Of a stretch of DNA of 64,000 nt, positions 1-64,000 are shown piece after piece (position 1 is the first letter of the stretch; the number at the start of each line of letters is the position of its first letter). The DNA is from Dyadobacter luteus. GTDB taxonomy: Bacteria > Bacteroidota > Bacteroidia > Cytophagales > Spirosomataceae. Where the stretch lies: positions 496,001 to 560,000 of the forward strand of contig NZ_QNUL01000001.1 in the NCBI RefSeq assembly GCF_003383615.1, written 5' to 3'. The position numbers and the translations under genes are program-made. The notes under the pieces were generated by a model that saw only the letters and a list, made by a program, of their open reading frames with translations, did not search any database and was not told the DNA's origin.

Positions 1-1516
1 TGTGACGGACAGGGAAAATAAAAGAGCTTATGACCTGAACAGCCACGCAAAAGCAGAATAAATAAAAGGCCATCATCATAAATGGGATTTGCCCGATAAG
101 ACTTTCAGGGAAAAGCTTGTTAACTGCAAACACGATTACTCCTACTGCCGAGCCAATCCAGAGCGTACACTTTGCAGATTCTGCCGAAGCTTTTTTCCAG
201 AAAATTCCCAATAGAAAAACGGCGGTTATCGGAGGCGCAATGTGCGCGATAATATCATTGAGACCATTAAAAATGCTTTCATAACTGTTCAAAAGCGGCA
301 AAGTAGCCAGTGAAACGACCAGCGCAATGCCCGCAGCAATTTTTCCAACCAGAATCAGCTCGCGGTCAGAGATGTCGGGCTTGCGGCGCTGATAAATATC
401 GTAGCTTACCAACGTCGAAATGGAGTTGAGTGCACCTGAGATCTGGCTCATCAGTCCGGATAACAATGCAGCTACCAATACCCCAACCAATCCTTTCGGC
501 AAAAGCTGCGTGATCATTAATGTGTAAATTCCTTTGCTATTGACAACCTGTCTGCCGTTTTCAACAGACTGTAGTGCCGAAATATCCAACCCGCCAGTTT
601 GGGAAAGAGCATAAGCGAAAAGGCCCGGAAGTACGAAAATGAATACTGGAAGAATCTTGATAAATCCGCAGAACAGTGGACCAAGCCGCGCATGATTTTC
701 GTCTTTGGCACCCAAAACCCGCTGAACAATCGTCTGATCCGCACACCAGTACCAGATTCCAAGAATAGGATATCCGAGAAAAACCGCATACCAGGGCATC
801 CCGCTACTATCCCCGTGCGGGCGCATCATCGACAGTTTTTCCAGCTGGTTACTCGCCTGCAAAACGCCCACCATCGGCTCCCAGCCACCCATTTTGTTAT
901 ATGCAGCGACGCTGATTACTACCGCACCGAACAGCAATACCACCGTTTGAATGGACTCTGTAACAACCACTGCGGTCAGTCCGCCCACGATCGTGTAAAT
1001 AGCAGTAATCACCGAAATGGCGATGATGCTGGTGTACATATCTACGCCAAACAATGTCTGAAGGACAATACCACCAGCCAAAAGCGAAAATGAAATATGC
1101 ACAATCACCGCCGATACCACCGATATGACAGCCAGCCAGTCCCGGCTGGCGCGGTCGTATCTTCTTTCAAGGAAATCGGGCAGAGTTGAAACACCCGAGC
1201 GGATATAGAATGGTGCAAAGAAAAGCGCAAGCAGAATCAGGATGAAAGCGGCCATCCATTCAAAATTTCCGTTCAACAGGCCCGTATCGAAACCACTTTG
1301 TGCCAGACTTACAAGATGTACGCAGGATATATTGGTCGCAAACAATGCCAGCCCAATCGTGGGCCAACGAAGTGTTTTACCAGCCAGAAAATAAGCTCCA
1401 GCTTCATTTGAGCTATTTTTTGATTTGTTTTTATGCTTTAACCCAGCCCACATACCGATCATAAAAATCGCCGTGATGTATAACGCGCTGATTGTGATAT
1501 CGAGGGTATGGATCAT
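1..1516 (-). CDS. SSS-family sodium/solute symporter, C-terminus outside window
   Basis: Sodium-coupled sugar or sugar-acid symporter of the inner membrane. Translation from the ATG at 1516 stays open to the window edge (about 505 codons), so the stop codon lies to the left. Seen: a first membrane segment right at the N-terminus, an FLAGKTL stretch near residue 43 typical of the SSS family, many further hydrophobic segments, the GGLTAVV motif and a W-Y-W-C-A-D-Q segment followed by QRVLGAK as in SGLT-like transporters. It begins 17 nt after the stop of the fuconate dehydratase gene, so it is probably the last visible gene of the same operon and would import L-fucose or a related 6-deoxy sugar. 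Substrate is inferred from context only. Confidence 0.85.
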   Translation of the reverse strand, partial: MIHTLDITISALYITAIFMIGMWAGLKHKNKSKNSSNEAGAYFLAGKTLRWPTIGLALFATNISCVHLVSLAQSGFDTGLLNGNFEWMAAFILILLALFFAPFYIRSGVSTLPDFLERRYDRASRDWLAVISVVSAVIVHISFSLLAGGIVLQTLFGVDMYTSIIAISVITAIYTIVGGLTAVVVTESIQTVVLLFGAVVISVAAYNKMGGWEPMVGVLQASNQLEKLSMMRPHGDSSGMPWYAVFLGYPILGIWYWCADQTIVQRVLGAKDENHARLGPLFCGFIKILPVFIFVLPGLFAYALSQTGGLDISALQSVENGRQVVNSKGIYTLMITQLLPKGLVGVLVAALLSGLMSQISGALNSISTLVSYDIYQRRKPDISDRELILVGKIAAGIALVVSLATLPLLNSYESIFNGLNDIIAHIAPPITAVFLLGIFWKKASAESAKCTLWIGSAVGVIVFAVNKLFPESLIGQIPFMMMAFYLFCFCVAVQVISSFIFPVRH

Positions 1517-1533
1517 GTTTGCTGAAAATTGTT

Positions 1534-2766
1534 TTAAATAGTAATACCGATCAGCTCGCAGCTGCTGCCTGCTTCCTGCGGGGTTTCATAAACGCCGTTT
1601 TTAACGTTTGCCGGATGCACAAAATGTTTTTGAAGATGAGGAATATGCTCCAAAAATAACGCTTCATGCCCCATTGCAATGTGATTAAACAAAACCAAAT
1701 GCTGGTGCAACTGGCCCATATCTCCCACGTGCGGCACCACCGGGATACCGAATTTCTTGCATAACAAACTGACGGTCAAAAACTCGCTGACCCCGCCTAC
1801 CCGCACCGCGTCCACTTGTACAAATGCTGCAGCTTCTGCCTGAAGATAATTTTTGAAGATTACTTTATTAGGAACATGCTCGCCCAATGCAAGCTTAACC
1901 GGCGCAATTTCCCTGGCCAGCTTCCGGTGCGCCAATACATCATCAGGATGCGTAGGCTCCTCGATCCAGTAGGGATTCACATCTGTCAGTTTTTTACAAA
2001 TTGAAATAGCATCTGGCAAATTCCATTGCTGATTTGCGTCCAGCATTACTTTTACATCCGCCCCGGCCACTTCGCGCACAATGTGCGCACGCCGGATATC
2101 CCGCTCGGGATCAGCCGAACCGACTTTCAGTTTCATAGCCGTAAACCCTGCTACTATTGCCTTTTTGCAATTCTCCCGCACTTTTTCGTCGGAATAATTA
2201 AACCAGCCTACTGATGTATCGTATCCCGGATACCCGGTTTTCAGAATGCCTCCCCGAGTTGCTTTACCGGCTTGCTGTTCAGTTAACAGAACTATAGCCT
2301 GTTCTTTCGTCAGCGCATCTTCGAGGTAGGAAAAGTCGAGCGTATTTACAACTGCTTCCGGGGAAAGGTCGGCCAGTAATTTCCAGAGCGGCAAGCCCTT
2401 TTTCTTCGCCCACAGATCATAACACGCATTGGTAACGGAAGCCAAAGCCAGATGTACCACACCTTTATGAGGCCCCAGCCAGCGAAATTGCTGGTCGTCA
2501 GACAACTGTTTGAAAAGTGTCCCAAAATCAGCCATTGTTTCCTCAATATCCTTACCCACAAGCTTTTGCGCATAGTATTCCGCTGCTTTACAAACGAGAT
2601 CATTTCCTTCTCCCAATGTAAAAGCGAAACCTGTTCCGGTAATCCCGCTATCGTCGGCCAGCTGCGTTACGGCATAGGAATAAACCGGATCTCGGTGAAT
2701 TGCGTCGCTACCTGCGTTTCCGTCCAGCTTGTAGCGGGCATCTTTTACGGCAATTTTATAAATCAT
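1534..2766 (-). CDS. fucD: L-fuconate dehydratase (enolase superfamily)
   Basis: Predicted to dehydrate L-fuconate to 2-keto-3-deoxy-L-fuconate in the cytosol. The 410-residue protein has the mandelate-racemase/enolase fold: N-terminal cap with the GSDAIHRDP stretch (residues 19-27) typical of fuconate dehydratases, Lys pair in MKLKVGS (K212/K214), metal ligands D243 (MLDANQQW), E269/E270 (WIEEP) and E296 (LGEHV), and the general-acid/base histidine H346 (VVPHVGDM). Length matches the family. The start codon overlaps the end of the SDR gene by 11 nt, indicating translational coupling, and the symporter follows by 17 nt. L-rhamnonate or another 6-deoxy acid sugar is the main alternative substrate. 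Confidence 0.88.
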   Translation of the reverse strand: MIYKIAVKDARYKLDGNAGSDAIHRDPVYSYAVTQLADDSGITGTGFAFTLGEGNDLVCKAAEYYAQKLVGKDIEETMADFGTLFKQLSDDQQFRWLGPHKGVVHLALASVTNACYDLWAKKKGLPLWKLLADLSPEAVVNTLDFSYLEDALTKEQAIVLLTEQQAGKATRGGILKTGYPGYDTSVGWFNYSDEKVRENCKKAIVAGFTAMKLKVGSADPERDIRRAHIVREVAGADVKVMLDANQQWNLPDAISICKKLTDVNPYWIEEPTHPDDVLAHRKLAREIAPVKLALGEHVPNKVIFKNYLQAEAAAFVQVDAVRVGGVSEFLTVSLLCKKFGIPVVPHVGDMGQLHQHLVLFNHIAMGHEALFLEHIPHLQKHFVHPANVKNGVYETPQEAGSSCELIGITI

Positions 2767-3556
2767 AAACCTGTTTCTGTTTGCTGTACATTTTTTTGTA
2801 ACCCAGTTCCGCGCCGCCGCTCACCGGCAAAATGCAACCTGTGACAAACCGTGCCATATCTGAAATAAGGAACAGACAGGCATCAGCGATCACATCGCCT
2901 TCCGGGCAGTAACCCAGCGCATGGATGTTGGCAAGGTATTCCGCGGCAGATTCAGGATCGGGCTGCTGCTGGCTCCAGCTTCGTAAAAGTGGGGTAATGA
3001 CACCTGCCGGAGCAACTGCGTTCACCCGGATCCCGAACGGTGCATAATCCAACGCCATGGATTTCGTAAGGGAATTTACAGCCCCTTTTGTAGCCGTATA
3101 TGCTGCGTGAATTTCCTGGCCAATTTCTCCTACCAGGCTACCGGTATTAAGAATATTACCCCCGGATTTTTTCAGCGCGTCGATCCCATGTAGCGTGGTG
3201 TAATATATCCCGCTCACATTGACGGCAAAAAGCATTTCCCATTCAAGCTGGGTTGTATCGTGAAGCGCTTTCGAGGGACTTGAAATACCCGCGTTGTTGT
3301 GAATGACATCGATCTTACCGAAGACATCCAGGCATTGCTCAATTGCGTTTTTTACCTGATCGGAATTGGCTACGTCGGCCAAAACGAACTCCACGATACC
3401 ACTTCCCAACCGTGATTTTGCATAGGATATACTGCCCGGATCATTGCTGATGATGCATAGGCTAGCCCCCGCCTGCTGGTACACTTTGGCGCACTCAAAA
3501 CCGATCCCTTCGGTGCCCCCAGTTAAAAAAACGACTTTGTCAGCTAATAGCAACAT
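2756..3556 (-). CDS. SDR-family dehydrogenase of the fucose/fuconate operon
   Basis: NAD(P)-dependent short-chain dehydrogenase. A longer reading from 3658 is possible, but the Rossmann strand starts directly after the ATG at 3556 (LLLADKVVFLTGG), so that start was chosen, giving 266 residues. Seen: cofactor motif TGGTEGIG, NNAG, and the active site Y-T-A-T-K (YxxxK) with a preceding Ser (TGSLVG). In non-phosphorylative fucose pathways an SDR oxidises either L-fucose to the lactone or 2-keto-3-deoxy-L-fuconate to the 2,4-diketo acid; sequence reading alone cannot choose between them. First gene of the operon; overlaps fucD by 11 nt. Confidence 0.85.
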   Translation of the reverse strand: MLLLADKVVFLTGGTEGIGFECAKVYQQAGASLCIISNDPGSISYAKSRLGSGIVEFVLADVANSDQVKNAIEQCLDVFGKIDVIHNNAGISSPSKALHDTTQLEWEMLFAVNVSGIYYTTLHGIDALKKSGGNILNTGSLVGEIGQEIHAAYTATKGAVNSLTKSMALDYAPFGIRVNAVAPAGVITPLLRSWSQQQPDPESAAEYLANIHALGYCPEGDVIADACLFLISDMARFVTGCILPVSGGAELGYKKMYSKQKQVYDL

Positions 3557-3813
3557 GTGATATAGGATTGTAGAATCATCTGTGGAAGAAATAAATGGAA
3601 GCCTGCAACGACAATCAAAAGTAGAACAGCATTGAGCAGATACATATAGAGCATTCATTTATTTTGATGGACAATTCCACGATTTACTATTTTCTCAAAT
3701 TCTATTTTTATATCATTAAACTAACATTGATTTTACTTTTTAATTTAAAAATACCTATTATCGCAAGGTAATTAAATAGATAATGGAAAATACAACGATT
3801 TAAGCTTCATAAG

Positions 3814-4716
3814 ATGAGCAGCAGTTTCAGAAGGAGAGATGGATTTGACGGAGAAAAACTAATCAGTCTGCCGCCTGGTATTTTGCGGGACATCGTACAT
3901 AAAAACCCTGCACTCTTCCAGCTGTATATTACCCATATAGGTTATTTCCCAAAAGCGCTGTTTCACTACCGCGAGCGCCGCAAGGGATGCGAGGATAATA
4001 TTCTAATTTATTGCGTTCAGGGAAAAGGACATTATGTGATTGCCGATAGGAAATTTGAAGTGTGTGCTAACCAGTATATTCTCCTCCCGGCAACCGATCA
4101 GTACATTCGTTACTGGGCCGACCATGAAGACCCATGGACCATTTATTGGGTACATTTTACAGGCCCGGTCGTTCATAGTTTCAATCAGTCGTTACAGATC
4201 TTACCCGAGAGGGGACCCACTCAGCTGGCTTTTCATGAAAAGGTGCTTGATATGTGGCACAAGATCTACCAGACTCTTGAAATGGGCTACAGCCTGGAAA
4301 ACCTCGCCAATGCCAACATGTGTATCTATTACTTCGTGGCCATGCTGATTTATCCCGAAAAACATTTCGGCGAAGACGCTATCGGCAAGCCCGATCTGGT
4401 ATCGGATACAATCAGAAATATGCGACAAAATCTGGACAAGAAACTATCCGTAGAAGATATGGCAAAACAACACCAGCTGTCGTGCTCGCATTTTTCTATG
4501 CTTTTCAGAAAAGGCACCGGGATGGCCCCTATGGACTATTTTATTCACTTAAAAATACAGAAAGCGTGTCAATTGATCTATACCAACGATTCCAAGATTA
4601 AAGAGATCGCCATGAGCCTTGGCTATGATGATCCTTTTTACTTTTCAAGAGTTTTTAAGAAGAACATGGGCCAGTCGCCTGAACAGTACAAATCTACTGC
4701 GAAAAAAGTCGGATGA
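3814..4716 (+). CDS. AraC-family regulator, divergent from the fucose operon
   Basis: Transcription factor of 300 residues. N-terminal two thirds is an AraC-type cupin sensor (residues about 35-165, with the ILIYCVQGKGHYVI and LPATDQYIRYWADHEDPW stretches typical of sugar-responsive AraC proteins). The C-terminal 100 residues hold two helix-turn-helix motifs ending in GYDDPFYFSRVFKKNMGQSP, the canonical AraC signature. It is transcribed away from the SDR-fucD-symporter operon across a 257-nt AT-rich spacer (3557-3813), so it is the likely activator of that operon, with L-fucose or a pathway intermediate as inducer. The inducer is inferred. Confidence 0.9.
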   Translation: MSSSFRRRDGFDGEKLISLPPGILRDIVHKNPALFQLYITHIGYFPKALFHYRERRKGCEDNILIYCVQGKGHYVIADRKFEVCANQYILLPATDQYIRYWADHEDPWTIYWVHFTGPVVHSFNQSLQILPERGPTQLAFHEKVLDMWHKIYQTLEMGYSLENLANANMCIYYFVAMLIYPEKHFGEDAIGKPDLVSDTIRNMRQNLDKKLSVEDMAKQHQLSCSHFSMLFRKGTGMAPMDYFIHLKIQKACQLIYTNDSKIKEIAMSLGYDDPFYFSRVFKKNMGQSPEQYKSTAKKVG

Positions 4717-5186
4717 TATCATACTGCAATACAACCAGACTTACTTGATACAAACTTTTAATTGGGTGTCTTCGACTCCGATTAAAATTGGCTTGCGGAT
4801 AGAATTAATTTTATCCTATTCACAAATGTTCCGGAAGTAGAATAAATTCATTTGTTTTGTTTACGGTCTCCAGCAAAAAAAGAAATACAACAACTAATGA
4901 CTGTCTGAAAAAAGGGGTACGTACGTAATCTCACTCGCAGTTTCAGAATCCATCTTAGGAAAGATGCCTTAAAGTCGTCTCCCCAAACCTTAACTAGAGA
5001 AACACCGCATTATTTTGAAAACAGAAATATCTCACTCAAGTAGCTTAGTTTAGAAAAACGTTTATTGAGCTGACAGCAGGATTATGGTAAACCGAAAAAT
5101 GGAAGGCTTTATCAAAAGTTAAGCTCACAATTCTGCTAAATGCATAAGCGCCATCCCGATCTATCATTTTCAAACGGTAAAGATTG
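4717..5186. other. gap without recognisable gene
   Basis: No reading frame here has protein-like composition with a convincing start. The short plus-strand frame running on past the AraC stop is a shadow of the AraC 3' end. No tRNA, IS end or clear terminator hairpin was seen. The stretch merges into the broken secreted-protein gene that follows. Confidence 0.5.
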
Positions 5187-5640
5187 CTACCAATCGATGG
5201 TAACGTGTGTGTAGTTGTAAGTCACAAGTTCTTTGCTTTCACATTGTGAAGGGCTAATGGTGAGCAGAACCCAGTTTTTTCCGTCCTCACTATGCTGTAT
5301 CTCAAACTTTTCACTAGTTGTTTCCTTCGTAGTTGACCATTCAAGTAGAGCCGAGTTTCCGCTGTCAGTCTTTTTGGCTGAAAAAACAGTCAGTGTCACT
5401 GGTAATGTAGATGTTGCACTACCAAAGGTGTTAGCCGTATCGGTGTTGGTAGTAAAGGCTGCAGCTGATGTAGTTATCGAGCCAGTTCTACTTATAGTAC
5501 CCGGTATTCGAAGCTCCTAGACTTTCCCACTTGCTTTTTGATGGCTTGTAGCCAATCACTGTAAGGTTGCTCAGTGAATTATCAGTGAGTGCTACATAAA
5601 CCGCCGCCTGGGTGTTGCCCCCCTGGGGGGATAAGCCCCG
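5187..5640 (-). pseudogene. frameshifted fragment of a large secreted/surface protein
   Basis: Minus-strand remnant in two frames. The upstream piece (about 5640 to 5500) reads GGNTQAAVYVAL then DNSLSNLTVIGYKPSKSKWE; the downstream piece continues in another frame through TISRTGSITTSAAAF and ends with LTVFSAKK, LEWSTTKE and FEIQHSEDGKNWVLL, a fibronectin-like repeat usually found just before the sorting domain of Bacteroidota secreted proteins. The frame change lies near 5500. No start codon and no C-terminal sorting domain remain. It is the wreck of a much larger exported protein; its function is unknown. Confidence 0.6.
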
Positions 5641-5915
5641 TCAATTTTCATTCAATTTAGACATGCGATTGCCCTTTGGCACAGAGCCGGGACTGAGCTA
5701 CTTCAAATGTCTTTCAATCATGAAAAATTCAGAAAACACTCCAAAGATATATGTAGGAACTTACGGAATGTAAATTTCAGATATCCTTTCGCAAAATCGC
5801 TTGTAACGTCTACAGCTACAAAGTACAGATGGATTTTCGCGCTCATAAAATGACCTTGCCCTACCTTCACGCGCCCCTTCTAATCAAAATAATATTCTAC
5901 GAATAAAATAAACAA

Positions 5916-5946
5916 TTGACATTTTCGAAATTTTATATTATATTTG
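5916..5946 (+). promoter_or_regulatory. Bacteroidota-type promoter of the cold-shock gene
   Basis: TTG at 5916-5918 and TATATTTG at 5939-5946, separated by 20 nt, match the -33 TTTG / -7 TAnnTTTG consensus. The start codon follows 22 nt later, so the leader is short, unlike the long cold-shock leaders of enterobacteria. Confidence 0.65.
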
Positions 5947-5968
5947 AATAATTATTTAAAATTATATT

Positions 5969-6160
5969 ATGAACAAAGGAACAGTAAAGTTTTTCAACGA
6001 CACAAAAGGATTCGGCTTCATTACGCCTGAGCACGGTGGAGAGGATGTTTTTGTACACACAAGTGGTCTGATTGACGATATCCGCGAAAATGACAGTGTG
6101 TCTTACGAAGTTGAAAACGGCAGAAAAGGAATCAATGCAGTTAATGTAACAATTATCTGA
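5969..6160 (+). CDS. cold-shock protein (CspA-type single CSD)
   Basis: Small nucleic-acid-binding protein of 63 residues consisting of one cold-shock domain. Both RNA-binding motifs are visible: RNP1 as K-G-F-G-F-I (residues 13-18) and RNP2 as D-V-F-V-H (residues 26-30). The start MNKGTVKFFNDTKGFGFI is canonical for the family. It likely acts as an RNA chaperone in the cytosol. It has its own promoter (5916-5946) and a strong terminator (6184-6214), so it is a monocistronic unit. Confidence 0.95.
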   Translation: MNKGTVKFFNDTKGFGFITPEHGGEDVFVHTSGLIDDIRENDSVSYEVENGRKGINAVNVTII

Positions 6161-6183
6161 TATAGTATATTTCGCAAGTGACG

Positions 6184-6214
6184 AACACCTCCTTGTCATA
6201 GGAGGTGTTTTTTT
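6184..6214 (+). terminator. rho-independent terminator after the cold-shock gene
   Basis: Perfect 9-bp stem AACACCTCC (6184-6192) / GGAGGTGTT (6201-6209), 8-nt loop, followed by a run of T. It lies 24 nt after the cold-shock stop codon and argues against an acyltransferase start inside this hairpin. Confidence 0.9.
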
Positions 6215-6264
6215 ATGCTCGTTCAAATTATGACAAGTCTGTTAATTTCTTAAACTATTCAATT

Positions 6265-7179
6265 ATGAAAATCAATTCATCCCGCCCCTGTAAAGCCCGG
6301 TCTCCAGGTACAAAATATAGTCATCTGCCTGCCTTCTTCTATGGGCAGATTCTGTTAGGAACCGCCAAAGCTATCTCGCTATTAATATTTCTGTTTCTTC
6401 GCCATGTGATCGCCTACCGGCGTGATGTAATCAAAAAGAACCTGACATCATCATTTCCTACTAAATCAGAGGCTGACATCCGGAGACTGACCTGTGATTA
6501 CTACTACCACATGAGCGATCTGGTTGTCGAGCCGTTTTTATTCTATCTGGCGCCGGCAGTAATCCGCTCACAATTAGCCAGGTATACAAATCCTCAAATG
6601 CTTGAATCGCTGCATGGTGACAGCAAACACCTGATATTGTTTGCATCTCATTATGGAAATTGGGAGTACCTGATTAACCTGCCGGAAGTAACCAGCTATC
6701 CTGTATACACGGCCTATTCTCCGATCAAAAATGGCCTGATGGATAAGATTATGATGCGCATGCGCTCCTTTCTTGGTGTGAGACTAATTCCTAAAACTGG
6801 TTTTTACAAACAGGCTTTGACGCTGCTCAAAGAAGGCTCTGCTCCAAAGTTACTGATAGTAATAGCCGATCAGAGGCCAGCGCCCGGAAGTGGTAAATAT
6901 CACATTCCTTTTCTTGAACAACAGACCTGTGTTCAAACGGGAGGTGAACGCATAGCTTCTTCCACCAAGGCTACGGTAGTTTACGTAGAATCAAAAAAAC
7001 ATGGCCGTTTCAGATATGATTTTACTTTCACACTTATGAAGTGTACTGATGCTGTCATCCCTTTAAGTATTACAAAGGAATATTATCAAATTCTGGAAAA
7101 GAGTATTTTTCATGATCCAGGCTACTGGCTATGGTCGCATAACCGCTGGAAGCTTCAAAGGCCTGCTGCCGCGGGGTGA
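6265..7179 (+). CDS. LpxL/HtrB-like lipid A acyltransferase family protein
   Basis: Membrane-associated acyltransferase of 304 residues that probably adds a secondary acyl chain to lipid A or a related lipid. An upstream in-frame start at 6205 would lie inside the cold-shock terminator, so the ATG at 6265 is preferred. Seen: a hydrophobic segment near residues 27-46, the RRDVIKKNL stretch typical of the family, and the catalytic HX4E motif SHYGNWE (H129, E134). A later conserved block reads ADQRPAPGSG. Length is typical. It stands alone between the cold-shock gene and small minus-strand genes. Confidence 0.85.
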   Translation: MKINSSRPCKARSPGTKYSHLPAFFYGQILLGTAKAISLLIFLFLRHVIAYRRDVIKKNLTSSFPTKSEADIRRLTCDYYYHMSDLVVEPFLFYLAPAVIRSQLARYTNPQMLESLHGDSKHLILFASHYGNWEYLINLPEVTSYPVYTAYSPIKNGLMDKIMMRMRSFLGVRLIPKTGFYKQALTLLKEGSAPKLLIVIADQRPAPGSGKYHIPFLEQQTCVQTGGERIASSTKATVVYVESKKHGRFRYDFTFTLMKCTDAVIPLSITKEYYQILEKSIFHDPGYWLWSHNRWKLQRPAAAG

Positions 7180-7311
7180 TATGATGAAAGCTATCAATTA
7201 TTGGCTACAATAAAACAAATGCCCATCATAGTTGCCGCTCGGTAACCACAATGAGCATTAGAGGGCTGGTATTTACAAAATGCTTGTCAGACAGAAATCC
7301 TTACCCGAAGC

Positions 7312-7491
7312 TCAGGATGGAACCGCTGAAATTTCCCTTTCAAAATAGGCATGTTCCTTCTGATCATCCAGCGTTCTGCAGTAATAGATTCTATTATAAT
7401 AACGCCTGATGATTAGCTGCTGAGCACGATCTGCATTTACAAACACTTTCTGGCCGTTTGCATATTTCCCTACTGTTTCTGGCTGTCTCAT
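7312..7491 (-). CDS. small hypothetical protein (59 aa), coupled to upstream ORF
   Basis: ATG at 7491, stop TGA at 7312-7314. The product starts MRQPETVGKYANGQKVF and contains IIRRYYNRIYYC. Not recognised. Its start codon overlaps the stop of the upstream small ORF as ATGA, a layout common in real co-translated pairs. The composition is soluble and basic with several tyrosines. Could be chance; kept because of the coupled overlap. Confidence 0.4.
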   Translation of the reverse strand: MRQPETVGKYANGQKVFVNADRAQQLIIRRYYNRIYYCRTLDDQKEHAYFEREISAVPS

Positions 7492-7700
7492 TTACCGAAA
7501 GGAAATCTAACAGTGTTTACAGCATTGATTCTTAAAGCGATAAGTCTGCCGGTCTTTGGTGCAAATATGTTTTGGTAGTGGCCATTTCTCATTTTACCAA
7601 ATCTGGAAAGAAGAACATCTGTAAGAACAGAAACTGTATTTACCGTCTGAGAGAAAAAATCCTGAATTCTGCCACCGGTATTGTATTTGAAAATTTTCAT
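7488..7700 (-). CDS. small hypothetical protein (70 aa)
   Basis: Reads MKIFKYNTGGRIQDFFSQ and ends RINAVNTVRFPFGK. Not recognised; no signal peptide or membrane segment. Ends with an ATGA overlap into the next small ORF (7312-7491), so the two may form a small operon. The codons look unremarkable for the window. Transferred or relic DNA is an alternative. Confidence 0.4.
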   Translation of the reverse strand: MKIFKYNTGGRIQDFFSQTVNTVSVLTDVLLSRFGKMRNGHYQNIFAPKTGRLIALRINAVNTVRFPFGK

Positions 7701-7798
7701 AGGATCAGTTTTATTTATTGTGATTATTTAAAATTATTGATAGTATTCTTCATTTGTAATATATGCGGCTCTTCCACCGAAGCCTTGGGCAAAAGTGA

Positions 7799-8632
7799 TC
7801 AGCTTACATGCACTGACGCCTGGTAGCTCATCGTTGAAATACACGGATCGGTTGTTCCCTGCACAGCGGCGACATCTTCTGGTGTGGGCCCGACAGCCAG
7901 GGCGATATGAAAACTGCCTGTGAACAGCCCTGATGTAGTGTCAAGACCTATCCACCCAGCCCCGGATATGAAAACCTCAGTCCATGCATGCAGGTCTGCT
8001 TGGTGGCCATCTTCTGTGTCAAGTTGCAAAAGATACCCTGACACAAAACGACTCGCCAGTCCCAGATGCCGGAGTACCTCCACAAGTAGCCATGCTGAAT
8101 CACGGCACGATCCGGATTGAATCGAAAGTGTCTCTTCAGTATTTTGTACGCCCTGCTCGAAACGCTGATTATAGCTGATTGTTTCGTACACTGATTTTGT
8201 AAGTTCTGAAAGCAGGCCAAGAATATCACCATGGTATTTTCTGGCATTCTCCACAAATGCAGAAAGCCGAGGGCCATACTCATTAGTTCTCAGGTAGGGC
8301 GTGAGCGCTTTTTGAATACGGACAGGATAAAGAAATGGAAATAGCTGTGCCTCCTGATCGATAAGAAAATCGAATGGATTGAGCATTTTCAAATCAATAT
8401 CCAATTGTACTTCTACAGACATCTCAGTCATCTTCCCTTCGAAATTAACCCTTGCCACTTTGTTTCCGTAGACATCCTGCTGCCAGAAAATCTGTTCAGA
8501 TGGATTAATTACAAGAGCATAGCGGCTGGGTGCGTTGTGAGCGAACGCATAGGCAGAAAGCCGGAATAAATGTGGGGAGAGCAGCACTGGTCTGTCGTAC
8601 AGATACTGAGTCTTATGAACCAGCGATATCAA
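7799..8632 (-). CDS. transglutaminase-like cysteine protease family protein
   Basis: Cytosolic protein of 277 residues with an N-terminal bacterial transglutaminase-like region (about 1-90) and a transglutaminase core. The catalytic triad is intact: C176 in SGSCRD, H215 in DLHAWTEV and D231 in GLDTT. These proteins act as peptidases or amide transferases and often occur with circularly permuted ATP-grasp and DUF403 partners; none of those is present here. After the core, family members usually continue with a short conserved strand ending in an RV/RI motif or with a large DUF2126 domain. This one ends in ISTMSYQASVHVS, so the tail is short and possibly truncated. Confidence 0.85.
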   Translation of the reverse strand: MISLVHKTQYLYDRPVLLSPHLFRLSAYAFAHNAPSRYALVINPSEQIFWQQDVYGNKVARVNFEGKMTEMSVEVQLDIDLKMLNPFDFLIDQEAQLFPFLYPVRIQKALTPYLRTNEYGPRLSAFVENARKYHGDILGLLSELTKSVYETISYNQRFEQGVQNTEETLSIQSGSCRDSAWLLVEVLRHLGLASRFVSGYLLQLDTEDGHQADLHAWTEVFISGAGWIGLDTTSGLFTGSFHIALAVGPTPEDVAAVQGTTDPCISTMSYQASVHVS

Positions 8633-9344
8633 GCTGAAATTGATTTACTGCCCCTTACCGCTTTGATGCATTCGATGCTCTTTGTTTTGTCACCTAACCT
8701 CACAACCTTTTGCTCTGACATAATCTATGTGTTTGATGAAAGGTAGGGTTTAAAACCGGATATCAAAGCTTTTACAGACCAAATAAATAACTCACATTCA
8801 AAGCTTTGAAAATGACACTTCCTGTCCAACCAATGATTAATGCCTGTGAAGCGTTTAAAGGCATATTCTATCCATAATACCGAGCTCAGCAACAGCGCGC
8901 GGAGCCATTTTTTTACGCCTGGTTTCTTATGATTTTCTGGCCAGCCGCATCGATATGATTGTCTTAAAATTTACCGTTTTTAAAATAATTATAAGCCGGG
9001 TAAAGCTTGACTGCTTTTTGTCTTTAGCTAAAGCTGCTGTCTTCTGTACTATTCTGATCACTAAACGGTATCCTATTTCCCTTGTCAGAAAATGTAATAC
9101 ACCAACGGTCAGGCTACCCATTGAGGGTAAAAAAACGGATAATTCCTCCAAAAGCTGAGTCAATAGGATTGTTTGATTCTCGGAGAACACCAGAACGGGC
9201 AGCCCATTAGTTGCAGTGCCCTCAAAAAAGTTAGACACTTTCTAAGGGCACTCTATTTTATGCAACAGCCTCTTTTCAGTTTGATCTGTTTATTATCAAG
9301 AAAACTCCCTGAACTAAGAGTTCGGGGCCTAACTCATCGACAAC
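8633..9344. other. 700-nt gap with relic-like sequence
   Basis: No convincing gene. A minus-strand open stretch (about 8725-8950, reading KKPGVKKWLRALLLSS then IEYAFKRF) has protein-like composition but no usable start. A 103-codon minus frame at 8927-9238 starts inside the inverted repeat described separately and is judged accidental. The region probably holds decayed genes and an IS end. Confidence 0.4.
9215..9252. repeat. inverted repeat resembling an IS end
   Basis: AGTGCCCT (9215-9222) and AGGGCACT (9245-9252) are perfect reverse complements around AAAAAAGTTAGACACTT, a string that looks like terminal sequence of IS3-type elements. No transposase is next to it, so it is read as an IS footprint or solo end. 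A weak terminator is the alternative, but there is no T-run. Confidence 0.4.
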
Positions 9345-10688
9345 CTAAACGCTAGGCTTCCAACCGTTCTGATATTCTCTTGACCACAGCTGCTGGGCTT
9401 GCTTGTCACCGATGATATGCCCCGTTTTCGAATCAATTTTTAGATCTCTGCCAACTCTATACGCGATATTGCCCAGTTGCATTGATACCACACTCTTATG
9501 GCCAAGCTCCACATCACAATTAGGACGGCGGTTACTTTTGATAGCGTCCAGAAAATCTGCAACGTGCAGACTATCCAGGCCCAGACTCGGACTAGCTAGA
9601 TTGCGCCCCTGTACAGCGGCTTGCTGCTGTGGTTTGACTTCTTTAATCAGTTTTCCATCCAGATCATAAACTGAATACTGATCACCACCCGTATCCAAAC
9701 TTCCCTTCTCACCATAGAAAATAATGCCCCGCTCCTGTCCTTCTATCTGGCGTCCGTTGGAGCTTCTTGACTCCCAGACCAAAGACACCCGGCCAGGAAA
9801 ATCCATAGCGACCACCTGTGTATCGGGAGTCTCCCAGTCATCTTTGAACTGATACCTGCCGCCAATAGAGCTCACGCGGGTCGGAAAATCAACGCCCAGC
9901 CCCCACCGTGCCACGTCTACTTCGTGCGTACCGTTGTTCAGCGCCTCGCCTGTCCCCCAATGCCAAAACCAGTGCCAATCGTAATGAACAAGTCCCTCTT
10001 TGTAGGGCAATCTGGGCGCTGGCCCCTGCCACAACTCATAATCCAGCCAAGAGGGAATATTGCCTGGTTTAAGTACGGTAGCCTTTCTTTTATTGGTATA
10101 CCATGTTTTGGCAAGATACACCCTGCCGATAATTCCTTTATGCAGCTCATTGATGCCTTCTGTCAATATCGGAGCGGAACGGCGCTGGGCCCCCATTTGA
10201 ACAACACGCTTGTATTTGCGTGCTGCCTCAATGGCCAACTCCCCTTCTCTGGGATTGTGGCTCAAAGGTTTTTCAACGTAGACGTGTTTGCCCGCCTGAC
10301 AGCCCATGATCGTCAAAGGCGCATGCCAATGATCAGGCGTAGCGATGTAAATCGCATCGATTGATTTGTCTTCGAGGACTTTGCGGCAATCCTTCTCTGA
10401 TTTTGGCTCCTGCACCTGTTTGGCATCCATGATGGCCTTGATTGCTTTGGGTATTGCGCGTTCATCTACATCGCAGACAGTTCCGACTTCCGCATTCTTT
10501 TGTCCGGCTATTGTTGCTCCCATTGTCCTTCCACGGCTGTTGACGCCAATGGTAGCAATCCTTATCAATTCGTTAGCGCCCACGATACGGTTGTAGCTTT
10601 TGGCACTGAACGCGAACGCAGGGCTGCCGATACTCATACCGACAGAGCCAGCAGCTGCTATCTTCAAAAATTCACGTCTGTTTTGCAT
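9345..10688 (-). CDS. exported Gfo/Idh/MocA-family oxidoreductase
   Basis: NAD(P)-dependent sugar oxidoreductase of 447 residues. The N-terminus NRREFLKIAAAGSVGMS is a twin-arginine signal, so the enzyme is probably exported folded with its cofactor. The Rossmann domain follows (IATIGVNSRGR, residues 44-54; DAIYIATPDHWHAP; the EKPLS motif), then the C-terminal alpha/beta domain with HWGTGEALNNGTHEVD. Many exported members oxidise the C3 hydroxyl of glycosides. It is separated by 3 nt from the DUF1080 gene and is last in the ECF/FecR/SusCD operon, so it probably works on the glycoside brought in by that SusCD pair. The exact substrate is unknown. Confidence 0.88.
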   Translation of the reverse strand: MQNRREFLKIAAAGSVGMSIGSPAFAFSAKSYNRIVGANELIRIATIGVNSRGRTMGATIAGQKNAEVGTVCDVDERAIPKAIKAIMDAKQVQEPKSEKDCRKVLEDKSIDAIYIATPDHWHAPLTIMGCQAGKHVYVEKPLSHNPREGELAIEAARKYKRVVQMGAQRRSAPILTEGINELHKGIIGRVYLAKTWYTNKRKATVLKPGNIPSWLDYELWQGPAPRLPYKEGLVHYDWHWFWHWGTGEALNNGTHEVDVARWGLGVDFPTRVSSIGGRYQFKDDWETPDTQVVAMDFPGRVSLVWESRSSNGRQIEGQERGIIFYGEKGSLDTGGDQYSVYDLDGKLIKEVKPQQQAAVQGRNLASPSLGLDSLHVADFLDAIKSNRRPNCDVELGHKSVVSMQLGNIAYRVGRDLKIDSKTGHIIGDKQAQQLWSREYQNGWKPSV

Positions 10689-10691
10689 ATC

Positions 10692-11399
10692 TTATAACTC
10701 TCTTATTTTGATGTTTTTAAAAGAAACCTCAGCACCGTGCTCCTGCAGAAGTATATGCCCACTATCGGGTGTTCCAAAAGCCGGTACTGATTTATTGAAT
10801 TTACTGGACGCAACAGCATCAGTGAATAGCTTGCTATCTCTGACAAACTCCAGGATCTTAATCCCGTTCAGCCAGTGCTGAACTTTATTACCCTTTGCCA
10901 CCACGCGCATCGTATTCCATTGCCCCGGCGCATTCGCTTTCTTCACTAACTCGTCCGGCGGCAAAACATCATAGAATGATCCTGTCAGGTGATTGGCTTT
11001 TTTGTTGTCTTCAGCCATCTGGTCATCCAGGATTTGATACTCGAATCCCAGATATCCGCCTTGCTTATAGCTGGTAAAAAAATATTTGATACCGCTGTTA
11101 CCTCCCGCAGAAATATTAAAGTCTGCCTTCAGCTCAAAGTCTGAATACTGCCTGGAGCTGATAATATCGCCGCCTCTGGCGCCTTTCAAGGCTGTTAAAA
11201 TACCGTCTTCGATCTGCCAGCCTGAAGGTACCGGATCACCTTTGACTGTTGTCCACCCATCTGTTGTTTTACCGTCGAACAAAAGCTTCCAACCTTGTTT
11301 GATTTCTTCCCGGCTCAAAACCTGAGCCTTTTGAGAAAAACCGGGTGAGGCAATTGTCAGCCAACCCAGGATACTGATTACTATTAATTTCTTTATCAT
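10692..11399 (-). CDS. DUF1080 / 3-keto-disaccharide hydrolase family protein
   Basis: Exported 235-residue protein with a signal peptide (residues 1-22, cleaving near SPGFSQ) and one concanavalin-like DUF1080 domain: GWKLLFDGKTTDGW at the start, then SDFELKADFNISAGGNSGIKY, GFEYQILDD and the closing ILLQEHGAEVSFKNIKIREL. Some family members are reported to hydrolyse 3-keto-glycosides made by Gfo/Idh/MocA dehydrogenases. The neighbouring exported oxidoreductase 3 nt downstream fits that two-step scheme. The family is broad, so the hydrolase role is inferred. The SusD gene ends 12 nt upstream. Confidence 0.85.
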   Translation of the reverse strand: MIKKLIVISILGWLTIASPGFSQKAQVLSREEIKQGWKLLFDGKTTDGWTTVKGDPVPSGWQIEDGILTALKGARGGDIISSRQYSDFELKADFNISAGGNSGIKYFFTSYKQGGYLGFEYQILDDQMAEDNKKANHLTGSFYDVLPPDELVKKANAPGQWNTMRVVAKGNKVQHWLNGIKILEFVRDSKLFTDAVASSKFNKSVPAFGTPDSGHILLQEHGAEVSFKNIKIREL

Positions 11400-11411
11400 A
11401 TATGCACTTAT

Positions 11412-12923
11412 TTAATACCCAGGATTTTGCTTGATTTTTTCTGGATTAGACTGGATCACCTGCAAGGGGATTGGAAACAAGAGCATGTTGTTGTTCCATA
11501 AAGCGGGGTCAAAGCCATTCTGTTCTTTCTGCTCCTGGCTCATGACTGTCTGAGCGCGCTCGGTGCGCACAAGGTCAAACCATCTGTGATTTTCGAAAGC
11601 GAGCTCAACACGTCTTTCTTTTTCGATAGCCAGCAAAAACGCCTCGTCCGTTGCAAAGGATGTATAGTCAGCCAGTGTTCCGGGAGCTGCCCCGGGCGTG
11701 TTCCTTGCACGTTGACGGATCTTGTTCAGATATAAGAGCGCGGTCTGATACTGTTTTCCCTGTCTGACCAATGCTTCGCTATAGAGCAAATACACATCAG
11801 CAAGCCTAAGCTCAATCCAGTTGTTATCGTTATCAGGAGAAACTGAAAAGGAAACGTCGTAGTATTTCTTTACATACTTCTCGTTGACCCTGGCCCCGCC
11901 AGGATCAGAAACGTACCCATCGCTCATCGAGATCGCTTTTCTCGGATCGCCTGTTTCGTAGGCTGCTGACATGGAAGGCGTAGGTGCATTGAAGCCGGAT
12001 TTATCGCCCACCAATACAACTTCCTTATTTGAGAATCGGGGGGCAAACGAGTTGCTCCACGGACTCCCGGTGCCTGTTCCTCCCTTTTTGTACTGAACTT
12101 CGAAAAGTGATTCGGAACTGTTTTTATTTGTTACACTGAAAAGCGCTTTGTAATCTGAGACCAGCGAGTACTGCGGGCTATTGATCACCTCAAGTGCTTT
12201 TGCTTCAGCAAATGCGTAATAAGATGCGCCCTTTTTCAGCGGATAACCTGCCATGGTCATGTATACTTTTGCCAAAAGACCCTTTGCGCCTGCCTGTGTC
12301 ACCCGCCCTTTATCATTATTTGCATACGTTACTGGTAGATTCGCTTCTGCAAATGTCAGATCCTGAACGATAAAGTCGTAGATTTCCTCTGTCGGAACCC
12401 GGCCCAGCGCATAAGCCTCTTGTACCGACAGCTGCTTGTCGACTTTGGGCACGTCCCCATACACCCGTACCAGCCAAAAGTAAGTCAGCGCCCTTAAAAA
12501 TCTGGCTTCTGCTTTATACTGAGATTTCAGCTTCTCATCCCTGAACGCAACAGCATCAATTTTATCGAGTACGATATTGGCCCGAAGAATTGTCACATAG
12601 CTACGGTTCCATAAATCAAGGACGTTCTGGTTGTCAGATAAGAGTACATCGCCGAAATTATCAATCGATGTCATGTCCTTGGAGCTACCCGGTACCCAGG
12701 AAAAGGTAGTATTATCAGACCTTACCTCGCCTGCAAAAATGTATAGCTGATTATAAACATCCCGAAGCGATGCATACGGCGACATAACAGCCTGATTCAT
12801 ATCCTGCTCGGTCTTGTAAAAGTTACCTGCATTCATATCTGAGATGGGCTGAAGATCTATGAATTTCTCAGAGCAGCAAACCAGCGTGCCCGCTATCAGC
12901 GAGAGTATGATGTATCTTTTCAT
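11412..12923 (-). CDS. SusD/RagB outer-membrane nutrient-binding lipoprotein
   Basis: Surface lipoprotein of 503 residues that forms the lid of a SusCD importer. The ATG at 12923 (MKRYIILSLIAGTLVCC) is chosen over 12944 because it begins the lipoprotein signal directly; the Cys pair at 16-17 is the likely lipidation site. Typical SusD features follow: KFIDLQPISD, many TPR-like helices, FLRALTYFWLVRVYGDVP, and the C-terminal block EKERRVELAFENHRWFDL. It lies 24 nt after the SusC stop. The ligand is unknown; the downstream DUF1080 and oxidoreductase suggest a glycoside. Confidence 0.93.
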   Translation of the reverse strand: MKRYIILSLIAGTLVCCSEKFIDLQPISDMNAGNFYKTEQDMNQAVMSPYASLRDVYNQLYIFAGEVRSDNTTFSWVPGSSKDMTSIDNFGDVLLSDNQNVLDLWNRSYVTILRANIVLDKIDAVAFRDEKLKSQYKAEARFLRALTYFWLVRVYGDVPKVDKQLSVQEAYALGRVPTEEIYDFIVQDLTFAEANLPVTYANNDKGRVTQAGAKGLLAKVYMTMAGYPLKKGASYYAFAEAKALEVINSPQYSLVSDYKALFSVTNKNSSESLFEVQYKKGGTGTGSPWSNSFAPRFSNKEVVLVGDKSGFNAPTPSMSAAYETGDPRKAISMSDGYVSDPGGARVNEKYVKKYYDVSFSVSPDNDNNWIELRLADVYLLYSEALVRQGKQYQTALLYLNKIRQRARNTPGAAPGTLADYTSFATDEAFLLAIEKERRVELAFENHRWFDLVRTERAQTVMSQEQKEQNGFDPALWNNNMLLFPIPLQVIQSNPEKIKQNPGY

Positions 12924-12947
12924 TAAAAAGAGGTTTAGGATCAATAA

Positions 12948-15900
12948 TCAAAATGAGACGTTAACGCCGGCAATCACAGTTCTGGCAGACGGATATCCCA
13001 AATAGTCTCCGCCTCTTGACAGCCCTGATTCGCTGCTGGTCTCAGGGTCAAAGCCAGGGTACTTGGTAAAAGTGTAAAGGTTCTGTCCGGTCACATACAC
13101 CCTGAGCGCTCTGACTTTAATACGCTGCATAAAATCACTGCTGAACGTATAGCCCAATGACACATTGCGGATCCGCAGAAATGATCCGTCCTCTACCCAA
13201 TAGCTTGAGGGCTCTTTCTGAAGACCTTTCGGATCGCGGTTAGCACGCAGCACATTTCCTGATCCCGGCTGCTCTTCTGATCGCCATCTGTCTTTGAGTT
13301 TGGCAAGCCCGTTTCTGTCGCCATGATAAATACCGATCATCCTGTTAAAAAAGCTAAACAATTTTGCACCTTGTGATCCTGTAAGCATCAGGTTCAAATC
13401 GAAACCCTTGTAGGAGAAATCATTGCCGAAACCATAAATAAATTTGGGCTGGTTACTGCCCAGGTACGTTTTATCAGCGGCAGTGATCTGTCCATCGCCG
13501 TTTACATCAACGTACCGCGGATCTCCCGGTCTGTCATTGGCAAGATGCGGGGCCGCATCAAGCTCTGCCTGGTTTTTGAAAATACCATCATACTTATAAC
13601 CAAAAAAGGTTGCAATTGGCTGGCCAATAGTAGTAATGAAGGTATTATTGGCGTTTTGCGCCCCTGAATAAATCGGCCGGCTGTCAGGTCCCAGAGCAAG
13701 AACAGTATTGCGGTTAAATGAAATATTAAAATCTGTAGACCACTTAAAGCCGCCTGTGGTATTTCTGGTCCTTACCAAAAACTCCATCCCTTTGTTCTCT
13801 ACCTTACCGATGTTCTGCAGCTGTGTCGCATAACCACTGATGGTTGGAACCGGCACATTGAGCAGCAGATCAACAGACTTACTGTTATAGAAATCTGCTT
13901 CCAGGCGTACCCTTTCCTTATACAAACCTAGCTCGAGGCCAAAATTGAACTGCCTGGTTTTTTCCCATCCCAGATTCGGATTTGGGTAGTTTACCGGATT
14001 GACTGCATTGACCAATATTCCATTTAACGGATAGTAGCCGCTGACAGTACGTGCTATCGACTCGTAGTTTCCAATTTTGTTGTTTCCCACCAGCCCCCAA
14101 CTTGCTCTGAGTTTAAGCTCTGAGATCTGACTGACATTTTGAAGGAAAGGCTCGCTGCTTATTCTCCATCCTGCTGAAACCGATGGAAATGTACCCCACC
14201 TGTTTTCAGAACCGAACCGGGAAGAACCATCTTTTCTGATGCTGGCAGAAAACAGGTATTTGTCATCATATGAATACGTAAGACGGCTAAGATAGGAGAT
14301 CAGCGAGTTCTCATCTTCGGTACCTGTTCCAGCCACCACCTGCCCCCCTTTGATATTACGGACTGCATCGTTGGGGAAGTTCTGGGCGTTAACGCGGCTG
14401 TATTCTGCATAAGACTTCTGTGCAGAAAATCCGGCAAGTAGATTCAGTGAGTGTTTGTTGAAGACTTTGCTGTAGGTAAGTGTATGCTCGTTGAGCCAGT
14501 TGGCGCCCAGCCAGCTTTCGGCCCTGGCAGTCGCGATCCTTGGTGCACGCGAACCGTCCAGGTCAACAAAGGAAGGCTGATAAAACTTCTGACGTCTGTT
14601 TTCCAGATTTCCATTCAGACTCAAACGGTATTTAAGCCCTTCGATAATTTGGTAGTCAGCGTAAATCGAAGCAATGACAGCATTCTTTTTGGTAAAATTC
14701 GTTACGTTCTCGGCTATACTGACAGGGTTGGAGACATCGCCTGCCCATATCTCCGGGTTTCGAACCTGCGATCCGTAGGTGCCGTCCGCGTTTCTGAGCG
14801 GATAGATAGGCGGCAGATAAAGTGCATAGGAAATCGGACTATCCTTACCATTTGCAACCTCATTGTTTTCGGCGTAATACGCACTTACTGCAACACCTAC
14901 TTCCAGTTTGCGGCTGACACTGGTTGTCAAATTGGTTCTGAGGTTATACCTTTTAAAATCGGTATGAATCTGGATACCGTCCTGCTTGGTATAGCTTCCT
15001 GAAACCGCATATCTGGTTTTTTCCGATCCGCCATTTACAGAAAGCTCATGTTTTTGGGTTGATGCTGTGCGGAATATTTCATCCTGCCAGTTCACGTCAG
15101 CAAAATTGCCTGGATCGTTAAAGCTTTCGGGAATAATATAAAAATTTGCATTGGTATACTTTGACCTGACTTCATTTGGATCACTAATTGTATGCGGGGC
15201 GTTCCCCGGCATTGGTGTTCTGTCTAGCCATGCCTGGTTGTGGCCATCTTTGAAAAACTCCAGATATTCCCGGCTGTTCATCATATCGATTTTTCTGGCT
15301 ACCTGCTGAACTCCGTAAAAAGAGCTGAACGACACTCTGGGCGCTCCCGCAGTCCCTTTTTTGGTCGTAATGATCACAACGCCGTTGGCACCTCTTGATC
15401 CATAAATAGCGGTAGAGGAAGCATCTTTTAAAACCTGGATGTTTTCTATATCCGAGGTGTTGACCAGCGAGAAAGCACTGCTGTCAATCGGATATCCATC
15501 AATCACATATAAGGGCGAGCTATTTGCCGAAATAGATCCTGTGCCGCGTATACGTATATTGAGTCCTTCTCCACCCGGAGCGCCATTGACCTGCTGGACC
15601 TGCACACCTGCCATTTGCCCCACAAGTGCTTCTGCATAAGACACTGCGGCCGCTTTAGAGGTCAGCCTATCAGCCGAGATACTTGCGATTGCTCCGGTCA
15701 GATCCGCCTTCTTTTGGGTTCCATAACCGACTACGATTACTTCATTAAGGGATTTATCGTCTGTTTTAAGAGAGACATCAACAATACTCTTATTCGCTAC
15801 AATAAGCTCCTGGGAGGAATAGCCCACAAATGAAAATACAAGTACCGACTGCTCATTTGCGACATTAATGCTGAACTTGCCGTCAGTATCAGTGACTGTA

Positions 15901-16376
15901 CCCCGCTGCGTTCCTTTTTCAACTACGCTCACCCCCGGCAGTCCCATACCGCTTTCATCAACTACTGTTCCTGACACAGACTGCTGCAGCTGTTTGGGTC
16001 TGCCAGCTCCCTGATCCTCAGTGTTAAGCATGATCTGTCCGCCTATGACCCTATAAGAAATATTAAGGGGTTTTAGGACCATATTAAGTACCTCTGAGAG
16101 TTTCCTCTCCGATGCGGTTATACTCACTTTTCGGTCGGCCCTGATTGTATTGGAGCTGTAGACAAATTTTACATTCGCAAGTCTTTCGATTCTGCTAAGG
16201 ATCTTACTGATTTCGATGTTATCCATTTTAATAGAAATCGAATGGTCAAGCAGGTCCTGCGGACGAACCTCACTGGCAAATCCGAGTGAAATGCCAACGG
16301 TGATCAATAATGAATAAAGCAGTGTAATCCTCATGATACATCTGGCTAGAGGATGAAATTGTATTGTTTTTTTCAT
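12948..16376 (-). CDS. SusC/RagA TonB-dependent receptor with STN signalling domain
   Basis: Outer-membrane importer of 1142 residues. Order: signal peptide (about 1-36), STN secretin/TonB N-terminal domain (about 48-120, ISIKMDNIEISKILSRIE), carboxypeptidase-D-like domain (about 133-215, VSGTVVDESGMGLPGV), plug domain (LNEVIVVGYGTQKK onward) and a C-terminal beta-barrel ending GVNVSF. The STN domain passes a signal to a FecR anti-sigma factor, and such a FecR gene is encoded 179 nt upstream with its ECF sigma factor. This receptor therefore probably senses its substrate and switches on its own operon. Unlike the second SusC in the window (33128-36235), which lacks STN. Confidence 0.95.
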   Translation of the reverse strand: MKKTIQFHPLARCIMRITLLYSLLITVGISLGFASEVRPQDLLDHSISIKMDNIEISKILSRIERLANVKFVYSSNTIRADRKVSITASERKLSEVLNMVLKPLNISYRVIGGQIMLNTEDQGAGRPKQLQQSVSGTVVDESGMGLPGVSVVEKGTQRGTVTDTDGKFSINVANEQSVLVFSFVGYSSQELIVANKSIVDVSLKTDDKSLNEVIVVGYGTQKKADLTGAIASISADRLTSKAAAVSYAEALVGQMAGVQVQQVNGAPGGEGLNIRIRGTGSISANSSPLYVIDGYPIDSSAFSLVNTSDIENIQVLKDASSTAIYGSRGANGVVIITTKKGTAGAPRVSFSSFYGVQQVARKIDMMNSREYLEFFKDGHNQAWLDRTPMPGNAPHTISDPNEVRSKYTNANFYIIPESFNDPGNFADVNWQDEIFRTASTQKHELSVNGGSEKTRYAVSGSYTKQDGIQIHTDFKRYNLRTNLTTSVSRKLEVGVAVSAYYAENNEVANGKDSPISYALYLPPIYPLRNADGTYGSQVRNPEIWAGDVSNPVSIAENVTNFTKKNAVIASIYADYQIIEGLKYRLSLNGNLENRRQKFYQPSFVDLDGSRAPRIATARAESWLGANWLNEHTLTYSKVFNKHSLNLLAGFSAQKSYAEYSRVNAQNFPNDAVRNIKGGQVVAGTGTEDENSLISYLSRLTYSYDDKYLFSASIRKDGSSRFGSENRWGTFPSVSAGWRISSEPFLQNVSQISELKLRASWGLVGNNKIGNYESIARTVSGYYPLNGILVNAVNPVNYPNPNLGWEKTRQFNFGLELGLYKERVRLEADFYNSKSVDLLLNVPVPTISGYATQLQNIGKVENKGMEFLVRTRNTTGGFKWSTDFNISFNRNTVLALGPDSRPIYSGAQNANNTFITTIGQPIATFFGYKYDGIFKNQAELDAAPHLANDRPGDPRYVDVNGDGQITAADKTYLGSNQPKFIYGFGNDFSYKGFDLNLMLTGSQGAKLFSFFNRMIGIYHGDRNGLAKLKDRWRSEEQPGSGNVLRANRDPKGLQKEPSSYWVEDGSFLRIRNVSLGYTFSSDFMQRIKVRALRVYVTGQNLYTFTKYPGFDPETSSESGLSRGGDYLGYPSARTVIAGVNVSF

Positions 16377-16555
16377 TAAATTTGGATGTTTTGTTAAGGT
16401 TTAAGAATTTGACAAAACCCTCCCGATCATCTTTTCAGATGAGAAACGGCCAAGTTTCAGAAGGGAAAACATACAGGGCCGGATGTGGTCTGAACACATT
16501 CGGCTCTTTTAATACGTCGCAGTTTTACATCATAATCGTTACGTGGGGTTTAGGG

Positions 16556-17575
16556 TTAATTACCTGGGCAGCCTTTACCGCTCAGAAGAATCTTGGTTCC
16601 GACTATTTTGTAGTCCGCATTCACTGACGAGCTGATCATCTCCAGTTTTGTAAGGAATGGCTGTTTGTTGATATCAGCTGTAAAAAGGCAATTCCTTAGT
16701 TTTTCGTCTTCGATAAGAATCTGGATTCCATATGCTTTCTCTAAAAGCACTGTGACCTGGCCCAGAGGTGTATCAGAAAAGATAAATGCCTCCTGGTAAG
16801 CTTCATGCATTATGGGCTCGGGGACAAGGCCTGTAACAAAAGACTGGTTGGCAGTCATATAGTTCACGCGCTGATTAGGCAGCAGCACTACCCCGTTGTT
16901 CAGTTTCTCCCCCTCGCTAACTCCATTTTGATCGCGCTCAAAGACCGATACCCGGCCGGTTACAACCGATACTTCGACACCGTTTTGCTCTTTAGCAGCA
17001 TCTACCCAAAAGCTTGTACCTAACACCTTGGTGGCAATCTTTTCCGTATACACCACAAAAGGATGCTGCGGATCTTTGGTGACATCAAAAAAAGCCTTTC
17101 CGCTTAGATATACCTCTCTTTTGCTCTGGATAAAGTTGACAGGGTATTTAATACTGCTTTCGGGCAAAAGCTTTACCTTGCTACCGTCGGCCAGGATAAG
17201 CAGTAAGGGCTGCACTGTGTTGTTTGTTTTCACAGTCATTCTCTGCTGCAGGGTTGCTTGCAGTTGCTTGCCACTGAGCCTGCCTTGCGTAAATTGGTAG
17301 CTACCCCAAGCCATAGCGAGTAGCAGCACGGCCGCAGCCGATCGCCATGAAAAAAAAAGTGAAATAACCCTTCCTTTAGGCGCCGGTACGCTGCGGTAAT
17401 CCCTTTGGATCGCGCTCCAAATCCTTTCTTCGATCTCTTTGTTTTCCTGAGCTAAGCTCTGGGTTTGATCAGTATCAATAAGTGCAAACCACTGCTCAAC
17501 CAGATGCTTTTCTTTCTGAGTACATCTCCCACTTCGGTAACGCGATAACAATCGGTGCAGGTGTTGCTTGTTCAT
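16556..17575 (-). CDS. FecR-family anti-sigma factor
   Basis: Inner-membrane anti-sigma regulator of 339 residues. The cytosolic N-terminus (1-70) binds the sigma factor; one membrane helix lies at about 73-90 (SAAAVLLLAMAWGSY); the periplasmic FecR domain follows (LADGSKVKLLPESSIKYP, HPFVVYTEKIATKVLGTSF), then a DUF4974 domain (DTPLGQVTVLLEKAYGIQI) which resembles STN domains. It sits 106 nt after the sigma gene and upstream of the STN-domain SusC, so it should carry the substrate signal from the receptor to the sigma factor. Confidence 0.93.
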   Translation of the reverse strand: MNKQHLHRLLSRYRSGRCTQKEKHLVEQWFALIDTDQTQSLAQENKEIEERIWSAIQRDYRSVPAPKGRVISLFFSWRSAAAVLLLAMAWGSYQFTQGRLSGKQLQATLQQRMTVKTNNTVQPLLLILADGSKVKLLPESSIKYPVNFIQSKREVYLSGKAFFDVTKDPQHPFVVYTEKIATKVLGTSFWVDAAKEQNGVEVSVVTGRVSVFERDQNGVSEGEKLNNGVVLLPNQRVNYMTANQSFVTGLVPEPIMHEAYQEAFIFSDTPLGQVTVLLEKAYGIQILIEDEKLRNCLFTADINKQPFLTKLEMISSSVNADYKIVGTKILLSGKGCPGN

Positions 17576-17681
17576 TGTGACTGTGCTTTTTATAAAGACT
17601 CAGAAAAAGCTATCAACCGCAAATCGAAAAATAAATTCATAGAATATTTATACCAAAGTGGGCATTTTAACAAGTCAACCT

Positions 17682-18245
17682 TTAAAAAATGCTACTGAAG
17701 AATATAGGCAGAATTATGGTGATGAATTCTTTCAGCAGAACCTTCAGCGTGCGCAGTGCCTGTGTGATATGGTATTCGACTGTTCTTTCGGGAAGATCCA
17801 GATCGCTGGATATTTCTCTGACAGTTTTACCTTCGAATCGGCTGAGTAGAAAAATGCGCTTGGTTTTTTCGGGCAACCGTGCAATCGAATTCTGGGTTAT
17901 CGTTTCCAACTCCTCCAGAAACAAAGCATATTCAGGCTCTGCGACAGGTTCAATGTTATCAATTTCTGAAAAGATTTTTTCCTTGTAATGGTCAATGACT
18001 CTGTTTCTTGTAGCACTGAAAAGGTAAGCGCGCAGATTTTTAATATGCAAAGACTTCCGCTTTTCCCAGATTGTAACAAATAAATCCTGCACGACATCCT
18101 CTGCCACGTCGGCATCATTGGTTTTTAGAAAAGCAAAATCGTATAAATGCTTCCAGTACTTCCGATAAATTACCTCGAACGCCGAGCGGTCGTCATTTAC
18201 GACCCTGTCTAAAAGTTCGGTATCATCCTGTGAGGAAATCTTCAT
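17682..18245 (-). CDS. FecI-like ECF RNA polymerase sigma factor
   Basis: Sigma factor of 187 residues with region 2 (about 20-90, AFEVIYRKYWKHLYDFAF, DVAEDVVQDLFVTIWEKR, NLRAYLFSATRNRVIDHYK) and region 4 (about 120-175, LPEKTKRIFLLSRFEGKTV, DLPERTVEYHITQALRTLK). It heads the sigma-FecR-SusC-SusD-DUF1080-oxidoreductase locus and probably drives transcription of the SusC onward genes when FecR releases it. Confidence 0.93.
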   Translation of the reverse strand: MKISSQDDTELLDRVVNDDRSAFEVIYRKYWKHLYDFAFLKTNDADVAEDVVQDLFVTIWEKRKSLHIKNLRAYLFSATRNRVIDHYKEKIFSEIDNIEPVAEPEYALFLEELETITQNSIARLPEKTKRIFLLSRFEGKTVREISSDLDLPERTVEYHITQALRTLKVLLKEFITIILPIFFSSIF

Positions 18246-19271
18246 GGGTCAGTGGCTAACCATTCAAAAGTCGGTGAGCAAATATCAAACATTTTTCTAA
18301 ATAATCTGTATTATTCAATAAAAATACTGCGAAAAAACCAATTTAATGCAGGTACTCACCTACAGCAACCCATCCCAAGAATTTTAAAAAAAACCACTGA
18401 AATACTAACGCTGTATCACATACGTCGTTAGTATTTCGCTTGCTGATCCGTGCCTTTGAGTTAATCTCAACCATTCGGCTATCATCTCGAAGCAGCCGAT
18501 CTGCTGTCCGCCGCAACGAGCCGCCCGATTAGTTCATACCGCAGAACGAGTGATTCCTGTATCTTCCACCACATCTAACATCCTACCTATGTCAAGCAGT
18601 TGTTTGATGATTTCTAAAGGCTCTCGCCCCCTCCGGTTACGCTCCTACGGAATGCTGGTAGCATTTGGCGAAAGTGCCATTAGTTTGTTATCCAGTATGA
18701 CTTGGCATTTTAACCAACAATGGTTCGCCAAAAATCTGGAAACATAACCGAGTCTGCTTACCTCTTAACAAGGAAAGAAATTCACCAGGTTTAGTTCTTT
18801 GCAATCAAAGACCACTGACCTTTTCTTTAAATATTTATCGGATCCTTATTTTCCCATTGCCTAAATTTATGAGCCGCTGCTCTGATCAACAGCAGAAACA
18901 CGCGCATATCCAAAAACTTAGTTCATTCATATCACAGATCTATCTGGATTTTAAGGTAGGCAAAAAGAAGTATAAGTTGCAAAGTCAAGTTTTTCTTGAC
19001 GGCATCTATAATGCCATCATTATCAATCGAAGCGGGCTTAAACGTTCCCCAATCTTGTTAGCGGTCATCCTGTTTTAGCTTTCACAGCTAGAACACATCA
19101 GCAAGATCAACATCGTTACCGGACCAACAGGTTAAAAATCCTGAAAGCAGGCATTTAATTCCAGACTATGCGGCATTAAAAAAGATTCTATTTTTTTTCG
19201 ATCCCATGCAACATTTACTGACATCTTGCGCCTTAGATCCAAAGAATCTGAAAAACAGAAATTGAAAGACG
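18246..19271. other. 1-kb gap between two sigma-factor loci, no intact gene
   Basis: The minus strand holds short coherent pieces (about 18535-18640, reading PLEIIKQLLDIGRMLDVVED then TGITRSAV and a stop) that look like a decayed gene, not identified. A plus-strand frame at 18857-19078 has no recognisable features. A long inverted repeat lies at 18399-18437. The start of the next sigma gene is at the right end. Confidence 0.45.
18399..18437. repeat. perfect 12-bp inverted repeat
   Basis: GAAATACTAACG (18399-18410) and CGTTAGTATTTC (18426-18437) with a 15-nt spacer. It is about 155 nt upstream of the sigma gene start on the minus strand. No T-run follows on either strand. It could be a protein-binding site, a recombination footprint or a weak terminator. 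Confidence 0.55.
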
Positions 19272-19826
19272 TTGGTACAACCGAAAAATCTAAATGACAA
19301 GCAGCTCATCAAGCTCTGCCACCAGGGTAACCAAGACTGTTTTTCTGAGTTATACATGCGCTATCATAAGGCGGTTTTCAACTCCATCCTGCGTTTGGTA
19401 ACAGATTTTGCCCAGGCAGAAGATTTGCTGCAGGAAGCGTTTATTTCAGTCTATCAGGAAATAATGAAAGGTTGTCAGATTGAGCATTTTGGTGGCTTCT
19501 CAAAACGTGTCGGAGTCAATAAGGCTATTGGTTTTTTACGGAAGAATAAACATATGCTGGTTTTTGAAGACGGCTATGAAAACGTTGCGGAAGAGCAGAC
19601 AGAGGACGAGGATTTCTTTCAGTTCCGTGTAGACGAAGTAAAAAAGGCCATCCGCTCCTTGCCGGACGGATATAGGACAGTGGTTAACCTGCATGTGATG
19701 GACGGATTATCGCATGAAGAAATTGCCGAGCTGCTGGGTATTTCCCAAACGACAGTCCGTACGCAGTATCATCGGGCCAAAAAGAAAATAGTTTCATCAA
19801 TTACTAAGGGAAATTGCATCAGATGA
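19272..19826 (+). CDS. ECF RNA polymerase sigma factor
   Basis: Sigma factor of 184 residues. Region 2 covers about 9-75 (QGNQDCFSELYMRYHKAVF, AEDLLQEAFISVYQE), region 4 about 118-172 (LPDGYRTVVNLHVMDGLSHE, LLGISQTTVRTQYHRAKKK). A stop lies in frame at 19263 and the first ATG would delete half of region 2, so the TTG at 19272 is the only workable start. The stop overlaps the next gene as ATGA. It probably controls the four-gene locus 19272-24094, with the next gene as its anti-sigma factor. Confidence 0.9.
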   Translation: MVQPKNLNDKQLIKLCHQGNQDCFSELYMRYHKAVFNSILRLVTDFAQAEDLLQEAFISVYQEIMKGCQIEHFGGFSKRVGVNKAIGFLRKNKHMLVFEDGYENVAEEQTEDEDFFQFRVDEVKKAIRSLPDGYRTVVNLHVMDGLSHEEIAELLGISQTTVRTQYHRAKKKIVSSITKGNCIR

Positions 19827-20650
19827 AAAAAGATAGCTTAAAAGAATTTGTGTCTGTTAACAGGGACTTTTTCGAGGATCAAAAACCAGGTCCGCATGTG
19901 CTTAACAACATTCACGGCAGGCTAAAATTGTATCATACCCCAGCAAAACCCCAATCAAAAATAGTCAAGTTTGGCTACTGGTGGGCAGCTGCTGTGCTGA
20001 TTATTGGCATATCCTATTTCGCTGTTTTCGAAAACGCTACCAGAAATAAAAATACCGTAGCCCAAAGAAAAGAAGTCAGAAGTACACCTGCTGCGGTAGC
20101 TAAAGCCAAAGAAAGCTTAGAAACATCTCAGAAGCCAGAGCTCGGCGCTCTTGCAGACTCACAGAAAAAGCAGCAGACCGAAACCATGCTGGCTAGAAAA
20201 GACCTAAAGCCGGATATTGGTCCTGACGGAAAAATGGCCCAAAGCGCCACCACAGTAAATCAGTGGGCCGAAGCATTGAAAAGTGAAAGCTCATCTAAGC
20301 GGTTGTCAGCGGTGCTGAAATTGGCAGACAGAAATTCGTTATTGTCGGTCAAAGACCTTCATATTCTGTTCAATACCATGAGCCATGATGAAAGCAGCAA
20401 TGTGCGGCTGGCTGTTTTAGATCTTCTCAAACAGCAACAAACTCAGCCCTTGGTAGAAGATTTCATTTTGCAGTCTGTTGCCAAACAGGATGATCCGGTC
20501 GTTCAGATGCAGCTACTGTCATCATTATCCTCAAATGAGGCTGTCAAAATCAAGAAACAACTACAGGATTTAAGCCAGGACCCCAATAATATAGATTTGG
20601 TACGTCAGCAGGCCTGCGCAGTTTTATTTCGATCAAACATTAACATTTAA
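19823..20650 (+). CDS. single-pass membrane anti-sigma candidate with HEAT-like repeats
   Basis: Protein of 275 residues from the ATG at 19823, which overlaps the sigma stop by 4 nt (ATGA). A cytosolic N-terminus of about 50 residues is followed by one membrane helix (WWAAAVLIIGISYFAVF), a long charged linker with Ala/Lys/Gln-rich low complexity (about 75-140), and a C-terminal domain (about 150-275) of HEAT-like helices (SKRLSAVLKLADRNSLLSV, NVRLAVLDLLKQQQTQPLVE). The placement and topology fit an anti-sigma factor; the periplasmic HEAT domain would be the sensor. No zinc-binding ASD motif was seen, so the role rests on context. Confidence 0.75.
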   Translation: MKKDSLKEFVSVNRDFFEDQKPGPHVLNNIHGRLKLYHTPAKPQSKIVKFGYWWAAAVLIIGISYFAVFENATRNKNTVAQRKEVRSTPAAVAKAKESLETSQKPELGALADSQKKQQTETMLARKDLKPDIGPDGKMAQSATTVNQWAEALKSESSSKRLSAVLKLADRNSLLSVKDLHILFNTMSHDESSNVRLAVLDLLKQQQTQPLVEDFILQSVAKQDDPVVQMQLLSSLSSNEAVKIKKQLQDLSQDPNNIDLVRQQACAVLFRSNINI

Positions 20651-20670
20651 ATGCATCTAAACAGCCAAAC

Positions 20671-21480
20671 ATGAAAAAATTATTAACAAGCATTGTAATC
20701 TCTGTCTCACTGTTTTCGGCAGCATATGCACAAGATCGGCAATTCAAATTGTCAAAAAAAGCGGGCAGGCTCATCCTGAATATTTCTGATGTAAGCGTGG
20801 AAGGCTATGATGGCAGTGAAATTATCTTTTCAGCGCCCCAGCCCAAAGAAAAAGATGAAAAGGCCAAAGGGCTGACGCTCCTTTCCGGCTCTGGTTACTC
20901 AGACAACACAGGACTTAATCTAAGCGTAAGAGATAATGGATCCAATGTAGAGGTGGATTACGTCGGCAAGCAGGAAAAAGTACCCATTACCGTCAAAGTG
21001 CCCAACACGATGTCAGTTAAAGTGTCAGCTACAGGCGCTATGAGCTCTGATGGTATTGTGTATGTAAAGGATTTCAAGGGAGAATCAGAAATCAATACCA
21101 TTTATAATTCAATCTCTTTACAGAATGTAACGGGTCCTATCAATGCGAAAACGCTGTATGGTGAACTGAACGCGAAATTTGCTTCCAGTCTGAAAGGCCC
21201 GATATCGCTGGTTGCGGTCAATAAATATATTGATGTCAGCATTCCGGCTGATCTGAAAGCCAATGTTAATCTGTCCACAAGTTTTGGTAATATTTATGCA
21301 GCTGAGGGACTTAATATTGTAAGAGAAACAGCCGGCAATAAACAGGCCGGCCAGCAACAGACGGCGTCTTCTGATTCAAAAGAATGGAGCAGGTCTACGA
21401 GTATAAAAGGCAGACTTAATGGCGGTGGCCTTGACCTTATACTGAATACAAACAACAAGATCTACCTTCGCACAAACTAG
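20671..21480 (+). CDS. exported DUF4097-like beta-solenoid protein
   Basis: Protein of 269 residues with a signal peptide (MKKLLTSIVISVSLFSAAYAQ). The rest is beta-rich with repeating strands (VEGYDGSEIIFSAP, VSATGAMSSDGIVYVKDFKG, SLQNVTGPINAKTLYGELN) as in DUF4097 putative adhesin-like proteins, which often accompany ECF sigma/anti-sigma pairs. Its molecular function is unknown; it may be a cell-envelope protein of the regulon. It lies 20 nt after the anti-sigma gene. Confidence 0.75.
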   Translation: MKKLLTSIVISVSLFSAAYAQDRQFKLSKKAGRLILNISDVSVEGYDGSEIIFSAPQPKEKDEKAKGLTLLSGSGYSDNTGLNLSVRDNGSNVEVDYVGKQEKVPITVKVPNTMSVKVSATGAMSSDGIVYVKDFKGESEINTIYNSISLQNVTGPINAKTLYGELNAKFASSLKGPISLVAVNKYIDVSIPADLKANVNLSTSFGNIYAAEGLNIVRETAGNKQAGQQQTASSDSKEWSRSTSIKGRLNGGGLDLILNTNNKIYLRTN

Positions 21481-21535
21481 TGCCTTAAACAAATCAACAA
21501 CTCCTTCCCGGCCTTCCATTTAATTTCATATTGCT

Positions 21536-24094
21536 ATGAGACAGCTACTGCTTTGCCTTTTGATCACAGGAATACAACACAATCTGCTCGCCACTAAACA
21601 CTGTAAAGAAGCATATTACAACACTGATAACCGGCCAATATTGGTCCCGTGCACAGGCTGTGAACCTACAGCCAGTAGCCAGAGCGGATATCAAGTCTAT
21701 GAACAGGAAAGTAAATACGGAAACGATTCGACATATAGGATTACAGGAAAAGTTGTTGATGCACAAACCAATGCACCCCTGACTTTGGCAAGCATCAGTT
21801 TAATGCAGAATGACAGCAGCTCAACACCTTTGAAAATGGCGCTAACCAACGAGCTCGGAGAATTTGGGTTGGAAGATAATCGCAGCCGGACATTTTTACA
21901 CATCAGTTTTGTAGGATATGAAAATGTTGTCTTAAAGATCAAAAGACCGGAAGGTAGTGTCCTGTATCTTGGAAATATTAAACTTACAGGCGCATCAAAC
22001 GTTTTAAACCAAGTAATAGTCAATGCAAAAAAGCCTGCTTTGGAAATGATAACTGGCGGATACAGGTTCAATGCCAGCAATAATATTATCGGAGCCGGCG
22101 CAAACATGGCCGAGATGCTAAAGCAGATACCCGGATTACTTGTAGATGATCTGCAAGGCAAGATTGAACTTTTGGGCAAAACGCCTAGCGTGCTGATTAA
22201 CGGAAGAAAAGTCAACATCACAGGCACGGACCTTCTTACCTATCTTCGGTCCTTGCCTAGTAATGAAATCCTTTCTGTCAATGTGCTTACAAATCCAGGA
22301 GCCGAATATGATGCATCCGGTGGCGGTGGTATATTGGACATCCGTTTGAAAAAGAGCAAGCAGGTGGGCTTTTTCGGATCGGCAAGCGCCGGCGTCTCCA
22401 CGCTGTGGCGGACGGATCAGTCAGTGAACCTGAATTTAAAACTGAATAAAATCGACGTTTCATTGGGCTATAATTTCGGTGCAGGAAAGAATCTTTACCG
22501 CAGAAACGACGTGATCAAAAACTACATGCTGGCCGATACGAGTTATCTTTTTTTGCAGAATCAGCGTATGAACGAATTTCAACGCAGCCATTCTATAAGA
22601 ACCAACATCACCTACAACATAGATACCACCAGTGCGGTCTCAGTCAACTACTGGTATGCACACCTTTATAACCATACTCCAAACCACAGAAATGCGGACA
22701 TCCTCAGCAGGGGCAGCGAGCTGCAGCGGCGGCTGCAACAAAACGACACTAATATTCTCAACAACGATTTTAAGATCTTAGATGCTGTCTACGATAAGGA
22801 TTTCGGTGTACAAAATAAGCTTTCTGTCGGCCTGAATTATTCCAGTTATAAAAATCATAGTTTCACGTCCTTTAATCGGCAGGCTTATAATATTGACGGG
22901 TCTTTGAGAAACAGTGCTGAAAACGAGAATAGATTTTTCACCGTGCACAGGCCCTACCGGATATGGACTGTGAATGCAGATTATAACAGGAGGCTCAACA
23001 GCCACTACGAAATCAAATTTGGCGCACACTACAAAACCGCCCAAACACAAAGTGGCTTCAAAAGTTTTGAAAACCAACAGAACGCAGTAAGCTCAATCGA
23101 CGATAGGTTAAGCAGCGACATAGAGTACCATGAAAATATTAAATCTGTGTATTCTACGTTCTCTGGTAACTATACCAGGTTTTCCTTTAACGCAGGGTTA
23201 CGGCTGGAGTCTTTTGATTATACGCTCATATCGCTTACTGACGGCGCGCAAATAAAGAACAAATACACAAATCTATTTCCTAACGCCTCTGTGCGGTACG
23301 AATCAAAAAACAAGAATAGCAGTGTTTCCTTGTCTGCTAACAGACGAATCGACCGCCCCGGTTACAGCCTTCTTAACCCTTTTGTAAGAAACGACAATAT
23401 CGGTTTTGTCAGCAGTGGTAACCCAAATCTTCGGCCTTATTTCACCAACAGATTCGATGTTCAGCTTTCACAAAGTATCGGCAATGATCACTCCGTGATT
23501 CTGGCTGTATATACCAGCTCATCAAAGGATATTTTCAGCAGAATCACCAGGTACAATCAGCAGTTGGGCACTCCGGAGATAAACTCTTATAACGATTACA
23601 ATATCAAACAAGCCGGAAGTTATCTGATGCTCAATAACCGTTTTGGCAGCAAGCTCAATGTAAGCACTTATTTGTCACTACAAAAGCCAGGTTTCAGCTC
23701 AAAGGTACCGGCAGATTTTCTGCTGCCAGGAATCACTAATTTCATGGGCAACATCAACGCGTTCGTTAATGTATTGCCAAAGACGACCATTCAGGTTTTC
23801 GGCTTTTATACTTCCAACCGACATTCTTTCCAAACCAAAAATGGCGCGACGGGCTATATCACCTTGGGAGCTCAACAGAAAATCCTCTCAGATAAAGTCA
23901 CTATTGCCTTGAACTTTGAAGATATCTTCAATACCCAGCAGTATCCAGTCTCACTACAAAGTGATTTTCTTTTAATGGAATCACTAAATAAACTTACTAC
24001 GAGATATTTACGATTAAATTTAACATACAATTTCGGTCAGTCATTCAAATCAAGGCAATCCAGAAAGGCGGACAAAGATTCGAGGGTGAATTAG
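21536..24094 (+). CDS. outer-membrane beta-barrel protein with CarboxypepD_reg and TonB-receptor-like plug
   Basis: Outer-membrane protein of 852 residues. Short signal peptide at the N-terminus (MRQLLLCLLITGIQHNLLA), carboxypeptidase-D-like domain (about 65-150, YRITGKVVDAQTNAPLTLAS), plug-like region (about 165-265, GGYRFNASNNIIGAGANMAE, PSVLINGRKVNITG, NPGAEYDASGGGGILDI) and a beta-barrel of the OMP_b-brl_3 type ending LTYNFGQSFKSRQSRK. Such proteins resemble TonB-dependent receptors but often have unassigned substrates. It is the last gene of the sigma/anti-sigma/DUF4097 locus (56-nt gap). Confidence 0.88.
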   Translation: MRQLLLCLLITGIQHNLLATKHCKEAYYNTDNRPILVPCTGCEPTASSQSGYQVYEQESKYGNDSTYRITGKVVDAQTNAPLTLASISLMQNDSSSTPLKMALTNELGEFGLEDNRSRTFLHISFVGYENVVLKIKRPEGSVLYLGNIKLTGASNVLNQVIVNAKKPALEMITGGYRFNASNNIIGAGANMAEMLKQIPGLLVDDLQGKIELLGKTPSVLINGRKVNITGTDLLTYLRSLPSNEILSVNVLTNPGAEYDASGGGGILDIRLKKSKQVGFFGSASAGVSTLWRTDQSVNLNLKLNKIDVSLGYNFGAGKNLYRRNDVIKNYMLADTSYLFLQNQRMNEFQRSHSIRTNITYNIDTTSAVSVNYWYAHLYNHTPNHRNADILSRGSELQRRLQQNDTNILNNDFKILDAVYDKDFGVQNKLSVGLNYSSYKNHSFTSFNRQAYNIDGSLRNSAENENRFFTVHRPYRIWTVNADYNRRLNSHYEIKFGAHYKTAQTQSGFKSFENQQNAVSSIDDRLSSDIEYHENIKSVYSTFSGNYTRFSFNAGLRLESFDYTLISLTDGAQIKNKYTNLFPNASVRYESKNKNSSVSLSANRRIDRPGYSLLNPFVRNDNIGFVSSGNPNLRPYFTNRFDVQLSQSIGNDHSVILAVYTSSSKDIFSRITRYNQQLGTPEINSYNDYNIKQAGSYLMLNNRFGSKLNVSTYLSLQKPGFSSKVPADFLLPGITNFMGNINAFVNVLPKTTIQVFGFYTSNRHSFQTKNGATGYITLGAQQKILSDKVTIALNFEDIFNTQQYPVSLQSDFLLMESLNKLTTRYLRLNLTYNFGQSFKSRQSRKADKDSRVN

Positions 24095-24118
24095 ACTTGA
24101 TAATTAGAGAAATGGTAT

Positions 24119-24624
24119 TTATGAAACTGCGGGCTCGCAGGCTGTTGGTTTTGCAACGGTCTGCGGCCACATCTTCTTATCCAAATTGCGCAGCAAGTAA
24201 AGGATAATGTTCATACAGATAGCCAGTCCGTATGAAAGACCAAAGATCTTGATGGCAGAATACCCATAGTATTCAATGGGATTCTTTGTCGGGCGGTTTA
24301 ACGGTTTTGATTTCTGGATTTGACTTAATTATTCAGAAAGAGCTGATAAAGATCTTTGTATATGTGAGCCGGAATTCTCTCTGAAACGTCTTTGCACCGA
24401 GGGATCGGCAGCCACTTCTTGTCGATTAATAACGCTTTCTTTACAAAAAGCCATAATTGATTACATAGCACCTGTAATTTCTGCTGCGTGGTGAGAGACG
24501 ACAAATAAAAAATACTTTTAGTCCAAATGTATGCAATCCCTACATGACCTGGGTCAAAGTAAATGCCTCTTTGCCGATACGCTTGACGCTGCGCAAAATG
24601 TTGCCATGGCCTATTCTGTGTTCG
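24119..24624 (-). pseudogene. frameshifted remnant of an unidentified protein
   Basis: Two overlapping minus-strand open stretches without start codons. The first (24624 to 24325) reads NRPWQHFAQRQAYRQRGIYF, then LSSLTTQQKLQVLCNQLWLF and ends YKDLYQLFLNN; the second (about 24325 to 24119) reads NRPTKNPIEYYGYSAIKIFG, a membrane-like segment LAICMNIILYLLRN, and ends TACEPAVS. They look like pieces of one or two decayed genes. The family was not recognised. Confidence 0.45.
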
Positions 24625-24702
24625 TCACACCTAAAAATATGGAGTAACTCCACAAGATTAGCTGCCAGACATTCTTCTTACATTGAAATTTGCTGCTAGA
24701 AT

Positions 24703-25722
24703 CTAGCTTCTTTGGGTTGATTGACGCGCGATTAACTCTGCTGAAAGAGTGACACTACGGGCGGCAAAATTGGCTTTTGCTATATGTTTCAAAAGTAAAG
24801 AACAGCCTTCTCTCCCCACTTGGTATGCAGGTTCTGCAACCGTTGAAAGGGTCGGTGATACAATCTCACAAATTGGATCGTTGGTAAAACCAATCACACC
24901 GACCTGAGGACCCACTAAAATGTTTCTTTGTTTTAGGGCAAGAATTGCTCCTATTCCCTTTCTATCATTGACAGCGAAAATAGCGTCAGGTTCAGATCCG
25001 ATACTGGAGAAAAGAATTTCTATATCACCAACACCGTCTGCCTGAGAAAATCCCGAATGCACTACCATATCAGGGTCATAGCGCATACCGTGTTTTTCAA
25101 GCGCATGTATATAGCCGTTTAATCGGTTCTGTGTCAATGATAATTCTTTGGGACCTGTAATATGAGCTATCTTTCTATATCCGCTATGAATCAAGTGTTC
25201 AACGGCCATAAAAGCACCATTGTAGTCATCCTGCATCACTTTTGAAGCATCTATATGGGCAGCGACTCTGTCGAAAAAAACAACCGGCAGACCATCATCG
25301 ATGATCTGACTGAAATGTGCATAGTTGTTTTCGTGTGCGGACACACAAGCCAAAAGCCCGTCAAGACTACTCAGTGACAACTCCTCAACAATTCTTATTT
25401 CAGTTTCCTCAGAGTCATTGGTCAGATATAAAATGAGATTAAAACCGTTCTCATTGGCCACCTGCTGGATTCCGGTAATCACAGTTGAAAAGTAGTAGTT
25501 GGTAATAGCAGGGAGCAAAACTCCAATATTATGTGTGCTTCTTTTGACTAGACCCGTTGCATTAAAATTAGGCTTGTAATTCAGCTCAGTCGCCATGTCC
25601 AAGACCCTCTGACGTGTATGCGGATTAACATCATAAGCATCCCTTAGGGCACGTGAAACGGTAGCTACCGATATATCTAGTGCTTTTGCAATGTCTTTAA
25701 TAGTGATATATCTGCGACGCAT
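24703..25722 (-). CDS. LacI-family transcriptional regulator of the amino-sugar locus
   Basis: Repressor-type regulator of 339 residues. LacI helix-turn-helix at the N-terminus (TIKDIAKALDISVATVSRAL, then NPHTRQRVLDMATELNYKPN as hinge), followed by a periplasmic-binding-protein-like sensor domain (IGVLLPAITNYYFSTVITGI, VVFFDRVAAH, IAHITGP, VGVIGFTNDP). It is divergent from the esterase-GH109-nag operon. Two near-identical LacI-type palindromes, at 25844-25862 and 33010-33028, are its predicted operators. The effector is probably a GlcNAc- or GalNAc-derived metabolite. Confidence 0.92.
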   Translation of the reverse strand: MRRRYITIKDIAKALDISVATVSRALRDAYDVNPHTRQRVLDMATELNYKPNFNATGLVKRSTHNIGVLLPAITNYYFSTVITGIQQVANENGFNLILYLTNDSEETEIRIVEELSLSSLDGLLACVSAHENNYAHFSQIIDDGLPVVFFDRVAAHIDASKVMQDDYNGAFMAVEHLIHSGYRKIAHITGPKELSLTQNRLNGYIHALEKHGMRYDPDMVVHSGFSQADGVGDIEILFSSIGSEPDAIFAVNDRKGIGAILALKQRNILVGPQVGVIGFTNDPICEIVSPTLSTVAEPAYQVGREGCSLLLKHIAKANFAARSVTLSAELIARQSTQRS

Positions 25723-25843
25723 AGAACCAAAAGAATGTAGTAGCTAAAAACCGAAAATACGAATTATCTTTTATTCTGTAACGGGTTTCATTTCCCTGTA
25801 AAAGCGATTTTCGAAATTTGTCTGACAGATCTGGCCGTACAAC

Positions 25844-25862
25844 TTCCGTTAACGTTCTCGCT
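25844..25862. promoter_or_regulatory. predicted LacI operator, copy 1
   Basis: TTCCGTTAACGTTCTCGCT, centred on AACGTT as in LacI/GalR-type operators. It lies in the spacer between the lacI start (25722) and the esterase start (26003) and matches copy 2 at 33010-33028 in 18 of 19 positions. It could control both divergent promoters. Confidence 0.6.
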
Positions 25863-26002
25863 ACTTTTTCCTTGGAAACCTGCCTGCAACGCTATAAAAA
25901 CATCGTAATATTGAACATCATTAAAATATTAATCGGCCAAAAAGGTCTATTATAATATTTTATTTCATCTTTTTTTTCCTCAACCGGCAAAAGACTGAAA
26001 CC

Positions 26003-28090
26003 ATGTTGCGTAGTATGTCATTCAAAACCATGATCAGACTTATTTTATTTTGGCTCGTAGCTCTCTTTTCTATTAGCAACAGTACAGAATTGACGGCACA
26101 ATCTACTTCGAAAAAAAACGACAGTCTTCCATCAGTTCTGTCAGGTTTCTACGATGACTTGATCGAAAAAAACTATCTGAGTCAGGCAGCACTCGCTTTC
26201 AGAAAACACCAGCTCCCTGACAATGTGCTGGACTGGCGCCATTATAAAAGCACGCTAAAGTCCAAAATTATTGAAAAATCAGCTGCTGTGACCTACCAGA
26301 ATCTGGCTCTGAACATGCAGCAAACGGGTTTTCATCAACTTAAAAACTACTCAGTACGAAACATTTCTTTTCAGACAAGGCCTTCAGTGCTTGCTACAGC
26401 AAACTTGTATGTACCGGACGGCGAAGGTCCCTTCCCCGCCGTACTGGCAATGCATGGTCATTGGCCAGATGGTAAAAGCAACGCGGTAGTTCAATCATTA
26501 GGACATACCCTGGCGCTAAACGGGTATGTATGCCTTGTAGTTGACGCCTTTGGAGCAGGAGAAAGAACCACTTTGCATGGCACGCATGAGTACCATGGCT
26601 CGAACCTGGGTGCTTCCCTGATGAATATTGGACATACACTGATCGGCGAGCAAATATCAGATAATATCAGAGCAATAGATCTTCTTAGCTCCTTGCCGTA
26701 TGTTGACCAAAATAAGATCGGCGCTACCGGAGCGAGTGGAGGTGGTAACCAGACCATGTGGTTATCTGCGCTCGATGAGCGTATCCAGGCATCAATGCCC
26801 GTAGTAAGCGTTGGATCTTTCGAATCCTACATCATGAAAAGTAACTGTGTATGTGAACTTCTGCCCGGCGGGCTCACTCTTACGGAGGAAGCTGGTGTTC
26901 TGGCCATGATCGCTCCTCGCGCACTTCATATTGCTACGGCGCTTCAGGACGCCAATCCCACCTTCACCTATCCACAGATGCTCAAAAGCTTTCAAAACGC
27001 ACAACCAGTGTTTCAAATGCTGGATGCGTATGATAAAATCAGCTATCAACTCTTCGATACCGGACATGGGTATTGGCCTCAGATGCGGCAAAACATGCTT
27101 GGCTTTTTTGATCTGCACCTGAAAGCTAAAGGAACGGGCGCACCTAAACAGGAAATACCCTTTTCGTTACTTAGCAATGAGCAGTTGATGGTCTATAAAA
27201 CCGGCCACCGTGACAGCTCGGTAATTACAATCGAAAGGCTGGCTCAAATAGAGGGCAGATCACTAATTGACACACAAAAGCGTCTGAACGGATCCGATTT
27301 AAAAGCCAGACAACAGCAGCTCCAGCAAATATTGGGCATTTCTGTTCCGCATAAGAGTATAGATGTTCACAGCTATGGTAATACACCCGACGGATGGCAA
27401 CGTATAGCACTTGAAACATCGGCTCACCAACTACTACCATTACTCTATAAAAAACCTAAGACCGGCAAAAGAAACTACACAGTTATTCTAAATATATCTG
27501 GAAAAAATACCTCTAATCTAGACCAGCTTGCGGCTTTGGAAGCCTCTGGCGAGGGAATTATACTGGCTGATCTTTGGGGTATTGGTGAATACTATTCTCA
27601 GAGTGCAGCCGCATTTGACAAAAACCTGACCAGATTTCACACCCTCGCCCGCGCATCATTATGGCTGGCAGAGTCAGTGATTGGCCACTGGATTAACAAT
27701 ATTGACATGATCACCGAATTGATCGCAAGCCAGGATAAACTCGCAAGTGTCACTCTACAAACAGAAAAAGAAATAGGTTTAGCGGCGCTATTTTATGAAG
27801 TGATCTACCAGAAAGGGTATCAATTGGTACTGCAGCACTGCCCTGTCAGCTACCTATTCGATAGCCGGGAAAACGTAGACTATTTTGGTATGGGCATTCA
27901 TATACCCGGTATTCTCAAATGGGGAGACATACCAATGGCAGCTGGTATTGCAAAGGGAAAAATTGTATTTGAAAATCCAGTAAGCATGTCAGGCAGACCC
28001 ATTGAAGCAGACCAACTTCAAGTGGTAAAATCCGAATTCGAGAGGATGTCAAGGCTACATAAAAGAAAAAATCCTGTCACCTTTAAATAA
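26003..28090 (+). CDS. exported alpha/beta-hydrolase (acetyl-esterase-like), two-domain
   Basis: Secreted or periplasmic protein of 695 residues with a signal peptide (about 1-33, LILFWLVALFSISNSTELTA). The first half is an alpha/beta hydrolase of the acetylxylan-esterase/dienelactone-hydrolase type: oxyanion region MHGHWPDG (about 150), nucleophile S245 in GATGASGGG, and a late His in DTGHGYW (about 354). The second half (about 430-690) has no nucleophile motif that I can see and may be a degenerate copy or accessory domain. First gene of the amino-sugar operon; it may remove acetyl or other ester groups from the glycan before GH109 acts. Substrate unproven. Confidence 0.8.
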   Translation: MLRSMSFKTMIRLILFWLVALFSISNSTELTAQSTSKKNDSLPSVLSGFYDDLIEKNYLSQAALAFRKHQLPDNVLDWRHYKSTLKSKIIEKSAAVTYQNLALNMQQTGFHQLKNYSVRNISFQTRPSVLATANLYVPDGEGPFPAVLAMHGHWPDGKSNAVVQSLGHTLALNGYVCLVVDAFGAGERTTLHGTHEYHGSNLGASLMNIGHTLIGEQISDNIRAIDLLSSLPYVDQNKIGATGASGGGNQTMWLSALDERIQASMPVVSVGSFESYIMKSNCVCELLPGGLTLTEEAGVLAMIAPRALHIATALQDANPTFTYPQMLKSFQNAQPVFQMLDAYDKISYQLFDTGHGYWPQMRQNMLGFFDLHLKAKGTGAPKQEIPFSLLSNEQLMVYKTGHRDSSVITIERLAQIEGRSLIDTQKRLNGSDLKARQQQLQQILGISVPHKSIDVHSYGNTPDGWQRIALETSAHQLLPLLYKKPKTGKRNYTVILNISGKNTSNLDQLAALEASGEGIILADLWGIGEYYSQSAAAFDKNLTRFHTLARASLWLAESVIGHWINNIDMITELIASQDKLASVTLQTEKEIGLAALFYEVIYQKGYQLVLQHCPVSYLFDSRENVDYFGMGIHIPGILKWGDIPMAAGIAKGKIVFENPVSMSGRPIEADQLQVVKSEFERMSRLHKRKNPVTFK

Positions 28091-28096
28091 ATAAAA

Positions 28097-29491
28097 ATGA
28101 AAAAAAGAGATTTTTTGAAACTGGCGGGCCTGACAGGACTGGGACTTTCCCATGCTCCTTTGGCTATAGGTGATGACTTATCCAAACTACCATCTGTCAA
28201 TAAAGGCCATAAGCAAACCTTTAACATGAGCGGTTACGCTGCCCCAAAGATCGATACAGTCCGTATTGGCTATATCGGGCTGGGCAACCGGGGAGCAGGA
28301 GCCATCAAACGCATTATTCATCTTGAAAATGTAAAGGTTAACGCCCTTTGCGATGTTCGTTCACAGCAGTTGGAAGAGGCTGCCAAAGTGTTTGAAAATA
28401 CGCATCATAAGCCCCAATTGTACGCTGACGGCCCGCAGGACTGGAAAAAGTTATGCGAAAGAGACGATATTGACCTTGTCTATATCTGTACGCCTTGGAA
28501 TCTGCACGCGCCCATGGCATTATATGCAATGGAACACGGCAAGCATGTGGCCTGCGAGATTCCCATCGCCACGACGCCCGAAGATTGCTGGAAACTGGTA
28601 CAGACCTCCGAGCGCACTAAAAAGCATTGCATGATGCTGGAGAACTGCTGCTACGATTTTTTTGAGCTCCTAACACTTAACATGGCGCGTCAGGGGTTCT
28701 TTGGCGAACTCATGCACGCTGAAGGTGCTTACATTCACGACATCTTTGATTCTCTCTTTGACAAAGACAAACGCTTTGAACTATGGAGACTTAAAGAAAA
28801 CCAGCGTAATGGAAACCTTTACCCTACCCATGGTTTAGGTCCTGTATGCCAAGCACTTGACATCAACAGAGGAGACAAAATGGACTTTCTTGTTTCGATG
28901 GCAAGCAACGATTTTATGATTGCAGACAAGATCAAAACGCTCTCGGCATCAGATCAGGATTTCAAGGAATTTTCCGGTCATAGCTTCAGGGGGAATATGA
29001 ATACATCCGTGATCAGAACAGCCAGAGGTAAAACGATCATGCTACAGCATGATGTAAGCTCACCACGTCCCTATTCGCGTATCCACATGTTAAGTGGAAC
29101 GAAGGCAACTGCTCAAAAATACCCTTTGCCGGGAAGAATTGCCAAGGGACATGAGTGGCTGACAGAGATTGAATATCAAAATCTTGAAAAGCAATATGAA
29201 CCACCCATTATTAAACGGATCGGTCAGTTGGCCAAACAAGTCGGAGGTCATGGCGGGATGGATTTCCTGATGGACTGGCGGCTAGTAGATTGTCTTCGTA
29301 ACGGTCTGCCACTCGATCAGGATGTTTATGATGCAGCTTCCTGGAGTGTGATAGGCCCCTTAACAGAGCAATCTGTCGCCCAAAGGTCAGCCTCTGTAGA
29401 CATCCCTGATTTCACGGGCGGTAGCTGGAAAACAAACAAGCCCGTAGACCTGAGCATGAGCAGCGGAGGAAATACCAAAGTAAGAATCTGA
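28097..29491 (+). CDS. GH109-like glycosidase (NAD-dependent alpha-N-acetylgalactosaminidase family)
   Basis: Protein of 464 residues with a Tat-like leader (KKRDFLKLAGLTGLGLS). The Gfo/Idh/MocA fold is used as an NAD+-dependent glycosidase in GH109: cofactor motif GYIGLGNRGAGA (about 54-65), the MLENCCYDFFE block in place of the EKP region, YPTHGLGPV (Tyr and His expected in catalysis) and GGHGGMD near the C-terminus. GH109 members release terminal alpha-GalNAc. It lies 6 nt after the esterase gene and 35 nt before nagB. Alternative: GH109-type enzyme acting on another alpha-HexNAc. The family call is firm, the linkage is inferred. Confidence 0.88.
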   Translation: MKKRDFLKLAGLTGLGLSHAPLAIGDDLSKLPSVNKGHKQTFNMSGYAAPKIDTVRIGYIGLGNRGAGAIKRIIHLENVKVNALCDVRSQQLEEAAKVFENTHHKPQLYADGPQDWKKLCERDDIDLVYICTPWNLHAPMALYAMEHGKHVACEIPIATTPEDCWKLVQTSERTKKHCMMLENCCYDFFELLTLNMARQGFFGELMHAEGAYIHDIFDSLFDKDKRFELWRLKENQRNGNLYPTHGLGPVCQALDINRGDKMDFLVSMASNDFMIADKIKTLSASDQDFKEFSGHSFRGNMNTSVIRTARGKTIMLQHDVSSPRPYSRIHMLSGTKATAQKYPLPGRIAKGHEWLTEIEYQNLEKQYEPPIIKRIGQLAKQVGGHGGMDFLMDWRLVDCLRNGLPLDQDVYDAASWSVIGPLTEQSVAQRSASVDIPDFTGGSWKTNKPVDLSMSSGGNTKVRI

Positions 29492-29526
29492 TAATTTTTT
29501 AACCATAAAAATTCCGAACACAAAAC

Positions 29527-30273
29527 ATGAAAGTTGTTATAAGTGATACCAAAGAGGAGCTTGGAAAGTTGGCTGGAAAAGCGGCAGCCGACCTGATCCG
29601 CAACAGTATTAATCTAAGCGGGCAAGCGAACGTTATTCTGGCTACAGGAACAAGCCAGTTTGACACGCTTAACGAGTTAATAATGCAGGACATTGACTGG
29701 TCTAAGGTAACGATGTTTCACCTCGACGAATACATCGGCATGCCCGATTCGCACCCAGCAAGTTTTAGAAAATACCTCAAGGAAAGATTTTTAGACAAGG
29801 TTGGCCCGCTTAAAACCAGCTATCTGATAGATGGCACCGGCGATGCCCAGGCACAGATCAACCAACTCGCAGAGCTTATCACAAAACACCCTATTGATCT
29901 CGCCCTTGTCGGCATCGGTGAAAACGGTCATCTGGCCTTTAATGATCCGCCTGCAGATTTTCAAACAGAACAGCCCTATCTCATTGTAAACCTTGACCAG
30001 CCTTGCAGATTACAGCAAATGGGCGAAGGATGGTTTGCCTCATTGGAAGATGTTCCGCTGCAGGCAATCAGCATGTCAGTTAGACAGATCATGAAGTCCA
30101 AACATATTATTTGCTCAGTACCTGATATGCGCAAAGCGCAGGCTGTCAAGGACAGTCTGGAAATGGCCGTAGACCCTATTTATCCTGCCAGTATCCTTCA
30201 ACAGCACCCACATTGTGAATATTACCTTGACAAAGCTTCTGCAAGTCTGCTGTCAAAGCCTGTGAACTTTTGA
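29527..30273 (+). CDS. nagB: glucosamine-6-phosphate deaminase
   Basis: Cytosolic enzyme converting glucosamine-6-phosphate to fructose-6-phosphate and ammonia. At 248 residues it is slightly shorter than the enterobacterial enzyme. Conserved blocks are complete: ATGTSQFDTL (phosphate loop, about 39-48), the catalytic Asp in FHLDEYIGM (D67), and GIGENGHLAFNDPPADF (about 129-145) with H135. It stands between GH109 and the MFS permease, and nagA follows, giving a standard NagA-NagB route from GlcNAc-6-phosphate into glycolysis. Confidence 0.93.
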   Translation: MKVVISDTKEELGKLAGKAAADLIRNSINLSGQANVILATGTSQFDTLNELIMQDIDWSKVTMFHLDEYIGMPDSHPASFRKYLKERFLDKVGPLKTSYLIDGTGDAQAQINQLAELITKHPIDLALVGIGENGHLAFNDPPADFQTEQPYLIVNLDQPCRLQQMGEGWFASLEDVPLQAISMSVRQIMKSKHIICSVPDMRKAQAVKDSLEMAVDPIYPASILQQHPHCEYYLDKASASLLSKPVNF

Positions 30274-30295
30274 AAACCTTCTAAAAACTCAAAGA

Positions 30296-31618
30296 ATGAA
30301 AAACCTGAAAGCTGTGTCAGTGAACTCATTGACCCGCCGGGAGACTATTGTGTCGATTTTTCTTATCGGCATAATGTTTTTTATCTTCGGCTTTGTATCC
30401 TGGGTCAATTCTATTTTGATTCCGTACTTCAAAATAGCCTGTGAACTTACCAGCTTTCAGGCCTACCTGGTAGCGTTTGCCTTCTATATCGCTTATTTTG
30501 TGATGTCTGTGCCTTCTTCCTACCTTTTGAAAAAAGTAGGATTTAAAAAAGGGATGATGTATGGATTCTGGGCAATGGCCCTGGGCGCATTTATTTTTGT
30601 CCCGGCCGCTTTAAGCCGGACCTATGAGATCTTTCTGCTCGGTCTTTTTACGATCGGTATCGGCCTGGCGGTACTCCAGACGGCAGCTAACCCCTATATT
30701 ACTATCCTAGGCCCCCATAACAGAGCTGCCCAGCGCATCAGTATCATGGGAATTTGTAACAAGGCAGCAGGCATACTATCTCCGATTGTATTCGCAGCTG
30801 TCATTCTCAGACCGACCGATACAGCGCTGTTCGCACAGCTCGGACTTATGTCTTCTACAGAAAAAAGCGCGGCACTTGACGAACTTATAAGGCGTGTGAT
30901 CAACCCGTATATCGGCTTGGGGATATTACTTTTTATCCTGGGTATACTTGTTTTTCGGTCCCCGCTACCCGAAATTGACACTGAGCATGAGGACGAGCAG
31001 CTGGCTGCAACGAATTCTTCGAAAACGAGCATTTTTCAATTTCCGCATTTGATTCTGGGAGCACTGGCAATCTTTCTTCATGTCGGAACTCAAGTCATTG
31101 CAATCGATACAATTATCGGCTATGCCACCTCAATGAATTTGGACCTTCTGGAAGCCAAAGTATTTCCATCTTATACCTTATTCTGCACCATTTGCGGTTA
31201 TCTCGTCGGAATAAGCCTGATTCCCAAATATATCAGTCAGCTCACAGCATTAAAAGTTTGTACTTTACTGGGTAGCATTTTCACGCTGCTAATCCTGACA
31301 GCAAAAGGCGACATCGAATTTCTCGGACACCAAACAGATGTATCTATATGGTTTGTAGTGCTCCTGGGACTTGCCAACTCACTTGTCTGGGCCGGCGTAT
31401 GGCCCCTGGCGCTCAACGGATTGGGAAGATTCACCAAGCTCGGGGCATCCTTGATGATAATGGGACTTTGTGGCAACGCAATACTGCCTTTGGTTTATGG
31501 CTATTTTGCTGACACTTTTTCTTTAAGAGGGGCCTATTGGGTGCTGCTACCTTGCTATCTGTATCTGGTTTTTTATGCGTTTCATGCATACAGAGTCAGA
31601 AGTTGGAAGTTTTTTTGA
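30296..31618 (+). CDS. MFS sugar permease (NagP/FucP-like)
   Basis: Inner-membrane transporter of 440 residues with about 12 hydrophobic segments. The opening (FLIGIMFFIFGFVSWVNSIL) and LLKKVGFKKGMMYGF are typical of the FucP/GluP branch of sugar:proton symporters, which includes the N-acetylglucosamine permease NagP of gamma-proteobacteria and Bacteroidota. Another conserved piece is LQTAANPYITILGP. It follows nagB by 22 nt and precedes nagA by 25 nt, so GlcNAc or GalNAc is the likely cargo. Confidence 0.88.
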   Translation: MKNLKAVSVNSLTRRETIVSIFLIGIMFFIFGFVSWVNSILIPYFKIACELTSFQAYLVAFAFYIAYFVMSVPSSYLLKKVGFKKGMMYGFWAMALGAFIFVPAALSRTYEIFLLGLFTIGIGLAVLQTAANPYITILGPHNRAAQRISIMGICNKAAGILSPIVFAAVILRPTDTALFAQLGLMSSTEKSAALDELIRRVINPYIGLGILLFILGILVFRSPLPEIDTEHEDEQLAATNSSKTSIFQFPHLILGALAIFLHVGTQVIAIDTIIGYATSMNLDLLEAKVFPSYTLFCTICGYLVGISLIPKYISQLTALKVCTLLGSIFTLLILTAKGDIEFLGHQTDVSIWFVVLLGLANSLVWAGVWPLALNGLGRFTKLGASLMIMGLCGNAILPLVYGYFADTFSLRGAYWVLLPCYLYLVFYAFHAYRVRSWKFF

Positions 31619-31643
31619 TTACTGTCTATTTCTAAATCCTTAT

Positions 31644-32852
31644 ATGAAAACAAAAATATTCAATGCCAATCTGGTTACACCACATAGAATAATCCGAGAC
31701 GGTGCACTTCTGATCGAGGATGGGAAGATTCTGCAAGTGTGTGATGTAAACCCACCAACCCACGATACGTTTGATATCGATGCTCAAGGCAATTATGTTT
31801 CTCCGGGATTTATTGATCTGCACATTCATGGAGGCGGAAACAGTGATTTTATGGATGGATCAGTACAGGCCTTTCTTGATATTGCAAACACCCATGCACG
31901 CTTCGGCACAACAGCGATGGTACCCACAACACTTACCAGTGAACTGGATGATCTGATCAAAACCCTTGATCTTTATGAACAAGCAAACCGGCAGAATTTC
32001 CACGGGTCCAGTTTCCTGGGCATGCACCTAGAAGGCCCTTACTTCGCTCAAAGTCAACGCGGTGCGCAAGATCCGCGCTACATTCGAAATCCCGATGCTA
32101 GCGAATACAACAGGATTCTGGACCACAGCTCATCAATTGTCCGTTGGAGCGCTGCACCCGAGCTTGACGGAGCCATCGCTTTCGGCCAGAGGTTGATGCA
32201 AAGAGGTATATTACCTGCTGTAGCCCATACTGACGCAGTCTACGAAGAAGTGCTTGAAGCCTTTGATAACGGATACACTTTGGCAACTCACCTGTACTCG
32301 GCCATGTCCGGTGTAACAAGAAAAAATGCCTTCCGGTACGCAGGCACGATCGAAAGTGCCCTGCTTTTGGATATGGACGTCGAGATCATAGCCGACGGTG
32401 TACACCTTCCCGAGGCTCTGCTCAAACTGATATACAAAATAAAAGGTCCTGATAGGATTGCTCTGATTACAGACGCGATGCGCGCGGCAGCAATGCCGGA
32501 AGGTGAAAGCGTTCTGGGGCCAAAGTCAAATGGTCTAAAAGTAATAGTTGAAGATGGCGTTGCCAAACTGGCTGACCGATCCTCCTTTGCTGGCAGTGTC
32601 GCAACAGCCGACAGACTTATAAGGAATATGATCAGTATGGCCGGAGTGCCGCTGACAGAAGCCCTGAAAATGATGACACTTACACCTGCGCGCATTATGA
32701 AAGTTGATGACAGAAAAGGCTCTCTGCAAAAAGGTAAAGATGCAGATGTGATCATTTTTGATGATAAGATCTGCATTCAGAAAACATTTATTAAAGGTAA
32801 AATGGTCTACGAGAAGCAAGCCACCTCAGCAGGGAACGTATATAGACTATAG
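31644..32852 (+). CDS. nagA: N-acetylglucosamine-6-phosphate deacetylase
   Basis: Cytosolic amidohydrolase of 402 residues. The ATG at 31644 (MKTKIFNANLVTP) is chosen; a longer in-frame reading from 31575 would overlap the permease. The metal site and catalytic residues are all present: HIH (H60, H62) in FIDLHIHGGG, E130 in MHLEGPY, H195 in AVAHTDA, H216 in ATHLYSAMSG, H254 in IADGVHLPE and catalytic D277 in ALITDAMRAA. It supplies GlcN-6-phosphate to NagB. A HexNAc kinase is not encoded in this locus and must come from elsewhere. Confidence 0.94.
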   Translation: MKTKIFNANLVTPHRIIRDGALLIEDGKILQVCDVNPPTHDTFDIDAQGNYVSPGFIDLHIHGGGNSDFMDGSVQAFLDIANTHARFGTTAMVPTTLTSELDDLIKTLDLYEQANRQNFHGSSFLGMHLEGPYFAQSQRGAQDPRYIRNPDASEYNRILDHSSSIVRWSAAPELDGAIAFGQRLMQRGILPAVAHTDAVYEEVLEAFDNGYTLATHLYSAMSGVTRKNAFRYAGTIESALLLDMDVEIIADGVHLPEALLKLIYKIKGPDRIALITDAMRAAAMPEGESVLGPKSNGLKVIVEDGVAKLADRSSFAGSVATADRLIRNMISMAGVPLTEALKMMTLTPARIMKVDDRKGSLQKGKDADVIIFDDKICIQKTFIKGKMVYEKQATSAGNVYRL

Positions 32853-33009
32853 GTAGTATCATTTTTTGTTCCAGAGCCACTTTACCTCAACCCCCCACCG
32901 CTCTGCTCTATAGGCTATTATTTTGCAGATCGGGCAAAGCTTGACAGCATTAATAAATATGGTTAACATACTAGTTTTCAAAAGCTGAAAGCGATTTTGG
33001 ACGCTTCGT

Positions 33010-33028
33010 TTCCGATAACGTTCTCGCT
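33010..33028. promoter_or_regulatory. predicted LacI operator, copy 2
   Basis: TTCCGATAACGTTCTCGCT; its core GATAACGTTCTC is a palindrome with one mismatch. It differs at one base from the site upstream of the esterase gene. It lies 100 nt upstream of the second SusC start, so the SusCD pair should belong to the same LacI regulon. Confidence 0.6.
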
Positions 33029-33127
33029 GATTTTTATCGCCACCCGGTTGTAAGTACAATCAATATATTAGTCTTTTGCTACATCGGTAGAATATAATTC
33101 TGAATAAATCTTAATCCACCATACAAT

Positions 33128-36100
33128 ATGAAGACAAATCTATTGCAGATATACAGGTTATATCTGATCCTGATCATTTTACTGTTTTCTTGTAGCCCGC
33201 TCGTTGCACAGGACGTAAAAGAAATAAGCGGAACTGTCATCGATGCCGCCGTTCAAACCGCTATTCCAGGAGCCAACATCCTGATTAAAGGTTCAAGCAC
33301 AGGAGTATCCTCTGACGTCAAAGGTAATTTTACGATTAGTACTAAGCCTTCTGACGTACTGGTAATTTCTTACATAGGTTACCAAACCCAGGAAGTAACA
33401 GTCGGAAATCAGACAAAAATCCAGATCCTGCTACTGGGAGCCGCATCTCAGTTGGAAGAGGTAGTGGTTACTGCATTAGGCATTACTCGTGAGAGTAAAT
33501 CCATTACCTACGCTGCACAGCAGCTATCAAACTCAGACCTTACATCAATCAAGGACCCTTCGGCTAATGTTATCAATAGTTTGAACGGTAAAATAGCTGG
33601 TGCAGTCATCACTCCTGCCGCCACTGGTCCAGGAGGCGCAGTCAGGGTCGTGCTTAGAGGTAACCGCTCGATCAGCGGCAACAATAACGCACTTATCGTG
33701 ATCGATGGTGTGCCGATTGACAATACCATGACAACAGAACAAGGTGGCAGCGGATCTGCCAATACTCCGGCTACACAGCAAAAAAGTACCAGTAGTGGCT
33801 ATTCTGGTAGCGACGGCGCTGCTAGTATCAATCCCGAAGATGTAGAATCAGTGACGGTACTAAAGGGCCCCGCAGCAGCAGCTCTGTATGGAAGCCGCGC
33901 AGCCAACGGCGCTTTGATGATCACGACCAAGCGCGGTAAAAGCGGCAAGACACAGGTGAACTACAATGGCGGCATATCCATAGAAAACCCACTTCTTTTG
34001 ATGCAACTTCAAAATATATACGGTCGTGGTAACGGCGGGGTAACGGGCCAGACCGCCGCAGGCAGCTGGGGAGCACCCGCCCAAACTTATAAAGACAATG
34101 TCAAAAGCTTTTATAACACCGGAACGACATTGAATAATTCTGTGAATATTTCTGGAGGAACTGATAAAATGCAGGGCTATGCATCCTACACTAACAATAG
34201 TATCTCAGGAATCATACCCAATAACAAACTTAACAGAAATACGCTTAATCTCAGACTTAACAACGAAATTCTGCCTGGGCTCACTACAGATATTAAAATC
34301 ACCTATGTGAACCAGAAAATCACAGGAAAACCAAGGCTTGGAGACAACGGTGTTACCAATGAAGCGCTGATCATGCCACGTGATATGAGTCCTGAAGAAC
34401 TTCAAAACTATGAATCCATCAATCCTGCCACAGGCCAGCCTCAACCTGTCTACTGGACAACAAGCTCTTTTTTTCAGAACCCCTACTGGGATGTTAACCG
34501 TACCTCACTTAACGAAGAACGAAATAGAGTCATGATGGTGGGCTCGGCTAAATACCAGTTTACAGATTGGCTGTTTTTACAGGCGCGTTACAGCCTTGAC
34601 AGGTACGATGATAAAATCACAGGATCTTACCATGCCGGTACACTGCCTGTGCCTACGCTTGCGGGCGGACGTTATCAGGAAAACCACGTTAACAGGTGGG
34701 AAAGAAATATCGATGTATTGCTTTCTGGTAACAATACCTTTGGCCCAGATTTCGGTCTGACCTACAATCTGGGGGGGGCAATTTTGAACAACAATGGTTA
34801 CAATACCCAATCGCTTGCCAACGGGCTTAGAATTCCCAATGTCTTTGATCTGAATTTTGCATCTACGCCTGCTTTTGCAAATATCGTGGCGAGAAAAGAA
34901 ATTCAATCTGTTTATGCCAGTGCGACGGCCAGCTTCCGTGATCTTATTTTCGTCGATCTGAGTGCTCGTAATGATTGGTCCTCCACACTGCCATCCCCGC
35001 ACAGCTACTTCTACCCTTCTGTCGGCATATCAACACTTTTGACCGGATTGTTAAAGCTGCCGAATTGGATTAGCTACTCGAAGATTCGTGCGGCTTACAC
35101 ACAGGTCGGTAATGATGCAGATCCTTACCTTCTCAACCAGACATACACCTACGCACAAGGCGCTGGCTCTGGTTTTGTAACCCGTGACCAAACGCGTTAC
35201 ATCAATAATTTGAAGCCGGAGCGAACCAACGCACTGGAAATCGGAACGGAATGGCGTTTTCTGAATGGACGGGTGGGTATTGATGCAACACTCTACAAAA
35301 CCAATACTGTCAATCAGCTCATATTTATAGGGCTTCCACAACCATCCGGTTTCAATAACCAGTACATCAATGTGGGAGATATACAAAACAAGGGTATCGA
35401 ATTGATGCTGACGGCCACACCTGTTAAATCAGAAAATATTTCTTGGACTACGAACCTGAATTTTGCAGCTAATAGAAATAAAGTGATAGCTCTTTTGCCA
35501 GGTATTCAACAGGCCAGTCTGACCACTGCCACCAATTTTGCCAGTTCACTGATACGCCCCGGTGGTTCGTACGGAGATTTGTACGGATTCATGTGGAGCA
35601 AAAACGAACAGGGCCAGCATAGAATTTCTGCCAACGGGCTACCTGTTGTAGACCAATTACAGAAAATAGGAAATTTCAATCCGGATTATACGCTAGGCTG
35701 GAATAATCAACTTAGTTATAAAAAACTCAGGCTATCCTTTCTTGTGGACGGAAGAGTGGGAGGAACAATTATATCAGGAACAGATGCACTGCTGGGCTAT
35801 TTTGGCTTGGCTGAATATACTACAGCCCACAGAGAAGGCGGTCTTATACTGCCAGGTGTCTCACCAGATGGAAATCCTAATGCTGTCCCCATATCAGCAG
35901 AACAGTTATGGACCCAGGTTTCTCAAGGCGGAACCAACGCATGGGGTGGATTTTTTGCTTACAGCGCTACGAATTTCAGACTTCGGGAACTCTCGCTGGG
36001 TTATGATTTTACCATCGCCAATTCCAGAGTCAAAGCCGCACGTTTGTCTCTGACTGCACGTAACCTGTTTTTCCTCTACCGTGGTAAATCACTGGTTGAT

Positions 36101-36235
36101 ATTCCAGGTGTCGGCAAACGTACGCTTCCCGTGGATCCGGAATCTGCTATCGGATCTAGCAACTACCAGGGTATTGAAAGTGGTATAGTACCCTCAACAC
36201 GCAGTCTTGGTCTTAACATCAACTTCTCTTTCTAA
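33128..36235 (+). CDS. SusC/RagA TonB-dependent outer-membrane importer
   Basis: Receptor of 1035 residues with a signal peptide (about 1-27, ending PLVAQ), a carboxypeptidase-D-like domain (about 32-110, EISGTVIDAAVQTAIPGAN), a plug (EEVVVTALGITRES, VESVTVLKGPAAAALYGSRA, the SusC signature) and a beta-barrel ending SLGLNINFSF. It has no STN domain, so control is through LacI rather than sigma/FecR. Together with the SusD gene 11 nt downstream it should import amino-sugar oligosaccharides for GH109 and the Nag enzymes. Confidence 0.95.
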   Translation: MKTNLLQIYRLYLILIILLFSCSPLVAQDVKEISGTVIDAAVQTAIPGANILIKGSSTGVSSDVKGNFTISTKPSDVLVISYIGYQTQEVTVGNQTKIQILLLGAASQLEEVVVTALGITRESKSITYAAQQLSNSDLTSIKDPSANVINSLNGKIAGAVITPAATGPGGAVRVVLRGNRSISGNNNALIVIDGVPIDNTMTTEQGGSGSANTPATQQKSTSSGYSGSDGAASINPEDVESVTVLKGPAAAALYGSRAANGALMITTKRGKSGKTQVNYNGGISIENPLLLMQLQNIYGRGNGGVTGQTAAGSWGAPAQTYKDNVKSFYNTGTTLNNSVNISGGTDKMQGYASYTNNSISGIIPNNKLNRNTLNLRLNNEILPGLTTDIKITYVNQKITGKPRLGDNGVTNEALIMPRDMSPEELQNYESINPATGQPQPVYWTTSSFFQNPYWDVNRTSLNEERNRVMMVGSAKYQFTDWLFLQARYSLDRYDDKITGSYHAGTLPVPTLAGGRYQENHVNRWERNIDVLLSGNNTFGPDFGLTYNLGGAILNNNGYNTQSLANGLRIPNVFDLNFASTPAFANIVARKEIQSVYASATASFRDLIFVDLSARNDWSSTLPSPHSYFYPSVGISTLLTGLLKLPNWISYSKIRAAYTQVGNDADPYLLNQTYTYAQGAGSGFVTRDQTRYINNLKPERTNALEIGTEWRFLNGRVGIDATLYKTNTVNQLIFIGLPQPSGFNNQYINVGDIQNKGIELMLTATPVKSENISWTTNLNFAANRNKVIALLPGIQQASLTTATNFASSLIRPGGSYGDLYGFMWSKNEQGQHRISANGLPVVDQLQKIGNFNPDYTLGWNNQLSYKKLRLSFLVDGRVGGTIISGTDALLGYFGLAEYTTAHREGGLILPGVSPDGNPNAVPISAEQLWTQVSQGGTNAWGGFFAYSATNFRLRELSLGYDFTIANSRVKAARLSLTARNLFFLYRGKSLVDIPGVGKRTLPVDPESAIGSSNYQGIESGIVPSTRSLGLNINFSF

Positions 36236-36246
36236 GAAATACTACC

Positions 36247-37800
36247 ATGAAAAAATATTCTGTCATCAGCTCCGTTTTTATCTTTTTGTCCACCTTTTCA
36301 TCTTGTACAAAAGACTTTGTAGACATCAACACCAACCCTTCTAAACTTACTGTGGTAGGATCACGAGAACTTGGTTTTATGTTCTCCAGGGCACAATCTG
36401 CAGCACTTTATCACAGGCCCTACTATCAGACTATTTCTATATTAATGCCTGATCTATATGCTCAATATTATGCTCTGACCACAACCAGTTTTACAACGGA
36501 CCGCTACGCACTCAATGACACCTGGTTGTCCAGGCCAGGTATTATCACCTACGTCTTTGTTATGCCGCAACTTCAGGCCATCTTCGATGCAACCGATCCC
36601 AACTCCGCTGAGTACGCGCTGGCCAGTATTATGAAGGCTTATGTGTTTCACCGCTACACAGATCAGTTCGGACCGGTTCCTTATTTTGGAGCGGGCTCGA
36701 CTGAAAAAAGTATTGCCTATGACAGCCAGCAGCAGATCTACGATGACCTTTTCAAAAGACTAAATGATGCAGTCCTCAATCTGAAAGCTGCCAGTATTAC
36801 CAACGTTTTCGGAGCACAGGACTTAATTTTTTCCGGAGATGTTTCTAAATGGATTGCTTTTGCAAATACGCTCCGTTTAAGAATGGCTATGCGCATCTCA
36901 CAAGTGGACCCGCAAAGAGCCAAACTAGAAGCTGAAGCAGCAGTGGCAGGCGGAGTAATGACTGCCAATACGCAAACCGCGAGTATCGAACGTTCTTTAA
37001 ACGGGGACGACGCAAACGGACTTGCCTTTAATGCAGCTGCAAATGAATTCAGCATGAGCTCCACAATGGCTTCCTATTTGAAAGGGTATTCAGATCCCAG
37101 ACTGGCAGTACTCTTTCAACCTGCCATATCGACTGGGCAGTTCAAGGGACTCAGAAACGGCAGTTCGGCAACCGCGATCAATCTGGCTGGCAACAGGCCC
37201 TCTCAAACCTCTAACATCGGAACAAAATGGGTGCAAAGAAGTGGTAGTGCATGGGTTGCAAATCTGACTGCCCGTCAAGAGGTGATGCCAGCAGCCGAGG
37301 CGTATTTTCTCAGGGCCGAAGGTGCACTAAACGGTTGGAACATGGGAGAGGGAACCGCTAAAGAGTTTTACGAAAAGGGTATTCAGACCAGCATGCAGCA
37401 GTGGGGCATCTCAGATAACGCGGCAATACAAAAATATATCACCTCAGACGCTTTACCTGCCGCTCCGGGTGATGAGGCAGGATCTGCAGCAGTGTCGGAC
37501 ACTCCAATCAAATGGGCCGTATCCCAAACTGTGCAAAGAATGCAGATCGGCACTCAAAAATGGATTGCAGTTTTTCCTGACGGTGTAGAAGCCTGGTCCG
37601 AATTCCGAAGAACCGGCTATCCTGTGATGTATCCCTTGCTACAGTCAGACAATTCGGACCTTCCTGCTGGGACATTTATCAAACGTCTACCCTATTCATC
37701 TGTAGAAGCTACAACCAATGCCGAGGCTTTACAACAAGCCAGACAAATGCTCGGTGGAGCTGACAATGCGGCAACAAGAGTTTGGTGGGATGTCAATTAA
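36247..37800 (+). CDS. SusD/RagB-family nutrient-binding lipoprotein
   Basis: Surface lipoprotein of 517 residues. The leader MKKYSVISSVFIFLSTFSSC ends in a lipobox Cys at residue 20. SusD-like helices follow (FVDINTNPSKL, FHRYTDQFGPVPYFG, WIAFANTLRLRMAMR); the sequence belongs to the SusD-like-2 branch (RagB-type) rather than the SusD branch of the first locus. The C-terminus reads WIAVFPDGVEAWSEFRRTGYP, typical of that branch. Last gene of the amino-sugar locus, followed by a terminator. Confidence 0.93.
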   Translation: MKKYSVISSVFIFLSTFSSCTKDFVDINTNPSKLTVVGSRELGFMFSRAQSAALYHRPYYQTISILMPDLYAQYYALTTTSFTTDRYALNDTWLSRPGIITYVFVMPQLQAIFDATDPNSAEYALASIMKAYVFHRYTDQFGPVPYFGAGSTEKSIAYDSQQQIYDDLFKRLNDAVLNLKAASITNVFGAQDLIFSGDVSKWIAFANTLRLRMAMRISQVDPQRAKLEAEAAVAGGVMTANTQTASIERSLNGDDANGLAFNAAANEFSMSSTMASYLKGYSDPRLAVLFQPAISTGQFKGLRNGSSATAINLAGNRPSQTSNIGTKWVQRSGSAWVANLTARQEVMPAAEAYFLRAEGALNGWNMGEGTAKEFYEKGIQTSMQQWGISDNAAIQKYITSDALPAAPGDEAGSAAVSDTPIKWAVSQTVQRMQIGTQKWIAVFPDGVEAWSEFRRTGYPVMYPLLQSDNSDLPAGTFIKRLPYSSVEATTNAEALQQARQMLGGADNAATRVWWDVN

Positions 37801-37843
37801 CTAATCAACCCAGCCATCAGTAACCCATATTACATGTTTAGTC

Positions 37844-37883
37844 AAAAGCCATTCCTTGCTCAAAAGCATCGACTGGCTTTTTT
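37844..37883 (+). terminator. terminator after the amino-sugar SusD gene
   Basis: AAAAGCCA (37844-37851) pairs with TGGCTTTT (37874-37881), followed by further T residues. The loop is 22 nt. It lies 44 nt after the SusD stop and would close the operon. Confidence 0.7.
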
Positions 37884-38225
37884 GTTGAAATATTGGTATA
37901 TCATTACCTAAGCAATTACATGCGAAAAACAATCGCTGAGAAAATTTAACTCATCTTGGTTAACCAGGAGTCATAGTATATCTGTTTTCGCTGGTTACTG
38001 CTCGATCAGAATTATGAACTTTATTATGATCGACCTCTGTGAAAAAACTCTAAAAAAGATTACCCTTATGCCTATCAGCAGCATAACCGGATATTTCGGA
38101 GTGGTTGACCACCTTATTCCGTAAAAGATTATTTTAAAGGTCGAACAAGGGTTTACAGATTTTCTTGGAGAAAGCGGATGTAAAATAAAAAATCCCCACA
38201 ATGCTACACCAAAAAAGTCTCACCC

Positions 38226-38264
38226 ATTGACTTATAATCAGTAGGTGCCCGGTTCGATTACAGG
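38226..38264 (+). other. tRNA 3'-half-like fragment (possible old attachment site)
   Basis: ATTGA (38226-38230), loop CTTATAA, TCAGT (38238-38242) folds as a 5-bp anticodon arm with one G-T pair. After 5 nt comes CCCGGTTCGATTACAGG (38248-38264), a TpsiC arm with mismatches. No D-arm or acceptor stem can be found upstream. 3' tRNA halves of this kind are typical integration sites. The damaged T-stem suggests an old remnant. Confidence 0.35.
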
Positions 38265-38680
38265 TATAAACACTTGCAAATCAATGTCTTATAGAATTTA
38301 GCTAAGTCTTTTTTCATTTATGTGCAATACAAATTTGTTTATTAACGCAATTTCAGCTGAGTATAATGATGAATTTTTATTCCACGAACAGTTTTTTTGA
38401 TTCGGTAATAATTTCACTTTGATGATTTGTAGGTAGGCTTATCTAGGCTATACCCTGCCAATATCTATTAATTACCCATTGATATTTTGTATTCGGCAAT
38501 ACGTAGAGCCTGCCATTTGATCGATGCTGAGATTTTTGCAAACACTCTCAGCACATAAATTTTTAAATTATTTATTTGTTCGTTATTTTTAGTGTTCGCT
38601 GAACGCGAACAAGCAAATAGAACGAACAAATGATTATTGCAGAAAATGAAATTTTCAGGAGGGCACTGAGAAACATATAA

Positions 38681-39665
38681 AAGGTTTCTTATAACAGCAA
38701 CCACGACCGCTCGGATTGGGTAGCAGGTGTGAATCTGTACACTGACCAGTTCCGTGAATATCCTTCCGATATTTTTGTCAAGAGGGATTACACACAAAAT
38801 ACCCTCGGCGCCTTTGTACAAAATACCTGGGAAACTACTCCTTGGCTGAAGATAGCAACAGGCCTGCGTGGAGATTATCTATTTGACTATGGATTTGTAT
38901 TTCTCCCACGAGTTTCGGGCCTATTCTAAATAACGCCTGAATTGAGCTCACGGCTTGGCGGTGGCCTGGGTTATAAAACACCTACGATTTTCACTGAAGA
39001 AACCGAACGGAGGCAGTTTCGCGCTGTGTTGCCCATTGGAGCTGACAATAATAAGCTGGAAAAATCTTACGGTGCCAATTTTGATATCAACTATGCCACG
39101 CATTTCCGTGAGCGGAGTTTCACTCTGAACCATTTGTTTTTCTACACACGGATCAACAACCAGCTGCTATTGCAAACTCCCAGGGTTGTAGACATCTTCA
39201 GATTGATTAATTCTGATGGATTTGCAGATACAAAAGGGACCGAAACATACCTGAAACTTGGCTATGGCGACTTCAAGCTTTTTGTCGGATATACATTTAC
39301 CGGCGCCCAGCTCGATGAAGGCGGCTCCAAACGTGTAAATCCATTGACAGCCAAACACCGGCTCAACAATGTGCTGATGTACGAAGTAGAAGATAAATGA
39401 AAAATCGGACTGGAAGCTTACTACTACAGCAAGCAGACACTCAGTGACGGCACCCTAGGAAGATCCTATTGGATCACCGGTTTTATGGCCGAGCGGCTTT
39501 GGGAGAAGTTTTCGTTATTCATGAATTGTGAAAACTTTACCGCCACCCGTCATACACGTTTTGGCTCGATTTACAACGGCACGGTTACCAACCCGGTATT
39601 CAAGGACATATATGCGCCGCTCGATGGCCATTGTAATCAATGGCGGTATAAATTTAAATTTATAA
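38681..39665 (+). pseudogene. TonB-dependent receptor, dead (5' truncated, two stops, one frameshift)
   Basis: A single plus-strand frame codes for the C-terminal half of a TonB-dependent receptor barrel: KVSYNSNHDRSDWVAGVNLY, GAFVQNTWETTPWLKIATG, SRLGGGLGYKTPTIFTEETE, GLEAYYYSKQTLSDG. An in-frame TAA at 38927 and TGA at 39398 (where Trp is expected) interrupt it, and a frameshift near 39630 is needed to reach the natural end IVINGGINLNL and TAA at 39663-39665. Signal peptide, plug and the first barrel strands are missing. The level of decay suggests recent inactivation after truncation. Confidence 0.85.
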
Positions 39666-39846
39666 ATGTGAAAAATTACCATCTCCAAAATCACCAATTT
39701 TGCACAGATAAACGTTGATCAGAATGTAATAAGTTAGGAGTGAATAAAATTGCAACTGATTTGAAAATTTCAAAAAATGACGCTTTATAAATATTTCCGC
39801 CATAGAGGTGTTAAAATAAATGGAAACTAAGCCATTATTTGTCTGA

Positions 39847-40692
39847 ATGAACTGGATCACCCGCGAACGTCCCAAAATTGACCGGATTGCTTGCCCCTGG
39901 CTTATCAAAAGGTTTATTGATCCGGATGCGCAAATATATTACGTCCCATTTGACCAGATCAGGGTAAAAGCCCGTGAGTTGGATGCTACACCTTTTGATA
40001 TTCCAGATACTGAATTTACGCATTACGAAGACCGATGCACTTTTGATTTCTTCCTTGAAAGGTATGAACTGGAAGATCCTGTATTAAAAGATATGGCAGT
40101 AATTATCAGAGGTGCGGACACTGATGATCATTCGTTGGCAAGCCAGTCATCAGGCCTTTGGGCAATTTCAGCCGGACTTGCTTTCAATATCACCGATGAC
40201 CAGGAACTGCTTGAAAAAGGCATGCTGATTTATGATTCCCTTTACAGCTGGGCCAAACATCTTCAAAAACAAAAGCATACCCAAAGCTCAACTGAAAAAC
40301 TGCTGCTGACTGTCTTCAATACCTATCTGGACAAACAAAAATCAGAAAAGCTTAAAACGCCGAAATGGGCTAATGAGCTCAAAGAGATTATTCAGGACCA
40401 AATTGATACAAATCTCAGTTTAAGCCTGAAAGAAATTGCAGAAGGTTTGCAGATCCATCCTTCCTATGTATCCCGGGAATTTTCCAAATATTTTAGCAAC
40501 CTATCATTTGGTGAATACATCCGTAAGCTTAGGATCGAAAAAGCAATTGACTTGCTGGCAAACCCGGATCATACATTATCAGAGGTCGCTTATCTTACAG
40601 GATTTTCCGACCAGAGTCATTTCAACCGGATTTTTAAAGCACATACCGGACAAAATCCTTCCGTTTACAGAAAAAATTTGCTCAAAAAGTAA
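39847..40692 (+). CDS. ChrB-domain protein fused to an AraC-type DNA-binding domain
   Basis: Protein of 281 residues. Residues 1-135 match the ChrB C-terminal (chromate-resistance) domain: RPKIDRIACPWLIKRFIDPD, ATPFDIPDTEFTHYEDRCTF, IRGADTDDHS and GLWAISAGL. Residues about 180-281 are an AraC/XylS double helix-turn-helix (SLKEIAEGLQIHPSYVSREF, LSEVAYLTGFSDQSHFNRIF). Classical ChrB proteins do not carry an AraC domain; this arrangement would make a one-component chromate-responsive regulator. It lies 78 nt upstream of chrA in the same direction. The start at 39847 begins directly with the domain. Confidence 0.85.
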   Translation: MNWITRERPKIDRIACPWLIKRFIDPDAQIYYVPFDQIRVKARELDATPFDIPDTEFTHYEDRCTFDFFLERYELEDPVLKDMAVIIRGADTDDHSLASQSSGLWAISAGLAFNITDDQELLEKGMLIYDSLYSWAKHLQKQKHTQSSTEKLLLTVFNTYLDKQKSEKLKTPKWANELKEIIQDQIDTNLSLSLKEIAEGLQIHPSYVSREFSKYFSNLSFGEYIRKLRIEKAIDLLANPDHTLSEVAYLTGFSDQSHFNRIFKAHTGQNPSVYRKNLLKK

Positions 40693-40770
40693 TCCCTGTA
40701 CAAATCGTCATTTTCATTCTATCAATTGGCTATTGTCTATGCTAGTATTGCAATCTAATCCGCAAACAGT

Positions 40771-41967
40771 ATGGACAGTAAAAATATTGACATTCAAGAT
40801 CAACAGATTTCTTATAGCTTGGTCGCTTTGACTAAGTACTTTTTAAAACTAGGCACTTTTGGCTTTGGTGGACCAGTGGCGCTGATCGGCTATATGCACC
40901 GCGATTTGGTAGAAGACAAAAAGTGGATTTCCGAAGATGAGTACCGCGAAGGTCTTGCTTTGGCGCAGCTTGCTCCTGGCCCTCTGGCTGCTCAGCTGGG
41001 GATTTATCTGGGTTATGTGCATTATGGAATCTGGGGGGCTACGTTTACCGGGCTGGCTTTTGTACTTCCCTCTTTTGTCATGGTCGTTCTGCTCGGGATG
41101 GCTTATAAACTGTATGGGGGTCTGGCATGGATGCAATCGGTTTTTTATGGGGTTGGCTCGGCTGTGATTGGTATCATTTCATTGAGCTGTTATAAGCTGA
41201 CTATCAAATCAGTCAGTAAGCTTGAAATAGAAGCAGTCAAAAGCAGATGGATACTGTGGCTCTTCTTTTTAATCATGGCCGTAGTTACTGCTGTCACCCA
41301 GAAGGAAGAAGTATTGCTGTTTATGATCCTGGGCTTTATATATATGGCTGTGAAAGCGCCTCCTAAATGGCTACAACGAAGAGACACATCACTGTCTGTT
41401 GTTCTTTTAGCAAGTACTGGTTTCTGGCAATATGAACCTGCTGAGCTTGCCAAACTTGGTTTGTTTTTTACTGAGGCAGGAGCATTTGTATTCGGAAGCG
41501 GGCTGGCAATTATCCCCTTTTTGCAAGCCGGAGTTGTTGGTGAAATGGGATGGCTTAACGAGCAGCAGTTTTTGGATTCTGTCGCCGTGGCTATGATCAC
41601 ACCAGGTCCGGTAGTTATTACTGTCGGATTTATTGGTTTTCTGGTTTCCGGATTTGCCGGGGCAGTGATTGCGGCACTGGGTGTTTTCCTTCCATGCTTT
41701 GTTTTTACCGTACTACCTGCTCCTTACTTTAAGAAAATATCAAAAAACACCAGTATCAAGGCGTTTGTGGACGGTATTACAGCTGCTGTTGTCGGGGCGC
41801 TTGTCGGATCGGTGATGGTGATTGCAACCCGCTCAATCGTTGATATAACATCGGCTATCATTGCAATTCTCACTATATGCGCATTGATCTACATTAAAAA
41901 ATTACAGGAACCATACGTTATACTGGTCGCGGCAATCCTTGGCTTTTGTATCAAAACATATCTATAA
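40771..41967 (+). CDS. chrA: chromate efflux transporter
   Basis: Inner-membrane CHR-family transporter of 398 residues, the normal length of the long-chain two-domain form. N-terminal CHR domain: KYFLKLGTFGFGGPVALIGY, EGLALAQLAPGPLAAQLGIY. C-terminal CHR domain: LGLFFTEAGAFVFGSGLAII, ITPGPVVITVGFIGFLVSGF. The paired GFGGP and PGP motifs are characteristic. It would expel chromate from the cytosol. It sits between the ChrB-AraC regulator and a DUF2490 gene. Confidence 0.94.
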   Translation: MDSKNIDIQDQQISYSLVALTKYFLKLGTFGFGGPVALIGYMHRDLVEDKKWISEDEYREGLALAQLAPGPLAAQLGIYLGYVHYGIWGATFTGLAFVLPSFVMVVLLGMAYKLYGGLAWMQSVFYGVGSAVIGIISLSCYKLTIKSVSKLEIEAVKSRWILWLFFLIMAVVTAVTQKEEVLLFMILGFIYMAVKAPPKWLQRRDTSLSVVLLASTGFWQYEPAELAKLGLFFTEAGAFVFGSGLAIIPFLQAGVVGEMGWLNEQQFLDSVAVAMITPGPVVITVGFIGFLVSGFAGAVIAALGVFLPCFVFTVLPAPYFKKISKNTSIKAFVDGITAAVVGALVGSVMVIATRSIVDITSAIIAILTICALIYIKKLQEPYVILVAAILGFCIKTYL

Positions 41968-41985
41968 ACTGCATTTTAAAGCTCC

Positions 41986-42717
41986 ATGAAAAAACTATTT
42001 ATACTGCTGTTCACATTCTTTTCATTACCATCATTTGGCCAGAAACAGATCAATAAACAAAGCAGCGTATGGCTGGGTTATTTTAATCAAACCAGGCTTA
42101 CCGATAAATGGGGAATCTGGCTGGATCTGCACGCCAGAAGGACTGAATTTCTTGACCGTTGGTCAACCCAGATCATCCGGCCCGGGATAACCTATTATTT
42201 CAACGACCATGTAAGATTGACTGCCGGTTATGCGTATGCGCGTAGTTTTCCTGCTGCGGGACTTCATACCGTCCGGCCAGAAAACCGGTTGTGGCAACAA
42301 GTACTATGGACAAGCCGTCAAAAGCGGCTGCAAACCCAGCAATGGATCCGCATAGAGGAACGTTTCAACCATAAAATTGCCAATGACGCTTTGCAAGATG
42401 GTTATAATTTCAATTTCCGGTTTCGATATTTGTTAAACCTGATGGTGCCGCTGAACCGTGATTTTATTGAGCCGAATACCCTGTTCTTTGCATTCAATGA
42501 CGAGATCCATATCAATGCAGGCAAGCAGATCACTTACAATCTCTTTGACCAGAACCGATTCTTTGTAGGCTTAGGTTACCAATTTACAAAAGGCCTGAAT
42601 ATGCAGGTCGGATATATGAACCAGTTTCAGCAACTACCTTCAGGAAACCATTTCAACAGCAATAATGTGTTAAGGATATTTGTGTTTCACAATCTGGATC
42701 TGCGCGCTAACAAGTAA
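41986..42717 (+). CDS. DUF2490 outer-membrane-type protein
   Basis: Exported protein of 243 residues with a signal peptide (MKKLFILLFTFFSLPSFGQ) and a beta-rich body (SSVWLGYFNQTRLTDKWGIW, TAGYAYARSF, RIEERFNHKI, FVGLGYQFTKGLNMQVGYMN, NVLRIFVFHNLDLR) as in the DUF2490 family of small outer-membrane barrels. It starts 18 nt after the chrA stop, so it is probably co-transcribed; a role in chromate resistance is possible but not shown. Confidence 0.85.
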   Translation: MKKLFILLFTFFSLPSFGQKQINKQSSVWLGYFNQTRLTDKWGIWLDLHARRTEFLDRWSTQIIRPGITYYFNDHVRLTAGYAYARSFPAAGLHTVRPENRLWQQVLWTSRQKRLQTQQWIRIEERFNHKIANDALQDGYNFNFRFRYLLNLMVPLNRDFIEPNTLFFAFNDEIHINAGKQITYNLFDQNRFFVGLGYQFTKGLNMQVGYMNQFQQLPSGNHFNSNNVLRIFVFHNLDLRANK

Positions 42718-42908
42718 TATGACTTCGTTTACCGATAGCAACGTAGCGGTGCTATATCAAAAATTACTATTGTCCCAATTCCAAGTGATTTCAACATTTG
42801 GTACTTGCCATGAGTACAATGATCGGCAACAAGGGCACAGACCGGTAGATATGCCCTAAGCCGGAAGATTTACGGTTCGCATATTGGAAAGTTGCATGTA
42901 AACGTTTT

Positions 42909-42935
42909 GTCACAAATCTTGTCAATATTTGTGAC
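42909..42935. promoter_or_regulatory. palindromic operator in front of the AbiEi-like relic
   Basis: GTCACAAAT (42909-42917) and ATTTGTGAC (42927-42935) are perfect reverse complements with a 9-nt spacer; the repeat extends to 13 bp with one mismatch. It ends 15 nt before the relic's start codon. AbiEi-type antitoxins bind inverted repeats in their own promoters, which this resembles. Confidence 0.5.
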
Positions 42936-42950
42936 GAAACATAAATCACT

Positions 42951-43070
42951 GTGGCTACCTTAGGAACTGAGAAACAGATAGAAAGAATAGTTAAATCTAA
43001 ACATCGTGGCACGCTTATGCTCCCCGAAGATTTCTGCTCGTATGGTTCATCTGATGGAGAATTCGGATGA
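42951..43070 (+). pseudogene. N-terminal relic of a DUF6088/AbiEi-like antitoxin
   Basis: GTG start at 42951, stop at 43068-43070. The 39 residues (TEKQIERIVKSKHRGTLMLP then EDFCSYGSSDGEFG) match the opening of DUF6088-type AbiEi antitoxin proteins, where a helix is followed by RGTLF, PDDF and FGS. The rest of the winged-helix domain and any AbiEii toxin gene are missing. The upstream palindrome survives. Confidence 0.5.
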
Positions 43071-43379
43071 CTTGACCAATAGATTCCGTGGCAGATTGAC
43101 CACCAACCCATTCTTTTATTTAGCGAGTTACAAAACGATCAGTCAGCCATTTATACTGGTCAATTTAATCCGAAATGACATGACCTTACTTCCCGAATCA
43201 AGGTGGTCAACGGCCCGGTATTCTTCACAATATGACTTTTCTGTGTTGCGAAAGGTTGTATCAGGCATTCAGTTAATTGCCGTCCCCCGAAGCAGCAACG
43301 GAGCTCTGCATAAATTTTACCTCAATTATTGCGATAGGTTCCTTTATGTATCACCTCCAAAATTCATAGCCTGCCTTTC

Positions 43380-44303
43380 TTAATTAAAACTCGCCCTGAA
43401 TTCCAGGGGGGAAAGTTTTGTCTTTGATTTAAATAACTTACTAAAAGACTGCGGATGCTCAAAACCGAGCTGGTAAGCGATTTCCCCTATTGTCAGATCA
43501 CTGAATGTCAACACTTCCTTTGCTTTTTCGATGAGCTTATTGTGAATGTGCTGCTGCGTATTCTGGCCGGTCAGTGCGCGGAGCATGTCGCCCAGGTAGC
43601 GGGGCGAAACGTGTAGTTCTTCCGAAAGGTACTGGACACTCGGCAGTCCTTTCAGCAAGGCGGTTTCGTCGTTGAAATAATTGTTCAGCAACTGGTCCAG
43701 CTTTTCCAACAATGCATTATTGATCGACTTGCGGGTGATAAACTGACGTTTGTAAAAGCGCTGGCAGTAATTCAGCAGCAACTCCAGCTGTGAAATCAGC
43801 ACATCCTGGCTCAACTCGTCAATCGCTGTTTCGAGCTCGTCGCCGATGTTCCCCGCAATGCCCTCAATGACTGACTTTTCTTTTTCGGACAAATGCAGCG
43901 ATTCAGTCACCGAGTAAGAAAAAAAGCCATATTGTTTTATTTTGGTATCCAAGGGATAGTTTCTCAGAAAATCAGGATGGATAAGCAATGTAAATCCAAG
44001 CGTCGTTTCGGACACCTGAATGCCCGTCAACGGCTGGCCCGGTGCAGAGAAAAACAGCCCGCCTACCTGAAAATCGTAGGTTGTTTGCCCATACCGCATC
44101 CGGCAGCCTGCCGATTCATTGTAGGTGATGTTGTAAAAATCCATGGCAAACGTGTCGGCCAGCATTTCGGCCGTGATCCGCACCTTATTAAAATCGAGCA
44201 GGCTGATCAGCGGATGTAAAGGTTGCGGCAGGCCGAATGCGCGTTGCATCTCTGCAATAGAGTGATATACGCGTGGTTTGAGATGTTCCCTTTTCATAAT
44301 CAT
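43380..44303 (-). CDS. AraC-family transcriptional regulator
   Basis: Regulator of 307 residues. N-terminal cupin-like sensor (about 20-150, GGLFFSAPGQPLTGIQVSE), a helical linker (LISQLELLLNYCQRFYKRQF) and a C-terminal AraC double helix-turn-helix (SVQYLSEELHVSPRYLGDML, IGEIAYQLGFEHPQSFSKLF). It is 54 nt downstream of the SDR gene on the same strand, so it may form an SDR-AraC unit, and resembles the second SDR/AraC pair at 47254-49042. The inducer is unknown. Confidence 0.9.
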   Translation of the reverse strand: MIMKREHLKPRVYHSIAEMQRAFGLPQPLHPLISLLDFNKVRITAEMLADTFAMDFYNITYNESAGCRMRYGQTTYDFQVGGLFFSAPGQPLTGIQVSETTLGFTLLIHPDFLRNYPLDTKIKQYGFFSYSVTESLHLSEKEKSVIEGIAGNIGDELETAIDELSQDVLISQLELLLNYCQRFYKRQFITRKSINNALLEKLDQLLNNYFNDETALLKGLPSVQYLSEELHVSPRYLGDMLRALTGQNTQQHIHNKLIEKAKEVLTFSDLTIGEIAYQLGFEHPQSFSKLFKSKTKLSPLEFRASFN

Positions 44304-44357
44304 ATAATTATCTGCCGGCCCAAATCGTTCCCGCCTGCGCCGGCAGACTGTTTGATT

Positions 44358-45158
44358 TTAAACAGCGGCTAACAATTGTTTGATCGTTTGACGAAAAGCC
44401 TCGTCGCCCTTGGCCAGGCGCAGCGCATACCATTCTTTGGCATCCTCGCCGCAGACGTATCTTAACGTGTCGGTACCATCGGTAGCCGCGCCGTACACCA
44501 CTTCGGCAATTTGCAGAGAAGTCGTCGCGGCTTTGTCAGGTGCCAGCATAGCCGTGAATTTGTTTATCAATGCTTCATAAGCCGGGTGCGAGGCAAACAC
44601 CGACTTCGCACCGATTTCCGTGGCCACCAATCCGGGCTCAATGGTTTTAATGCCAATTCCAAACTCATTCAGCTCATAGGACAAGCTTTCCGCCCAGCCT
44701 TCCAGCGCAAATTTACTGGCATCGTACATCGAGCTAACCGGGAAAGCCATCAGCCCTGCCGAGGAGCCGGTGGTGATAAAAAGCCCTGCTTTTCGCTCGC
44801 GGAAATACGGAATGAAAGCCTGCGTCACCCGCACGACACCGAAAAAATTGGTTTCCATTTGCTGTACCGTTTGCTCGTCGGTCATCGCTTCCAATGCGCC
44901 GAACAATCCATATCCCGCATTGTTAAATACCACATCAATATCGCCCAAAGCCAGCGCATGTTGGGTGGTTTGGCGGATTTGCGCCGGGTTGGTCACGTCA
45001 AGGGGCAGCACGGTTACATTATCGAGCACATTGAGTTCTGTTTCATTTTCAGGCTTGCGCATGGTCGCGATCACCTTCCAGCCTTTGGCTGCAAACAATT
45101 TGGCCGTAGCCCTTCCGATACCTGTTGAAGCACCGGTAAGAAAAATAGTCTTTGTCAT
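44358..45158 (-). CDS. SDR-family oxidoreductase
   Basis: Short-chain dehydrogenase of 266 residues. Cofactor motif TGASTGIG (8-15), a basic residue in ATMRKP suggesting NADP, NNAGYG, Ser in TGSSAG and the active site YDASK (YxxxK). It belongs to the group annotated as ketoreductase or oxidoreductase of unknown substrate. Its paralogue at 47254-48063 is about 55% identical by eye. The DNA of this gene is clearly richer in GC than that of the paralogue. Confidence 0.9.
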   Translation of the reverse strand: MTKTIFLTGASTGIGRATAKLFAAKGWKVIATMRKPENETELNVLDNVTVLPLDVTNPAQIRQTTQHALALGDIDVVFNNAGYGLFGALEAMTDEQTVQQMETNFFGVVRVTQAFIPYFRERKAGLFITTGSSAGLMAFPVSSMYDASKFALEGWAESLSYELNEFGIGIKTIEPGLVATEIGAKSVFASHPAYEALINKFTAMLAPDKAATTSLQIAEVVYGAATDGTDTLRYVCGEDAKEWYALRLAKGDEAFRQTIKQLLAAV

Positions 45159-45389
45159 TGTCTTACTTGTTATTTTCGGGAGACAAATTTACGCGGCATG
45201 CGGCTGGTGCTTGTAGCGGATGTGGAGATTGTTGTAGCCAAAATGGTCCTGGCTATCCCTTACTTCTCGCCAGCCAGTGCCAGCTCTTTTTGCATATCTT
45301 CACCAATGCCATTCTGAGCGGCGCAGGGCTGGAAATTGACGCTATCAATGATGGCCTAAAATATAATATTGACGTTGTCTCTTACGTAA

Positions 45390-45433
45390 ACAACTAAACC
45401 ACTATGAATTAAAGTCCATAGTGGTTTAGTTGT
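45390..45433. repeat. perfect 17-bp inverted repeat
   Basis: Arms 45390-45406 (ACAACTAAACCACTATG) and 45417-45433 are perfect reverse complements, 10-nt loop. It could be a terminator for the frame ending at 45397, but it is followed by TGCTTGTCC and not a T-run. Confidence 0.75.
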
Positions 45434-45621
45434 TGCTTGTCCACATATTATACGACGTTTGCGTATGGACGCTCTGAGCTGCACGTTAAGTTACAATTAA
45501 ACGTGCACGGTCCTGCTTTTATTGAACTGAAACACTCCTTCCTATGCTAAAAAGGTCACTGTATAGCCAGCTTGTGATTTACATAAATACCATCGAACAA
45601 ATTTTCAAAATTAGCGATAAC

Positions 45622-45670
45622 GGACATTTATCTTATACTATGCATTCAGCATAGTATAAGATAAATGTCC
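45622..45670. repeat. perfect 22-bp inverted repeat with 5-nt loop
   Basis: Arms 45622-45643 (starts GGACATTTATC, ends ACTATGC) and 45649-45670, loop ATTCA. There is no mismatch. It lies 46 nt upstream of the VOC promoter, lacks a T-run, and is longer than an ordinary terminator. Function unknown. Confidence 0.85.
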
Positions 45671-45715
45671 ACATGTAAAAGATAGTATATATGTGGATAT
45701 GGGAAAATAAAAATA

Positions 45716-45755
45716 TTTGTATTTTGTTGTCGTGTATATTATATTTGCGACAACA
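45716..45755 (+). promoter_or_regulatory. promoter with overlapping palindromic operator of the VOC-EVE-MarR operon
   Basis: TTTG (45716-45719) and TATATTTG (45740-45747) are 20 nt apart, matching the Bacteroidota consensus. TGTTGTCG (45725-45732) and CGACAACA (45748-45755) form a perfect inverted repeat that brackets the -7 element, where a bound repressor would block initiation. The MarR gene in the same operon is the obvious candidate. The start codon follows at 45771. Confidence 0.65.
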
Positions 45756-45770
45756 TAAATCAAAAACATT

Positions 45771-46136
45771 ATGAGAAAATTGGAATTTGCATCCCTTCAA
45801 GTGAGGGATATTGAGGCATCCAAAGCGTTTTATACGCAGAAATTAGGTTTCGAAGATTCCGGAATGCCTAACCCACATGCCTGTGTTTTTCGTTACAACA
45901 AAGGTGAGTCAAGTTTTGCCATTCGTACCCCAATTGGTGACCTCGATGGAAAAGAGCTGGGTGTCGGCGTTGCAATCTGGTTCGCAATCGATGAAAAAAT
46001 CGAGGACCTCCAGGCTCAGCTTCTTGCGAAGGATGTAGCCCTGCTAGGGCCAATTCAGAAAACACCTTTCGGAAAAATCATCGTTGCCAAAGATCCAGAC
46101 GGATACAATCTTACTTTCCTTGAGACAGTCGAATAG
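45771..46136 (+). CDS. VOC-family (glyoxalase-fold) protein
   Basis: Small cytosolic protein of 121 residues with one vicinal-oxygen-chelate domain: ASLQVRDIEASKAFYTQKLG at the start, GVAIWFAIDE in the middle and GKIIVAKDPDGYNLTFLETV at the end. VOC proteins include glyoxalases, dioxygenases and antibiotic-binding proteins. The metal ligands are only partly visible, so the role is open. First gene of an operon with an EVE-domain protein (2 nt later) and a MarR regulator. Confidence 0.88.
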   Translation: MRKLEFASLQVRDIEASKAFYTQKLGFEDSGMPNPHACVFRYNKGESSFAIRTPIGDLDGKELGVGVAIWFAIDEKIEDLQAQLLAKDVALLGPIQKTPFGKIIVAKDPDGYNLTFLETVE

Positions 46137-46138
46137 AT

Positions 46139-46585
46139 ATGAACCGGGATACAAAATATTGGATCATATCGGCGTCAAAGGATCATGTCAAAAGCGCATT
46201 GATGCAGGGGATTGCCCAGACTTGCCACGGCAAGGCATCGCCACTTAAACGTATGCGCAAAGATGATGTCGTTATCTTCTATTCGGGAAAACAAACACTA
46301 GGAAAGCCACAGGCGTGTCAGCAGTTCACAGGAATAGGCAGGCTTATCGATGATGAAATCTACCAGTTCCAAGCGTCAGAGGATTTCTGCCCATCAAGAC
46401 GCAAGGTTGAATTTTTTCCTGGCGAAGATACTTCCATTTTGCCGCTAATCCCTGGACTGAATTTTATTCAGGACAAGAAAAACTGGGGGTATCCGTTTCG
46501 TTTTGGTTTGTTCGAAATCGATCAGCACGACTTTGAACTGATTTCTTCACAAATGCTAGAAAAGAGCCATGTCCGAAAAGATTGA
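46139..46585 (+). CDS. EVE-domain (PUA-like) protein
   Basis: Protein of 148 residues made of one EVE domain (KYWIISASKDHVKSALMQGI, LKRMRKDDVVIFYSG, QQFTGIGRLIDDEIYQ, RFGLFEIDQHDFELIS). EVE and YTH/PUA-like domains bind modified bases in DNA or RNA and occur in defence and RNA-modification systems. Here it is embedded between a VOC gene and a MarR gene and overlaps the MarR start by 17 nt, which is unusual company. Ligand and function are unknown. Confidence 0.85.
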   Translation: MNRDTKYWIISASKDHVKSALMQGIAQTCHGKASPLKRMRKDDVVIFYSGKQTLGKPQACQQFTGIGRLIDDEIYQFQASEDFCPSRRKVEFFPGEDTSILPLIPGLNFIQDKKNWGYPFRFGLFEIDQHDFELISSQMLEKSHVRKD

Positions 46586-47033
46586 ATTTCATTTTAAGAA
46601 ACCCGAAGAAAGCCCGGGTTATCTTTTGGGGCAGTTAACCATGCTATGGCAAAGGAAACAAAAGCGTGTGCTGGATCCTTTGGATCTAACCTCTACCCAG
46701 TTTGCGTTACTCTGTGCCCTGGCCTGGGTATCCAGGGAGAGTGATAAAGTTACGCAGGTCGATATAGCTAATCAGGGCAATGCGGACAGGATGATGGTGT
46801 CAAAGGTCTTACGGACACTCGAAGAAAAAGAATTCATCACCCGCCATGATCACCCGACAGACACCAGGGCAAAGCTGATTAAGCTGACTACGAAAGGAGA
46901 AGTAGTACTTCAAAAAGCCATTATCTGTGTCGAAAACGCCGATTTGGAATTTTTCAACGAATTAGGAGCAGATTTGACTTCTTTTAATTCCACTATGTTG
47001 GCACTCATCAAACAAAATACAAAAGACGTCTAA
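46569..47033 (+). CDS. MarR-family transcriptional regulator
   Basis: Dimeric winged-helix regulator of 154 residues. Visible: the helical dimerisation ends, LLCALAWVSRES, the recognition helix area QVDIANQGNADRMMVSKVLR and the wing DHPTDTRAKLIKLTTKG. The start codon lies inside the EVE gene. It has two cysteines (near residues 50 and 121) that could sense oxidants. The palindrome over the operon promoter (45725-45755) is its predicted binding site. Confidence 0.92.
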   Translation: MSEKIEFHFKKPEESPGYLLGQLTMLWQRKQKRVLDPLDLTSTQFALLCALAWVSRESDKVTQVDIANQGNADRMMVSKVLRTLEEKEFITRHDHPTDTRAKLIKLTTKGEVVLQKAIICVENADLEFFNELGADLTSFNSTMLALIKQNTKDV

Positions 47034-47086
47034 CCGGTCACTATCGGGACAAGCGAAGTACATATCAAGTTATCGATCCAATGGCA

Positions 47087-47284
47087 ATGAAGCATAAATC
47101 CGTCAAATTTTTAATGCTATTAGGGTTATCAACCTACATTCCTAAGACTGTTCTTTCGCAACTGCCGCTTGTTCCAGGAATGGACCAGCATGCTCATAAT
47201 GAAAAAAGGCTTTTTACAGCCTTTTTTCATTTGTTTTTTGTCCTAAATAATTTTCATCCGAAAAATGCCTTATCCAAGTCTTGA
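47087..47284 (+). CDS. questionable small exported peptide or gene relic
   Basis: Reads MKHKSVKFLMLLGLSTYIPK then TVLSQLPLVPGMDQHAHNEK, a signal-peptide-like start followed by a His-containing stretch, then runs through the terminator at 47198-47231, which no real gene should do. It may be the start of a decayed exported protein. Kept with low confidence. Confidence 0.2.
   Translation: MKHKSVKFLMLLGLSTYIPKTVLSQLPLVPGMDQHAHNEKRLFTAFFHLFFVLNNFHPKNALSKS
47198..47231. terminator. bidirectional terminator between marR and the convergent SDR gene
   Basis: Perfect 13-bp stem (47198-47210 starting AATGAAAAAAGGC, 47219-47231) with an 8-nt loop. It contains A- and T-runs on both sides and lies between two convergent genes. 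Confidence 0.85.
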
Positions 47285-48063
47285 TGAAATGCTTCTGCAC
47301 CCAATTCTAAACGCTTGTTGTAATCACCATTTGCAACAGTGCCAACCAAGTAACGCAGTTGGTTTTTCCCGTCTGTGGCAGCTTCATATATCACTTCTGA
47401 AACAGTTTCCGCAGGAGCAAGACTATTGATGACCTCGTCGCTGAAAAATACTTTTTTGAAGCCGTCGAAGAAATCGTCATACGCCGGGTGCTCAGGAATA
47501 ACCAATGAACGTCCTACGAAATCGGTTTTCGTGGGTCCAGGCTGAACTGTTTTAATTTGAATACCCAAACGGTTTAATTCAAACGCCATACTTTCTGTCC
47601 AACCTTCAATAGCCCATTTTGTAGCATGATATAACGAAAAGAAAGGATAAGCGACTAATCCACCAATCGATGAAATTGTAATAAACACACCCCCTTTGTT
47701 TTCTCTGAAATGCGGAATAAACTCCTTTGTCACTCGGATAATGCCCAAAAGATTGGTATTTACAACCTGTTCAATTTCTTTGTCTGTCGTCCCTTCCAGC
47801 GCGCCAACAGTTCCGTAACCTGCATTATTCAACACAACGTCAATATTTCCCAGTGAAACAGCCTTTTCATATGTTGATTTTATTTGTTCAACATTAGTAA
47901 CGTCTAACGGAAGCAACGTAATCTTTTCGTATTCCTCTAAATCTGTTACTGTTTGTGGGTTTCGCATTGTTGCAATTACTTTCCAACCTTTGTTTGCAAA
48001 ATAAATTGCTGTTGATTTTCCTATACCCGATGAAGCACCTGTAATAAAAATTGTTTTTGCCAT
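47254..48063 (-). CDS. SDR-family oxidoreductase (second copy)
   Basis: Short-chain dehydrogenase of 269 residues, paralogue of 44358-45158. Cofactor motif TGASSGIG (8-15), ATMRNP (likely NADP), NNAGYG, Ser in ISSIGG and active site YHATK. The nucleotide sequence is visibly AT-richer than the first SDR gene, as is the adjacent AraC gene, so this pair may have come from another donor. It begins 82 nt after the end of the AraC gene on the same strand. Confidence 0.9.
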   Translation of the reverse strand: MAKTIFITGASSGIGKSTAIYFANKGWKVIATMRNPQTVTDLEEYEKITLLPLDVTNVEQIKSTYEKAVSLGNIDVVLNNAGYGTVGALEGTTDKEIEQVVNTNLLGIIRVTKEFIPHFRENKGGVFITISSIGGLVAYPFFSLYHATKWAIEGWTESMAFELNRLGIQIKTVQPGPTKTDFVGRSLVIPEHPAYDDFFDGFKKVFFSDEVINSLAPAETVSEVIYEAATDGKNQLRYLVGTVANGDYNKRLELGAEAFHQDLDKAFFG

Positions 48064-48145
48064 TGTACTATATATTTTGTTGTTGCAAACTTAGGATGAG
48101 AACAACCTTATGTTTTAACAAAAAACAATCACATTATTACAAAAA

Positions 48146-49042
48146 TCAATCAATACGAAACTGCCTTGGTGTTATACCGGTATATTTTTTAAAGAAATTA
48201 TTGAAATGTGTATTTTCTTTAAATCCTAATGCAAACGCAATTTCAGAAACGTCTTTTTTCGTATGTTTCAAAAGGATTTTTGCTTCAACTAAAATTCGTT
48301 CCTGGATAATGACAGACGTTGGTTTATGCAAAACTTCCTGTAATGCTTTGTTTAAATGATTGACGTGAATGGATAATTTTTCTGCAAAATCTGATGCGGA
48401 ACGTAAAGGAAACGCACCAATATCTTCAACAGGAAACTGACGCTCTAATAATTCTAAAAATTGTGTGGTAATTTTTTGAGAAGCGTTATTATAAAATTGA
48501 GAAATAGGTTTAATAGGTTGCAGTTTTTCTGCATTATACAGAAGCTCAAAAACCATAATTCGCATTTTGTCGTATTTGTGCGGGTGCTCAGATGTCCACT
48601 CCGTTAACATTTCGGCAAATAATTCCTTTACCCACCTGGCCTGAGTGTCTGTCAATTCAATTATTGGTAAACTCTCGGGTTGAAAAACAGAATAGTCTTT
48701 CGGATTGCCGAAATGATGAAAAAAACGCTCTGTAAACACACACGAAACTCCATTTTGCTCATTTCCGATTTGCTCCCAATTATAGGGCACTTGGGGATTT
48801 GCAAAAAGCAATGCCTGTTTTTTGATTTCAATAGTTTTATCCGAAAAATGCACTTTATTTACCCCCTGTATCAAGCTTATTTTAAAATAACCTCTGCGAC
48901 TGTAAGGAATAGGTTTTATACTGCACCCTAACAAATCATTAAAAGCAAACACATTAAAATGCCCGATTTCATTTTGCAAAATTTTTGGAATAGCCTTGAA
49001 ACGTTCTGTATAAAAATCTTCTAATGTTTCTATATTATTCAT
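48146..49042 (-). CDS. AraC-family transcriptional regulator (second copy)
   Basis: Regulator of 298 residues. N-terminal cupin-like sensor (about 30-140, RRGYFKISLIQGVNKVHFSD, LLFANPQVPYNWEQIGNEQN) and C-terminal AraC helix-turn-helix pair (DFAEKLSIHVNHLNKALQEV, VSEIAFALGFKENTHFNNFF). It is upstream of the SDR gene on the same strand, the reverse of the gene order in the first SDR/AraC pair. AT-rich like its partner. Probably controls the SDR gene. Confidence 0.9.
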   Translation of the reverse strand: MNNIETLEDFYTERFKAIPKILQNEIGHFNVFAFNDLLGCSIKPIPYSRRGYFKISLIQGVNKVHFSDKTIEIKKQALLFANPQVPYNWEQIGNEQNGVSCVFTERFFHHFGNPKDYSVFQPESLPIIELTDTQARWVKELFAEMLTEWTSEHPHKYDKMRIMVFELLYNAEKLQPIKPISQFYNNASQKITTQFLELLERQFPVEDIGAFPLRSASDFAEKLSIHVNHLNKALQEVLHKPTSVIIQERILVEAKILLKHTKKDVSEIAFALGFKENTHFNNFFKKYTGITPRQFRID

Positions 49043-49641
49043 TTTTCAAAGATACAAAATTCAAATAATTGAATCATGGTAAGGATAAATAAAAAAGGAA
49101 GGAACAATCTACACTTGCAGCTTCCTTTTTTCCTATTAGAAATCACTACTGTCGGATTGTGAGGTTGTTTAAACAGTTAGTAACCGTTCACGGCTTAACG
49201 TTCGGACTGGATTTTACCACTAAAGCCAAATACGAACCACTTCGCCCTCCCTGACGACAATATCTTGTTACCAGTGGGGCTTTTGTCGACCGATTGAATG
49301 GATGTAAAAGTTTCATAGATACATTTTGTAATAGTGATCAAGGAAATAGCTTGCAAGGTACATTGGGAAAATTGGTACCTCCCTAATAGGATGAATACAT
49401 TTCATATCCTGATAAACGACAAACGGAAAGGAAGCGCGGGTATCACAACTCTGAAACTTGAAGACCCTCTGGTGGAGAGGAAAGAATTTAGCTAAGAGCT
49501 AAATTACTGCAAAGACAATCTGGCATGCAGTATTTACGACAACCAAATCACATTTAATTTTGATACATAAGGGAACGATAAAAGTGAACAACCAGTTGTA
49601 GATACATTAATGAATGCGCATGTATTCAAATGATATAGACT
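49043..49641. other. 600-nt gap with hairpin and gene debris
   Basis: A hairpin with arms AAAAAAGGAAG (49091-49101) and CTTCCTTTTTT (49121-49131) looks like a terminator, although no obvious gene ends there. A short plus frame at 49391-49495 reads MNTFHILINDKRKGSAGITT and stops. The right end carries the arsR operator. No intact gene was found. Confidence 0.45.
49613..49629 (+). promoter_or_regulatory. shared ArsR-type operator, copy 1
   Basis: AATGCGCATGTATTCAA, ending 12 nt before the arsR start codon at 49642. The identical 17-mer occurs in the same orientation relative to the paralogous arsR gene at 56193-56209. The central ATGCGCAT is a perfect palindrome. Confidence 0.65.
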
Positions 49642-49917
49642 ATGGATTCGAAATCACTTACTAAGATGGCAAAGTCGCTCAGCGACCCACATCGTCTGCT
49701 GCTGCTGAAAGAAATTGCAAAGGGAACAAACAGAGGTTGCGCAGATCTGTATGAATTCGTTCCGATAAGCCAACCATCCATGTCGCAGCACCTGAAATCT
49801 CTTACGGAATCCGGCTTGATCGAAACCTATAAAGAAGGACGTAATATGCGCCTGGCTATTAACGACGAAAAGTTGCAGGAGTTGACAAGCTTTCTACAAT
49901 CCTTGAAATCAAATTAA
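49642..49917 (+). CDS. ArsR-family winged-helix regulator, single-cysteine type (copy 1)
   Basis: Small dimeric repressor of 91 residues. The HTH lies at about 38-70 (EFVPISQPSMSQHLKSL, wing TYKEGRNMRLAI). The metal-binding ELCVC motif of arsenic sensors is absent; there is only one cysteine, C33 in NRGCADLYEF. That suggests a thiol-redox or electrophile sensor rather than a metal sensor. About three quarters identical to the regulator at 55903-56172. It is followed by a terminator and the ohr gene. Confidence 0.9.
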   Translation: MDSKSLTKMAKSLSDPHRLLLLKEIAKGTNRGCADLYEFVPISQPSMSQHLKSLTESGLIETYKEGRNMRLAINDEKLQELTSFLQSLKSN

Positions 49918-49928
49918 CAGACTCCCGC

Positions 49929-49962
49929 CCCGCTGATATTAACGGACAGCGGGATTTGTTTT
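49929..49962 (+). terminator. terminator after arsR copy 1
   Basis: CCCGCTG (49929-49935) and CAGCGGG (49947-49953) form a GC-rich 7-bp stem followed by ATTTGTTTT. It begins 12 nt after the arsR stop. Confidence 0.6.
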
Positions 49963-50002
49963 AACCATATGCATAATCGTTTGCTTATATATTTATATGG
50001 TT
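49963..50002. promoter_or_regulatory. inverted repeat upstream of ohr
   Basis: AACCATAT (49963-49970) and ATATGGTT (49995-50002) are perfect reverse complements with a 24-nt spacer, 77 nt before the ohr start. Candidate operator; the binding protein is unknown. Confidence 0.35.
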
Positions 50003-50079
50003 ATATACGGTTAGGAGCTCTTAGAATGAAAGAAGGAATTTAGGCATTAAAAATATATTTAAACATTAATAAAGTAGTA

Positions 50080-50502
50080 ATGAAAACAATATATACAGCC
50101 GTAGCTACGGCAACAGGAGGCAGAAACGGGCAAGTAAAATCAGATAACGGGGTTTTAGATATCCAGGTTAGAGCGCCCAAAGCTATGGGTGGGACAAATG
50201 ATGATTACAGTAATCCCGAGCAATTATTTGCGGCCGGTTACGCTGCTTGTTTTGATAGTGCGCTCAGCCATACGATCCGCTTGGAAAAGGTAAAAACCGG
50301 GGAAACGTCGGTGACTGCAAAAGTGTCGATCGGGCCTATTGAGAATGGCGGCTTTGGATTGGCAGTAGAACTGGCCGTAAACATTCCGGACGTGTCAATT
50401 CAGGAAGCACAGCGGCTTACCGAGCGTGCTCACCAGGTATGCCCTTACTCGAATGCCACCAGAAATAACATTGAGGTAAAACTTACGGCCACGAATGACT
50501 AA
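50080..50502 (+). CDS. ohr: organic hydroperoxide resistance protein (OsmC/Ohr)
   Basis: Thiol peroxidase of 140 residues that reduces organic and fatty-acid hydroperoxides. Both catalytic cysteines are present: C57 in YAACFDSAL and C121 in QVCPYSNAT; the Arg and Glu that activate the peroxidatic Cys are likely R15 and E47. The typical NPEQLFAAGYAACF block identifies Ohr rather than OsmC. It is in the redox island between the two arsR genes. No OhrR gene is adjacent; the ArsR protein could replace it. Confidence 0.93.
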   Translation: MKTIYTAVATATGGRNGQVKSDNGVLDIQVRAPKAMGGTNDDYSNPEQLFAAGYAACFDSALSHTIRLEKVKTGETSVTAKVSIGPIENGGFGLAVELAVNIPDVSIQEAQRLTERAHQVCPYSNATRNNIEVKLTATND

Positions 50503-50634
50503 TCAACTCCTCACAGTGAGAAGCGGAAGTAAATGTGGCATTCTTTCCAATCATTGCAACCAAATTGATTGTCAGATTAGAAACCATATCGGAAAGCTGC
50601 AACAAGGATACATTACAGGTAAGTGACACAGATT

Positions 50635-51651
50635 ATGGATAAAAATAACATAGCGTATTCTATTTTAGAACTTGCCATTGTCTCGCAAGGGGATACTATA
50701 AAACAGACCTTGAATAATTCTTTGGCACTGGCCAAAGAGGCAGAAGCAATAGGCTACAAACGCATCTGGTTTGCCGAGCATCATAACTCTGATAGTGTAG
50801 CCAGCAGCGCTACATCCGTATTAATAGGTTACGTGGCAGAAAACACGGATACTATCCGGGTAGGTTCGGGTGGCATCATGCTTCCCAATCACTCGCCTCT
50901 TCTTATAGCGGAACAGTTTGGAACCCTTGCTCATTTATATCCAGGCCGCATTGATTTAGGTCTGGGAAGAGCGCCAGGTACGGACCAGGCAACTGCTCAG
51001 GCCATCCGGTCAGACTTTATGAAAGCCGCCCATTCGTTTTCCGGAGAAGTGACCAAAATTCAGAATTACTTTTTGCCGGAAAATAAGAATGCCAGTGTAA
51101 GGGCAACCGTTGCAGAAGGCACGGGTGTACCGCTGTATATCCTGGGATCGAGTACAGACAGTGCATATCTGGCAGCAGAAAAAGGTCTCCCCTATGCTTT
51201 TGCCAGCCATTTTGCATCAACCCATTTACTAAACGCGCTAAGGATCTACAAGCAGGAATTTAAATCCTCTGAGTTTTTGCAGGAGCCCTATACCATCGCC
51301 GGAGTAAATGTCTTTGTTGCAGATACGGACCAAGAGGCCCAGGCACTATTTACTTCGTTAATCAGAATGTTTTGGGGCGTATTGACCGGAGCCAAAGACT
51401 TACTGCACCCACCAACAGCAATGAGCGGGGAGTTAATGGAAATGTTCCAACATCCTACACTGAATCAAATGCTTAAATATTCCTTTGTGGGAAGCAAACA
51501 AACCGTAAAGAATAAGATACGGGCATTTCTGGAAGAAACGGGTGTGGATGAGTTAATAACAGTATCAACCATGTATGAGATCAACGACCGGATAAAATCT
51601 GCCCGGTTATTTGCCGAAATCATGAAGGAAATAAATACAGAAAGTAAGTAA
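50635..51651 (+). CDS. LLM-class flavin-dependent oxidoreductase (YhbW/MsnO8-like)
   Basis: Bacterial-luciferase-like flavin monooxygenase of 338 residues from the ATG at 50635 (a GTG 12 nt earlier is possible). Seen: RIWFAEHHN, SVLIGYVAENTDTIRVGSGG, LPNHSPLLIAEQFGTLAHLY, PGRIDLGLGRAPGTDQATAQ, and the C-terminal SFVGSKQTVKNKIRAFLEET. These are hallmarks of the luciferase-like MsnO8/YhbW group with unknown substrates. The stop overlaps the next start by one base (TAATG), so the two monooxygenases are co-translated. Confidence 0.9.
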   Translation: MDKNNIAYSILELAIVSQGDTIKQTLNNSLALAKEAEAIGYKRIWFAEHHNSDSVASSATSVLIGYVAENTDTIRVGSGGIMLPNHSPLLIAEQFGTLAHLYPGRIDLGLGRAPGTDQATAQAIRSDFMKAAHSFSGEVTKIQNYFLPENKNASVRATVAEGTGVPLYILGSSTDSAYLAAEKGLPYAFASHFASTHLLNALRIYKQEFKSSEFLQEPYTIAGVNVFVADTDQEAQALFTSLIRMFWGVLTGAKDLLHPPTAMSGELMEMFQHPTLNQMLKYSFVGSKQTVKNKIRAFLEETGVDELITVSTMYEINDRIKSARLFAEIMKEINTESK

Positions 51652-52775
51652 TGAAAATCAAAAAACAGTTAAAGCTTGCGGCGAATATTGATGGTCCCGG
51701 TTGGAATTTTGTGGGTTGGCAACATCCCGATATACCGGCCGATGCCAGCGAAAATATTGATTTTTATATCCAGCAGGCTAAGCTCGCAGAGTCAGCAAAA
51801 TTTGATACCTTATTTCTGGTAGATGTAAGCCATGTGGGCCCCGGAAATATTCCCCACTACCTGAGTATGTTCGAAGGTGTTTCTGTTATGTCTGCCCTTG
51901 CTATGCATACCAAAAATATAGGGCTTTCGGCTACCGTTTCCACTTCCTATGCAGATCCTTACAATGTTGCCCGGCAAATACTTTCGCTGGATAAAATCAG
52001 CAAAGGCCGTGCATCCTTAAATGCAATTACTTCAAACCCGGGCGGCATGGTCAATTTCAGCCGCGGGCATCTGGGTAAGGCAGACCAATATCCCATGAAT
52101 AAAGAATTCATGGAAATCGTGCTGGGACTTTGGGACACCTATGAAGATGATGCTTTCATCCGCGATAAAGAAAGCGGCGTTTTTTTAAACCCCCGCAAAA
52201 TGCACAAGGTGAATTACCACGGGAAATATTTTTCGGTGGAAGGACCACTAAACCTGAGCCGATCTGTTCAGGGGCGGCCGGTGCTCTACACAGCCGGGAT
52301 GTCGCAAAAGTTTATTGATCACGCCACAAGCTACACCGACGGTGTGTTTACCCATGGCAATACTGTTGAAGAAGCAGCGGCAATTGCCAGCGCATTAAGG
52401 CGTCAATTAATCCAGAAAGGAAGAAGACCGCAGGATTTTATTGTGGCGATCTCACAAAACCCAATCGTTGGCAAAACCGAACAGGAAGCCCGGGAAAAAT
52501 ACAGGGAACTTTTACAATTGATTCCCTACAACAGTTTGCCCCGCCCATTATTTTTTGGTTCAGCCGACAAAGTTGCCGATCAGGTGCAGGAGTGGTATGA
52601 GACAGGCGCTATGGATATGCTGATCCTGCGTCAGGACCACCCCCATGGATTGCAGGATTTTATTGAACTGGTCGTACCTATTCTGCAGCAGCGCGGAATA
52701 TTTCGGACCGAGTACGAGTCTGACACGCTTAGGGGCAATTTGGAACTACCCAGGCCGGCATTCAGAAAAATCTAG
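51651..52775 (+). CDS. NtaA/SnaA/DszA-type FMN-dependent monooxygenase
   Basis: Luciferase-like monooxygenase of 374 residues. Typical blocks: FVGWQHPDIPADASENIDFY, FLVDVSHVGPGN, TSYADPYNVARQILSLDKIS, RASLNAITSNPGGMVNFSRG, and PVLYTAGMSQKFIDHATSYT. The family (nitrilotriacetate, pristinamycin and dibenzothiophene-sulfone monooxygenases) usually has about 440 residues; here the C-terminal part is shorter. It needs reduced FMN, perhaps from the nitroreductase encoded 160 nt downstream. Substrate unknown. Confidence 0.88.
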   Translation: MKIKKQLKLAANIDGPGWNFVGWQHPDIPADASENIDFYIQQAKLAESAKFDTLFLVDVSHVGPGNIPHYLSMFEGVSVMSALAMHTKNIGLSATVSTSYADPYNVARQILSLDKISKGRASLNAITSNPGGMVNFSRGHLGKADQYPMNKEFMEIVLGLWDTYEDDAFIRDKESGVFLNPRKMHKVNYHGKYFSVEGPLNLSRSVQGRPVLYTAGMSQKFIDHATSYTDGVFTHGNTVEEAAAIASALRRQLIQKGRRPQDFIVAISQNPIVGKTEQEAREKYRELLQLIPYNSLPRPLFFGSADKVADQVQEWYETGAMDMLILRQDHPHGLQDFIELVVPILQQRGIFRTEYESDTLRGNLELPRPAFRKI

Positions 52776-52935
52776 GGTTCTCATGCAGAATCAGCTGGAA
52801 GGCAGAACCAAAAGGCTGCCTGCAAAAAACTAAACTATTCACTTTACACCAACCAGGTAGCGTGCAAACTGCTAAAAAATAGAAGAGCCGAAGACTTTCC
52901 GGCAATTAGTGAGCTGTTACATTACTTATAATTTT

Positions 52936-53649
52936 ATGGAAAAATCAGCATTTGACATCCCGAATCTTGAAAATAGTACCCACCTTACTTTTTCACAGGT
53001 ACTTCGTTTAAGAAGATCCTGTCGTGGTTTTTTAGAAACACCAGTGCCTGATCAGATGATTACTTCCGTATTGGAAGATGCAAAATTGGCACCATCCAAC
53101 TGCAATACCCAGCCCTGGGAAACGCATATCGTTTCGGGAAACAAACTCAAAGAACTCTCAGAAGCGCTCCTAAAAGAGAACAATGCTGAAAGGTTTTCGC
53201 CCGATTTCAGCTTTGATCTGGGTGATTATCACGGCCGTTACCAGCAGCGTCACTTCAATCTGGGTAAGGCCATGTATGAAGGATTTGGCGTTGAACGGGA
53301 TGACAAAGAAGGCCGCAGAGAAGTTTCAGATCTGAATTACAAGTTCTTCAATGCCCCACATCTTGCTATTCCCTTTATGCCCTCATTTGGCGACAATGTG
53401 CGTATGGGTGGCGATATAGGCATGTATGGCCAGACATTTCTTTTATCTCTTACAGCGCACGGACTTGCCGGTATCCCGCAGACATCGCTGGGCTTTTTCG
53501 CAGGAGTCATCAGGGAAATACTGAATGTGCCAGGCGAGCTTAAAATGCTATTTGGAATATCCTTCGGTTATGCCGACGAGGATGCGCCAGGTAATTCGTT
53601 CAAATTAGGAAGGGATCCCATTACCAGCAGTGTCACTTTTCATCAATAA
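52936..53649 (+). CDS. nitroreductase-family flavoprotein
   Basis: FMN-dependent nitro/quinone reductase of 237 residues from the ATG at 52936 (an upstream in-frame start at 52909 adds an unlikely leader). Seen: LRLRRSCRGFLETPVPDQMI with the FMN-binding RxSxRxF-type motif, APSNCNTQPWETHI, DIGMYGQTFLLSLTAHGLAG, and FGISFGYADEDAPGN. It probably reduces nitroaromatics or quinones with NAD(P)H, and could also supply FMNH2 to the two monooxygenases. It belongs to the island bracketed by the arsR pair. Confidence 0.9.
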   Translation: MEKSAFDIPNLENSTHLTFSQVLRLRRSCRGFLETPVPDQMITSVLEDAKLAPSNCNTQPWETHIVSGNKLKELSEALLKENNAERFSPDFSFDLGDYHGRYQQRHFNLGKAMYEGFGVERDDKEGRREVSDLNYKFFNAPHLAIPFMPSFGDNVRMGGDIGMYGQTFLLSLTAHGLAGIPQTSLGFFAGVIREILNVPGELKMLFGISFGYADEDAPGNSFKLGRDPITSSVTFHQ

Positions 53650-53777
53650 TATATAGTATAAAGTCAAAAAGAGCAGCAATAGAAAAATGCTCATCGATTT
53701 AAATTCGGGCACCGTAGCAATATGGAATTGACCCAAGGGTTTGAAATAAAAATTATTAGTAACAAAAATAAGAAAAC

Positions 53778-54521
53778 ATGAAGATAGGAATCGTAGGAAC
53801 AGGTGCCATAGGAAGTCTTTTAGCCCAAAAGTTTTCTCAGGCAGGCCACCAGGTAAAAGTAACCAATACCAGGGCAATGCCTGAACTGGAAAAAATAGCT
53901 GCCGGTCTGGGAGTAGCAGCAGCCACTATACAGGATGTAGTCAAAGACGTGGATGCCATCATCTTCTCAATGCCCTTCAATGCTTACAAAGACCTGCCAA
54001 AAGACTTATTAAAAGAAGTACCACAGGATGTGGTGGTAATGGATACTTCAAACTATTATCCGTTCAGGGATGGCGAAATTAACGAATTAGAGCAAATATC
54101 TGAGAGTGAATATATTTCCGGGATATTAAATCGTCCGCTTGTTAAGGTGTTCAACAATATGCTGGAAGGCACCTTAAAATACAAAGGCAAACCGGCCGGC
54201 GCGGAAGGAAGGGTGGCAATTTCAATAGCGGGTGATAACCAGGAACACAAAAAGATAGTTACTCAACTGGTTGATATTACAGGTTTTGATACCGTTGATG
54301 GCGGAAGTCTGGCCGAATCATGGAGACAGCAGCCCGGCACGCCCGCGTATTGTACTGAATTAGGTGAAGCCGAATTAAAACAGGCACTTGCTGATGCTGA
54401 AAAAGGAAAAGCCCCTGCAATCCGCGACTTCATCATGGACAATCTGAGGAAAATGGACTCCTGGCCTTCATACGAAGAAATTTTAGCTGGTAACCGTTTA
54501 CATGAGATGGGCAAAAATTAG
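53778..54521 (+). CDS. F420-type NAD(P)-binding oxidoreductase
   Basis: Protein of 247 residues with a Rossmann start MKIGIVGTGAIGSLLAQKFS (GxGxxG at 7-12), then VKVTNTRAMPEL, DAIIFSMPFN and VVVMDTSNYYP, as in the F420-dependent NADP oxidoreductase family (NADP_oxidored F420). In bacteria without F420 these proteins act as NAD(P)-dependent reductases of unknown substrates. Same strand as the nitroreductase gene 128 nt upstream. A convergent gene follows. Confidence 0.87.
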   Translation: MKIGIVGTGAIGSLLAQKFSQAGHQVKVTNTRAMPELEKIAAGLGVAAATIQDVVKDVDAIIFSMPFNAYKDLPKDLLKEVPQDVVVMDTSNYYPFRDGEINELEQISESEYISGILNRPLVKVFNNMLEGTLKYKGKPAGAEGRVAISIAGDNQEHKKIVTQLVDITGFDTVDGGSLAESWRQQPGTPAYCTELGEAELKQALADAEKGKAPAIRDFIMDNLRKMDSWPSYEEILAGNRLHEMGKN

Positions 54522-54548
54522 CCTATTCACCAACCCAGATGACTTTAG

Positions 54549-54581
54549 TGCTCACAGGCAGCAATGGCTGACCTGTGAGCA
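54549..54581. terminator. convergent hairpin between the F420-type and NmrA genes
   Basis: TGCTCACAGG (54549-54558) and CCTGTGAGCA (54572-54581) form a perfect 10-bp stem between two convergent genes. There is no T-run on either side, so termination is assumed from position. Confidence 0.5.
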
Positions 54582-54590
54582 AAAGTATAT

Positions 54591-55499
54591 TTACGCTTTT
54601 TGATTAGCCGAGCTTATTAGCACATCTTTATGCTCCATTAAATACTCCCGGACTGTTTTTGCGGGCCTACCGAGGATATAGGGAATATCATTTTGAACCA
54701 TCGACATGTAAGACATTCTTCCATCCAGCATTTGGCTGACAAATTCGATGTTTGCACTTGCATACCAACTGTCCGCACCGTTAGCTATCCATGCTTCAAT
54801 CAGTTGCTTAAATTCTTCAAGGCCTTTTTCTTCGCATTTGATTTCAAGTCCGGTTACCTCACTGATAAGCTGGGCGATTTCCTTTCCATTATGGCTCTCT
54901 ACACTCAACCAATAATCTTTACCAGCGTGCCGCTGGGGGCCGTCCACAAGAACCTTTGCGGCAACCGCAGCTATATCACTTGAAGCAATATAACCTACCC
55001 TTCGATCTTCCCAGTAAGTAGTGTAGGTGAAGTTCTTTGGCAGGTAAGCACCTGTAATGGCCTCCATAAACATATTCGGATGAAGGTGTGTCCAGGCAAT
55101 ACCGCTGGCTTCAATATACTTTTCGATCATCTGGTGCCAGGCAAAATGCGCATCGGTGGTGTCCCACTCAGCGAAAACACCCACATGCACGATATGGCTA
55201 ACGCCTGCCTTCTTTGCAGCATCCACCAATGTTTTACTCTGTGTGAGCATGGCAACCGTGTATCCGGTTAGCAAAAAGACCCGGTCAACACCGGCAAGGG
55301 CAAGCGCGAATGTCTTCGGGTCATCAAGATCCAGGTATTTGCAGTCCTTTCCTTCACGGGTAAGCTGCTCTACTTCCTGCTGTTTGCGTGAGGTGATCCG
55401 CAGGTTAACAGCTTTGCCTTCAAGATCTTTTACAACCTGACTACCGATCGTCCCGCTAGCGCCCAAAACAAGGACCGTCGGATATTGATTATTTTCCAT
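54591..55499 (-). CDS. NmrA-like NAD(P)H-binding reductase
   Basis: Atypical SDR of 302 residues from the ATG at 55499 (MENNQYPTVLVLGASGTIGS); the longer in-frame start at 55598 was rejected because the Rossmann motif sits just after 55499. Seen: GASGTIGSQV (GxxGxxG), LRITSRKQQEVEQL, VDRVFLLTGYTVAMLTQSKT, HIVHVGVFAEW and WTHLHPNMFMEAITG. The family covers redox sensors and azo/quinone reductases. It is on the minus strand, upstream of arsR copy 2 in that direction, inside the redox island. Confidence 0.87.
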   Translation of the reverse strand: MENNQYPTVLVLGASGTIGSQVVKDLEGKAVNLRITSRKQQEVEQLTREGKDCKYLDLDDPKTFALALAGVDRVFLLTGYTVAMLTQSKTLVDAAKKAGVSHIVHVGVFAEWDTTDAHFAWHQMIEKYIEASGIAWTHLHPNMFMEAITGAYLPKNFTYTTYWEDRRVGYIASSDIAAVAAKVLVDGPQRHAGKDYWLSVESHNGKEIAQLISEVTGLEIKCEEKGLEEFKQLIEAWIANGADSWYASANIEFVSQMLDGRMSYMSMVQNDIPYILGRPAKTVREYLMEHKDVLISSANQKA

Positions 55500-55902
55500 T
55501 TGAATTTGAATTAAAAAGTAGTATAAATTTAATTTCGGCTCGTAGTGCCATAAGTGTATTTTAAGGCATCCCGTCTGTAAAGCCGGTAGCAATGCCAAGA
55601 AGCAGGCAAAAGCTCTAAAAGGATCCTATCTTTAATAGTATATGGCCAGCAGGTAGCTTTTAAGGCCAAGGCAATGGCGACGCCAGAGGAAATGTATAGA
55701 CATAGGAGAAAAATAAAAAATTAATAGATAATTATAAGTTGATGTATTAGGGCAAAAAAATTTGTGATGATTGCAGGCTGTTAGTGATACTTATTGATCA
55801 CTGGTGTTAGCCTAAAACAAACAGTTAAACACATAAGCAACAATTGATACAAATAGGCAAAAAAAAGCCACTCTGGTGGCTTTTGGGAAAACACGGTTTG
55901 AG
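55500..55902. other. 400-nt intergenic stretch
   Basis: No gene is recognised. It should hold the promoter of the NmrA gene on its left side and carries the arsR copy 2 terminator at its right end (55856-55884). Confidence 0.5.
55856..55884 (-). terminator. terminator after arsR copy 2
   Basis: On the minus strand AAAAGCCAC - 4-nt loop - GTGGCTTTT followed by more T residues (plus-strand arms 55863-55871 and 55876-55884). It lies 18 nt after the arsR stop. Confidence 0.9.
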
Positions 55903-56172
55903 CTAACGTAAAGAGCGCAAAAAGTCTTCCAGTTCTTGCACTTTCTCTTCAACAATAGCAACTTTCATGTAACGTCCTTCCTTGCGGGATTCTACCAGAC
56001 CGGCTTCTGATAATGCCTTCAAATGCTGGGACATAGAAGGTTGACTAATCGGTACAAATTCAAATAAATCAGCACACCCCTTATTGGTACCCTTTGCTAT
56101 TTCCTGTAATAATGCTAGCCTGGTAGGGTCACTGAGCGATTTGGCCAGTTTAACAAGTGATTTACTATCCAT
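55903..56172 (-). CDS. ArsR-family winged-helix regulator, single-cysteine type (copy 2)
   Basis: Repressor of 89 residues, about three quarters identical to 49642-49917. The HTH (FVPISQPSMSQHLKALSEAG) and wing (SRKEGRYMKVAIVEEK) are intact. It has one cysteine, C33 in NKGCADLFEF, at the same position as its paralogue, and no metal-binding ELCVC motif. Preceded by the same 17-nt operator. It closes the redox island on the right and points leftward, mirror to copy 1. Confidence 0.9.
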   Translation of the reverse strand: MDSKSLVKLAKSLSDPTRLALLQEIAKGTNKGCADLFEFVPISQPSMSQHLKALSEAGLVESRKEGRYMKVAIVEEKVQELEDFLRSLR

Positions 56173-56192
56173 GCTATTCTATTAAATTTTTA

Positions 56193-56209
56193 TTGAATAC
56201 ATGCGCATT
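56193..56209 (-). promoter_or_regulatory. shared ArsR-type operator, copy 2
   Basis: Minus-strand AATGCGCATGTATTCAA, ending 20 nt before the arsR copy 2 start at 56172. Identical to 49613-49629. Confidence 0.65.
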
Positions 56210-56256
56210 TATTGATGTCTTAACCAATCTGGTTATCGGATGGTTCAGATTACATG

Positions 56257-56448
56257 TTATTTTTTACCGATTGGGGGGATAACGCCACTTGAACCAGGCG
56301 CAAGTGAAGTCTGATAAGTCATCTTCTGTGAAAGCAGCGGTTGGCACCTACTAAATAAAGACCGCATATGATAAGCAGTAATGCTGGCTGCAACAATTCC
56401 TACCCAAACTCCACAGAAAACCACTTTAACCCAATATTTACCTTGCAT
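56257..56448 (-). CDS. small single-pass membrane protein (63 aa)
   Basis: Reads MQGKYWVKVVFCGVWVGIVA then ASITAYHMRSLFSRC. One membrane helix (about 7-25) and a short polar tail ending GSSGVIPPIGKK. Not recognised. It sits between arsR copy 2 and the CPCC gene, on their strand. Confidence 0.4.
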   Translation of the reverse strand: MQGKYWVKVVFCGVWVGIVAASITAYHMRSLFSRCQPLLSQKMTYQTSLAPGSSGVIPPIGKK

Positions 56449-56573
56449 CTATCTAAATATTAGTTAGTTAAAACACAACAAGAACAACATAAAGAAGTAC
56501 AGAAAAAACACCGTTTTGGGGTATACATAACCGATGGTTAATGAGACTGGTTTAAGCCGTTTACCAGCAAATC

Positions 56574-56897
56574 TTAATCGAAAGGCTTCCAAGTCGGATC
56601 TTTCAGTTCATCTTTTAATGGCGATCTGGTTTGGTTGATCTTCTTTTTATCGCAAGCACCGAACACCAAAAAATTGCGCTGACCTGCTTTCAAAGAAACT
56701 GAGTTTGTGCCACCTTCATATTCCGGATTATCGTTTTGAACAGGATCAGTCTCCCAAAAACAAACCGGGCAAATTTCATAAATACTTTCACTGGCCTTTT
56801 CTGCCAGGCTTTTGTAGCCGCAGCACGGACATGTATACATACTCTGGGAAGTTTTGCAAATTTCTTGTTGATCTTCAACCTGCTGGATTTTGTCCAT
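56574..56897 (-). CDS. CPCC-family cysteine-rich protein
   Basis: Small cytosolic protein of 107 residues. The motif YTCPCCGYKSL (about 21-31) followed by EICPVCFWETDPVQNDNPEY defines the Cys_rich_CPCC family, probably a zinc-binding fold (four cysteines in two CxxC-like pairs). The C-terminus is charged. Function is unknown for the whole family. Confidence 0.85.
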   Translation of the reverse strand: MDKIQQVEDQQEICKTSQSMYTCPCCGYKSLAEKASESIYEICPVCFWETDPVQNDNPEYEGGTNSVSLKAGQRNFLVFGACDKKKINQTRSPLKDELKDPTWKPFD

Positions 56898-57096
56898 TCT
56901 AATATTATGTAGATGATCTCAGAAAATGCTCTTTCGTGAGACTGACGTGGACTGTTCTCCATCCACCGGGATTTAGTATCAACAGCCTGACATTGTGCGA
57001 AACCTGGCCATCCGTGTGAATAAAACTCATGTTGAAATTGATAATAGTGATGCTTTCAGACAGAAGCACCTATCCAATCGGCGGAAGAGGTAATCC

Positions 57097-59637
57097 TTAA
57101 TCTTTTAATGGCGTTTTCTCATTAAAATGACTAGCTAGATATTTTCCCGTTTGACTTGCTGGTTCCCCGGCAACAGTTGCTGGCGGACCGCTTACAACGA
57201 TTTGCCCGCCTTCATCTCCTGCACCTGGGCCAACGTCAATCACCCAGTCGCTGTTTGCAACAACGTGCATATCATGTTCGATTACAATGACCGTGTTTCC
57301 CTGATCAACCAACTTATTGAGCTGGACTAGTAAATTGTCCACATCGGAAGGATGCAGTCCTGTTGTGGGCTCGTCAAGAATATATAACGTATTCCCATGC
57401 TGAGCCCGTTGCAATTCGGTGGCCAGCTTTATTCGCTGCGCCTCACCACCCGAAAGCTCGGTAGCCGGTTGCCCAAGACGCAGGTATCCCAGGCCAACCT
57501 GACGAACGACATCCAGCGCGCGGTTGATCTGAGGTTCGGACATAAAAAAGTCAAATGCCTCATCCACAGTCAGGGAAAGTACCTGGGCAATATTTTTGTC
57601 ATTATATGAAACTTCCAGCGTCTTTTCATTATAACGACTTCCATGACAGGTTGGACATGGCGTATATACGCTGGGAAGAAACAAAAGCTCAACCATGACA
57701 AAGCCCTCGCCTTCGCAGTTTGGACAACGACCTTTTGCGACATTGAAAGAAAAACGACCTGCGTCGTATTTTCGACTCTTTGCCATTTTGGTATTGGCAA
57801 ACAATTTACGGACATGATCAAACAAGCCTGTGTAGGTGGCCAGATTTGACCGGGGTGTACGTCCTATGGGTTTTTGATCTACCGGTATTAACCGGCGGAC
57901 ATGATTCATCCCTTCTGAGATATACCCGGTAGTCGTTTTCGGGCTTTCTGTTTGAAGAAGATTATCTTCCTGATCTTCTGTGATTGTTATTTGCTGTCCC
58001 AATTTCTCCAAGACAAGCTCTACCAGCGCCTGGCTGATCAGACTACTTTTCCCAGAACCCGATATGCCGGTGACACTGGTCAATACGCCTAATGGAAAGT
58101 CGGCATCAACATGCTTTAAATTATTCCGGCTTATGTCTCTTAGTCGCAGCCACCCTTTTGCCAATCTTTCAGACTTTTGGTTCTGATCTATATTAAACAG
58201 ATATCGTCTTGTAACGGACCGGTCGACCTTTTCCAATCCCTGTAACTGACCACTGTAAAGTATTTCACCTCCCCTCTCACCCGCGCCCGGTCCGACATCG
58301 ACTATCCAGTCGGCGTGGCGTATGATTTCGATCTCGTGCTCGACAACAAAAAGTGAATTTCCAGCTGCTTTTAAGCGGTCTAGCGCCCGGAGCAGTGATT
58401 GTGTGTCGGCAGGATGAAGGCCTGCCGATGGCTCGTCGAGTACATATACCACGCCAAAAAGATTGGAATGTATCTGAGTCCCCAGCCGCAGGCGCTGTAA
58501 TTCTCCCGGCGAAAGTGTTGGGGTGCTTCTTTCTAGGGTCAGATACCCAAGTCCGAGATCAATCAGAACATCCAGGCGGGATAAAAGATCCTGACCAATA
58601 CGTTGAAGCACCAATGCCTTTTCGGGATGTTTCTGATTTAAGCCATCACTTTTGGTTTTTAGAGATGAAAATATAATTTCACGTAAATTACTGATATTGA
58701 GCCGATAAAATTCCGCAATATCCATTCCGGCAAATTTCACAGATAGAGGTTCGGGACGCAGGCGCTTTCCATGGCAGACGGGACACTGCGCGCTGAGCAT
58801 AAATTTCGACACGCGCTTTTTCATCGCCTGGCTTTGTGAATTGGCAAATGTTTGCATCACATACCGTTTGACGCCGGTAAAAGTACCCATATAGCTAGGT
58901 TCCATTTTTCGCGCCAGGGCTTGATGAACCTGTGCCATAGTAAGTCCGGAGTAAACCGGGACAACCGGCTGCTCCTCCGTAAACAAGATCCAATCCCTGT
59001 CTTTTTTTGCTAGGTCACGCCAGGGTATGTCCACATTGTAACCAAGCGTCATCAATATTTCCCGCAGGTTCTGGCCCTGCCAGGCGGTGGGCCATGCTGC
59101 GATGGCTTTTTCCCTGATCGAGAGTGAATCATCGGGCACCATTGAATGCTCTGTCACTTCATAGACAACCCCCAGGCCGTGGCATTCCGGACAGGCGCCT
59201 TCCGGGGTGTTTGGTGAAAACGATTCTGCGTAAACGATCGACTGGCCGGCAGGATAATCTCCCGCCCTCGAATAAAGCATCCGGATCAGATTTGAGGTCG
59301 TTGTGACGCTGCCCACAGATGATCGTGTGCTGGTCGCTCCCCGCTGCTGCTGCAAAGCGATAGCCGGAGGAAGACCATCAATGCTGTCGACCTGAGGAAT
59401 GGACATTTGATTGAAAAGCCGTCTTGCGTACGGAGAGACTGACTCCAGGTAACGGCGCTGCGCCTCGGCATACAAGGTTCCGAAAGCAAGCGATGATTTA
59501 CCAGAACCCGAGACACCGGTAAATACGACCAGTGAACCTCTTGGAACATCGAGATCCACATTTTTAAGATTATTCTCTTTGGCCCCTCGTACTTTAACAA
59601 AGTCCGATGCAGGTAGCGATGGTGATTCTTTTGACAT
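57097..59637 (-). CDS. class II UvrA-like ABC ATPase (no UvrB-binding domain)
   Basis: DNA-binding ABC protein of 846 residues from the ATG at 59637 (a start at 59658 adds 7 unlikely residues). Two ABC halves are seen: Walker [10 protein letters not shown] (about 41-49) and GISGSGKSS, signature [13 protein letters not shown], Walker [15 protein letters not shown]. Zinc modules [24 protein letters not shown] and CPTCHGSR are intact. Between [10 protein letters not shown] and the first zinc module the roughly 110-residue UvrB-binding domain of normal UvrA is missing. Such UvrA2/DrrC-like proteins are linked to resistance against DNA-binding drugs; they are not the main excinuclease. Confidence 0.9.
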
Positions 59638-59811
59638 TGGATCTGGGATAAAATGCACTTGAAAAAAAATAATCCCAGAGCTTTGGTCGACGTTTTTCTG
59701 GAGTTCGTGTTAAGTAAATCTCGCTAATTTATTTGATGCCAGTGCTATCAGATCTCAAAGTAATTAAGGTTGGCGATTCACTGAATAATACGAAAGGTCC
59801 TAAAAGCAAGG

Positions 59812-60048
59812 ATGGGACATCGGAAATACAATCCTGCAAAGGACTATGTCGATATCTTGGTCAGAAACTCTTGTGAAATTAAATTCAGTATCCACCTGAT
59901 TCACGTTTCAGATTGGGTGATTTTGGACTACACCATCAAAACCGATCCATCTCACCGAATCTCACCGGAAGGTTTGTCCACCGGTATATACCTTATCGAG
60001 TTAGGCTTTGAAAATAAAACCATAGCCAGGCAGTTCCAAAATAAATAA
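59812..60048 (+). pseudogene. orphan type IX secretion C-terminal domain fragment
   Basis: Plus-strand frame with YNPAKDYVDILVRNSCEI, then PEGLSTGIYLIELGFENKTI and ARQFQNK at the end: the start (NPAKDYV) and end (GIYLIEL, then a basic tail) of a type-A Por/T9SS sorting domain. No passenger protein precedes it. It is the tail of a lost secreted protein. Confidence 0.6.
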
Positions 60049-60278
60049 ATGCACAATTCTGTTGATAGCAGGCCAGGCATCTATTGAGATGGGAGTTTCA
60101 AGATGATATAAAACCAGATCACACAAACTCCCCCTTCTGAAACAAAGGCAGACGTACCGCACCGGATATTTTTACTTCTGAACCAATACCAGGAGTATAA
60201 TCCCAAAGATTAACGCTTAAACTAAATACCATCCCATCATAAGGATGTATTAATTTCATTTAAATTAATCAAACAGTT

Positions 60279-60572
60279 ATGGTAAAATTGGCAATTCTGG
60301 CAAGGCTCGAAGCTAAGCCAGGTAAAGAACAAGACGTCGCGGACTTTCTCAAAAGTGCCTTGCCTTTGGTGATGGAGGAAGCAGGTACCATCAACTGGTT
60401 TGCCCTGCAAATAGGTCCTTCCACATTCGGAATTTTCGACACATTCGAAACTCAGGAAGGCAGGGCGGCACATTTAGGAGGCGAGATCGCCAAAGCATTG
60501 ATGGCAAATGCGCCGGACCTGCTTGCAGTTGATCCGGTCCTTGAAATGGTCGACTTACTGGCAGTCAAGTAA
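60279..60572 (+). CDS. antibiotic-biosynthesis-monooxygenase-fold protein (YgiN-like)
   Basis: Small dimeric alpha/beta-barrel protein of 97 residues: KLAILARLEAKPGKEQDVAD, PLVMEEAGTINWFALQIGPS, and TFGIFDTFETQEGRAAHLGG. ABM-fold proteins are cofactor-free monooxygenases or quinol monooxygenases. It is alone between relics. The electrophile/quinone theme of the redox island could extend to it, but there is no direct link. Confidence 0.9.
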   Translation: MVKLAILARLEAKPGKEQDVADFLKSALPLVMEEAGTINWFALQIGPSTFGIFDTFETQEGRAAHLGGEIAKALMANAPDLLAVDPVLEMVDLLAVK

Positions 60573-60659
60573 AACATTGAGTATTACCCTTCATAATAAT
60601 TAAGCTTAGGCTCTTCATAGAAAATATGATGCTCGTCACGGGCATTTTCCAGGATGAGC

Positions 60660-61286
60660 TTAATATAAGTCTATATAATAATCGGATTCCCCAACTACTA
60701 AATGGTACTGCTGCCCTATGAAAGCAAAGCCTTTGCCCAACTCAAGTAAAAATTGAGTGATGTGATGAGTCAATTGAATTTCTATATCCTGCTCCTTAAC
60801 CTTTGGGCCGAGACTTAAAAAATCAAATACATATGGATCTTTCAAGGTTTGGCGCGCTAAATCTGAGAAAGGTTCAGGTAAGGTAGCTTTAAAATTAATC
60901 ACCGATGCACCGGTCCGAGTGTACAGATTGGATTTAAGTTGCATTGCCAAGACGTCCCTACTCCAGCCATTCTCGAGAGTCCTCTGCAAGTAAAAAACTG
61001 CCTGCTGCAAATTGTTACACTTCGTGAATATGAGGATGTCATGACCCCATGGTATTTGCGTAACCAGCTTATGGGATAATTGGTCAACAGGTTGTTGACC
61101 AATTGACTCTGTGTAAAAAGAATAGAATATTTTGCAGTATTTTAAATTTGAAGATGACAATCCTTTAATATCAGTAAAATCATCTTTTAAATCCTTTGAC
61201 AGAGTTTCTATTGGGCGCATTTCAGAAGTTCGCTTAAAGAGCTTCTGAAGGTTGAAATATTTAAAACTCCTAAAGTATGATTTCAA
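60660..61286 (-). pseudogene. DUF1016 (YhcG-type) nuclease, truncated
   Basis: Minus-strand frame of 208 residues. It matches the middle of DUF1016: ETLSKDLKDDFTDIKGLSSS, TQIPWGHDILIFTKC, LENGWSRDVLAMQLKSNLY, and GKGFAFIGQQYHLVVGESDY. It stops at YYIDLY where the PD-(D/E)xK nuclease core should continue with its ExK strand, so the active site is incomplete. The N-terminus also seems cut, near the ISKra4-type relic starting at 61324. Probably inactivated by insertion and deletion. Confidence 0.75.
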
Positions 61287-61323
61287 GTAAGCGATCTTTT
61301 CAATAAAACGAATAATTTTACAG

Positions 61324-62542
61324 ATATGACCCGCGAAGAATTACATGCATTGGTAGATGCTCAATATGATAAACTAACTGATTTACAGTCAGAAAAGACC
61401 TTTTATGCCTATGAGGCGGGTTTCGACTAGGCGTCCCCGTAAAAGTATGGACTGAGTTGGGTGGGCAAGTGATGCAGGCTACCTTAAAAAAGGGTGCGTC
61501 TACGGATAAGCGAAAAAAAACTTCTGTCAAACCCGATTCGGTAGATTAGAGCTATCCAAAACACATCGCTACAAGGCCAAAACGAACGGCTTTTTCATAA
61601 GTCCTTATCTTCAAAATTTGATGGCACTCGCCGGGGTGAGCCCGAGCCGCGGATGTGTACTCAAAATCAAATGAATTATTAAATGCTTTCTTGGGTATTA
61701 ATATATCTGAAAGTCAGGTGTATAGAGTAACTGATTACTTGGGTAATGCAGTTGCCGAAGATGTATTGGCTGAGATCAAACATCCAAAGTTGAACAGCAC
61801 TGAAAGGATATATGCTTCAATGGACGGCAGTATGATTCAAATGGATCAAGGATGGCAGGAGGTCAAGCTTGGCCGCATTTTCAGAGAGGATTGTAGGTTA
61901 AAAAACGGTACGAAAGAGCAGGGTGAGATACGTTATAAACTTGATGAGTCTTCTTACAGTGGTCATTTAGGGTCTTACACCCATTTTATACCAAAATTTG
62001 AAGCCAGCTTAGGTACTTACAAAGATTGTAAAGACCGATTGGTATTTATTACAGATGAAGCACAATGGATACATAACTACCTGACTAATAGATTTCCCAA
62101 TGCAACCCACATCCTTGATTATTATCATGCAGTGGAACATTTAACAGATTTTGCAAACTCACATTTTACGGACATAGCCAGACGCGAAAAATGGGTTAAA
62201 GCTCAAAAAGGCGAGTTGCTGGAAGGTTCTGCTCAGAATGTTCTGGATAATATAGCGAAGCTTAGAAAGCTGTCAAAAAACGTGAAGAAACAACGAACAA
62301 AGCTTCTGGAATACTATAAAAATAACGTTGATAGAATGGATTATAAGTCATTTCGCAGTCAAGGACTTATGATAGGGAATGGCCCGATGGAAGCCGCGCA
62401 TAGGACTGTCATACAAACTAGAATGAAGCGTAGTGGGCAACGATGGACTCCCAAAGGAGCTCAGTCTATGCTAAACCTGAGGGTGCTCAGAGAAAGTAAT
62501 CGCTGGAGTTGTGTTACACAAGCATTAAGCCATGCTGCGTAG
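61324..62542 (+). mobile_element. defective ISKra4-family transposase gene
   Basis: The C-terminal 295 residues are intact in one frame (start near 61655): YASMDGSMIQMDQGWQEV (first Asp), ILDYYHAVEHLTDFANSHF (second Asp), and IGNGPMEAAHRTVIQTRMK (Glu), the DDE pattern of ISKra4-type transposases. The N-terminal third is scattered over several frames: TREELHALVDAQYDKLTDLQ from 61324, then WTELGGQVMQATLKKGAS, then NGFFISPYLQNLMALAG, with stops between. The element cannot make an active enzyme. Terminal repeats were not identified with certainty. Confidence 0.82.
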
Positions 62543-62544
62543 AA

Positions 62545-62907
62545 CTGAAATGCGCCCTTGCGTACTTACATAACGACGTATGGTATAACGAGAATAAACA
62601 TGCCTCCCTAGTCGCAAAAAGTAAGCATATTGTGATGATTCGCAACACAAAAACGGGTGTCGCCCAGCTTGGCATGCTGGGGCAACTCGACCGTATTAAG
62701 TAAATCCATGCCTATCACCCAGGGAGATTTGGCGGATAAATACCTGATTCATGTTGTAAATAGCGTCCGGCAAAACACTTTAAGGTAAGCATTGTATTGG
62801 TATATCAGAATTAAGGCCAGAATCACGACCTAACATTAAAATAGTGAATTTTTAATGTTAGGTGGAAAATTATTTGACCTATCACATTTTTGGGAATGGA
62901 ATAACAA
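62545..62907. other. gap between the IS relic and HipA
   Basis: No intact gene. A plus frame ending at 62703 continues past the transposase stop in another frame and is not recognised. A hairpin is at 62829-62862. Confidence 0.4.
62829..62862. terminator. hairpin downstream of hipA-like gene
   Basis: CCTAACATTAAAA (62829-62841) and TTTTAATGTTAGG (62850-62862), perfect 13-bp stem, 8-nt loop. It lies 46 nt past the HipA stop on the minus strand. There is no clean T-run, so termination is probable but not certain. Confidence 0.55.
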
Positions 62908-64000
62908 CTAAACATCAAAGGTTTGCATTTCTCGAATGATTTTGCTGATCACCACCTCCGGTAGCTGTTGTGCGTGAAGCTGCTCCTTCCAGAATTCAGC
63001 TACGGATTGAACCTGCGAGATAATACCTTTCGGATTTTTAATCGTAAACTTTTCAGCTATGCTCAGCAGGTCTTTTAACAGGATATCCGATCTTTTGCCA
63101 TTAATGGACAAAACGCGGTTATTTCGGATAACGTTTATCATTGGATTCAGTGAATAGGTCAGATCGTAAGCCGGAGCCAGTTGCCATAAGTTCTGTTGCT
63201 CATCATATATAAAGGAATGGTTCTTTAAGTGGTCATCAAAGTTTGCATAGATGACATTAAATATCATTCTTAGGTAAAGCTGACTGATTTCACTGTGGGT
63301 AAGCTTAAGGTGCAGGGCGAGCCTGAACAAATTCTCATAGCTAGAATTACGGGGATCGCCGGAGTAAGCCCACCCTGTCATACCCGTTGCAGTGAGAATA
63401 TGTTTTTTTCTTCCATCCTGCCGGTCAAATCGCCGTGTGGCAAAATGTTTTCCGTCGATCATGTGCGTATCCATCATATTAATTCCAGCCTCAGACGCTG
63501 TCAGATAATAAGCAAATTCTATAGCCTCACGGCTATAGGCAAGATCTTCTGCAATAGATAATTTTACCAGGTAATGGTTATAATCATAGGAATATTCCAG
63601 GTCTCCCGGAATGATCTGATGCGTCTGCTTATGCTCAGAGATTAAAACTTTTGGGCGTGCGCCACCCGCAGAAGTCCCGATCTTAAAAATATTCAGAAGT
63701 GAGGAGCTGCTAAGTCCTTGCTGCTTTATATCTGCCTTACTGGACAACACCTGCTCCAAAACCCGGATAATTTCGTCAAGATTAATGGTAGTGTCCTTGG
63801 GAATAACTTTGCTGGGATAATATTCAAGTGCCCCCATGCCCCTGTTGGAAACATAAGAGAGCTGCTCGATCACAGTTATTTTTTCAAAGTCTTTTTGATG
63901 AGCATCCATCCATGCTTTAAAAATGGTATTACCAAACATGTCCGGCAGTGAGTCCGCAATCATCGGAGGCAGACCCCGGAAATTGTCATGATCAAAGCCG
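62908..64000 (-). CDS. HipA-like serine/threonine kinase (N-terminus outside window)
   Basis: The frame runs from the right edge (reading GFDHDNFRGLPPMIADSLPD) to the stop at 62908, about 364 residues visible. The kinase body is clear: HFATRRFDRQDGRKKH, IYANFDDHLKNHSF (catalytic NFDDHxKN), and LAPAYDLTYSLNP. HipA-family kinases phosphorylate aminoacyl-tRNA synthetases or related targets and form toxin-antitoxin pairs with HipB. The partner would be beyond the window, upstream. The N-terminal subdomain is missing only because of the window edge. Confidence 0.9.
   Translation of the reverse strand, partial: GFDHDNFRGLPPMIADSLPDMFGNTIFKAWMDAHQKDFEKITVIEQLSYVSNRGMGALEYYPSKVIPKDTTINLDEIIRVLEQVLSSKADIKQQGLSSSSLLNIFKIGTSAGGARPKVLISEHKQTHQIIPGDLEYSYDYNHYLVKLSIAEDLAYSREAIEFAYYLTASEAGINMMDTHMIDGKHFATRRFDRQDGRKKHILTATGMTGWAYSGDPRNSSYENLFRLALHLKLTHSEISQLYLRMIFNVIYANFDDHLKNHSFIYDEQQNLWQLAPAYDLTYSLNPMINVIRNNRVLSINGKRSDILLKDLLSIAEKFTIKNPKGIISQVQSVAEFWKEQLHAQQLPEVVISKIIREMQTFDV

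Follow-up and report, generated by a model that had tools for sequence, protein, structure and literature searches.

The window analysed here, a stretch of 64,000 nt from the genome of the soil bacterium Dyadobacter luteus, contains two genes for small ArsR-family proteins, arsR1 and arsR2, with a set of redox genes between them (Table 1). Pfam and NCBIfam assignments bear out the gene content given by the first-pass annotation: ohr, two luciferase-like monooxygenases (LLMs), a nitroreductase, a reductase, and an NmrA-like protein. Its "F420-type reductase", however, survives as a fold label only, because the score against the true F420 reductase NpdG is far below the cut-off (32.6 against 149.8). 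The island does have an arsR gene at both ends, but the gene strands rule out a single unit with these genes as its borders: there are two convergent arsR-headed sets, arsR1-ohr-LLM1-LLM2-nitroreductase-F420ox on the forward strand and arsR2-NmrA on the reverse strand. Gaps of 120-160 nt separate several of the genes and leave room for extra promoters. At the otherwise syntenic locus of D. koreensis (L045) ohr is absent; since this gene is optional, hydroperoxide, part of the response proposed earlier, is not clearly the signal.

Table 1. Genes and predicted regulatory features of the island, in window coordinates.
Feature	Position	Strand	Basis and remarks
O1a, predicted palindromic operator of arsR1	49605..49628	+	CATTAATGAATGCGCATGTATTCA; includes most of the 17-mer
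arsR1	49642..49917	+	91 aa, single Cys33; winged-helix ArsR family; Pfam HTH_20/HTH_5
Terminator-like hairpin behind arsR1	49929..49962	+	CCCGCTG...CAGCGGG and T-rich tail; fold z-score -3.7
O2a, putative diverged second operator at the presumed downstream-gene promoter	49972..49995	+	CATAATCGTTTGCTTATATATTTA; most conserved non-coding block; O1-matrix match, nominal p=0.03
ohr, Ohr-family organic hydroperoxide peroxiredoxin	50080..50502	+	TIGR03561, 173.9 bits (cut-off 88.85)
LLM1, MsnO8-family luciferase-like oxidoreductase	50635..51651	+	TIGR03558 over cut-off; start from L045 orthologue
LLM2, NtaA/DmoA-family FMN-dependent monooxygenase	51651..52775	+	TIGR03860 over cut-off
Nitroreductase-family protein	52936..53649	+	PF00881; no NCBIfam equivalog over cut-off
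F420_oxidored-fold NAD(P)-binding reductase	53778..54521	+	PF03807
NmrA-family NAD(P)-binding protein, in the arsR2 set	54591..55499	-	PF05368; start from L045 orthologue
O2b, putative second operator behind arsR2	55826..55849	-	TATCAATTGTTGCTTATGTGTTTA; 1 mismatch to joint motif; p=0.006
Intrinsic-terminator-like hairpin behind arsR2	55863..55884	-	Terminator scan, folding
arsR2	55903..56172	-	89 aa, single Cys33; ORF, Pfam HTH_20/HTH_5
O1b, predicted palindromic operator of arsR2	56194..56217	-	CATCAATAAATGCGCATGTATTCA

Both regulators belong to the ArsR/SmtB family: PF12840 and PF01022 score above their gathering thresholds, and the fold matches ArsR structures with a probability of 1.00. 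The claim of two proteins about 74% identical, each with one cysteine at position 33, was confirmed by the reading frames and the alignment (74% across 89 aa; Cys33 is the sole cysteine in each), and the recognition-helix segment ISQPSMSQHLK is the same in both. They are paralogues, as the notion of a duplicated pair implied, but not a fresh local duplication, because in the tree they fall in two lineages that are also present at separate loci of other Dyadobacter. Neither reaches the NCBIfam cut-off of the CmtR equivalog (38.5 against 150) or of the BigR equivalog (39.7 bits against 155).

In front of both genes lies the identical 17-nt site noticed earlier near the start codons. The 17-mer, AATGCGCATGTATTCAA, has two exact copies, at 49613-49629 (+) and 56193-56209 (-), and the whole window holds no further site at up to three mismatches. 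It is an off-centre part of a palindrome, AATNNATGCGCATNNATT; the resulting element, O1, has the core ATGCGCAT, and its centre lies 24 nt from the start codon of arsR1 and 32 nt from that of arsR2. In the 6.95-Mb host genome the palindrome occurs at 4 places with at most one mismatch, 3 of which precede the three arsR paralogues, and the reversed control pattern gives 0 matches; the fourth, an operator-like site at C8:131754, was rejected as a chance match inside nuoL. Conservation upstream of orthologous arsR genes, which the first-pass annotation had proposed as a check, held across three genera: among the operator-type arsR genes of Dyadobacter, Spirosoma, and Hymenobacter, 19/19 are preceded by O1 (consensus AAYNNATGCGCATGTRTT), with its centre 22-35 nt ahead of the start codon, and O1 is absent at the internal second arsR copies L076b, L077b, L078b, and L079b. 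At all 19 loci, O1 is thus an operator-like element, predicted to be an autoregulatory palindromic operator of the ArsR/SmtB type.

The first reading had one site per regulator; the comparison of loci points to two, O1 before the gene and a putative second operator, O2, after it. O2 first stood out without reference to O1, since no other non-coding block is as conserved, and a matrix made from O1 only places it at 18/19 loci, 51-58 nt past the arsR stop codon and behind a terminator-like hairpin (nominal p 0.002-0.052 per locus, values that are not independent because the loci are related). It was not found at L080, although O1 is present there, and it was not seen behind arsR copies without O1. 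Its consensus, TTGCTTATGTRTT, has diverged from that of O1. Three plasmid loci outside the matrix training have the same O1/O2 layout, and a hairpin occupies the position equivalent to that of the arsR1 hairpin in orthologous loci; the arsR1 hairpin itself is not among the matches of a consensus terminator scan. The spacing of O1 and O2, 361-393 bp, is too variable to argue from it for helical phasing or DNA looping.

Several candidate extensions were discarded. At one mismatch or fewer, the joint O1/O2 motif finds six arsR-linked sites in the host genome and one within a peptidase gene, rejected as a regulon member since it is intragenic; at three mismatches, a wider regulon is indistinguishable from noise (37 forward and 36 reverse matches, where the control gives 30 and 25). 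Exact palindromes are also present in two genomes that lack a close orthologue, G016 and G019; two independent sites in 38 genomes is chance level (estimate about 1). The palindrome pair of G019 stands before duplicated FAD-monooxygenase genes.

Where does this arrangement come from? In relatives, the partner genes recur as detoxification or redox clusters next to arsR, where an arsR-O1/O2 head accompanies an RND pump and genes for LLM, reductase, Ohr, NmrA, and old-yellow-enzyme proteins. Some of these clusters are on plasmids, and the pump-plus-flavoenzyme cassette is carried by plasmids of Spirosoma and Hymenobacter. The window version is missing the transporter. As judged from this comparison of sequences, the ancestral cassette is arsR, RND efflux pump, and redox enzymes, plasmid-borne in some relatives, and the window island is a rearranged form of it, with the pump lost and the enzyme block inverted and now behind arsR1. 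The package of regulator and switch at the head of pump and redox clusters looks like a conserved, mobile circuit for chemical detoxification, and its plasmid copies suggest a transferable tolerance toward some natural toxic compound.

How might such a circuit work? In the explanation that we consider best, and probably correct as a whole, ArsR1 and ArsR2 would be autorepressors of one operator family. An ArsR dimer on O1 would shut its own arsR promoter, and a dimer on O2, ∼365 bp downstream, would shut the promoter of the detoxification genes, the terminator-like hairpin keeping the two transcripts apart. An electrophilic or oxidising xenobiotic is the most likely inducer: it would modify the sole cysteine, Cys33, where helix 3 begins; the modified dimers would then release the DNA, and arsR would be co-expressed with the flavin- and NAD(P)H-dependent enzymes (LLMs, nitroreductase, reductases, NmrA, Ohr). 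More tentatively, and with less conviction than for this scheme, one may picture a plasmid-spread detoxification module of the Cytophagales in which a one-cysteine ArsR, derived from CxxC relatives, works between a strong O1 and a weak O2 ∼365 bp apart. The response would come in two steps, autoregulation and then the detoxification operon, and the paralogues would form a shared regulon that runs even an operon whose repressor is broken.

The alternative that survives best keeps the regulators and operators as proposed, with Cys33 as a structural residue and a non-covalent small molecule (a pump or LLM substrate) or a metal as the signal; we regard it as possible but somewhat doubtful. NCBIfam does place ArsR1 in the HTH_metalloreg subfamily, a general one named for metalloregulators, and the RND pump of the ancestral cassette is typical for drug-ligand repressors. 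The internal second arsR copies of L078 and of the H. swuensis plasmid have Tyr33-Cys34 in place of Cys33 and still keep the fold, so that Cys33 is dispensable for some family members. Against a metal, ArsR1 and ArsR2 lack a ligand set of several Cys/His, and their one cysteine cannot form the multi-thiolate sites of ArsR/CadC/SmtB. Cys33, which opens the third helix in the AF2 model of ArsR1, is moreover invariant in 11/11 proteins of the alignment and in every operator-linked copy translated; it holds the redox position of RexT and CyeR, and all the island genes are for redox enzymes.

Less likely is a purely autoregulatory ArsR, with O2 bound by another regulator or serving the downstream genes simply as a conserved core promoter. 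In four Hymenobacter loci a perfect TTG-N19-TAnnTTTG, the Bacteroidota promoter consensus (PMC6847099), lies on O2, and the likeness of O2 to O1 is weak for arsR1 in the window and modest in some Dyadobacter loci. In the window, the -7 promoter elements are poor (4/6); a sigma-70-type promoter scan, whose model is inappropriate for Bacteroidota, gave matches no more than chance. The promoter consensus, however, leaves the conserved flanks CATtAaCGatTGC and TATGTRTTTA unexplained, as it does the constant offset at which the O1-only matrix finds O2. The closest pair, O1 CATTAACGAATGCGCATGTGTTTA of L048 and O2 CATTAACGATTGCTTATGTGTTTA of L082, is identical at 21/24 positions, and in a plasmid variant clade where O1 is altered to ATGCACAT, O2 retains the matching right half, ACATGTGTTGA.

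Another question is whether the two regulators talk to each other. Independence, with a site and a signal of its own for each, would fit their different lineages, the 26% difference in protein, and the divergence of the operators beyond the core, but we consider it improbable: they share exactly the recognition segment, the core of the site, and one complete half of it. In addition, a third arsR-headed unit in the host genome (contig C1, about 598-606 kb) has kept both O1 and O2, its own arsR being stopped at codon 27. The cross-talk raised by the first-pass annotation is thus favoured by a common operator and by this third unit. Since the ArsR paralogues share operators, cross-regulation is expected, and we infer that they should regulate one another as well as the third operon with its nonsense-codon arsR. 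Finally, repeat and pairing might both be accidental, or recent copies with no function, and the two 17-mers could in principle be duplication remnants. This reading is hardly credible: the core stays unchanged among orthologues that have only ∼70% protein identity and come from another family, while the surrounding DNA has diverged, and operator conservation at orthologous and plasmid loci already contradicts it.

To our knowledge, few stress repressors have been mapped in Bacteroidota, and the literature searched yielded no experimental characterisation of this ArsR lineage and no description of the circuit. The lineage now has a defined operator, a putative second one, a predicted set of target genes, and a single cysteine as its candidate sensor. 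The pump-less variant of the window and the third unit with its broken arsR offer natural experiments on cross-regulation by paralogous repressors.

Among the known systems close to these are CxxC ArsR-RND units within the same order (for example L084, L086, and C34:354604 of the host), in which a related ArsR, 38-49% identical, is followed by an MFP/RND pump. These differ in having a C-x-x-C pair instead of one cysteine and no ATGCGCAT operator, and a two-site layout was rejected for them, the best upstream/downstream similarity being at or near the shuffled maximum. The thiol-responsive repressors BigR, YgaV, SqrR, and HlyU share the fold and partial sequence similarity, but their sensing depends on two cysteines in other helices, whereas ArsR1 and ArsR2 have the single Cys33 and fall short of the BigR cut-off.

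RexT, the H2O2 sensor of the ArsR-SmtB family in Nostoc (PDB 7TXM-7TXO), has the same fold. In a profile alignment Cys33 matches the second residue of its CC pair, the reactive, peroxidatic Cys41 (numbering of PMC8960804), and Arg18 aligns with the DNA-binding Arg26. The resolving Cys40, however, is replaced by Gly32 (Val in L049), Arg61 by Thr/Ala/Ser55, and Asn77 by a variable residue at position 71 (Leu and Val among them, but in no case Asn) in the aligned ArsR proteins, and there is no adjacent thioredoxin gene. With the reactive position of RexT and CyeR occupied but these RexT partner residues missing, thiol sensing through Cys33 is plausible. CyeR, an ArsR-type repressor in Corynebacterium glutamicum that acts on the old-yellow-enzyme gene cye1, is inactivated through a cysteine equivalent to Cys41, which reportedly pairs with another cysteine at a distance of seven residues (PMC8960804). 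Compared via the RexT alignment, it is likewise a small ArsR tied to a flavin reductase gene with its key cysteine at the Cys33 position; ArsR1 and ArsR2 differ in having no second cysteine, two predicted operators per gene, and a larger cassette under their presumed control. In Pseudomonas aeruginosa, pyeRM-xenB is an HOCl-induced operon of the ArsR autorepressor PyeR with a transporter and a xenobiotic reductase (PMC7950407). The transporter there is of the MFS type, in contrast to the RND pumps of the relatives' cassettes, but the operon logic and the ArsR fold are alike: an autorepressor arsR, a transporter, and a flavin xenobiotic reductase in one unit recur in the relatives' loci L079/L126, L082, L076, and L128.

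Before each of arsR1 and arsR2, the genes heading the two convergent gene sets, lies one copy of the 17-mer AATGCGCATGTATTCAA; no further site was found in the window at ≤3 mismatches. The 17-mer is one side of a palindrome, AATNNATGCGCATNNATT, an operator-like site termed O1. Across the Dyadobacter host genome (G000, 6.95 Mb), AATNNATGCGCATNNATT occurs at ≤1 mismatch in four places, three before arsR paralogues and one within nuoL; the reversed pattern gave none in the same search. The O1 core ATGCGCAT (variants TTGCGCAT and ATGCACAT; context AAY..ATGCGCATGTRTT) recurs in 19 operator-type arsR loci of Dyadobacter, Hymenobacter and one Spirosoma, centered 22-35 nt upstream of the start codon, and the shared 17-mer of the first-pass annotation is thus conserved before orthologous genes. 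The Hymenobacter proteins share ∼70% identity with ArsR1; the core has therefore outlasted the adjacent DNA. Exact AATNNATGCGCATNNATT also occurs ∼50 nt before two near-identical genes for FAD-dependent monooxygenases in G019, a genome that has no close ArsR orthologue; these copies may be chance.

Positions of arsR genes and associated features (window numbering unless a contig or locus is named)
Feature	Position	Strand	Remark
Window in G000	C1:496001-560000
arsR1	49642-49917	+	sole cysteine Cys33
arsR2	55903-56172	-	sole cysteine Cys33
ohr	50080-50502		compared with D. koreensis L045 8277-8571, which lacks ohr
arsR2 flank/NmrA junction	55596/55597
SDR + AraC pair	47254-49042		immediately beyond island edge
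Third arsR paralogue	G000 C1:605849-606115		TAA at codon 27
Third arsR-headed unit	G000 C1:598-606 kb (L011 4189-9650)
Operon-internal arsR	L076 14577-14852; L077 7804-8079; L078 7621-7896; L128 16404-16679		no operator of their own
C-x-x-C ArsR relatives	L084 8371-8646; L086 10190-10465; L088 10707-10976; G000 C34:354604-354876
AATNNATGCGCATNNATT near monooxygenase genes	G019 C1:2140975 (L052), 4154531 (L053)

Downstream of the arsR genes, the aligned DNA contains first a hairpin with a T-rich tail and then its most conserved non-coding stretch, CATaAaCGTTTGCTTATRTATTTAT, a second, diverged site (O2). When a matrix built from O1 sites alone was applied to the 150 nt 3' of arsR, O2 was the top match in 18 of the 19 loci, always at a distance of 51-58 nt from the arsR stop (nominal p 0.002-0.052, values that do not multiply because of the relatedness of the loci). 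The clearest pair, O1 CATTAACGAATGCGCATGTGTTTA (L048) and O2 CATTAACGATTGCTTATGTGTTTA (L082), agrees at 21/24 positions, and a joint O1/O2 motif at ≤1 mismatch marks the six arsR-linked sites in G000 plus one within a peptidase gene. Plasmid loci outside the matrix set have the same O1-arsR-O2 layout; in the H. volaticus plasmid with ATGCACAT as O1, the post-arsR site has the same right half, ACATGTGTTGA. A perfect TTG-N19-TAnnTTTG promoter, fitting the published Bacteroidota consensus (TTTG/TAnnTTTG; PMC6847099), overlies O2 in four Hymenobacter loci; the window's O2 has a poor -7 element, so the case for a promoter is weaker there.

How did the window come by two such genes? The first-pass annotation inferred a duplicated pair, but ArsR1 and ArsR2 (74% identical) are placed in separate groups, both supported: D. 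koreensis copy b and L082 (another Dyadobacter locus) join arsR2, and the group of arsR1 contains the third paralogue and most Dyadobacter copies. The two are therefore not recent local duplicates. The third paralogue (90% identical to ArsR1) owes its stop at codon 27 to a recent nonsense mutation or else to an assembly error. Its unit has intact O1 and O2, followed after arsR by LLM (luciferase-like monooxygenase; 453 aa), two F420ox (F420_oxidored-fold reductase), SDR and AraC genes, and would depend on ArsR1/ArsR2, given the nonsense codon.

The island encodes Ohr (TIGR03561), MsnO8-family and NtaA/DmoA-family LLMs, a nitroreductase, NmrA and F420ox, which is not a genuine F420 reductase. 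Relatives carry this arsR head before MFP-RND-OMF pumps and the same enzymes: arsR2-type arsR, pump, LLM, LLM, F420ox and NmrA, all on one strand, in L082; arsR, pump, second arsR, F420ox, NmrA, LLM and LLM in Hymenobacter (L076, L077); and arsR, pump, second arsR, LLM, F420ox, old yellow enzyme, Ohr, F420ox and NmrA in Spirosoma (L079). Five further Dyadobacter loci pair an arsR1-type gene with LLM/F420ox/SDR/AraC cassettes; SDR-AraC pairs (∼37-40% identical) belong to the arsR cassettes of L043, L046 and L011. By BLAST against L082, the window has arsR2 and its flank directly abutting NmrA, inverted LLM1, LLM2 and F420ox, and no pump in the island; the closest RND match elsewhere in G000 is just 55% identical. 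D. koreensis has the same rearranged island without ohr, which is cleanly absent from an otherwise 96% identical sequence, with edges in short AAT/TAAT repeats.

Plasmids of Spirosoma oryzicola, H. swuensis and H. volaticus carry copies (L126, L127, L128, L129), which fits the patchy distribution (20/390 genomes of the order). Redox genes accompany the arsR-RND cassette in all but L129. On H. volaticus plasmid unnamed3, the annotation gives several pump and reductase genes as fragments, which points to decay or to sequencing errors.

What might these proteins sense? Cys33, which begins the third helix (AlphaFold model, mean pLDDT 82), aligns with the peroxidatic cysteine of RexT, Cys41; the CyeR equivalent of Cys41 is the inactivating cysteine (PMC8960804). 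No counterparts of RexT Cys40, Arg61 and Asn77 were found, so RexT-like H2O2 reduction is unlikely from sequence; a likelier guess would be an electrophile or oxidant that modifies Cys33 covalently. The C-x-x-C relatives, several of which also precede MFP/RND pumps, have C30 and C33; the window proteins retain the second only, which suggests one cysteine left from an older pair.

In the likeliest scheme, ArsR dimers would close the arsR promoter at O1 and the detoxification promoter at O2, and a signal would free both. The sites, where they lie, their conservation and the gene order come directly from the sequence; binding and repression are inferred. ArsR1 and ArsR2 should cross-talk: they have the same recognition-helix segment, ISQPSMSQHLK, and the third unit combines operators with a broken repressor. 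Against this scheme count the weak match of arsR1's O2 (O2a), some internal arsR copies lacking both C33 and operators, and gaps of 120-160 nt between island genes, where unmapped promoters may lie. Two internal copies have Tyr33-Cys34 for Cys33-Ala34.

The literature searched did not yield this ArsR lineage, its two operators or the RND/LLM cassette. The logic of ArsR autorepressor, transporter and flavin reductase has precedents in CyeR-cye1 and pyeRM-xenB (PMC8960804, PMC7950407).
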